Translations under genes and position numbers: made by a program
In this document: one piece after another, positions 1 through 34,615 of the stretch
Numbering within the stretch: position 1 is the first letter of the stretch
How the letters are laid out: each line of letters opens with the position of its first letter
The notes under the pieces: generated by a model
Database searches by the model: none
The model's input: the letters and a program-made list of their open reading frames with translations, nothing else
What the model was told of the DNA's origin: nothing
Origin: Aquidulcibacter sp.
GTDB taxonomy: Bacteria > Pseudomonadota > Alphaproteobacteria > Caulobacterales > Aquidulcibacteraceae
Direction: 5' to 3'
DNA: 34,615 nt
Assembly (NCBI GenBank): GCA_027532555.1
Contig: JAPZTJ010000043.1
Coordinates: 1-34,615, forward strand

Positions 1-78
1 TTTCGCAAGATCGGAATTGGTTTGCTTTAGGGTCTGTAGCGCAACCATGGCGCCGTTATTCGTGTTTACGCTGAGCAT
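1..78 (-). CDS. Flagellin, N-terminal fragment (cut by window edge)
   Basis: Reading the minus strand from an ATG at 78-76 gives 26 codons that run off the window start. The peptide begins MLSVNTNNGAMVALQTL and continues KQTNSDLAK, the typical start of a bacterial flagellin: the conserved D0 coiled-coil helix that is also the export signal and packs in the filament core. A good ribosome-binding site (GAGGG, 85-89) sits six bases before the ATG. Only the first tenth or so of a normal flagellin of about 270 residues is present, so which flagellin copy it is cannot be told. It fits with the hook and basal-body genes elsewhere in the window. The sequence match is clear although the fragment is short. 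Confidence 0.85.
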   Translation of the reverse strand, partial: MLSVNTNNGAMVALQTLKQTNSDLAK

Positions 79-362
79 TTCTAGCCCTCATCCATACTTG
101 GTTTTCACTTGCATTCAGCAAGCCGTATTCGTTTTGAATACCGGGTCAGGCTACCAGTCAGTTCTGAATGTTGAGTTGAGGAGTATGGTAAACAAATAAA
201 TAATCAAAAATAATTGCAGGTACAGCCAGGTATTGGTTTTCATTACCTATTTTCTGAATTTTTCCCTTTGCAATCAGATACTATGGAAGAGGTTCTCAAC
301 CTAGTTTTCGCTTTGCATCATCCTTAGTTACGTAATAGCCTCTGTAAAATTTTATCAAAAAA
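79..362. promoter_or_regulatory. Intergenic region upstream of flagellin (-) and membrane protein (+)
   Basis: AT-rich non-coding stretch between the divergent flagellin start (78) and the membrane-protein gene. On the minus strand a GG-N10-GC spacing at 124-111 resembles a sigma-54 promoter with poor -24 bases (CGGC) and a fair -12 (ATGCA); it would give a leader of about 22 bases. It is far weaker than the two sigma-54 sites near 22752-22986, so I do not call it firmly. A 60-codon plus-strand reading frame at 17-199 overlaps the flagellin start and resembles nothing known to me. No strong promoter for the plus-strand gene was recognised. Confidence 0.35.
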
Positions 363-377
363 GTGGACGAAAATAAC

Positions 378-788
378 ATGCGCGTCTTCGGTATCAAGCT
401 AATCCCGCTCATTCTTGCCTCCGTTCTGATCTATATCGTCGGCGCGCTCATCTATGGCGTGCTGTTTGCTGCTCAATGGATGGCCTTGTCGGGCTATACG
501 CCTGAAATGTTGGCGGGTGAGCAATGGCGGATGGCCTTAAGCCCGATCATGCCAGTCATGATCACTGTGGGCATGGGCCTTTTGATCAAGGACAGGGGTA
601 TTACCACGCTAATGGCCGGCCTGCGGTTGGGTGCGGTGGTGGGCATTTTGTTTCTGGTTGCGGCCCGGCTTTATAACTACGCCTATGGCAATGAGCCCTT
701 GGGGCTATTATTCATGGATTCGGCACATTTGATGGCTAATGCCATGATCGCGGGCGCGGTTTTAGGCGCGATGAAAGCCGCCGAATAA
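378..788 (+). CDS. Small integral membrane protein, DUF1761-like
   Basis: A protein of about 136 residues with four hydrophobic segments: near the N-terminus (IPLILASVLIYIVGALIYGVLF), then around residues 58-72, 77-98 and 117-130. The pattern of a first helix followed by a Trp-containing loop (AAQWMALSGYTPEML) resembles the DUF1761 family of small membrane proteins, whose function is unknown. I chose the ATG at 378 because GGACGA lies at 364-369, about eight bases upstream; a GTG at 363 would add five residues but has no ribosome-binding site. It is followed 88 bases later by surE and could share a transcript with it. The membrane location is clear; the family assignment is tentative. Confidence 0.6.
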   Translation: MRVFGIKLIPLILASVLIYIVGALIYGVLFAAQWMALSGYTPEMLAGEQWRMALSPIMPVMITVGMGLLIKDRGITTLMAGLRLGAVVGILFLVAARLYNYAYGNEPLGLLFMDSAHLMANAMIAGAVLGAMKAAE

Positions 789-841
789 CAGGCTCGCGAA
801 GCAGGCCGTGAAGTGATACCCCGTCCCAAGGCCAATCAGGC

Positions 842-862
842 TGAACCAATGATTCTGGTTCA
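842..862 (+). other. Inverted repeat immediately before surE ribosome-binding site
   Basis: A perfect 7-bp inverted repeat (TGAACCA, 7-base loop, TGGTTCA) ends one base before the surE ribosome-binding site (CAGGGGAC, 863-871). No T-run follows, so it is not an ordinary terminator. It may be a leader hairpin that modulates surE translation or a chance palindrome. Confidence 0.35.
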
Positions 863-876
863 ACAGGGGACAAGTC

Positions 877-1641
877 TTGCGCATTTTGATTTCAAACGAC
901 GATGGCATTCATGCGCCAGGCCTAGCTGTCTTAGAGCGCATCGCCCTAGCCATTAGCACCGATGTCTGGATCGTTGCGCCAGAAGTTGAGCGTTCGGGCG
1001 CATCACGCGCTTTGACGCTGACCGAGCCTGTTCGTGTCAGGACTGTGGGGGAGCGCCGCTTTGCCTGTTCGGGCACACCAACCGATTGTGTGCTGTTGGG
1101 CATTGATGAATTGGTGAAGGGTGGTCGGCCAGATCTGGTGCTGTCGGGCGTTAATCGCGGCCAAAACCTTGCCGAGGATACCAGCGTCTCTGGTACCGTT
1201 GCCGCAGCGGTGCAAGGCATGCAGATGGGCGTACCCTCAATCGCTTTATCCCAAGCCGTCAATTTCCGCGTTGGCCAACCTATTCCATGGCATACCGCTG
1301 AAGCTCATGGTGCCGAGGTCGTGCGCAAGCTTTTGGCGGCACCTTGGTCTGACGGCGTGGTGATGAACGTCAATTTCCCCGATTGCGAGCCCGAAGAAGT
1401 CACCGGTCTTGAAGCGACCTTTCAGGGTTTTCGGGATGAATGTATCCATCAGATCGACCGGCGCAGCGATCTTCGGGGCAATGATTATTACTGGATCGGC
1501 TATCGTGGCAAACTCTCTAAACCACCGGCAGGATCTGACCTTCTGGCCATTTATGAAAACCGGATCTCGGTCTCACCGCTCCATATCGATATGACTGAAC
1601 ATCGGGTTTTGAGCGCTCTGCGGGAGGCGCTGGGAGCATGA
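877..1641 (+). CDS. surE: 5'/3'-nucleotidase SurE
   Basis: SurE is a metal-dependent nucleoside 5'-monophosphate phosphatase of the cytoplasm, linked to stationary-phase survival. The 254-residue protein has the family's N-terminal ISNDDGIHAPG motif, whose paired aspartates bind the metal, followed by ERSGASRALT, PTDCVLLGI and the hallmark SGVNRGQNLAEDTSVSGTVAAA. The length matches the family. The start is a TTG at 877 with AGGGGA eight bases upstream; no ATG is available before the conserved motif. The stop codon overlaps the pcm start in an ATGA junction, indicating translational coupling. The surE-pcm pair followed by a LysM/LytM gene is a widely conserved arrangement. Confidence 0.96.
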   Translation: MRILISNDDGIHAPGLAVLERIALAISTDVWIVAPEVERSGASRALTLTEPVRVRTVGERRFACSGTPTDCVLLGIDELVKGGRPDLVLSGVNRGQNLAEDTSVSGTVAAAVQGMQMGVPSIALSQAVNFRVGQPIPWHTAEAHGAEVVRKLLAAPWSDGVVMNVNFPDCEPEEVTGLEATFQGFRDECIHQIDRRSDLRGNDYYWIGYRGKLSKPPAGSDLLAIYENRISVSPLHIDMTEHRVLSALREALGA

Positions 1642-2279
1642 GTATCGAAGATGGCCGCGCCCGTATCGTTCTTGCTTTGCGCAAAGCCGGGGTGACCGAT
1701 TCCCTCGTCTTGAACGCGATTGAGACCATCCCGCGCGAAGTTTTCATGTCGGCTGGCTTTGAGGGGCGGGCGTGGGAAGATGCTGCCTTGCCGATCGAAT
1801 GTGGCCAGACCATCAGCCAACCCTATGTCGTCGGCATTATGACCGCGGCATTGGAGCTCACCGGGCGCGAGAAAGTTCTCGAAATCGGAACTGGCTCTGG
1901 CTATCAGACCGCCATCCTTTCCAAACTGGCACGCCGCGTTTTTACGCTTGAGCGCTACCGTACCTTGCTACGTTTGGCTCAAAGCCGCCATGAGGGGCTG
2001 AAGCTTACTAATATCGTCTCGAAATGTAGCGATGGTGGGTTGGGCTGGCCCGATCAAGGCCCGTTTGACCGCATTATTTTCACCTGTGCGGCCCCGGTTC
2101 GGCCAGACGCTTTACTGGCGCAGTTGGCCCCGGGCGGTGTTTTGGTGGCACCGGTTGGGGCAGGGGCGGTGCAAGAGCTTTTGCGCTATCGCCTGCGTGA
2201 GGATGGGGTGTTTGAAGAAGAAGCCCTCATGGATGTGCGCTTCGTGCCTTTATTGCCCGGCGTGGCGCGCGAGGCCTAA
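1638..2279 (+). CDS. pcm: Protein-L-isoaspartate O-methyltransferase
   Basis: Pcm methylates L-isoaspartyl residues that form in ageing proteins, using S-adenosylmethionine, and so starts their repair. The 213-residue protein has the expected QPYVVGIMTAALEL substrate-side segment and the SAM-binding motif VLEIGTGSGYQTA at about residues 74-86, followed by a second acidic strand (VFTLERY) and the post-motif FDRIIFTCAAP. The start ATG overlaps the surE stop by four bases. A cytosolic enzyme functionally paired with SurE in stress survival. Length and motifs are typical of the family, and nothing is unusual. Confidence 0.95.
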   Translation: MSIEDGRARIVLALRKAGVTDSLVLNAIETIPREVFMSAGFEGRAWEDAALPIECGQTISQPYVVGIMTAALELTGREKVLEIGTGSGYQTAILSKLARRVFTLERYRTLLRLAQSRHEGLKLTNIVSKCSDGGLGWPDQGPFDRIIFTCAAPVRPDALLAQLAPGGVLVAPVGAGAVQELLRYRLREDGVFEEEALMDVRFVPLLPGVAREA

Positions 2280-2333
2280 GCGTTCATTGAGGCAGAAACG
2301 CCTGCTTAACCATGTTGTGCGACAGCTTAGGCC

Positions 2334-3338
2334 ATGCGTCGCGTCGTCAGCCTCTTTTTGATTGCTACCCTTGTCCTCAGTGGCCTTTCGCCGTTGGCGG
2401 CCCAGCCGGCACCCGGAACGATCGACTTTGATCCGCGAAACCCGCCGACCGAAACCCGTGTTATGCGCGGCGAAACCCTTTATGCGATTGCTGAGCGCAC
2501 CCGCTCGCCCGTGATTGGGCTGATCCAGGTCAATGCATTGCGCGCGCCCTTTGCGTTGACCCCGGGCCAAACGCTCAAACTGCCGCCTTTGAAGGTTCAT
2601 GTCGTGCGCCGCAACGAAACCTTCTCCGCCATTGCGCGGCGCTATAATGTGGACGAGCGCTCACTAGCATTGTTCAACCGCCTTCCACGTCCAGTGAAGG
2701 TTTTGCCGGGTCAAAAAATTATTCTCCCAGCGCTCGTACGCGATCAATTGACAGGGCTGGAGCCGCAAGACCTTGTTGCCTTACTGGCAACTGAATTGGC
2801 CGCAGGCCGCAGCGTCAGTGGCGGTGTGCCAGGGCAATTGCGCCCTAATTCCAATGCGGGTTCAGTCGCCACCGTTCCACCGCCACCGCCCAAGCGTCCG
2901 GCAGCACAGGCACCAAAGGCCACGTCGGGACCCCAAGCAGCCTTGCCGAGTTTTGCTTGGCCCGTTCGCGGGCGCTTGGTGGAGACCTTTGGCACAAAAG
3001 CGGACTTGCGCGTGGTGGACGGGATTGAGATCGAGGCCCCAGCGGGCACACCGTTTAAAGCCGCGGCCTCGGGCCAAGTCGCCTATGTTGGCAATCAATT
3101 GGCGGGCTATGGTTGGCTTGTCCTGATCCGCCACTCCAGCGATTATATGACCGCTTATGCTTTTGCCAATTCCGTCAATGTCCGCGAAGGTCAGGCCGTT
3201 ACACGCGGACAAGTTATCGGCGAAGTAGGCCAAACCGGCCGCGCCCGCTCCCCCCGCCTGCACTTCCAAGTGCGCCACGCCACAAAGCCAGTTGATCCGG
3301 TGCCGTTTCTAGCCGCAGGCAGCGCCAATCCGACTTAA
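2334..3338 (+). CDS. LysM/LytM (M23) cell-wall protein, NlpD/EnvC type, catalytically degenerate
   Basis: A 334-residue envelope protein: signal peptide at about 1-23 (ending LAAQPA), two LysM peptidoglycan-binding domains at about 42-84 and 88-132, a Pro-rich linker, and a LytM/M23 domain at about 208-326. The zinc and catalytic residues of M23 endopeptidases are missing. The first HxGxD motif reads VVDGIEI (His to Val228, Asp to Glu232), the central His is Phe277, and the HxH motif reads RLH (Arg308). Such degenerate LytM proteins (EnvC, NlpD) activate periplasmic amidases rather than cut peptidoglycan themselves, so a cell-separation role is inferred. The position after surE-pcm matches nlpD. 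The gene converges with the DUF815 gene, with a 6-bp gap and no obvious terminator. Confidence 0.88.
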   Translation: MRRVVSLFLIATLVLSGLSPLAAQPAPGTIDFDPRNPPTETRVMRGETLYAIAERTRSPVIGLIQVNALRAPFALTPGQTLKLPPLKVHVVRRNETFSAIARRYNVDERSLALFNRLPRPVKVLPGQKIILPALVRDQLTGLEPQDLVALLATELAAGRSVSGGVPGQLRPNSNAGSVATVPPPPPKRPAAQAPKATSGPQAALPSFAWPVRGRLVETFGTKADLRVVDGIEIEAPAGTPFKAAASGQVAYVGNQLAGYGWLVLIRHSSDYMTAYAFANSVNVREGQAVTRGQVIGEVGQTGRARSPRLHFQVRHATKPVDPVPFLAAGSANPT

Positions 3339-3344
3339 GGGTCG

Positions 3345-4189
3345 CTAAGCCTGCAGATCAATCGACAGCCCTAATTGTCCAGCCCGATCAATCACAAATT
3401 GCCACGCACTGCGGCCAGAGCGGGCACCGCGTTGGGCGGCCCATTGTAGGGCAGAGCGGTCGAGCTCTGGATCTTCGGGGGCGAGGTTTAAAGCTTTGGC
3501 GTAGCCGTGCACAATCGCCAGCCAAGTCGCCTGGTCCAAGCTTTGGAAGCCGAGCCATAGGCCAAAGCGCTCTGGCAAGGCCACTTGTTCTTCCACCGTC
3601 TCTTCAGGGCGGAACTCAGCTTGATTGCCGTCTGGGCGGTTGATCAGATGACGACGATTAGAGGTGACATAGACTAATAGATTGGCCATCGCGCCCGAAA
3701 CACCGCCATCTAGCACGCTTTTGAGGGCCTTGTAGGTTTCATCGGCCCCTTCAAACGAAAGGTCGTCGATGAAGACGAGGGCTCGCCAACCCGCCTCGCT
3801 CAAACGGTCGGCCAGATCGGGCAGGCTTTGCAGATCCGTGCGGCCGATTTCGACCAGTTTCAGGCCGGGATATTGCTTGGATACCTGATGGTGTACGGCC
3901 TTCACCAAAGCACTCTTGCCGGTGCCACGTGCACCCCACAACATGGCATGATTGGCGGGATGACCTGCGGCAAAACGCTCCGTATTCAACAGCAGCCGCC
4001 CTTTTTGTGTCTCCACCCCTTGGATCAAATTCAACGGCACACGGCGGGGTTGGGCAACCGGGCTTAACCGCATCTGATCGCCACGCCAGACAAAGACCTC
4101 ATGGCCGTCAGGGCTCGGCAAGGGCGCAGGCGCTGGGGCTAAGCGCTCCAAAGCTTCCGCAATGCGCTCCAAGAGTTCGCGTTCCACAT

Positions 4190-4193
<4 letters not shown>
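3345..4193 (-). CDS. DUF815-family AAA+ ATPase
   Basis: A 282-residue P-loop ATPase of the DUF815 family, common in alphaproteobacteria and of unknown function. Visible features are a Walker A motif GARGTGKSALVKA (about residues 88-100), a Walker B VFIDDLSFE, and a sensor-like LVYVTSNRRHL, in the order of an AAA+ module. The N-terminal helix (MNVERELLERIAEALERLAP) marks the true start: a longer reading frame to 4319 adds 42 residues lying entirely inside mtgA. The ATG at 4193 overlaps the mtgA stop as ATGA, so the two are translationally coupled. No cellular role is claimed. Confidence 0.88.
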
Positions 4194-4941
<748 letters not shown>

Positions 4942-4960
<19 letters not shown>

Positions 4961-6081
4961 TCGGCGCGCACGCTCGCGTCGGTCTCATAGGCCATACTGG
5001 TCTCAGCCAAAGCTGAAAAGTCCTCAGGCGGCATCAATTGTCTTAATGCCCATACACCGGCCCCGCGCACCAAGGCCTGCTCATGCTGGCTTAGATGTTG
5101 GGCGGCGCGCAAAGCATCGCCACCTTTGCTATTACCTAGGGCGATGGCGACATTCCTCAGGAAGCGGGCCACGCCAATGCGCTTGACAGGGTTCTTGGCA
5201 AAAAGTTTGCGGAAACTCGCATCGTCCAACTGGGCTAGCTCGGCGAGGCTGAGGTGCTTTAGCTCGCCGCGCACCTGCAATTTCGTCTCACGCGCGGTTT
5301 GGGCGAACTTGTTCCACGGGCATACGGCCAAACAATCATCGCAGCCATAGATCCGATTGCCCATGGCAGCGCGGAATTCCATCGGGATCGGGCCAGCATG
5401 CTCAATCGTGAGGTAAGAAATACAGCGCCGGGCGTCGAGCTGATAAGGCGCAGGGAAAGCTTTGGTCGGGCAAATGTCCAAACATGCCGTGCAAGACCCG
5501 CAATGGTCCTTAGTCGGCTCATCAGGTGTAATTTCTTGCGCGATCAAGATGCAGCCCAGAAACAACCATGAGCCAAATTCGGTCGATACCAAATTGGTAT
5601 GCTTACCCTGCCAGCCAAGGCCCGCGCGCGCCGCCAAAGGCTTTTCCATTAAGGGGGCGGTATCGACAAAGACTTTGACTTCCATGCCAGTCTGGCGATG
5701 CAAAAGCCCAGCAAAGGCCTTCAGCTGCTTCTTGATTACATCATGATAATCATCGCCGCCTGCATAGACCGAGATATTGGCTTGATCTGTGTGTGCCAAT
5801 TTCTCCAACGGGTCAGACTCTGGGCCATAATTGACGCCCAGCATGATGGCAGTCTTGGCATCCTCCCACATGGCATTCGGATGGGCGCGCCGCTCCAGCG
5901 TCTCTTCCATCCAGTCCATCGACCCGTGAAAGCCTGCCGCGACAAAGGCGCGGAGTCGGCTATCAGCTTCCCACGCAGCGCGCGCATCGGCGAGGCCACA
6001 GACGTCAAAGCCATGCTCGATTGCGAGCTGCTTGATTGTAGCAGTGTCAAGAGGATGGGGTTTGGACGCGGTCTTGGCCAA
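4942..6081 (-). CDS. queG: Epoxyqueuosine reductase
   Basis: QueG reduces epoxyqueuosine to queuosine in tRNA, the last step of queuosine synthesis, using cobalamin and two [4Fe-4S] clusters. The 379-residue protein has the expected length, the DVCGLADARA N-terminal region, an SVYAGGDDYH segment and two ferredoxin-like cysteine motifs (CGSCTACLDICP and CDDCLAVCPW). A HEAT-like helical C-terminus follows. The gene starts nine bases after the glutathione S-transferase stop and overlaps mtgA by 19 bases at its end. Confidence 0.95.
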
Positions 6082-6090
6082 AGCGCCCTC

Positions 6091-6765
6091 CTAAAAGTCC
6101 AAATCACCATAGTGCGGTGGGGGAGACAGGCCTGCCAGTAAATCGCCCAGAAGGGGCCTGAAAGCCGGGCGCTGTTTCAAGCGGGCATACCAATCCTTGC
6201 CAGCAGGCGCGCTGCTCCAACTGACCGCATCCAAATAATCCAACACCGAGAAATGGGCGGCTGCGACCATGTCAGCAATCGATAGCTTCTTGCCACCAAT
6301 CCAACCTTCCGCTTCAGCCGCCCGACCAATCTGTTCAAGGGTTTGGCTGGCAGCCAAAGTGGCTTGGCGCAAAACAGCCGTATCGGGTGCGCCGCCACGG
6401 GCGAGTGCCTTGCGTGCTTTCTCATGCACAACATTTTCGACAATGGGCCCCAAGGTCCGGATCGCTCGGATTGTCAGCGCCCGCACCGCTGCGCGCTCCA
6501 ACGGTCCACCGGGCAACAGAGGCGGGGTTGGCAAAAGGTCCTCCAAATACTCAAAAATCGCCAGTGCTTCTGAGATGGTAGCCCCATGGCCCCAGGAATC
6601 ATCAACAAGCACGGGCGTGACCCCGTCGGGGGCAATTGCAAGCAATCCGGGGTCTGCATCAAATGGCAGAACTTCGCGCACATGAAAGACGGCGCGCTTT
6701 TCACCCAGCGCCAAGCGCACGGCCCGCGATAGGGGGTCTAGGGTTCTGGCATGAACAAGCAGCAT
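6091..6765 (-). CDS. Glutathione S-transferase family protein
   Basis: A 224-residue protein with the two-domain GST layout: an N-terminal thioredoxin-like half (HARTLDPLSRAVRLALGEKRAVFHVREVLPF, then GVTPVLVDDSWGHGATISEALAIFEYLEDL, containing the cis-Pro and the ES-like glutathione-contact segment) and an all-helical C-terminal half with the GWIGGKKLSIADMVAAAHFSVLDYL motif near residue 160. The substrate cannot be told from sequence. It is the first gene of a likely GST-queG-mtgA-DUF815 operon. The 72-base gap to the priA stop leaves room for a promoter, but none was recognised. Confidence 0.87.
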   Translation of the reverse strand: MLLVHARTLDPLSRAVRLALGEKRAVFHVREVLPFDADPGLLAIAPDGVTPVLVDDSWGHGATISEALAIFEYLEDLLPTPPLLPGGPLERAAVRALTIRAIRTLGPIVENVVHEKARKALARGGAPDTAVLRQATLAASQTLEQIGRAAEAEGWIGGKKLSIADMVAAAHFSVLDYLDAVSWSSAPAGKDWYARLKQRPAFRPLLGDLLAGLSPPPHYGDLDF

Positions 6766-6837
6766 AGGATTTCTTTGTGCGTGACGCTGGCCAAGGTCAA
6801 TGATGGCACACAGGTTTCAGAACAAACGGGCAGTGCT

Positions 6838-8994
6838 CTACAAGAAGGAATAGGGATCCATATCGATACTCACCCGCACACTTCCGGGCACGCGAAACCC
6901 GCTTCGCCAAGCGGCCATAAAGGCCGACAGGTCGACCTCCTTGCTCGACTGGATCAAGAACCGCCGCCGTCGCCAACCGCGGATCATGGCCAATGGCGGT
7001 GGCGCTGGACCCCAAACCTCCACACCATCTGCTGGAAACAATGCGTCACTGGCTGCTTGGGCCGCGGCATCCACGGCCTCATCGGTTTGGGCCATGATGT
7101 GCATCGCCGCCATACGTCCAAAGGGGGGCGCACCGACGGCGGCGCGGCCTAGGCTTTCGGCTTCGATAAAGGCATCGCGGTCGCCCATGACGAGGGCTTG
7201 CAATGCTTCATTGTCGGGATAATGGGTCTGGATTAGGGCGCGCCCGGGTCGATCGGCGCGGCCAGCTCGTCCCGCAACTTGGCTCAACATCTGATAGGTC
7301 CGCTCGCCAGCTCTTGGGTCGCCACCCTTCAGACCCAGATCGGCATCGACGACGCCGACGAGGGTCAGATTTGGGAAGTTATGGCCTTTCGCGACGATTT
7401 GCGTGCCGATCAGAATGTCGATCTCGCCCTTCTCCATTCGCGCCACCAGCTCCCGAACCGCTTGGGGATTATGGGCGGTGTCAGAGGAGAAAATCTCAAT
7501 GCGTGCATCGGGAAAGCGTTCGGTGGTTTCAGCGGCAATGCGCTCGACACCTGGTCCAACCGAAACCAGCCCATCTTCGGCCCCACAATTCGGGCAGGCA
7601 TCGGGCTTGCGCATGGAAAAGCCTGTGAGGTGACAGACCAAGCGGTTGGAATATTTATGCTCAACCAGCCAGGATTCAGTATCGGGCGCCTTCATGCGAT
7701 GGCCGCATTTGCGGCACAAAACCACAGGCGCATATCCGCGACGGTTCAAGAACAATAAGACTTGCTCGCGCTGTTCTAAAGTCTCCGCCATCGCCTGCAC
7801 CAGAACAGGGCTCAGCCACTGATCGCGCTCAGGCGGAGACTCCTTCAAATCGATCAGACTGACATCTGGCAAAAGTGCCACGCCATAGCGGCTAGGCAGA
7901 AGGAGGCGCTGATAGCGACCTGCATCGGCGTTGAGGCGGGTTTCCATTGAAGGCGTGGCAGAACCCAAAACAATTGTTGCCTGCTCAAACTTGGCGCGCG
8001 CCACCGCCATATCGCGGGCATGATAGCGCAGGCCATCGTCTTGCTTAAAGCTGCCATCATGTTCTTCATCGACGAGGATCATCGAGAGCTTTGCGAATGG
8101 CAGGAACAGGGCAGAGCGCGCGCCTATGACGATGCGGGCGCGGCCAGCGGCCACTTCTCGCCACGTCCGTCGCTTTTGCGCCGCGCCAATATCGGAATGC
8201 CATTGTGCAGGGGCTGCACCAAAGCGCTGTTCAAAGCGGGCCACAATGGCTTGGGTCAAAGCGATCTCTGGCAGCAGGATCAGCACTTGCTCATCAGGTC
8301 GGGCAATCAAGGCCTGCGCGACCGCTTCAAGATAAACCTCTGTCTTGCCAGACCCTGTCACCCCATCGAGTAGAAACGGGCTGAACCCGCCTGCGGAAGC
8401 TGCCTTGGCAATCATATAGGCGGCATCGGCCTGCATTTCGGATAGGGGGCGTGCGGGCAGGGTCGGGTCTGGCGTACCAAAGGGGAGGTCGACCGGCCGC
8501 TCAATCTCTTCCAGCGCCCCAAGCTTTAAAAGCGCGGTGACAATGCCAGAGCCAACGCCTGCAGCCTTGGCAAGGGCTGCCCGAGGGATGGGTTTTAGCG
8601 CGCACTCAAGGATGCGCGTGCGAGCCTCATTTAACTTGTCAGGCCGCAGTCCAGTTGCCACCGCCAAACGCTCAAACGGGCCGGGCCCCAAGGCTTCAGG
8701 TTGCCGCAACACCATGGCCAAGACCTGGCCTGGAGGGGTGACCAGATAGCGGGCAGCAAAATCGATAAATTGGCGCAAGGCGTGGCTAAATGGCGGACTA
8801 GCAAACCGCGACTTAACAGGCTTTAGATTGCTGCCGTCGCTGTCGGGCTTTACCGCCCAGACAACGCCGATACGCAGGTTTTGCCCTAAGGGCACTTCCA
8901 CGACATCGCCAAGCCCAAGCGTCAGCTCTGGCGGGACGACATAGTCAAATGCCTCCGGCAAGGGCAGGGGAAGAAGGACGGAAACGACAGCCAT
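6838..8994 (-). CDS. priA: Primosomal protein N' (replication restart helicase PriA)
   Basis: PriA is a 3'-to-5' helicase that recognises stalled forks and reloads the replicative helicase. The 718-residue protein has the N-terminal 3'-DNA-binding region (VLLPLPLPEAFDYVVP), Walker A GVTGSGKTEVYLEA, the DEEH box in VDEEHDGSFKQDDG, helicase motif III GSATPSMETRL, and motifs V/VI (IGTQIVAKGHNFPNLTLVGVVDAD; SQVAGRAGRADRPG). The zinc region at about residues 426-470 is unusual: of the normal four Cys pairs, the second reads APDT and the third keeps only its first Cys (CHLTG). This may be a lineage trait. No partner gene is adjacent. Confidence 0.95.
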   Translation of the reverse strand: MAVVSVLLPLPLPEAFDYVVPPELTLGLGDVVEVPLGQNLRIGVVWAVKPDSDGSNLKPVKSRFASPPFSHALRQFIDFAARYLVTPPGQVLAMVLRQPEALGPGPFERLAVATGLRPDKLNEARTRILECALKPIPRAALAKAAGVGSGIVTALLKLGALEEIERPVDLPFGTPDPTLPARPLSEMQADAAYMIAKAASAGGFSPFLLDGVTGSGKTEVYLEAVAQALIARPDEQVLILLPEIALTQAIVARFEQRFGAAPAQWHSDIGAAQKRRTWREVAAGRARIVIGARSALFLPFAKLSMILVDEEHDGSFKQDDGLRYHARDMAVARAKFEQATIVLGSATPSMETRLNADAGRYQRLLLPSRYGVALLPDVSLIDLKESPPERDQWLSPVLVQAMAETLEQREQVLLFLNRRGYAPVVLCRKCGHRMKAPDTESWLVEHKYSNRLVCHLTGFSMRKPDACPNCGAEDGLVSVGPGVERIAAETTERFPDARIEIFSSDTAHNPQAVRELVARMEKGEIDILIGTQIVAKGHNFPNLTLVGVVDADLGLKGGDPRAGERTYQMLSQVAGRAGRADRPGRALIQTHYPDNEALQALVMGDRDAFIEAESLGRAAVGAPPFGRMAAMHIMAQTDEAVDAAAQAASDALFPADGVEVWGPAPPPLAMIRGWRRRRFLIQSSKEVDLSAFMAAWRSGFRVPGSVRVSIDMDPYSFL

Positions 8995-9101
8995 GCTCTC
9001 CTACTACGCGAGACGGCGCGACTTGGGCAGGGGGGCGGTTCAGCCCATCGGGCATTTAGATAAGGGATTGCTGCGTTAGAGTAGGGCGTGGCTGTTTGGA
9101 C

Positions 9102-9932
9102 TTAAGCAGCGACGCGGGTTTCAAATGCTGCGCCCGACTTCACCAGATGAGTGACCGTTTCAATATCGCCCAAAGCGGTTGAGGTCGGGGCGTGACGCGA
9201 CAACAGCATTTGTGCGCGCAAGGCCGTCTTCACGGCTTGATCTTCGTGGATTGCCCCAGCACAGCCCGGCTCAAACCCCAGATAGGAGCCACAGGCCCGC
9301 ACAAAGGATTGGTGGATTCGGTCGGATTCCTTTTTGTTTTTGACCCGATTGGCCAAAACACCAACACGCGCTGTTGGTCTGCGGCTTTTCAGAAGCTTCA
9401 CAAAGGCATAGCCATCGGTGAGGGAGGCGGGCTCGTCTAAGGCAACAATCAACACATCGTCAGCATCGGCCGCAAGTTTTAGCATGGCATGGCCGATCCC
9501 GGCTGCAAGATCGACGATCACGCGGTCATAGGAAAAGCTAAGGGCGGAAATCCCGGCGGCAATGCGCTGCACGTCACGCTCTCCCAAATCTGCAAAGCTA
9601 GCGATGCCATGGCTGCCAGGCAAAAGATCAAAGCCGCCGGGACTTGCAGCCCCTCCGGCGATGCGCATGACGGCTTCGGCCAACGTGGCTTCACCGTCCA
9701 TCACATGAGCGAGGGTTAAATCTGGCTGGACGCCTAATTGGATGTCGACATTGGAGAGGCCCAAGTCTCCATCCACTAACAGAACGCGCTCCCCTTGCTC
9801 TGCCAAGGCGCGCGCCAGCGAAACTGCGATGAAGGTCTTGCCAACCCCGCCCTTGCCCGACGCAATCGCGACAACGCGACCCGGTGGCTTGCGCGCTGGA
9901 AAAGGTACGACTTTGGTCGCAGAGCTCGTCAT
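9102..9932 (-). CDS. flhG: Flagellar number regulator, MinD/ParA-like ATPase FlhG
   Basis: A 276-residue ATPase of the MinD family with a deviant Walker A (IASGKGGVGKTFIAVSLARAL, residues about 23-43), the conserved LLVDGDLGLSNVDIQLG block and DRVIVDLAAGIG. FlhG partners the GTPase FlhF and limits flagellar number at the pole. Genomic context supports this over cell-division MinD: the start overlaps the flhF stop by four bases (ATGA), at the end of the fliF-to-flhF operon, and no minC or minE is present. The C-terminus has no obvious MinD-type amphipathic membrane helix, though this was judged only by eye. Confidence 0.88.
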   Translation of the reverse strand: MTSSATKVVPFPARKPPGRVVAIASGKGGVGKTFIAVSLARALAEQGERVLLVDGDLGLSNVDIQLGVQPDLTLAHVMDGEATLAEAVMRIAGGAASPGGFDLLPGSHGIASFADLGERDVQRIAAGISALSFSYDRVIVDLAAGIGHAMLKLAADADDVLIVALDEPASLTDGYAFVKLLKSRRPTARVGVLANRVKNKKESDRIHQSFVRACGSYLGFEPGCAGAIHEDQAVKTALRAQMLLSRHAPTSTALGDIETVTHLVKSGAAFETRVAA

Positions 9933-11191
9933 GCCGCATCCTCTGCTTTGATATCATCGAAGGGCTCTAGCAAAAGGGCGGCGACCCGGTGAGCGGATGC
10001 GAGCGCAATCCCGCCGGTTATGTAGGGGGTGGCCGAAATCTGCGCCAATGCCATGTCTGATTTGTGCAATGCATAGACCGCCGAAGCCCGCCGCTTGGTC
10101 AGGTCAAACCGGGTTGCAATGGCACGTTTTGTGCCAATCTCGGCATAGGCGAGGCCTAAGTCTTCGAGATCCTCGTAGCGCAGGTCCGCTGGCATGCAGA
10201 GAATGGGTTCTAGTCCAACTTCTTGCACCAATCGTTCGGTGGCCCGCATGTCTGAAGGTTGCATCGGGCTTGCCGATGCGGCGTCAACAAAGACGCATTG
10301 ACCGGCTTGGCGCGCTTTTTTGGTCAGGAGAGAGAGCTCTTGTAACGTGGTCGCCGTTTCAAACGGCGTGCCCAAGCGGTCAGCCATGGCGTGCAATTGC
10401 TCCGCCCCGCCGCAGCGCTCACTATCGACAGAGATCAACAGCGCTTCATAGCCAACGGCCAAGGCCCGTGTTGCAAGCTTGGCCACAGCCGCTGTTTTGC
10501 CTGCCCCCGGTGGTCCAACCAGCACGATAGGGCGGGTGGGCGCAGCCTCGATTGGCTCAAACTTCAGCTTCTGGGAGAGGGATTCTGAAAGGGCTTGGCG
10601 CAGTTGGGCATGATCACTGACTGCCATGGCCATTGCTTGCTCCCGCGTTAGCCCAGCTCTAGTCCAGAAGATTGCCAAACGCGACGGTGTCGGCTTGCTG
10701 GCCAGTGGCTCTGTTGCGGAATTAGGTTTGGCCTCATTAGAGGGCTTGGCCTTTGCGACAGGATTGGCCGGCAATGGCGCAAGTTTAGGGGCTGGTTGTT
10801 GCGCGGCAGGCTTAGCCGCTGCCTGCCGTCCCAAAAGCGCTGCGGTGCCCCGGCTTGAGACAGGCGCGGCCTTGGGGGCCGAGGTGGGCTTTGGCGCAGG
10901 AGGAACGATGTCCACCGGCGCAGGGCGTAGCGGCTCGTTCAGAAAGTCTTCGGGCTTAAAATGTTGGGCCAAGGTTTCTTGCTTGGAGGTCTTCCCCAAA
11001 ACTGGCTTCTCAGAAATGGCTGCAACTGCTGACTTTGCCCTCGGTTTGGTGCCGGGCTCTGCAGAGGCGCTGATTTCAATACCACCGCGCGCGCTGCGCC
11101 AGCTTAAGACCACCGCCTTTGGCCCAAGCTCTGCCCGGACTTGCGCGATAGCCTCGGGCAAAGTGGGGGCAAAGTAGGTGAAGACGCGCAT
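9929..11191 (-). CDS. flhF: Flagellar biosynthesis SRP-type GTPase FlhF
   Basis: FlhF belongs to the SRP GTPase family (with Ffh and FtsY) and recruits early flagellar parts to the pole. The 420-residue protein begins MRVFTYFAPTLPEAIAQVRAELGPKAVVLSWR, the typical FlhF B-domain start. A low-complexity Ala/Pro/Lys linker spans about 45-170, and the NG domain follows with Walker A VGPPGAGKTAAVAKLA (226-240), the G2-G3 region SVDSERCGGAEQL and FVDAASASP. The usual DT(A/S)G of G3 reads DAAS, a modest deviation. It follows flhA by 12 bases and overlaps flhG. Strongly supported by both sequence and position. Confidence 0.92.
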   Translation of the reverse strand: MRVFTYFAPTLPEAIAQVRAELGPKAVVLSWRSARGGIEISASAEPGTKPRAKSAVAAISEKPVLGKTSKQETLAQHFKPEDFLNEPLRPAPVDIVPPAPKPTSAPKAAPVSSRGTAALLGRQAAAKPAAQQPAPKLAPLPANPVAKAKPSNEAKPNSATEPLASKPTPSRLAIFWTRAGLTREQAMAMAVSDHAQLRQALSESLSQKLKFEPIEAAPTRPIVLVGPPGAGKTAAVAKLATRALAVGYEALLISVDSERCGGAEQLHAMADRLGTPFETATTLQELSLLTKKARQAGQCVFVDAASASPMQPSDMRATERLVQEVGLEPILCMPADLRYEDLEDLGLAYAEIGTKRAIATRFDLTKRRASAVYALHKSDMALAQISATPYITGGIALASAHRVAALLLEPFDDIKAEDAA

Positions 11192-11203
11192 TAGTCAGTC
11201 ACC

Positions 11204-13321
11204 TTAGACGCTGCCCAAAGTACGCAACTTGGCCTTTGGGTGGATTTCATTCTGGCTCATGACCATGGTTTGGGCGCGGAAGCGCTCAATCAGTGAGCGG
11301 ACATAAGGTCTGATGCCGCCTGAGGTCAGAATGACCGGGATCTCGCCGGTTTGGGCGGCTCGGTCTAAAGCAATCCGAACCGCTTGCACAAATTCATGCA
11401 CCTGACTGGGGGCTAGCGCCAATTGGCGGTCGCCGCGTTCGCCAATAATGGCCTCTGAGAAAGCCTGCTCCCATTTGGGTGACAATGCCACAATTGGCAA
11501 CGAGCCATCAGGGCTGCGGTTTTGGAAGCAGATTTGCCGGGCAAGCCGCGCGCGGACATGTTCCACCATCGACACGGCATCCATGGTCGTGGCCTCAGAA
11601 ATGGCTTCCATAATGGTAGCCAAGTCACGGATCGACACACGCTCGCGCAGCAAGCTTTGCAGCACGCGCTGAACCGTCGCCCAAGAGACTTGGGCAGGGA
11701 TGGTATCTTCGACCAGCTTCTGATGCTCTTTCGACAATTCCTTCATCAGGCGCTGAACTTCGGCAATCGAGAGAAGCTCGGCCATATTGTCTTTCACCAC
11801 TTCGGTCAGATGGGTGGTCAGAACGGTGGCCGGATCGACAATTGTATAGCCCTTGAAGGCAGCTTCTTCGCGGAAACTTTCAGCCACCCAAGCGGCAGGC
11901 AGGCCAAAGGCCGGCTCTTTGCAAGGCTCGCCAGGCAGGTTGGGTGTTTCGCCTGCTGGGTCCATGACCAAAAGATGGCCGATCCGCAATTCGCCTTCAC
12001 CAGCTTCCATCTCTTTCACGCGGATCGAATAGCTATTGTTGGCAACCGCCATATTGTCCAAGATGCGCACCGCTGGCATGACAAAGCCGAGTTCCTGTGC
12101 GATTTGGCGACGCAGCGCTTTGATCTGATCGGTGATGCGACGGCCCTGAACGTCATTGACCAAAGCTAACAAACCATAGCCCAATTCGATTTTGAGCTCG
12201 TCGATCGAAAGCGCTGTGGCGATAGGTTCATCCTCTTCGGGCTTTGGTGGAGCATTTGCAGCATCATGGGCCGCGACATCGGACGTAAACTGCTTGTCGG
12301 CTTCGGCTTTCCACAGCTTGTAGGCCAGATAGCTCGCCCCGGCCCCGATCAGCCAGAAGGCAATCATGGGCATGCCAGGCAGAACGCCCGCGATAAAGGA
12401 GGTCGCTGCGACCATGCCAAGAGCCTGAGGGCTACCAGCCAACTGACGGGCCAGTGCGGCTTCTGCAGCTTCCTCAACCCCAGCTTTTGCCACCAACATA
12501 CCCGCGGCGAGCGAAATGATGAGGGCTGGGATTTGGCTGATCAGGCCGTCGCCAATCGTTAACTGCGTATAGGTGGTGCCGGCTTCGCTAAAGCTTAGGC
12601 CCTCTTGCGCCATACCGATGATCATGCCGCCGATGATGTTGATCGCGGTGATGATTAGGCCGGCAACCGCGTCACCGCGCACAAACTTGGATGCACCGTC
12701 CATGGCCCCGAAGAAATTACTCTCGCCTTCCAGCTCTTTCCGACGACGGCGGGCCTCGTCTTCATTGATGAGGCCTGCCGACAAATCGGCATCCACCGCC
12801 ATTTGCTTACCGGGCATGGCGTCCAAGCTGAAGCGGGCAGCAACTTCGGCGATGCGGGTCGAACCCTTGGTGATGACGATGAAATTAACAATGACCAAGA
12901 TGATAAAGACGATAATCCCGATTACGAAATTACCGCCCATGATGAAGTCGCCAAAGGCGGCGATGATTTCACCAGCTGCGTCTGGACCTTCGTGACCGTT
13001 GGATAGGATCAGGCGAGTCGAGGCAATGTTCAGGCCGAGGCGGAACATGGTCGCGACCAACAAGACGGCTGGAAAAGCACTGAATTCTAGGGGCTTGCGG
13101 ATAAACAAAGCCGTCATCAAGATCAAAACGGAGCTTGTGACCGAAATGGCCAACAAGAAGTCCAGCATGAACGGCGGCAGGGGGATGATCAGAAGGACCA
13201 CCAACCCAACAACCCCGACGCCCATCAAGACTTGGCCTGTCATCACCCCACTCAAGAAGGTGTTCAGGCTGAGTTGTGGGGCCTTTGGGGTCGTGCCAAT
13301 TCCTGCGGACGTATCGGTCAT
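11204..13321 (-). CDS. flhA: Flagellar export gate protein FlhA
   Basis: FlhA forms the nonameric export gate of the flagellar type III apparatus in the inner membrane. The 705-residue protein has about eight membrane helices in its first half (for example MGVGVVGLVVLLIIPLPPFMLDFLLAISVTSSVLIL) and the FHIPEP-family signature RLGLNIASTRLILSNG near residue 114. The cytoplasmic FHIPEP loop DADLSAGLINEDEARRRRKELEGESNFFGAMDGASKFVRGDA follows, and then a long cytoplasmic domain that docks substrate-chaperone complexes. Length and order are typical. It starts nine bases after the flbD stop and is followed by flhF, as in Caulobacter-type flagellar operons. Confidence 0.97.
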   Translation of the reverse strand: MTDTSAGIGTTPKAPQLSLNTFLSGVMTGQVLMGVGVVGLVVLLIIPLPPFMLDFLLAISVTSSVLILMTALFIRKPLEFSAFPAVLLVATMFRLGLNIASTRLILSNGHEGPDAAGEIIAAFGDFIMGGNFVIGIIVFIILVIVNFIVITKGSTRIAEVAARFSLDAMPGKQMAVDADLSAGLINEDEARRRRKELEGESNFFGAMDGASKFVRGDAVAGLIITAINIIGGMIIGMAQEGLSFSEAGTTYTQLTIGDGLISQIPALIISLAAGMLVAKAGVEEAAEAALARQLAGSPQALGMVAATSFIAGVLPGMPMIAFWLIGAGASYLAYKLWKAEADKQFTSDVAAHDAANAPPKPEEDEPIATALSIDELKIELGYGLLALVNDVQGRRITDQIKALRRQIAQELGFVMPAVRILDNMAVANNSYSIRVKEMEAGEGELRIGHLLVMDPAGETPNLPGEPCKEPAFGLPAAWVAESFREEAAFKGYTIVDPATVLTTHLTEVVKDNMAELLSIAEVQRLMKELSKEHQKLVEDTIPAQVSWATVQRVLQSLLRERVSIRDLATIMEAISEATTMDAVSMVEHVRARLARQICFQNRSPDGSLPIVALSPKWEQAFSEAIIGERGDRQLALAPSQVHEFVQAVRIALDRAAQTGEIPVILTSGGIRPYVRSLIERFRAQTMVMSQNEIHPKAKLRTLGSV

Positions 13322-13330
13322 GGACTAGGC

Positions 13331-14725
13331 TTATCCGTAAACAAAGCGGGGTTCATTGGCACCAGGTGCCGGAACCTCGACACCGGCATCCAAGTAGATC
13401 TTGAGCTTGTTGCGCAGGGTGCGAATTGAGATGCCGAGGATCTGCGCAGCATGGGTTCGATTGCCATAGCAATGCTTCAGCGTGTCGAGGATCATCTCCT
13501 GCTCCACGGCTTCAATGGTGCGCCCAACCAAGTTCGCTGGCGCGCTTTGTACGGTTTGCGCCGCCAGAATGGCTTGTCCCGCCGTCGCAACATGCGGGTT
13601 TAAAGCTGAAGCTGTGCCTAAGGCTGAGCCATCGGGCAAGCGAATGTCGCTGATTTCAATTTCTGGTCCGCCAGACAGTAGGACCGCGCGGTGCATGGCG
13701 TTTTCCAATTCCCGCACATTGCCGCGCCAAGGATTAGCCTTGATGGCATCCAGCGCGACGTTTGAAATACCCTTTGGCTTCAGGCCATTGGCGGCAGTGT
13801 ATTTCTTGATGAAATAGGTCGACAGAGCGACCAGGTCGCCGGGGCGATCGCGCAAAGGTGGAATGCACAGATTAACGACATTCAAGCGGTAATACAGATC
13901 TTCGCGGAATTTGCCCGCGCGGACATCCTCTTCCAGATTGCGGTTCGAGGTTGCAAGGATACGGATGTTCACAGGCACAGGCTTGGACCCACCAACGCGG
14001 TCAATCACCCGCTCTTGTATCGCACGCAAAAGCTTTGCTTGTAGGCGAATGTCCATCTCGCTGATTTCGTCGAGCAGAAGGGTGCCGCCATCGGCCTCTT
14101 CAAACTTGCCAATTCGGCGCGCCAAGGCGCCGGTAAAGGCACCTTTTTCATGGCCAAAAAGCTCTGATTCCAGAAGGTTATCTGGAATGGCAGCGCAATT
14201 GACGCTGATAAAGGCTTTGTCGGTGCGGCGGGAATTTTGGTGCACAAAGCGCGCCATGACTTCTTTGCCAACGCCACTTTCGCCCGTTATCAAAACGCTA
14301 GCTTCTGATGGGGCGATTTGTTCAGCGAGCCGGATCACAGCCTTCATAGCAGGGTCATGCGCGATCAGCGGACGGTTGTCGTCTGTAATGGCCGCAAGAA
14401 CAGCTGCGATCAGCTCTGGGTCTGGCGGTAAAGGCAAGAATTCTTGAGCGCCCTGTCGGATGGCGTTCGCAGCCGTGCGTGGATCGGTGGAGACGCCACA
14501 GGCAACAACCGGCACGATGATATGCTCAGCCTCATTTTGCGCGATCAGGGCGGCGATATCATGGCTGACATCGACCAGAAGCAGGTCTGCTCCTTTGCCA
14601 TTTCGCAAAGCTGTTGTGGCCTGCGCAATGGTGTCGACCTGGAACACTTTGGCACCGCGATCCATCGCAATCTTAGATGCGACGGCAAGCTGCCCACTCA
14701 TGTTGCCAACAATCAAAACTCGCAT
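13331..14725 (-). CDS. flbD: Sigma-54-dependent flagellar activator FlbD
   Basis: An NtrC-family activator of 464 residues: receiver-like domain (1-115), AAA+ sigma-54 interaction domain with Walker A GESGVGKE (about 148-155) and the GAFTGA loop (195-200), and a Fis-type helix-turn-helix at the C-terminus (NRTHAAQILGISIRTLRNKL). The receiver keeps an Asp at 52 (LLVDVS), but the acidic pocket is gone (MRVLIVGNM) and the usual KP lysine is absent (FLPLPP), as expected for FlbD. The start is ATG 14725: GAGGAG at 14733-14738 serves it and would lie inside the coding region if the GTG at 14740 were used. It is the likely activator of the sigma-54 promoters near 22752-22986. Confidence 0.93.
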   Translation of the reverse strand: MRVLIVGNMSGQLAVASKIAMDRGAKVFQVDTIAQATTALRNGKGADLLLVDVSHDIAALIAQNEAEHIIVPVVACGVSTDPRTAANAIRQGAQEFLPLPPDPELIAAVLAAITDDNRPLIAHDPAMKAVIRLAEQIAPSEASVLITGESGVGKEVMARFVHQNSRRTDKAFISVNCAAIPDNLLESELFGHEKGAFTGALARRIGKFEEADGGTLLLDEISEMDIRLQAKLLRAIQERVIDRVGGSKPVPVNIRILATSNRNLEEDVRAGKFREDLYYRLNVVNLCIPPLRDRPGDLVALSTYFIKKYTAANGLKPKGISNVALDAIKANPWRGNVRELENAMHRAVLLSGGPEIEISDIRLPDGSALGTASALNPHVATAGQAILAAQTVQSAPANLVGRTIEAVEQEMILDTLKHCYGNRTHAAQILGISIRTLRNKLKIYLDAGVEVPAPGANEPRFVYG

Positions 14726-14796
14726 TTTTGGTCTCCTCACGCCTGAGCGTGTTCATTAGTTTCGCACTTCCGCGCGCCGTCGTTCTGGCTCAAGGT

Positions 14797-15153
14797 TTAT
14801 GAGTTGGTGTCATTGTCCTTGATGATTTCAGTCATGGTCACACCGAGGCGTTCGTCGACGACGACAAGCTCGCCGCGTGCCACGAGGCGGTTATTTACAT
14901 AGATATCAATGGCTTCCCCAACGCGGCGATCCAGTTCGATTAAGGAACCACGCGCGAGTTTCAGGAGCGAAGCCACATCCATGGTTGCGCGGCCAAGAAC
15001 GGCCTTAATGTTCACCGGTACATCAAAGACCGGCGCCAGATCGGTCGCCGTGCGGGTATATTGCTGCGGCGCTTCGTCCTGCATGGTTTCTGCTGGCAGG
15101 GGATCAAGCTCCGAGAGGTCGGGCAGATCGTAGGACTCGTTGTTTTCGTCCAT
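14797..15153 (-). CDS. fliN: Flagellar motor switch protein FliN
   Basis: FliN is part of the cytoplasmic C-ring that switches motor direction and docks the export ATPase complex. The 118-residue protein has an acidic N-terminal tail, then a SpoA/FliN domain: VFDVPVNIKAVLGRATMDVASLLKLARGSLIELDR, then GEAIDIYVNNRLVARGELVVVDERLGVTMTEII. Length and motifs are typical. It lies between the fliH-like gene (11-bp gap) and flbD (71-bp gap), the Caulobacter order fliF-fliG-flbE-fliN-flbD. Confidence 0.96.
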   Translation of the reverse strand: MDENNESYDLPDLSELDPLPAETMQDEAPQQYTRTATDLAPVFDVPVNIKAVLGRATMDVASLLKLARGSLIELDRRVGEAIDIYVNNRLVARGELVVVDERLGVTMTEIIKDNDTNS

Positions 15154-15164
15154 TTAAGGCCTCC

Positions 15165-15809
15165 TCAGGTCTGGGTTATGTCAAGGCTTAAGCCTTCAGC
15201 ATCTGCTGAAGCGAGCCAGTTTTGAGCGGAAGTTTCGATTTCAGCGAGGGCTGCGGCGCGGTCATGTACAATGCGTCCATCACCCCAATCTAAGGTACAA
15301 TCGCCGGTCTGAGCGTGTGGGTCTGGCCGCACGGCAATCTCGCCCGTGAAGCCAGCCTCTCGGGCGCAGCCGATTAGACGGTCTTCAATCGTCTCGGCCA
15401 ATTCTGGTGAGACCCGGACCACCAAGCGCGGCGTATCGCGCAATTGGGCAACAGCGGAAGCAACAATCGCCTCGACCCGCTCGGCACCATAGGTATCTAA
15501 CGCGGCATGGGCGACTGAGCGAGCGGCGGCGAGAGCAACTTCGGTTGCATCATGGCGCAGACTGATGGCCTCAGCATTTAGGCGGCCCAACATCATTTGC
15601 ATCATGCTAGCGATTGCCCGTAGGGCCTCGCTGGTTGTCCGCTCAACTTTTACAAGTTCAGCCTGTTGGCCCTCGGAAAAGCCTGCGGCATGGGCAGCTG
15701 CCAAGTCTTCGTCAGTTAAAACTTTGCGGCGGTTCGAGGCGCTGGACACAGCTGCGCCAGCTTTGGTGAACATCGGCTCGAAGGTATGTTTGGACGAATG
15801 AACCATCAT
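15165..15809 (-). CDS. fliH: FliH-type flagellar assembly protein (FlbE-like)
   Basis: A 214-residue protein between fliG and fliN, where Caulobacter has flbE, the local FliH. FliH proteins bind the export ATPase FliI and tether it to the C-ring. The sequence is poorly conserved, as usual for this family. A helical region EDLAAAHAAGFSEGQQAELVKVERTTSEALRAIA is followed by the characteristic C-terminal block (VALAAARSVAHAAL, later VRVSPELAETIEDRL and GDCTLDWGDGRIVHD). The start has two adjacent ATGs (15809, 15806); the second is better spaced from GAGG at the end of fliG. Assigned largely from position plus C-terminal resemblance. Confidence 0.85.
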   Translation of the reverse strand: MMVHSSKHTFEPMFTKAGAAVSSASNRRKVLTDEDLAAAHAAGFSEGQQAELVKVERTTSEALRAIASMMQMMLGRLNAEAISLRHDATEVALAAARSVAHAALDTYGAERVEAIVASAVAQLRDTPRLVVRVSPELAETIEDRLIGCAREAGFTGEIAVRPDPHAQTGDCTLDWGDGRIVHDRAAALAEIETSAQNWLASADAEGLSLDITQT

Positions 15810-15814
15810 GCGCC

Positions 15815-16828
15815 TCAGTAAATCAATTCATCATCACGCCCGCCTTCGGCGAGCATGATTTCGCCGCGTTGGGCTAAGTCTTTGGCAATCTGGACCATGC
15901 CAGACTGCGCGCCATCCACATCTTTCAGGCGCACAGGACCCATTGAGGCCATGTCATCACGCATGATTTTGGCAGCGCGTTCCGACATATTGCTGAAGAA
16001 GAGATTGCGCAGTTCGTCAGATGCCCCTTTGAGTGCCAAGGCCAATTGCGACTTCTCGACCGCCCGCAGAAGTGTTTGAACACCGCCTGGATCGAGCTTC
16101 TTCAAGTCCTCAAACACGAACATCAAAGAGCGAATGCGCTCGGCTGCCTCGCGGTTTCGCTCTTCCAAAGCACCGATAAAGCGGTTTTCGGTCGCACGGT
16201 CGAAGTTGTTGAAGATTTCGGCCATCAGTTCGTGGCTGTCGCGCTTTGAGGTCCGCGCCAAATTGCTCATGAATTCATTGCGCAAAGTGATTTCGATTTT
16301 TTCCAGAATGTCGCGCTGGATCGGCTCCATGTGCAACATCCGGTTCACGCACTCGAGGGCAAAATCGTCTGGCAGGGCCGACAGCACGCGGGCTGCGTGG
16401 TCTGCCTTTACCTTGGACAGCACCACAGCCACCGTCTGAGGATATTCGTTCTTTAAATAATTGGCCAAAGTCGTTTCAGCGACATTGCCCAATTTGTCCC
16501 ACATGGTTCGACCGGCTGGACCCCGGATTTCCTCCATGATGGCTTCCACCTTATCAGGTGGCAGGATGGAGGCCAGCAAGCGTTGGGTCTGTTCATAGGA
16601 CCCCATAACCGCGCCTGTGTTGGAAATGCGCCCAACAAAGTCGACCACCAATTCTTCAACCGCTTCGGATTGCACATTGCCCAGATTGGACATGGCTTGC
16701 GAGATTTCTTTGATTTCTTCTTCGTCGAAGAATTCCCACAAAGACTTGTGGTCTTCCCCTAAAGCCAACAGGAAGACGGCGGCTTTTTCAGCGCCCTTTA
16801 GTTCACTTGCAGATGCAATAGAGGCCAT
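15815..16828 (-). CDS. fliG: Flagellar motor switch protein FliG
   Basis: FliG is the rotor protein that contacts the stator and transmits torque. The 337-residue protein has the N-terminal FliF-binding region ([36 protein letters not shown]), middle armadillo-like helices (the EHPQT motif here reads [28 protein letters not shown]) and the C-terminal torque domain ([35 protein letters not shown], then [32 protein letters not shown]). Length is typical. The ATG abuts the fliF stop with no gap, so translation is coupled. Confidence 0.97.
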
Positions 16829-18451
16829 CTATTTGCGCTCCTGCAACCAAGCGCGGATGACGGATACGGTCTGTTCGGGATTATCCTTTACCATCTCCGA
16901 GACCTGCTTCATCGCATTGGCGTTCACGGAACCTTGGATGCGCGCAATATCGACGCGTTCATCGCCTGTGCCAACGTCGCCTCCGGGTAAGGCAACCACA
17001 TTGCCAGCCCCAGCCATCCCAAGGGCTTGGCCGGGCAGACCCATCGGTACCCCGGCTCCAACACCGCTCGACGTGTCAAACACCCCTTTCACGAGCGGAC
17101 GCGCGACAAAGAACAGGAGTGCCGCTGCAACCAAAGTCATAGCTAAGATTTCAGCGCCGCGCATGATATCATTCTTGTCAAAGGCAAATGCACTGGGTGC
17201 TTTTGAACCTGCATCGGATGCAGCCTTTGCAAAGCGCACATTGACCACTTCAATCTTATCGCCACGCTCTGCATTGATGCCGGCAGCAGAGGTAACCAAG
17301 GCGGTAATTTGTTGCATTTCGGCTTGAGGCCGCGCGGCCCAATTCGGTGCTTCGCCTGCTTTTGTAGCTGGGGTTGAGACACCATCGACGGCAACAGCGA
17401 CCGACAGCCGCATTACTTTGCCTGGGGTGATGACTTCCGTGCGCGTGCTTTTTGAAATCTCATAATTGACGGTTTCGTCGGTACGATTGGAGTTGGATTC
17501 TTGCCCACCCGCTGCGCCAGGGTTTTGGCCATCCGGCACGTTTTGCGCTTGAGTAACGCCCTGATCATTGGCTCGGTCGGCGGCGACTTCTTCAATCGTT
17601 CGAGTAGAGCGGGGGGCTACCTGGTCGGGATTGAAGTTTTCTTCGGTCCTTGTGACCTGGCTGAAGTCCAGATCAGCGGAAACCTGCACGCGCGCGCCAC
17701 CAGGACCCACAATGCCTTCGACAATCTCTTGCAACCGACGGCGGAGGCGCTCTTCATATTGGCTGGTGCGATCATCCATAGCCGCTGATGAAGCGTCTGC
17801 GCCAATGCTGGCCCCGGCCAACAATTCGCCGCGCTCGTCTAGAATCGTTACTTTGTCAGGCGAAAGGCCTTGAACAGCGGCGGCTACCAGACTGCGAATA
17901 GCGTTGATTTGCTTTTCAGATAGGGAGCCGCGCTCTAGCCCAACGACGATCGAAGCGGTCGGTGGCTCTGAATTGGTTTGGAACAGCGCCTTCTCAGGCA
18001 GCACCAAGTGAACGCGCGCGGCGTTGACTGTATCGAGACTGTCGATTGAGCGCGCCAACTCGCCTTCGAGCGCGCGCAACTTATTGACGTTTTGCACAAA
18101 GGAGGTGGCACCCAGCGCATCTTGCTTGTCGAAAATCTCATAGCCAATCGAGCCTTGGCCGGGCAGACCGTCTGCAGCCAGCCGCATGCGTGCTTCGGCA
18201 ACTTTTGAGCGGGGAACGAAAATGCTCGACCCATCGGGTGAAAGTTGGAAGTCGACATTGGCAGTTGTCAGGCTTTCGCTAACAGCGGCGGCATCTTTTG
18301 CAGACAAATCTGAATAAAGCAGTGAACGCTCTTCTGCGCCGACGCGGAACATGATCGCGAACAGAGCTGCAGCCACCAACGCCGTCACGGCAAAGGCGGC
18401 GGCCAGCTTTGCCGGTCCTGCTGACTTCAAAATCGAGATAAATTGTTCCAA
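16829..18451 (-). CDS. fliF: Flagellar MS-ring protein FliF
   Basis: FliF builds the membrane MS-ring, the base on which the flagellum assembles. The 540-residue protein has a membrane helix at about 14-33, the YscJ/FliF periplasmic domains (ARMRLAADGLPGQGSIGYEIFDKQDALGATSFVQNVNKLRALEGELARSI and ARVHLVLPEKALF), a disordered Asn/Gln-rich stretch near 290-320, and a second membrane helix at about 428-450. The C-terminal FliG-binding tail ends AWLQERK. Translation appears to start at a TTG (18451) with GGAG about eight bases upstream; no ATG fits before the conserved part. It heads the operon running down to flhG. Confidence 0.95.
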   Translation of the reverse strand: MEQFISILKSAGPAKLAAAFAVTALVAAALFAIMFRVGAEERSLLYSDLSAKDAAAVSESLTTANVDFQLSPDGSSIFVPRSKVAEARMRLAADGLPGQGSIGYEIFDKQDALGATSFVQNVNKLRALEGELARSIDSLDTVNAARVHLVLPEKALFQTNSEPPTASIVVGLERGSLSEKQINAIRSLVAAAVQGLSPDKVTILDERGELLAGASIGADASSAAMDDRTSQYEERLRRRLQEIVEGIVGPGGARVQVSADLDFSQVTRTEENFNPDQVAPRSTRTIEEVAADRANDQGVTQAQNVPDGQNPGAAGGQESNSNRTDETVNYEISKSTRTEVITPGKVMRLSVAVAVDGVSTPATKAGEAPNWAARPQAEMQQITALVTSAAGINAERGDKIEVVNVRFAKAASDAGSKAPSAFAFDKNDIMRGAEILAMTLVAAALLFFVARPLVKGVFDTSSGVGAGVPMGLPGQALGMAGAGNVVALPGGDVGTGDERVDIARIQGSVNANAMKQVSEMVKDNPEQTVSVIRAWLQERK

Positions 18452-18696
18452 CGACCCGCTCCGCTTGAAGCGCCAAAACCCGCAGACTTAAAGGGTCTGT
18501 CGAGGGTTTGGACACTCCGTCACCTTGTTTCGTGCTGGAATCACGCGGTCGGTTTTAAGCGATCCGAATCACACTCAGCACGGTGGCAAAGTGACCGAAT
18601 AGCCCGTTCGGCTACTCGGTCATTTTTGCCTGCTAGGCAGCTTTTTCCGGGTGTTAGGTAAAAGACACGTTAATTTCGGCGGTTAAGCCTGTAAAC
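18452..18696 (-). promoter_or_regulatory. fliF leader and promoter region
   Basis: The space between sciP and fliF should hold the fliF-operon promoter, which in Caulobacter is a CtrA-dependent class II promoter. Three TTAA tetramers occur at 18670, 18683 and 18697, but they are spaced by 9 and 10 bases rather than the 7 of a CtrA box, so I do not call one. Two GANTC sites (18538-18542, 18566-18570), targets of the CcrM-type adenine methylase in this group, lie here. No sigma-54 promoter was seen. Confidence 0.4.
18592..18622 (-). terminator. Hairpin downstream of sciP, possible terminator
   Basis: A 13-bp stem with a 5-base loop. On minus-strand RNA all positions pair, one as a G-U wobble, whereas on plus-strand RNA the same position is an A-C mismatch; this hints at function on the minus strand, after sciP. 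The minus-strand sequence that follows has only a short T-run, while five Ts follow on the plus strand. It may be a weak terminator or an attenuator ahead of fliF. Confidence 0.45.
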
Positions 18697-18966
18697 TTAA
18701 CGGTAGTTTTGGATGCGTGTTACACGCAGTCCTGGCAGACCATGACGGTCCACTTGACGTTGCCAGCCGAGAAATTCCTCTGCTGTGATGCGATAGCGCA
18801 CACACGCATCTTCAAAGCTGAGCAGGCCGCCTTTTACAGCAGCAACTACTTCAGCCTTGCGGCGTGCGACCCAACGTTCTGTGTTGGGGGGTGGTAAACT
18901 CGACAAAGTAAGAGGTGTACCCTCTGGACCCGTCACCGATAATTCCCGTTGCATGGCGTGCACCAT
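18697..18966 (-). CDS. sciP: SciP, DUF1153 small CtrA inhibitory protein
   Basis: An 89-residue DUF1153 protein. The core TERWVARRKAEVVAAVKGGLLSFEDAC, VRYRITAEEFLGWQRQVDRHGLPGLR and VTRIQNYR is a helix-turn-helix module matching SciP of Caulobacter, which represses CtrA-activated promoters in swarmer cells. The start has a strong ribosome-binding site (GGAGGTGA, 18972-18979) four to five bases before the ATG. The position next to the fliF operon and hook genes is the same as in Caulobacter. A near-consensus CtrA box lies about 50 bases upstream, which would put the inhibitor under control of its own target. Identification is strong; the regulatory loop is inferred. Confidence 0.92.
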   Translation of the reverse strand: MVHAMQRELSVTGPEGTPLTLSSLPPPNTERWVARRKAEVVAAVKGGLLSFEDACVRYRITAEEFLGWQRQVDRHGLPGLRVTRIQNYR

Positions 18967-19014
18967 GTGCTCACCTCCATATCTTGTTCTTGAGACGAAG
19001 ATACGCCTTTCGAT

Positions 19015-19029
19015 TTAAGGTCGCGCTAA
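19015..19029 (-). promoter_or_regulatory. Candidate CtrA box upstream of sciP
   Basis: TTAA-N7-CTAA, one mismatch from the CtrA consensus TTAA-N7-TTAA (TTAG-N7-TTAA read on the minus strand). It lies 49-63 bases before the sciP start codon, consistent with a -35-region position. This is the best CtrA-like match noticed near the flagellar genes. Four-base half-sites occur often by chance, so support is moderate. Confidence 0.5.
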
Positions 19030-19107
19030 GCGACAGGCTTAATTTTGAGTGATTTCAGACATCAGAATTCTTCCAAATGCCGTAGTTTTGCGTTCAGCTT
19101 GTCATCC

Positions 19108-20499
19108 TTAGCGCTTCATGCGGATGACTTCGTCGAGCATGTCATCAGCCGTTGTGATGATCTTCGAGGAAGCACTATAAGCGCGCTGAATGACGATCAT
19201 GGAGGAAAATTCCTGAGCCAAATCAACGCTTGAGGACTCGAGGGTGGAGGAGGCGATAATGCCCGCACCACCGAGCCCTGGATCTTTTAGGCTGAATTGG
19301 CCAGAATCTGCGGTCGGACGATAGACGCCGCCACGGTCTACCATCAACCCGTCCGGGTTAACAAAGGTCGCGACGGGTAGCTTAAAGATCTTCTTGGAAA
19401 CCCCATTGTTGAAGATCGCCGAGATAAAACCTTCCTTGTCGATTTCAACGCCGCTCACATCGCCAAAGAGCGAGCCATCGGTGGTCGTTGAGGTGATTGC
19501 GGTTGGGCTGTCGAATTGGCTGATGCCACCGGCACCGCTGATTTGACCAAGATCGAGCGTAAAGGTTTGAGCGGCGAGGCCGGTTGAAGCGGCCCAATTG
19601 GCTGCGCCCGCCGCGGGCGCACCGCCTGCTGCTGCGCCAAGATTAAAACCAGCTAAAAGAGCGGGCGTGGTTGCCGCGGTGTCGAGTCTGCCGCTTGGCG
19701 TGAAGGCTAAAGTACCTGTTGCAATCTGCCCGTTCACCAGAGGCGCACCAGTCGTGACGCTGCTCGCAGGTGATGCGTAAATTTCCGTGATCCACTGATT
19801 GGCAGTCGCACTCTTTAGCATCGCCACGTTAAACGTGCGGAGGCCGCCGAGGCTGTCATAGATTTGAAACGACCAATTGGCATCTGGGGTCACACTGCCC
19901 GAGGCCATATTGTTAGTCGCCGCATTATAGGTGCCGCCGGAGACAGCTGTGCTGATCGGGGTTGTTGATCTTAGATTGCCATTGATTTTGGCTGTCGTAG
20001 ACGGGGCCGCCGTCCCCGAGATCGAGCTGATGTTGACAGTTTCAAGCAAGTTTAAGTCACTCGGGCTGGTGGTAACGTTGCCGGTGGAATCGACACGCCA
20101 GCCCTGAAGGAAATAACCTGCCTGGTTGACCAAATTTCCCTGATCATTGGCTGCAAATGTACCCACTCGCGTAAATGCGACATTGGTCGATGCAGCACCT
20201 GCTGTTTCCAAGGGTGAAACCGCAAAAAAGCCTTGGCCTGAAATTGCTAAGTCGGTGACGGTGCCAGTCGCATTCAAGTTACCTTGTGAGCGCACCAATT
20301 GCCGCGTCTGGGCTGAAACCCCACCTGCATTATAAGTGGAGCTTTTACTTTGTGGATTGACCAGTCGGGTGAAGTCGGTGCGGTTACGCTTAAAGGCCGT
20401 CGTGTTCACATTGGCGATATTGTCAGAGACAACAGCCATGGCACTGGAATTGGCGATAAGGGACGAAACGCCCGCCAGCATTGCGTTATTGATCGACAT
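19108..20499 (-). CDS. flgE: Flagellar hook protein FlgE
   Basis: FlgE subunits form the curved hook that joins rod to filament. The 463-residue protein has the N-terminal rod/hook domain (MSINNAMLAGVSSLIANSSAMAVVSDNIANVNTTAFKRNRTDF), the FlgE-specific LAISGQGFFAVS region, a variable Ala/Gly-rich middle, and the C-terminal helix (SSTLESSSVDLAQEFSSMIVIQRAYSASSKIITTADDMLDEVIRMKR). It is the last gene of fliK-flgD-flgE, 127 bases after flgD. Its ribosome-binding site (AGGAG, 20506-20510) lies in one arm of a perfect inverted repeat, suggesting translational control. Confidence 0.96.
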   Translation of the reverse strand: MSINNAMLAGVSSLIANSSAMAVVSDNIANVNTTAFKRNRTDFTRLVNPQSKSSTYNAGGVSAQTRQLVRSQGNLNATGTVTDLAISGQGFFAVSPLETAGAASTNVAFTRVGTFAANDQGNLVNQAGYFLQGWRVDSTGNVTTSPSDLNLLETVNISSISGTAAPSTTAKINGNLRSTTPISTAVSGGTYNAATNNMASGSVTPDANWSFQIYDSLGGLRTFNVAMLKSATANQWITEIYASPASSVTTGAPLVNGQIATGTLAFTPSGRLDTAATTPALLAGFNLGAAAGGAPAAGAANWAASTGLAAQTFTLDLGQISGAGGISQFDSPTAITSTTTDGSLFGDVSGVEIDKEGFISAIFNNGVSKKIFKLPVATFVNPDGLMVDRGGVYRPTADSGQFSLKDPGLGGAGIIASSTLESSSVDLAQEFSSMIVIQRAYSASSKIITTADDMLDEVIRMKR

Positions 20500-20500
20500 T

Positions 20501-20538
20501 GAATGCTCCTGATCGTGTTTTTATTGTTAGGAGCATTC
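20501..20538 (-). promoter_or_regulatory. Inverted repeat sequestering the flgE ribosome-binding site
   Basis: In the flgE leader the arm GAATGCTCCT (minus strand, 20538-20529) is the perfect complement of AGGAGCATTC (20510-20501), separated by an 18-base A-rich loop. The second arm contains the AGGAG ribosome-binding site and ends one base before the ATG. Folded, the hairpin would hide the site. No T-run follows, so a terminator is unlikely. The role as a translational switch is inferred. Confidence 0.7.
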
Positions 20539-20626
20539 TGCCCAACCACTTAAGCCCAGATTTTAGGGACGGAGTGTTGATTTTTAGTTGATTTTTTTCC
20601 TAATCATTGAGATTTAAGTCAAAATA

Positions 20627-21313
20627 TCAATTCGCCTGCAGTCCTATCTTTACGATTGATGACAAGGGGAGGGCAGCGCCACCGATGGTGACAGTTGGTG
20701 TGTTCCCGGATAGGTCGACACCGGTAATGACGCCCTTTTGGCGAACGCTCCCGGTGATTGGACGTTCATCTGCACCTTGTGCATTGAGTTCGAGACGATA
20801 GGTGCCGGCAGGTGCGGCTTTGCCCGATTGATCCTTGCCGTCCCAGGTGAAAGTTTTTTCGCCTGTTGAGGTCTCGCCCGATTTGGTCGCGATCGTCCGA
20901 CCTTGGGAGTCGACAATTTTTAACGTCGTGCTGGCTGACGACCGAGGCAACTCGTAGCGCCAGGTAGCTTCCCCGCCACTCGCCAGACCAGCCAAAGCAG
21001 ATGTTGCTGTGGCTTCTGTGCCCAAATAGGCGACAGCCGTGGCACCCGCGCTCAGTTTGGTGGTTTCGGTTAGAGACGACAGCAGGTCATTGGTCTTCAA
21101 TTGCTGCTCGACGCCGGAGAATTGCACCAATTGATTGGTGAAGTCTTTGGTGTCTAGGGGCGAAAGCGGATCTTGGTTTTTCAACTGCGCCGTCAGAAGC
21201 GTCAAAAAGGTCTCGAAATTGTTTGCAAGCGACGACTTCGCGGTCGTGGCTGCTTTGGCGGCGGTAGCAGAGGCTGCTGTGGGTGCGACCGTCGCATTGG
21301 TAACTGTTGCCAT
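20627..21313 (-). CDS. flgD: Flagellar hook-capping (scaffold) protein FlgD
   Basis: FlgD caps the growing hook and is replaced by FlgK when the hook is complete. The 228-residue protein has the N-terminal signature LANNFETFLTLLTAQLKNQDPLSPLDTKDFTNQLVQFSGVEQQLKTN, then a FlgD Ig-like/tudor region with ATWRYELPRSSASTTLKIVDSQGRTI, FTWDGKDQSGKAAPAGTYRLELNAQ and a final VTGVDLSGNTPTVTIGG-like segment (here ITGVDL...). It begins 17 bases after the fliK stop. Length and motifs are typical. Confidence 0.96.
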   Translation of the reverse strand: MATVTNATVAPTAASATAAKAATTAKSSLANNFETFLTLLTAQLKNQDPLSPLDTKDFTNQLVQFSGVEQQLKTNDLLSSLTETTKLSAGATAVAYLGTEATATSALAGLASGGEATWRYELPRSSASTTLKIVDSQGRTIATKSGETSTGEKTFTWDGKDQSGKAAPAGTYRLELNAQGADERPITGSVRQKGVITGVDLSGNTPTVTIGGAALPLSSIVKIGLQAN

Positions 21314-21330
21314 CTTACAATCCTTAAAAC

Positions 21331-22689
21331 TTAGGCGGTTATGGCGATGCGGGCGCGTTGCCAGCGTTCGACAGGACCAGAGAGGTGGGTGGAAAGCGGG
21401 TCTGCCTGCTCAGGCTTGGCCGCCTCGGATGTTTCATAGCTATCGAGGCTGTCTTTTAGGCGCGCACTTTGCTGCTGATTGGTATCGCGATTTTGCTGCG
21501 AGCTGCTTTGATCATTCATCGAGAATGACAGGCCATTTTCTTCCAATTCAAGCCCGGCATCTTGCAAGGCGCGGGTCAGTTCGCGTGCGGACAAGGCCAG
21601 GTCTTTGAGGGCTTCAGGCCGATCCGTGCTAACCACAGCGCGCACCTTCTTGTCTGTGCCCACCGTTAAGCGCACATCGACCCGACCTAATTCTGGTGGA
21701 TCGAGGCGGAGCGTGAATTCTTTCAACCCATTTGAAATGCGGCGCATCATGGCTGCAGCAAGCAGTGGGATGGTGTGGGGTTGGACGAGGGTCGGCTTTG
21801 GCGTTGTGTCCGCACTTGGACTCGCTGCTCCATCGATGCTTGCAGAGCCTGCAGCATCAGCGGCGCCGTTGGAACCGGCCAGCAGGCCGCCGGCATCGGT
21901 CGCCGCAATTTTAGTTTCCTCGACTTTGGTGGCAGCCTTTGCAAGATTGGGCAGAATCCCTGCTGCGGCCGCGGCCGTCGCTTGCTGTGTGGGTGTGGGA
22001 ACCGAAACAGTATTCTGCGCACTGTTCGCCATTGCATCGTCGGATGCCATCAAGACAGTGTTATTGGCAAACCATTCAGTCGAGCCATTTGGTTTGAGAC
22101 CCTTTGCCTCTGCAGATTGCGCTGCTACCATCCGCTCTGCACTTGGACCTTGCGGGTTGGTAGCAAGCGCCAAGTCCAAAGCGGGACCACTCTTGGCGGT
22201 CATCTCATCAGCCGTTGATGGATCAATTGGCTGTGGGCTAGGTTGTGTTGCTGACGCGTTTGCTGTCGCGACAAGCTGTGTCAATTGACTGCCTTCGGTC
22301 ACGGGCTCTTGCGTTTGCCCCAAGGCAGCGAGGCCCGACAATAGAGTCTGAGACGCGGCAGTTTGTCCTTTGAGCCCGAGCGCTAGGGCAGTTGCGGCTT
22401 GGTCCTCAGTTGGGCTTCCGGTGCTTTGGCCAATCTCTTTAGACGGAGCCATGAGCTCGCTAGCGTTAAGGCCCGCTTTAAAAGTTGCATCACCCGCCGC
22501 ATCGGCTGATTCAGACGCTAATGTTGGAGGCTCTTGCGGACTGGGCGGTTGAACGAAGCCAATCAACGTAGCGGCAAAGCTCAGACCCGTTGGCTCGCTC
22601 ATTTCCTGGTCTGCCGGAACAGACGGCTTCGCACGCCGCGACGGCCGTGCTTCTGCAATGCTGTCCATCATGCGACCAACCGATTCCAT
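21331..22689 (-). CDS. fliK: Flagellar hook-length control protein FliK
   Basis: FliK measures hook length and switches export from hook to filament proteins. The long Ala/Ser/Thr/Pro-rich N-terminal region is typically variable. The C-terminal Flg_hook domain is clear: LRLDPPELGRVDVRLTVGTDKKVRAVVSTDRPEALKDLALSARELTRALQDAGLELEENGLSFSM, then a Gln/Asn-rich tail. The reading frame is open to 22812, but a near-perfect sigma-54 promoter at 22752-22769 lies inside that extension and predicts transcription from about 22742. I therefore choose the ATG at 22689 (452 residues), preceded by AAGG; ATG 22728 is an alternative with a very short leader and no ribosome-binding site. First gene of fliK-flgD-flgE. 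Confidence 0.9.
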   Translation of the reverse strand: MESVGRMMDSIAEARPSRRAKPSVPADQEMSEPTGLSFAATLIGFVQPPSPQEPPTLASESADAAGDATFKAGLNASELMAPSKEIGQSTGSPTEDQAATALALGLKGQTAASQTLLSGLAALGQTQEPVTEGSQLTQLVATANASATQPSPQPIDPSTADEMTAKSGPALDLALATNPQGPSAERMVAAQSAEAKGLKPNGSTEWFANNTVLMASDDAMANSAQNTVSVPTPTQQATAAAAAGILPNLAKAATKVEETKIAATDAGGLLAGSNGAADAAGSASIDGAASPSADTTPKPTLVQPHTIPLLAAAMMRRISNGLKEFTLRLDPPELGRVDVRLTVGTDKKVRAVVSTDRPEALKDLALSARELTRALQDAGLELEENGLSFSMNDQSSSQQNRDTNQQQSARLKDSLDSYETSEAAKPEQADPLSTHLSGPVERWQRARIAITA

Positions 22690-22751
22690 ATGCCTTGAAC
22701 CCCCGCTTCCCTGTTTGTCACACGTCATGCTGCGACTTCGAGAAGTAAGAG

Positions 22752-22769
22752 TAGCAAGCGACGTGCCAT
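22752..22769 (-). promoter_or_regulatory. Sigma-54 promoter for fliK-flgD-flgE
   Basis: On the minus strand the bases read TGGCACG-N4-TTGCT, matching the sigma-54 consensus TGGCACG-N4-TTGC with exact GG-N10-GC spacing. The predicted transcription start is near 22742. This places the promoter inside the longest possible fliK reading frame and so decides the fliK start. Confidence 0.88.
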
Positions 22770-22968
22770 GTTTGTTTTGGTATAATATGTTGTTTTTATT
22801 GAAATTTACCAAGGGCTAATCGAGGTAAATGGCGGTCAAATCAGCTCTCTAGCGGCATAGTTTGCCGGGTAGAAGGCCAATCCTGCCGCACGATCAGAAA
22901 TCGTTCATGGCCTGACTTTGACGCGGTTTCTAACCATCTCACGAGCGCCGCTAAGGCCTCAGAATGTT

Positions 22969-22986
22969 TTGGCGCGCGGGTTGCAA
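22969..22986 (+). promoter_or_regulatory. Sigma-54 promoter for flgK-flgL
   Basis: TTGGCGCG-N4-TTGCA, with GG-N10-GC spacing and a single change (A to G) in the -24 element relative to TTGGCACG-N4-TTGC. The predicted start is near 22996, giving a leader of about 190 bases before flgK. It faces away from the fliK promoter. Confidence 0.82.
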
Positions 22987-23187
22987 GTGAAGGCGCGACT
23001 ACGTGCGTTAGCTAAAGAGGTCGCGGCGATAGAAAAGAACTAAATCACTGAAAAAAATGATTTATTTCCAATTTTTCTAGAGCGGTTTCCTCAATCGAGG
23101 TGCGTGATTGGGCAATAACCGCCCTGTCGGTCGGCAAGAATTACCGGGTGGCGGGTGGATCGAGGCAGAAACAAAGGCTGAGTTGGA

Positions 23188-25367
23188 ATGTCGCTAAATT
23201 CGATCATGAACATCGCTACGAGTGGCCTGTATGCCAGCCAAAATGCCATTCGCACGGTGACGCAAAACGTCTCCAACGTGAATACCCCGGGCTATGTTCG
23301 CCTCGAGCACAATCAGAACGCGCGCGAAATTGGCGGCAAAGGTCAGGGTGTTGATACTGCCTTAGTTACTCGCGCGGCTGACCGCTTCTTGGCTGCCGCT
23401 TCATTGGCTGCGTCGAGCGGCGCGGGCAGTGCAGCAGGTCGCTCGGGTTATTTGGAAAATGTCCAAGCCGCCTTTGGTGATCCAACCAGCGAATCCTCAA
23501 TTTTCGCTGCACTGAACCGTGCTTTGGGTGCCTTTGAGACGGGGGTCCTAAACCCCGGTTCAATCTCAGCCCGTCGCGGGGCCGTTGCTGAGCTGCAGAG
23601 CTTTCTCGCTCAGGTCAATACGGTTGGCCGAACCATCGAGACAGCACGCGCGGATGCAGACCAACGGGTAGCGGATCAGGTTCAGAGAGTGAATACGCTC
23701 GGGTAGCGGATCAGGTTCAGAGAGTGAATACGCTGTTGAAGGATATCTCGGCAGGCAACTCCGACATTCTGCGCGCCAATGCCATCGGCGATTCAACTGG
23801 GGCACAGCAACGCCAAGCCGACATGATCCAGGAATTGTCGCAATATATCGACATCAAAGTGGTTCAACGCCCCGATGGTTCAAATGAAGTACGCACCAGC
23901 AATGGCGTCTTGCTGGCAGGGTTCAACCCCGCCACCTTGAACTTCAAAGCCTCTGGCATTGGCGCAACCTCGTTTGATCGGATTACCATTACCTTTGGAA
24001 GCGATCCAACCGAACGGGAATTTGAACCGAGCATTCAAAGCGGGTCATTACGCGGTCTCTTAGATGTACGCGATCAAGATTTGGCTAAAATCGCCTACGG
24101 ACTGGGCGAACTGGCAGGCGGTATTGCCGACGCACTGAATGCCGCCCACAGCCAAAATGCAACCTTGCCGCCCTTGGCTGTGGCCAGAGGTAGTGACACC
24201 GGACTTTTGGCGTCCGACAGCTTAAACTTCACAGGTCAAACCAGCATTGGTGTCGTCAATGCGGCAGGCCTCTTGGTCAGCAAGATCGACATTAATTTTA
24301 ACACAGGCGCCATTAGCGTCGATGGGGCTCCCTCAGGTACAACGGGCGCAACCATTGGCTCTTTCGTCGCCGCCCTCAATACCGCGCTCGGTGCCAATGG
24401 CTCGGCAAACTTCACCAATGGGCGGCTGCAATTACAAACCGCCGCTCCAGTACCGGCGACAGCCACTCCCAATGGCTTCGTATTTGATGAACCGACGACC
24501 GGTGGAAGTCAGCGCGGTAATCGCGCCTTCGCGCACTTCTTTGGCCTCAACGATTTGGTCCAGTCCGGCACACCCTTGAACTATGCAACGGGTTTGCGCT
24601 CAACTGATAGCCATGGTTTTATGGCCGGCAGCGTGATGAGCTTGCAAGTGGTCGGGCCAACTGGCGGCATTGCAACCACTAGGAACGTCACCATTCCAGC
24701 AGGCACGATTGGTGACATCATGAATGCCCTGAACGATCCCACAACTGGGGTGGGGCTTTATGGTGGCTTCTCCCTCGACCCCCAAGGTGTCATGAAATGG
24801 ACGCCGGGAACTGGACAAGGCAATCTGCGCTTAGAGATCACGCAAGACATTGGGCCGCGCGGTGGCACAAATCATGGCTTTGCCGCGATTTTTGGTGTCG
24901 CTTCCAAAACCCGCGAAGCGCGCGCTTTGGGCATTGAGGTCAATCCAGCGATTGTCTCGGACCCTTCGAAAATGGGTCTAGCACGGCCTGATCTCTCAGC
25001 TGTCGCACTTGGCGCAGTAGCCGTCGGCCTGGCCGATAGTAGAGGTGCCCAAGCCTTGTTTGATGCGTCACGGGCACCTCTGACCTTCAGTGATGGTCCA
25101 GGCGGGGTTACCCGTTCAATGAAGTTGATGGACTTTGTCTCATCGCTTGGCGGCGATGTCGGGAGACTGGCCGCTGAAGCTACTTCGGATAAGGAAACCG
25201 CTGAGGGGTTTAAGGCTGAGGCTGATGCCCGCCGTGCCAATATCGAAGGCGTCAATCTCGACGAAGAATTGGTCAAACTGACCAGCTTCCAACAAGCCTA
25301 TTCCGCGGCCGCCCGGATGATCCGTGCGGTTGATGAAATGTACGAAACTTTGCTGCAGGCCGTTTGA
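23188..25367 (+). pseudogene. flgK: Flagellar hook-associated protein 1 FlgK, disrupted by a tandem duplication
   Basis: FlgK is the first junction protein between hook and filament. The N-terminus (MSLNSIMNIATSGLYASQNAIRTVTQNVSNVNTPGYVRLEHNQNA) and C-terminus (NLDEELVKLTSFQQAYSAAARMIRAVDEMYETLLQAV) are typical. A perfect 35-bp direct repeat (23665-23699, 23700-23734) shifts the frame and puts a TAG at 23704-23706 after 172 codons. The rest continues in another frame, and an isolated GTG at 23724 could start a 547-residue remnant. Removing one copy restores a 714-residue protein reading DQRVADQVQRVNTLLKDI across the joint. No slippery sequence was seen that would rescue translation. As written, the gene cannot make full-length FlgK. 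Confidence 0.93.
23665..23734 (+). repeat. Perfect 35-bp tandem duplication inside flgK
   Basis: Two adjacent identical 35-base copies, beginning CGGGTAGCGGATC and ending GAATACGCT. Thirty-five is not a multiple of three, so the second copy causes the flgK frameshift. Identity of the copies implies a very recent event or an assembly error. Confidence 0.97.
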
Positions 25368-25407
25368 GGCAAGACACAACTGACGAGACATAAGTGGAGC
25401 ATCTCTC

Positions 25408-26331
25408 ATGACACGCGTCGCAACCTTTAATCAGTTCTTCGGCAGTGCAGCTGGCATTGCTATGGGCCAAGCCAATATGGCGAAAGCACAAGAGCAGGCC
25501 TCGACGCAAAAGGTCTCTAGCGACTTACAGGGCTTTGGCATCGAGGCTGGACGTCTTTTGTCTGCAAAAACCTATGCTGAACGATTGGATCGTCGGGCAG
25601 AGACCCTCAAGGGGCTGGAAGCCCGCGCAGAAGTCGAAGCGACCGCCCTAGATAGCGCACAAGCGGCGGTCCAACAGGCACGGGATGGTTTGGCCAACGC
25701 GGCGGCTAACCAAAATGGCGCTGGCTTGAGGGCAGCCCTCGAGCAAGCCCTCAGCATCATCGATACTGCCGCCAACGCTCAATATAATGGCGAGGCCATT
25801 TTTGGCGGCGAATGGGGCTATGGTGAGCCGTTTGTTCCCGCCAGCCTTGATACCCTGGCCGCTCAACCCAATACCGATGCCAATTGGATAGATACCGGAC
25901 GCAATCGCACGGTCATGATTGAAGACAATCGCTCGATTGAGTTAAGTCGCACTGCTGAAGATTTGTTCCGTCCGTTTGTTGATCTCCTGCGGTCCATCCG
26001 CGTTTGGGAAGATACCAATGGTCCACTTGCGGGAAGGCTAACCACAGCACAATTGACCTATGTCCAAGGCCTCATTCCTCAGATCGCGACGGTACAAACA
26101 AATCTGATCGACAAAGCTGCGGAGGCCGGTGGCACGGCGAAGCAAATTGAAATGGCTGTGAGCACCAATGACGCCAAGCGTGACACGTTGCTGGCTACGA
26201 TTGGGGATCAAGAAAATGTCGATTTGGCTGAAGTGGCAGCCCGTCTCTCTGCGGCACAAACCCAGTATCAGGCGTCGGCTGCGATCTTTGGGCAGCTGAA
26301 GGACCTGAACCTGCTGCAATATCTGCGATAA
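25408..26331 (+). CDS. flgL: Flagellar hook-associated protein 3 FlgL
   Basis: FlgL is the second hook-filament junction protein. The 307-residue protein has a flagellin-like N-terminal coiled-coil region (VATFNQFFGSAAGIAMGQANMAKAQEQASTQKVSSDLQGFG), the central DTAANAQYNGEAIFGGEWGYGEPF segment and a C-terminal helix (LAEVAARLSAAQTQYQASAAIFGQLKDLNLLQYLR). A ribosome-binding site (GGAG, 25396-25399) precedes the ATG. It lies 40 bases after flgK on the same strand and presumably the same transcript, so a flgK lesion could be polar. FlgL rather than a flagellin is supported by position and by the diverged N-terminus. Confidence 0.9.
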   Translation: MTRVATFNQFFGSAAGIAMGQANMAKAQEQASTQKVSSDLQGFGIEAGRLLSAKTYAERLDRRAETLKGLEARAEVEATALDSAQAAVQQARDGLANAAANQNGAGLRAALEQALSIIDTAANAQYNGEAIFGGEWGYGEPFVPASLDTLAAQPNTDANWIDTGRNRTVMIEDNRSIELSRTAEDLFRPFVDLLRSIRVWEDTNGPLAGRLTTAQLTYVQGLIPQIATVQTNLIDKAAEAGGTAKQIEMAVSTNDAKRDTLLATIGDQENVDLAEVAARLSAAQTQYQASAAIFGQLKDLNLLQYLR

Positions 26332-26352
26332 TCTGCTACGGCAGTGACCTCG

Positions 26353-26373
26353 CCACAGGCCTTGAACCTGTGG
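26353..26373 (+). other. Hairpin between flgL and mnmA
   Basis: CCACAGG, a 7-base loop and CCTGTGG form a perfect 7-bp stem ending where the mnmA ribosome-binding site begins (GGGGAAGGAG, 26372-26381). No T-run follows, so either a weak stop for the flgL transcript or a leader element of mnmA. Confidence 0.45.
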
Positions 26374-26386
26374 GGAAGGAGAAGAC

Positions 26387-27586
26387 ATGTCGCTTGAAAC
26401 ACTCGGGGCTCGCGCGGACGCGAGCTTGCAAACCATTCCAGACATTGATTTGGGCTTTGATAAGCCCCGCGCGCAAACCCGTGTCGTTGTTGCGATGTCT
26501 GGTGGGGTGGACTCGTCGGTGGTCGCGGCTTTGGTGCAAGCGGCAGGTTATGAGACCATTGGCATCACCTTGCAGCTCTATGACCATGGCGCTGCGCTGA
26601 AGAAGCAAGGTGCATGCTGCGCTGGGCAAGACATCCACGACGCACGCCGCGTAGCCGATCAGATCGGAATTGCCCACTATGTGTTGGATTACGAAAGCCG
26701 TTTTAAAGAAGCGGTGATCGACAATTTTGCTGACACCTATCTCGCTGGCTTCACACCAATCCCTTGCGTCCGCTGCAACCAAAGTGTGAAGTTCAAAGAC
26801 TTATTGGAAACAGCGCGCGATCTTGGTGCAGATTGTTTGGTGACCGGTCATTATGTCGGCCGCGTTGATGGGCCAGAAGGTGCAGAAATGCGCCGCGCAG
26901 TGGATGCGGCGCGCGACCAATCGTATTTTCTGTTCGCAACCACGCGGGCGCAATTGGGCTTCTTGCGGTTTCCATTAGCTGATCTGCCTAAGCCTGCCGT
27001 GCGCGATATCGCGGCCAGCCTGAATTTACCTGTGGCAATCAAGCCCGACAGCCAAGACATTTGCTTTGTCCCCAATGGTAAATACGCCGATGTGGTGGCC
27101 AAGCTGCGGCCCGGTGCGGCTGAGCCGGGTGAAATCTTGCATGTGGATGGACGCGTGCTGGGCACCCATGACGGTGTGATCCATTTCACGGTGGGTCAAA
27201 GACGCGGCCTTGGCATTGCCACGGGGGAGCCGCTGTTTGTGGTCAAGCTCGACGCAGCCGCCAAACAAGTCTTCGTAGGCCCAAAAGAATGCTTAGCCGT
27301 TACGCATATCACCCTCACAGACGTAAATTGGATCGGCGAACACGTCACCGGCGAAGATGCGCTCGACGGGCGCCGTGTGTTAGCGCGCGTCCGTTCAACC
27401 CGTCCGCCAGTTCCTGGAACCCTGCAGATCGGGGCAGGGTGGTCTGTTGTCTTGGATCATCCCGAAGAAGGCGTCGCCCCTGGACAAGCTTGTGTGTTTT
27501 ATGACCCCAACGACAATGGTGACCGGGTTTTAGGTGGCGGTTGGATCGCAGCGACCGCTCTGCGCGCCGAAGGCTTGGCGCTGTAG
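26387..27586 (+). CDS. mnmA: tRNA-specific 2-thiouridylase MnmA
   Basis: MnmA adds the 2-thio group to the wobble uridine of tRNA Lys, Glu and Gln. The 399-residue protein has the PP-loop [17 protein letters not shown] (about 33-49), the catalytic Cys127 in [12 protein letters not shown], the partner Cys226 in [10 protein letters not shown], the GHYV motif and [19 protein letters not shown] in the C-terminal half. An extension of about 30 residues precedes the PP-loop. A strong ribosome-binding site (GGAAGGAGA) supports the ATG at 26387. Apparently unrelated to the flagellar genes before it. Confidence 0.97.
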
Positions 27587-27617
27587 CTCTTAGCCGCGGT
27601 CTGGGTTAAATCGAGGC

Positions 27618-28139
27618 ATGCCCAATTATCATCAGCCTAAGAATATGAGTTTTGTGCCGCCTATCCTGAGGCGGAAATTCATCGTACCCGATAATCCGCG
27701 GGAATTGGGAACTTTGGTGGCGATTATCGGCCTGGCCATCAGCTTGATGGCGGCGTGGCCAACCGCTGTCGATCTCACCCAATGGATGGGCAAGCGCTAC
27801 GCGGAGGCCAAGCGGGTTGCGATTGTGCCGTTTCGTGCCGGTCTTCAAAGCCGCCTTGTCGGAGTTTATCTGATCGAGGACGAGAATAAGGTTCAAGTCG
27901 CCGTACGCGGTAGCCGCGTTTATCTCAGCAAAGAGGCTGTCGCCCCAAAAGCCTTGGTTGTTTGGCGGGCAGGGCGGTCGGATAAGGCCGAAACCCTGTT
28001 CCAATATCTCGACTATTTGTTGGGCCTGCCCATTGGTCTTGGGATTTTGGCTTGGGGCTTGCTTATTCGCTCTAAGCGAGCGGATCCATTCGAAGAAGCG
28101 ATGGCAGATCGCGCCGATGAGGGCGGCCCAGCTGTATGA
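27618..28139 (+). CDS. Hypothetical two-helix membrane protein
   Basis: I do not recognise this 173-residue protein. It has a basic, Pro-rich N-terminus (VPPILRRKFIVPDNPREL), a membrane helix at about 30-48, a soluble middle of mostly beta character (RVAIVPFRAGLQSRLVGVYLIEDENKVQVAVRGSRVYLSKEAV) and a second helix at about 132-150 followed by a charged tail. Helix prediction suggests the middle part is extracytoplasmic. The start is uncertain: the ATG at 27618 has GAGG very close by, and another ATG lies at 27645. Its stop overlaps the rlmJ start as ATGA, so the two are translationally coupled. Confidence 0.75.
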   Translation: MPNYHQPKNMSFVPPILRRKFIVPDNPRELGTLVAIIGLAISLMAAWPTAVDLTQWMGKRYAEAKRVAIVPFRAGLQSRLVGVYLIEDENKVQVAVRGSRVYLSKEAVAPKALVVWRAGRSDKAETLFQYLDYLLGLPIGLGILAWGLLIRSKRADPFEEAMADRADEGGPAV

Positions 28140-28969
28140 ATTATCGTCACGCATTTCATGCCGGTAACTTCGCAGATGTCTGGAAGCACTTGGCGCTGGT
28201 GCTCAGCCTCGATCATTTGAGGCTTAAGGAAGCCCCATTCCGGGTGCTCGATGTCTTTGCGGGCATTGGCACCTATGATCTCTCGAGCGAAGAAGCCGCA
28301 CGCAGTCCTGAGTGGCAAGATGGCATCGCTCGTTTATGGGCGGCTGAAGACCCACCCGCGCCGGTTAAGCGGTACCTCGACCTTGTCGCAGCAGCGGGCG
28401 ATGGCCCCAACACCTATCCTGGGTCCCCTGCGTTGATTGCAGAAATGCTGCGCTATCAGGACAAAGCTCTGTTCTGCGAGCTGCACCCCATCGATTATGA
28501 AATCTTGGCCGCACGGTTTGAGCGCGCCCGCGGCATCAAGGTTGAGCGCCGCGATGCGTGGGAGGCGGTGCGTGCCCATTTGCCACCGGTTGAACGCCGT
28601 GGACTGGTGCTGATCGATCCACCTTTTGAGCGTCCGGGCGAATTTGAGCGTTTGGTTGAAGCCTTGCAAGATGGCCTCAGCCGCTGGGCAACCGGGACCT
28701 ATATCCTCTGGCATGCCGACAAGGATCACTATGTCACCGGAGAATATCGCCGCGCTTTGGCAGAGACTGAAGCGCGTTTGCTGGTCGCCGATTTACAGGT
28801 CTGCGCGCCTCATGAAGGCCAAGGTTTGGTCAGTGCTGGGGTGACAATTGCCAACCCGCCATTTGGCCTAGAAGAGGCTTTGGCCGAGGCGGGGAGCTTT
28901 CTCGCATCACTTTTTGCACGCGGAAGCGGGGCAAAGGCTGAAATAGCGCGCATTTCTGGCCGTTGGTGA
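28136..28969 (+). CDS. rlmJ: 23S rRNA (adenine2030-N6)-methyltransferase RlmJ
   Basis: RlmJ methylates A2030 of 23S rRNA. The 277-residue protein begins MNYRHAFHAGNFADVWKHLAL, the family hallmark. It has a SAM-binding motif (VLDVFAGIGTYDLSS), the PGSPALIAEMLRYQDKALFCELHPIDYEIL segment, the catalytic motif IV DPPFE (LVLIDPPFERPGEF) and the C-terminal LVSAGVTIANPPFGLEE region. Length is typical. Its ATG overlaps the stop of the upstream membrane-protein gene by four bases. Confidence 0.94.
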   Translation: MNYRHAFHAGNFADVWKHLALVLSLDHLRLKEAPFRVLDVFAGIGTYDLSSEEAARSPEWQDGIARLWAAEDPPAPVKRYLDLVAAAGDGPNTYPGSPALIAEMLRYQDKALFCELHPIDYEILAARFERARGIKVERRDAWEAVRAHLPPVERRGLVLIDPPFERPGEFERLVEALQDGLSRWATGTYILWHADKDHYVTGEYRRALAETEARLLVADLQVCAPHEGQGLVSAGVTIANPPFGLEEALAEAGSFLASLFARGSGAKAEIARISGRW

Positions 28970-29175
28970 GGTTGCTTCTCGTCTCACACTCGCGCATAAG
29001 GCGATAGCAGGTTCGTTTTTAACAAACTGAAATGACCGCACCGGCCCCGCTACTGGTCGCACACGCCCCATTCATTGCGTGCAAGACCAGATAGCTTCGG
29101 CTTTGTGCTGGTCTGTCTCAGTCGAGATGGCCCTGTGGCGGCGCAACCCTGCTCCGTCGGTTCCCGGGGAATTAC
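28970..29175 (+). other. Leader/intergenic region before the cold-shock gene
   Basis: About 200 bases with no convincing gene. A short ribosome-binding site (GGGGAA, 29165-29170) precedes the cold-shock start. No promoter or known RNA motif was recognised. Long structured leaders are common in cold-shock genes, so this is where one would sit. Confidence 0.4.
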
Positions 29176-30255
29176 ATGCGTTTCGACGACGACGACGAAG
29201 ATACCAAGCCAGGCGACAAGAAGAAGAAGCCACGTGAACGCGCACGTGGCATGGAAGAACCTTCATTCGACGCACCATCACCTTCATTCAATGACCGTCC
29301 ACCACGCCGTGACTTTGGTGGTGGCGGTGGCTTCGGCGGCGGTGGCGGCGGTGGCGGCGGTTTTGGCGACCGCCCACCCCGTCAATACGGCGACCGTCCG
29401 CAAGGTGGCGGTGGCTTTGGTGACCGTCCACCGCGTCAGTATGGCGACCGTCCGCAAGGGGGCGGTCGCGATGGCGAGCGTCCACCGCGTCACAATGGCG
29501 ACCGTCAGCAAGTGGGCGGGGGCTCTGGAGACCGGCCACCCGGTCACTCGCGCTAACCAGTGCTCTCGTGCGCTCTCTTTGGTGACCGTCCACCGCGTCA
29601 GTATGGCGACCGTCCGCAAGGCGGCGGTGGCTTTGGCGACCGTCCACCGCGTCAATATGGCGACCGTCCGCAAGGCGGCGGTGGCTTTGGTGACCGCCCA
29701 CAGCGTCAATATGGCGACCGTCCGCAAGGCGGCGGTGGCTTTGGTGACCGTCCACCCCGTCAGTATGGCGACCGTCCGCAAGGCGGCGGTGGCTTTGGCG
29801 ACCGTCCACCGCGTCAATATGGCGACCGCCCACAAGGCGGCGGTGGCTTTGGTGATCGTCCTCCGCGCCGTGACTTTGGCGGCGGCGGCGGCGGTGACCG
29901 CGGCCCTCGCAACTTTGAAGATCGTGCCCCGCGCGAGCCTTTGGAAAACCATGAAGGCACTGTGAAGTTCTTCAATGCGGAGCGTGGCTTTGGCTTCATC
30001 ACCCCTGATGGTGGTGGCGCAGATGTGTTTGTGCACATTTCAGCGGTTCAGCGTTCTGGCTTTGAAGTGTTGGAACCAGATCAGCGCTTGGCTTTCCAAA
30101 CCTTGCCTGACCGCTTTGGCAAGGGCCCTAAGGCAATCAATCTGTCCTTGTTGGATGGCTCTGCCTCTGCAGCGTCTCCAGCGCGCGATCTGGGCGATTC
30201 CGCACCAAGTGGTGACGATGATCAACCAGATTTACGCGATTACAATCCAGAATAA
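29176..30255 (+). pseudogene. Arg/Gly-repeat cold-shock domain protein, interrupted by an in-frame stop
   Basis: Reading through one TAA (29554-29556), the frame encodes about 359 residues. It has an acidic/basic N-terminus (MRFDDDDEDTKPGDKKKKPRERARG), Gly tracts, about nine 18-residue repeats of type FGDRPPRQYGDRPQGGGG (from residue 63), a cold-shock domain (EGTVKFFNAERGFGFITPDGGGADVFVHIS, with RNP1 GFGFITP and RNP2 DVFVHIS) and an acidic tail. Such proteins bind single-stranded RNA, and the RG-rich part is probably disordered. The stop falls in the fourth repeat unit, which keeps its 54-base length but is scrambled, while units on both sides are near-perfect. As written, translation stops after 126 residues; GTG 29560 lacks a ribosome-binding site. 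Either a damaged gene or a base-calling error. Confidence 0.82.
29362..29877 (+). repeat. 54-bp tandem repeats encoding an Arg/Gly-rich region
   Basis: Nine 54-base units beginning at 29362, 29416, 29470, 29524, 29578, 29632, 29686, 29740 and 29794, plus a partial tenth to about 29877. Units 1-2 and 5-9 are nearly identical; unit 3 has several substitutions, and unit 4 is diverged in its second half and contains the stop. Long open frames on the minus strand here are a by-product of the repeat. Confidence 0.93.
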
Positions 30256-30260
30256 GACTG

Positions 30261-30287
30261 TGGTCGGGGCTGAAATAGTTCCGACTA
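30261..30287 (+). other. Hairpin at the end of the cold-shock gene
   Basis: An 11-bp stem with a 5-base loop (arms TGGTCGGGGCT and AGTTCCGACTA), complete only on plus-strand RNA, where three pairs are G-U. It has no T-run, so it is probably a stabilising 3' hairpin just ahead of the real terminator at 30310. Confidence 0.4.
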
Positions 30288-31070
30288 CTTGCTCTCACTA
30301 ACGCGATAGCGCCGCCCTTGGACTTTGATCTGGGGCGGCGTTTTTGTGCGTTCAAAGGCCCGCCAAGCCGGCTCAAGGTCCCGCCAGAAGCTTGCCTTTG
30401 GCCCTTGCCCTATTTGCATCATCCGAAATGACGTCATTTGAAATGGAAAAACATGGAAGGGGATAGATGCCTGTCCGTTCACCAATGCCGAATAGGCGAT
30501 GGTATAGACTTCTTCCATATCTTGATCGGTTAGCCCGTAATGTCGCCCCGAGGCGCAGCCTGCCTGCAGCAAGCTGGGTGCGCCGCGCCAGCCACGCCCA
30601 CGATCATAAGCGTTTGGCCAATTAAGATTGATGCCTAAGTAGCCGACCCCCTGTGGGCGCATTTGCGAAGCGGTAATGGTATAAAAGCCTTCCGGCTGGC
30701 CCGTTGACGTATTTTGGCGTGGCCCTAACGCCCCATCCTTACTGCAAATCTTAAAGTTCCTCAGCCGACTATAGGCACCAGATGGGGCCTTCGCCCAGAC
30801 TTCCAGTCGGTCTTGCTCTCGGATTAAGCGAAAATAGACCGGAGTACCCAAGGTCAAGCCGAGGTCTGAATAGGCAAAAGCCAAACGTTGACGGGTACGC
30901 TCAATCGCAGCGGCACCGACTGAGGTAACAGCCACGCGCACGCGGGCGCTCGCTTGGGCCTTTGGTTCGGCAAGGACTGCTTCAGTCCCGGTTGTCGCTA
31001 CCAGCAATACACTCGCGACCACTGCCAGGATGTGGCGGCGGAAGAGTGCCTTTGGTAACGCACAGACCAT
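30285..31070 (-). CDS. YafK-type L,D-transpeptidase homologue lacking the catalytic cysteine
   Basis: A 261-residue exported protein (signal-like N-terminus, basic then hydrophobic, to about residue 34) with the YafK/YkuD fold: YSRLRNFKICSKDGALGPRQ, QPEGFYTITASQMRP, NLNWPNAYDRGRGWRGAP and LTDQDMEEVYTIAYSALVNGQASIPFHVFPFQMT. The family normally has HG-x-C-x-S-x-GC before the YxMTD segment, with catalytic Cys. Here the HG is Gln169-Ala170 and the GC is Arg176-His177, while Cys172 and Ser174 remain. It therefore probably cannot act as a normal cysteine transpeptidase and may bind peptidoglycan or regulate. It converges with the cold-shock gene. Confidence 0.82.
   Translation of the reverse strand: MVCALPKALFRRHILAVVASVLLVATTGTEAVLAEPKAQASARVRVAVTSVGAAAIERTRQRLAFAYSDLGLTLGTPVYFRLIREQDRLEVWAKAPSGAYSRLRNFKICSKDGALGPRQNTSTGQPEGFYTITASQMRPQGVGYLGINLNWPNAYDRGRGWRGAPSLLQAGCASGRHYGLTDQDMEEVYTIAYSALVNGQASIPFHVFPFQMTSFRMMQIGQGPKASFWRDLEPAWRAFERTKTPPQIKVQGRRYRVSESK
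30310..30345 (+). terminator. Rho-independent terminator of the cold-shock gene
   Basis: CGCCGCCC (30310-30317) pairs with GGGCGGCG (30333-30340) and is followed by five Ts. This is a strong plus-strand intrinsic terminator for the cold-shock gene. It lies inside the 3' end of the convergent minus-strand L,D-transpeptidase-like gene. Confidence 0.82.
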
Positions 31071-31174
31071 GGGGGTTCCTCAACTCATCAATCGTTTTGG
31101 GGCGGCTGCTGGTTCAGCGGTCTAAACCAGATCGGGCTATAGGCCCACGACCGTTAAAGCGATATAAAACCTCA

Positions 31175-32158
31175 ATGCAACCACTTATGAACCTGATTAC
31201 TGATGTGCCCGGCTTAAAAATTGGCCAAGCCGAAGATGTAGCCGCGCTAACAGGTGTTACCGTGCTCTATCCCGATGTTGCGGCCGTTTGTGGCGTCGAT
31301 GTGCGCGGCGGTGGACCGGGCACGCGCGAAAGCGATGCCTTAGCACCTGAGAATCTTGTGGATGCGATTGACGCCCTTGTCCTGTCGGGGGGCTCTGTTT
31401 ACGGCTTGGCGGCTGCAGATGGCGTGGCAAGCGTTTTAGGCGCGCGTGGGCGCGGCTTTGGGTTGATCGACTTGCCGGGGGTGCCCCGTTCACCAGTTGT
31501 GCCATCTGCCATTCTCTACGACTTGGCCAATGGCGGCAATAAAGGTTGGGGGCAAGACCCGCCTTACCGGGCACTTGGCGCGCGCGCGCTGGACGCGGTG
31601 TCAGATCGCTTTGAGCTAGGGGCGCATGGCGCTGGCATTGGCGCTCGGGCAGGGCAGCTGCGGGGTGGGTTAGGCTCTGCCAGTCACCGCACGGCTGATG
31701 GCATCCATGTCGGGGCTATTGTTGCGGTCAATTGCTTTGGCAGTGTCATCATGCCCGGCAGTGACGCATTTTGGGCTTGGCCGCTGGAACAAAATGGTGA
31801 AGCCGGTGGCGTTCGCCCGGATCCTACCCTGGTGGTCGATGGTGACGATTGGGGGCCTGCTAAGGCCAATCCCGCCGCACTTGGCCGCACCAACACGACT
31901 ATCGCCTGTGTGGCCACCGATGTTGCCCTAACGCCTGCCCAAGCCAAGCGCGTTGCCCAAATGGCCAGCGCCGGCCTTGCCCGTGCAATTCGACCAATTT
32001 TTGCCCCGTTTGACGGCGATGTCGTGTTCGCCATGTCCACGGCTCAGCAAAGTTTGGCAGAGCCAACCCACTTCAACATAGCCCGAATTGGGGCTTTGGC
32101 TGCGGATTGTTTGGCTCGGGCTGTCATGCGTGGCGTCTATGCAGCCAAAGACGCTTGA
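31175..32158 (+). CDS. P1-family peptidase (DmpA/S58 type)
   Basis: A 327-residue protein of the DmpA/P1 family, N-terminal-nucleophile aminopeptidases that cleave themselves into two chains. Family blocks present: NLITDVPGLKIGQAEDVAALTGVTVLYPD, GVDVRGGGPGTRESDAL, DALVLSGGSVYGLAAADGV and GRTNTTIACVATDVALTPAQAKRVAQMASAGLARAIRPIFAPFDGDVVFAMST. The Asn-Thr in NTTI is the expected cleavage and nucleophile site. The reading frame is open upstream to 30962 but that part lies opposite the transpeptidase gene, so I start at ATG 31175; its ribosome-binding site is weak and ATG 31187 is possible. The substrate is unknown. It is divergent from the transpeptidase gene, with 104 bases between. Confidence 0.88.
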   Translation: MQPLMNLITDVPGLKIGQAEDVAALTGVTVLYPDVAAVCGVDVRGGGPGTRESDALAPENLVDAIDALVLSGGSVYGLAAADGVASVLGARGRGFGLIDLPGVPRSPVVPSAILYDLANGGNKGWGQDPPYRALGARALDAVSDRFELGAHGAGIGARAGQLRGGLGSASHRTADGIHVGAIVAVNCFGSVIMPGSDAFWAWPLEQNGEAGGVRPDPTLVVDGDDWGPAKANPAALGRTNTTIACVATDVALTPAQAKRVAQMASAGLARAIRPIFAPFDGDVVFAMSTAQQSLAEPTHFNIARIGALAADCLARAVMRGVYAAKDA

Positions 32159-32195
32159 TCTTCGCCTCAGCGCCGTCTAATGACGCCGCCTCAGC

Positions 32196-32272
32196 GCGCC
32201 CGTAGCTCAGCTGGATAGAGCATCAGACTACGAATCTGAGGGTCGGGCGTTCGAATCGCTCCGGGCGCGCCA
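32196..32272 (+). tRNA. tRNA-Arg (anticodon ACG)
   Basis: A 77-base cloverleaf with encoded CCA: acceptor GCGCCCG pairing with CGGGCGC (32262-32268), discriminator G, D-arm GCTC/GAGC, and anticodon stem TCAGA/TCTGA with loop CTACGAA (anticodon ACG at 32230-32232). The T-arm is GGGCG-TTCGAAT-CGCTC. The 3' end borders a mobile-element-rich region. Confidence 0.97.
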
Positions 32273-32435
32273 TTTTACTCATTAAAAACAATAATTTACT
32301 AGAGAGAAGGTCAATCGTTTGATCCTTCGTTTGTGGCATTTTAGCAGTATTCAAGCCGCAAATTTGGTTCTTCGCAAACCGTGCGGTCACTACTTCTTCA
32401 CTTTTCCAGACGCTCATTATAATTTCGCAAGCGGG

Positions 32436-32606
32436 TGGCAGGCCTTCGTCGCCGCGCTGCTCGTATGCGGCTTTCCAGCGATAGAAACTTGTTCAGCCCA
32501 CGCCGAAGTATCGGCAAGTTCGGGCTACGTGGCCAGCTTGGTCAGCATGGCGCAACACCCGCAGCTTGCGCTGAATATCTCGTTCTTCTTTGGTCATTGG
32601 ATCCAT
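32436..32606 (-). pseudogene. IS481-like transposase N-terminal remnant
   Basis: From ATG 32606 on the minus strand the frame reads MDPMTKEERDIQRKLRVLRH, ADQAGHVARTCRYFGVG, stop, TSFYRWKAAYEQRGDEGLP. This matches the N-terminal helix-turn-helix of IS481-type transposases, in which the stop position is normally Arg (CGA to TGA, 32493-32495). Similarity ends after about 57 codons, and the catalytic DDE part is absent. A decayed fragment with no function expected. The neighbouring plus-strand frames (32319-32633) are its shadows. Confidence 0.75.
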
Positions 32607-32741
32607 CGCTCTGGTTGCCTAGCGGCAATATGAAAGATGTCCTGCGAATCCCTACAGTCCCAAATAACTTGGGTCGACAGACTAACGCCATCTGATATCA
32701 CAGTGATTGCTAGCGAAATGCCTTTCTGCTATGAGGTTAAA

Positions 32742-33323
32742 ATGCTCATTTTAATCCCCTTTTCACCGTCGCACTTTTCTGAGTTGGCAAGCTGGTTCGC
32801 AAGTGAAGCTGACGTTGTCCAATGGGGTGGGCCAACGCTTTGCTTTCCTCTTTTGGACAAACAGTTAGATGAAATGCTGGTCAAGGGACAGCAAAATCCT
32901 CCAGCGAGATTGTGCTGGATGGCCGAAAAGGCAGGTGCTCTTGTCGGCCATGTCCAGTTGGCGTTTGATTGGCGTAATGGAAACGCCGTGCTTTCTCGCG
33001 TTGCTCTCGCCCCAAAGTTGCGACGACAAGGGCTCGCAGCTCCAATGGTCGCGTTGGCTATTCATGCTGCCTTTGATTTCGAGACGATTCAACGGCTTGA
33101 ACTGAACGTCTATTCATGGAACGTGCCAGCCATCAAAACTTACCAAAACTTAGGCTTCCAACTCGATGGCGTTCGCCGATCATCTGCGCTTGTTAGCGGC
33201 GAGCGATGGGACACCGCCATAATGAGCTTACTTAGAGGCGAGTGGCAAATGCCCCACCTTTTGGGGTCAGAAAGGCCGAGCTGCACAGAGCCGGGGACTG
33301 CCTCAAAGGTGGGGGTCGTATGA
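32742..33323 (+). CDS. GNAT-family N-acetyltransferase
   Basis: A 193-residue acetyltransferase. The GNAT core is visible as LCWMAEKAGALVGHVQLAF, the acetyl-CoA-binding motif A VALAPKLRRQGLAAPMVALAIHAAFDF, and the C-terminal LELNVYSWNVPAIKTYQNLGFQLDGVRR. This is the RimJ/YjhQ-like pattern; the substrate is unknown. I start at ATG 32742, with GAGG (32733-32736) five bases upstream; the 35-residue extension to 32637 is not GNAT-like. The last 30 residues diverge from the family and overlap an inverted repeat. It sits between transposase remnants, suggesting acquisition with mobile DNA. Confidence 0.8.
   Translation: MLILIPFSPSHFSELASWFASEADVVQWGGPTLCFPLLDKQLDEMLVKGQQNPPARLCWMAEKAGALVGHVQLAFDWRNGNAVLSRVALAPKLRRQGLAAPMVALAIHAAFDFETIQRLELNVYSWNVPAIKTYQNLGFQLDGVRRSSALVSGERWDTAIMSLLRGEWQMPHLLGSERPSCTEPGTASKVGVV
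33252..33314. repeat. 10-bp inverted repeat at the 3' end of the acetyltransferase gene
   Basis: CCCCACCTTT (33252-33261) and AAAGGTGGGG (33305-33314) are perfect complements with 43 bases between. They lie in the diverged C-terminal coding part of the acetyltransferase. Possible end of a small mobile element or a terminator-like structure; no T-run follows. Confidence 0.5.
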
Positions 33324-33419
33324 ATTGGTGGATGATTTTTGGCGAAGATGGCTGTGTGTGTATATTCTAGGCCAAGTGCGAATTTCCAGCTTTCATCTTC
33401 CAGCATGCGCCACAGGTCG

Positions 33420-34426
33420 TTAAGAAGCATTCTCGACCGTTAAGAGTCGGGAGAATGCTTCGTTGGGCGCGATCTATCCGAGGCATTTACGCGGTGTTGA
33501 ATTCATCTTGTCGGCGATCGCTTGCAACTGAGCATCTGTGAGGGTCGCAAGATCAGTTTCTCGAGGGAGAAATCGCCGCAACCGGCCATTGGTGTTTTCG
33601 TTAGTGCCTTTTTGCCCCAGGGGGCTTGCGGCTTGCAGAAATAGGCTTCAGTGCCAATCTCGCTCTTCAAATAGCTATAGTTGGCAAACTCACTCCCCCG
33701 ATCAAATGTAATCGAGCGACGCGCTTGAACAGGGTAGGGGCCAAGTTTGGTTTTGATCCCCTGCATGACGCCTTGAGAATGCCGACTAGAGTTTCTGACT
33801 ATGACCAATAACCGGGTTCGACGTTCAACAATTGTTGTCAAGTTGGCGTTTCCAAACTCCTTGCGGAACGGGACCAGATCACATTCCCAGTCGCCCAAAC
33901 GTTGGCGGTCGTTGATCACCGCAGGTCTATAGGCGACTGTATTTGCTTGAGGAATATGAAGGCCGCGCGGCTTACGATCATAGCGCCGCCGACGACGCCA
34001 ACGCCCAGCTGGCAGATGTCGATACAAGTCCAACGCCCGGCCCGCCTTGCCATAAACATAGCGGTAGATAGTCTCATGGCTCACCCGAGATCGCGATGTG
34101 CCACAGACCCTTAGATGACCTGCAATCTGTTCTGGAGACCATGCCGACTTCAATTTCTCAGCCACAAGCGAAGCAAGATCAGGATCAGCGACCAACTTTC
34201 GCAACTTGGTGCGGCGCTGTCGCGCCATTTGATCGGCCGCTTCGCCATAGTAACCGTCAAGCCAAGGATCCATGTCGTCAAACCAGTTTCGTTTGATCTC
34301 GCGGTAGATCGTTGAAATGTGCTTTCCCAGCTTCTCAGCGATTAGCCGCATTGGTGCGTTGGTGCCCAGCATCCTGAAAATCATCTGACGCTCACGCAAA
34401 GTCAGATGCCGATAAGTCCGACCCAT
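33420..34426 (-). pseudogene. IS30-family transposase, frameshifted and with an in-frame stop
   Basis: The N-terminus (MGRTYRHLTLRERQMIFRMLGTNAPMRLIAEKLGKHISTIYREIKRN), SAWSPEQIAGHLR, DWECDLV and ITFDRGSEFANY are IS30-type, giving the first two catalytic Asp. At 33607-33613 (A5-GG on the minus strand) the frame is lost. In the next frame the normal C-terminus continues, GTNENTNGRLRRFLP, then LATLTDAQLQAIADKMNSTPRKCLG, carrying the catalytic Glu. A TAG follows at 33474-33476, and similarity resumes (PNEAF) to a TAA at 33420-33422. The 313-codon open frame ending at 33503 therefore lacks the catalytic Glu. The start is ATG 34426 with GGAGG eight bases upstream; a TTG at 34441 would include that site. 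Confidence 0.9.
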
Positions 34427-34456
34427 CGCGAATTCCTCCAAAATTAGACGAGGGGC

Positions 34457-34615
34457 TTAACACAAACCTCTCAAATCATTGCTTAAAGGTGCGAGAGTTT
34501 CAAGAGACATGTAGCGGCCTCGCTGTACGACCCATTCTTCCGATTGTTCCATGATGAGGGCACCGATGAGGCGGGTGATGGCGGCTTCATTGGGGAAGAT
34601 ACCCACGACATTGGT
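34457..34615 (-). CDS. IS256-family transposase, C-terminal fragment (cut by window edge)
   Basis: Reading the minus strand from the window end gives TNVVGIFPNEAAITRLIGALIMEQSEEWVVQRGRYMSLETLAPLSND and then LRGLC-stop. The MEQSEEW-x-VQR-RYM block is the typical C-terminus of IS256-family (mutator) transposases. After APLSND the family tail is lost, as expected if the IS30-type element inserted near 34478 or a deletion occurred. The bulk of the gene lies outside the window. Confidence 0.88.
   Translation of the reverse strand, partial: TNVVGIFPNEAAITRLIGALIMEQSEEWVVQRGRYMSLETLAPLSNDLRGLC

Follow-up and report, generated by a model that had tools for sequence, protein, structure and literature searches.

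How hook synthesis is matched to flagellar assembly before the filament is made is an unsettled question in bacteria. Could the mRNA leader of a hook gene take part in this matching, and what would recognize it? The question is raised by a stretch of 34,615 nucleotides from Aquidulcibacter sp. (hereafter the window; assembly GCA_027532555.1, contig JAPZTJ010000043.1), in which the ribosome-binding site of the hook gene flgE lies within an inverted repeat (Table 1). An earlier note, made from the sequence of the window, had proposed that this repeat is a translational checkpoint on hook synthesis.

Table 1. Hook-gene locus and parts of its leader, in positions of the window (SD, Shine-Dalgarno)
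Feature	Position	Strand	Remark
flgE, flagellar hook protein, 463 aa	19108-20499	-	Pfam FlgE_D2, Flg_bbr_C, Flg_bb_rod; translation
flgD-flgE gap, 127 nt, holding the leader	20500-20626	-	
3' arm AGGAGCATTC, containing the SD	20510-20501	-	
SD, AGGAG	20510-20506	-	6 nt before the flgE ATG
A-rich loop between the arms, 18 nt	20528-20511	-	
5' (anti-SD) arm GAATGCTCCT	20538-20529	-	GCTCC core conserved in two families
HP-B, small hairpin GGGC-AGAAT-GCTC	20531-20543	-	4 pairs including one G-U
flgD, hook cap, upstream gene	20627-21313	-	Pfam FlgD
fliK	21331-22812		Upstream of flgE, as is flgD

Hairpin over the flgE Start Region

On the minus strand, GAATGCTCCT and AGGAGCATTC form a perfect 10-base inverted repeat that encloses the AGGAG of flgE, and the hairpin of these two arms was the minimum-energy fold of that strand. 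The full complementarity of the SD-bearing arm to an arm upstream across the loop, as claimed in the earlier note, was confirmed by both the coordinates and the fold. Folded over 51 nt, the strand had a predicted energy of -14.5 kcal/mol (z -3.22; 1 of 200 shuffles was equally good), and over 101 nt one of -26.9 kcal/mol (z -3.37; 0 of 200). Both arms at their native spacing occurred at a single site in the whole genome. When the SD arm (the last 14 nt) was held fixed and the 66 nt upstream were shuffled, the same pairing score was reached by 7 of 3,000 shuffles. Moreover, we sampled 154 leaders that have both an ATG and an SD, taken from the window together with 400 kb of relative G004, and only 2 of them showed at least eight contiguous Watson-Crick pairs over the SD. 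Both belonged to flgE, the window's and that of G004, and none of the remaining 152 sampled leaders had eight such pairs. On these sequence statistics the hairpin by itself is unlikely to be a product of chance, yet it could be one, and conservation is what decides. HP-B overlaps the anti-SD arm, so that HP-B and the long hairpin are mutually exclusive in the window.

No sigma-54-type site was found by pattern in the flgD-flgE gap of the window. A sigma-54-like pattern occurred within 300 nt in 2 of 134 flgE leaders, the window's being neither of them, and this strict pattern occurred within 200 nt in 8 of 28 flagellin leaders. With the pattern almost absent before flgE, a sigma-54 promoter in the gap was rejected, and flgE is probably transcribed together with flgD or from a different promoter. 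A simple scan for intrinsic terminators found no terminator-like site in 20400-20800. The earlier note had also considered that a coupled event might release the hairpin. Coupling to the translation of flgD is unlikely, since the flgD stop codon, 127 nt before flgE in the window and mostly ~70–130 nt before it in the genera bearing the element described below, is, we infer, too far upstream for flgD translation to melt the hairpin.

Conservation of the Leader in Caulobacterales

The closest named relatives by FlgE identity were Aquidulcibacter paucihalophilus TH1-2 (94%), strain UKL13-1 (93%), and Candidatus Phycosocius bacilliformis (84%), and the window falls in the Aquidulcibacter/Phycosocius group. 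We collected 153 flgE leaders from 152 genomes of Caulobacterales, 57 from family f1, 72 from f4, and 24 from f2, f3, and f5 together; genomes in which a contig end cut off the start of FlgE, or in which FlgE gave just a partial or weak match, were left out of this set. The motif searched for was a regular expression, namely a CAGAA or CAAAA loop, the start of an anti-SD arm within two bases of it, and an SD, pairing being no criterion. It was present in 100 of the 129 leaders of the two families f1 and f4 and in none of the 24 leaders of f2, f3, and f5. In the leaders with this element the anti-SD arm directly follows HP-B with its AGAA loop, and in relatives HP-B takes the form xGC-AGAA(N)-GCx. 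The spacing between the two cores ranged from 13 to 49 nt (94 leaders). The five core bases, scored as those directly after the loop against GGAG and the next base, paired with the SD without gaps, by Watson-Crick or G-U pairs, in 91 of 96 motif leaders; four motif leaders of genus g26, which lack the pairing, were excluded from this count and from that of the base after the SD given below, an exclusion that favors the helix reading. Conservation of the pairing in relatives, on which the earlier note had let its idea depend, was thus looked for across the 153 leaders and found.

The regular expression missed one element visible by eye (G103) and caught another (G104) at the wrong hairpin. The element was absent or decayed in genera g24, g26, g33, g34, and g40 and partly in g28 of f4, and also in 7 leaders of f1. 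Two f2 leaders, L089 (G068) and L086 (G096), lack the AGAA motif but carry an anti-SD helix of 7 pairs, which is possibly an independent solution. A model built from 27 leaders recovered the flgE leader of the window's own genome (E 1.2e-7; next best match 0.32). Model R1 misses leaders of the GCGC type and its weaker matches are at chance level, so that its 30 of 101 genomes (E up to 1) are not a prevalence. In a class-wide pattern scan 45 of 385 genomes matched, the reversed control pattern being at least as common as judged by the table, not by a sum; when 30 matched loci were checked by tblastn, our own locus alone preceded flgE. Among the rows listed, this sample included a single f1 genome and none from f4, so that it is uninformative on these two families.

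The helix between the anti-SD arm and the SD (P2) needs a C after the SD. This C was present in 89 of the 95 GGAG-bearing element leaders (96 in all), in 13 of the 38 GGAG-bearing other flgE leaders (57 in all), and in 30 of the 84 GGAG-bearing background leaders (152 in all), all three counts ignoring kinship. The predicted openness of the SD averaged 0.19 in 99 motif leaders, 63% of them being under 0.2, and 0.44 in 87 background leaders, 11% of them being under 0.2.

The P2 core (GCTCC/GGAGC) is nearly invariant in element leaders, and because both of its sides are nearly fixed, it is unable to show covariation. In 27 sequences of the AGAA(N) group, the window included, no core pair changed on both sides and shuffles did equally well or better; six one-sided changes fell in the five core pairs, and pairing was kept in all of them. 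For P2 taken at eight pairs in 28 sequences of g11, g9, and g7, 87.1% of the cells were paired vs 83.0% in shuffles and 34–45% when the structure was slid. Neither this percentage nor the covariation score was reached by any of 500 shuffles, while the 4 pairs changed on both sides were matched by 5 of 500. Sliding the g11-group structure by -1 left the double changes equal (4 pairs, 8 cells) with far fewer paired cells. A permutation at the genus level over all rows, including some misplaced ones, gave a weak excess for pair 6 (76 of 2,000) and, with the misplaced rows included, no significant excess for pairs 6–8 (282 of 2,000) or for the core (1,768 of 2,000).

Many relatives carry another hairpin, HP-A, ~20–30 nt upstream, and its loop resembles that of HP-B. 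In g11 the 8 pairs of HP-A enclose a loop of five bases, e.g., CGAAC or AAAAT. Among g11 and its allies 95.7% of the cells were paired and 33 cells were double changes, each value being reached by 0 of 500 shuffles; 29 of 33 rows were counted, three with another loop length and one misplaced row being dropped. A different stem, with compensatory changes, surrounds CAGAAT in g17, where 93.9% of the cells were paired, and again neither the percentage nor the covariation score was reached by any of 500 shuffles (7 sequences in one register, out of 15 leaders). In the window's genus the HP-A position has no loop of that type. The covarying pairs that the earlier note had suggested seeking in flgD-flgE gaps were therefore found in part: those in the extension of P2 were modest and confined to one group, those of the upstream hairpin were strong, but the core had none. 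Judged by the alignments, an SD-hiding fold in which the anti-SD arm would pair with the SD, the pairing being conserved, is well supported.

Flagellin Leaders and Candidate Readers of the Element

Among all 256 tetraloops, AAAA (24) and AGAA (15) ranked highest in 28 flagellin leaders, no other exceeding 3, and AGAA (60) led in the flgE leaders of f1 and f4, followed by CGAA (19). We defined a signature as a hairpin with an A[A/G]AA or A[A/G]AA(N) loop and a stem of at least 4 pairs. It occurred in 22 of the 28 flagellin leaders of f1 and f4 (shuffled mean 1.1), in 66 of the 129 flgE leaders of these families (3.6), and, with one flgE leader per genus, in 12 of 26 (0.9). In the flgE leaders of f2, f3, and f5 it was present in 1 of 24 (0.6), and in background leaders in 3 of 152 (2.8), i.e., at the shuffled level. 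The flagellin leaders came from 35 loci (5 from our own genome and 30 more, out of 54 matches listed), of which 28 were used and 7 had no start found by the script, four of these also on a second attempt. A second flagellin-family set, with 24 of 30 loci used and a few of these not flagellins, had the signature in 10 of the 24 (shuffled 0.6); nine of the ten were in f3, presumably the Caulobacter family, which had 18 usable loci. Six flagellin leaders (L261, L262, L265, L267, L272, and L281) have an AGAA hairpin a short way ahead of the start codon, such as GTCC-AGAA-GGAC or CACTC-AGAA-GGAGTG, and the SD, which we assigned by eye, falls within its 3' arm or at the border of that arm.

According to PMC3930126, Caulobacter FlbT binds the flagellin 5' UTR and maintains repression until the hook-basal body has been built; this paper and PMC4347634 attribute the control of Caulobacter flagellin 5' UTRs by FlbT to Anderson and Gober (2000). 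The flagellin FljJ is described as the partner of FlbT in repression, which is lifted by FljJ secretion (PMC7591256). A review treats the mechanism of FlbT as unresolved and gives no RNA motif in its accessible portion, which also mentions that FlbT of Brucella was proposed to be an activator (PMC4347634). Our own genome had one match for the FlbT gene (E 2.6e-44), and FlbT was encoded in 98 of the 101 genomes searched. FlbT was also present where the flgE element is absent, so that its distribution does not follow that of the element; its presence in 98 of 101 genomes allows a shared-reader account but does not prove it.

The likeness to FlbT control drawn by the earlier note gained unexpected support from relatives, in that flagellin leaders, the targets of FlbT, carry the hairpin-loop signature of flgE leaders, but it was weak in our own genome, where 1 of 5 flagellin leaders has it and where three flagellin genes, all among the 7 loci without a script-found start, had no clear signature when read by eye. 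Like the FlbT-controlled 5' UTRs of Caulobacter, which are said to be gated to assembly, the flgE leader belongs to a flagellar gene and would act at the leader level, and A[A/G]AA(N)-loop hairpins occur here in both types of leader. Unlike them, it precedes a hook gene, before which sigma-54-like sites are rare, and the anti-SD arm predicted to hide its SD lies farther away, whereas some flagellin leaders bear the SD in or beside the loop hairpin.

Since the loops are common to flgE and flagellin leaders, a shared reader is the simplest account. We consider it, on balance, somewhat probable that a conserved cis-regulatory RNA conceals the SD and thereby gates translation of the hook gene and that its reader is that of the flagellin leaders, most simply FlbT. 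Once P2 is formed, the 30S subunit would be excluded, and flgE translation would be off or low until the leader is acted on. The acting factor would be an RNA-binding protein recognizing the A[A/G]AA-loop hairpins of flagellin leaders, again most simply FlbT, and such a shared reader might put hook and filament synthesis under one post-transcriptional checkpoint. A hook leader with flagellin-like loops would be a concrete candidate recognition element, which makes the question of how hook synthesis is matched to assembly testable in Caulobacterales.

It is possible, though we think it rather doubtful, that the conserved SD-hiding leader is read by something other than FlbT, such as an sRNA, another RNA-binding protein, the hook protein, or its export chaperones, and that flagellin leaders share A[A/G]AA hairpins for another reason, e.g., mRNA stability. 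That FlbT presence does not follow the element is in line with this, as is an sRNA feedback on flgE that was suggested, not shown, for Campylobacter (PMC11187230). However, the signature is common in flagellin leaders and at the shuffled level in the background, and FlbT with its partner FljJ is the protein said, in the portions of the three sources above, to act on flagellin 5' UTRs (PMC3930126, PMC7591256, PMC4347634).

The same protein might also work in opposite directions on the two genes. In the window's genus and several others HP-B would compete in folding with the SD-hiding helix; because of this competition, capture of the AGAA hairpin, which is transcribed first, would open flgE. 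The same protein would close those flagellin leaders whose SD lies in or beside such a hairpin. On completion of the hook-basal body, its withdrawal would close hook translation and open that of the filament. The long helix was favored over HP-B by 3.6 to ~10 kcal/mol in g1, g13, and parts of f4 (g19, g38, and g41). In nine leaders of g1, the window's genus, the mean predicted openness of the SD rose from 0.00 to 0.53 when HP-B was forced; in g11 the HP-B and long-helix states were ~1 kcal/mol apart and openness changed little (0.13 to 0.24). Because these energetics differ by genus, a reader of HP-B could open the hook leader in some genera or leave it closed in others. We hold it unlikely that hook and filament are driven in opposite phases by a single RNA-binding protein. 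Some g11 leaders, such as L051 and L053, have a further strong G+C-rich hairpin within the loop of the SD-hiding helix.

A structured leader that ordinary selection maintains and that just fixes translation at a low rate or protects the mRNA, with no regulation, would fit the absence of covariation from the core in the window's group, but it would hardly explain why genera of two families retain the AGAA loop, an HP-B that abuts the anti-SD arm, and HP-A, which appears to exceed what a fixed rate needs, and we regard it as quite improbable. A hairpin of -14.5 kcal/mol over the SD could also suggest an RNA thermometer of the general RBS-hairpin kind; however, melting needs neither an invariant loop nor an abutting hairpin, the energies vary widely among genera, and apart from a tRNA in the window, neither the window nor 16 relatives' loci matched Rfam above gathering, so that we give this little credence. 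That the repeat is a DNA operator, since dimer-binding sites also look like perfect inverted repeats, or a transcription terminator rather than an RNA switch is scarcely credible, given the variable core spacing, a 3' arm that is the SD, and the lack of a terminator-like site in the region scanned.

Comparison with Known Leaders and Other Features of the Window

At the gathering score, Rfam found nothing in the window except a tRNA, and on the 16 relatives' loci it gave one chance-level match (E 4.6) far below its gathering score. A known RNA family was thus discarded as an explanation, no curated Rfam family reaching threshold on the leader. The earlier note knew of no description of this leader, and we likewise met no hook leader of such kind in Rfam or in the open-access literature searched; subscription papers, including the main FlbT ones, lay outside the search, and the flagellin loop motif may already be described in such papers.

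The flg-Rhizobiales RNA motif (RF01736; Weinberg 2010, PMC2864571), described with three stem-loops in PMC3765529, is likewise alphaproteobacterial, has multiple stem-loops, and is named for flagellar genes. However, its covariance model gave no match on the flgE leaders of the window or of the relatives' loci. With strict filters, it had no match over the cut-off in 142 alphaproteobacterial genomes, our own included, and one weak match elsewhere.

In CsrA-FliW control of flagellin leaders, too, the translation of a flagellar structural gene is blocked at the leader. The GGA motifs bound by CsrA sit in hairpin loops, whereas the flgE leader has its GGA within a stem arm and AGAA as its conserved loop. 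Hook synthesis is also controlled after transcription in Salmonella, where flgE is reportedly, from work of Bonifield in 2000, under posttranscriptional control by the stage of assembly; we know of no conserved SD-hiding hairpin on the Salmonella gene.

A GCGC-AGAA-GCGC hairpin precedes flbD in leaders L178, L351, L352, L355, L356, and L357, its letters being those of HP-B in g11. The GCGCAGAAGCGC hairpin before flbD of G004 looked like a second target but was set aside. Of 9 leaders from the window's genus 6 carry it, the window itself having a changed form instead, and it was found in none of the 11 leaders read from other genera.

Near the contig end there is a transposase-like gene (33503-34441, minus strand) with HTH_38 over the cut-off and rve just below it. 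The flgK gene is interrupted, its two open reading frames lying in different frames (23188-25367, plus strand). Where they meet, ~19–20 bases are directly repeated, 35 bases from start to start; this looks like a short duplication that disrupts the gene, or like an assembly error.
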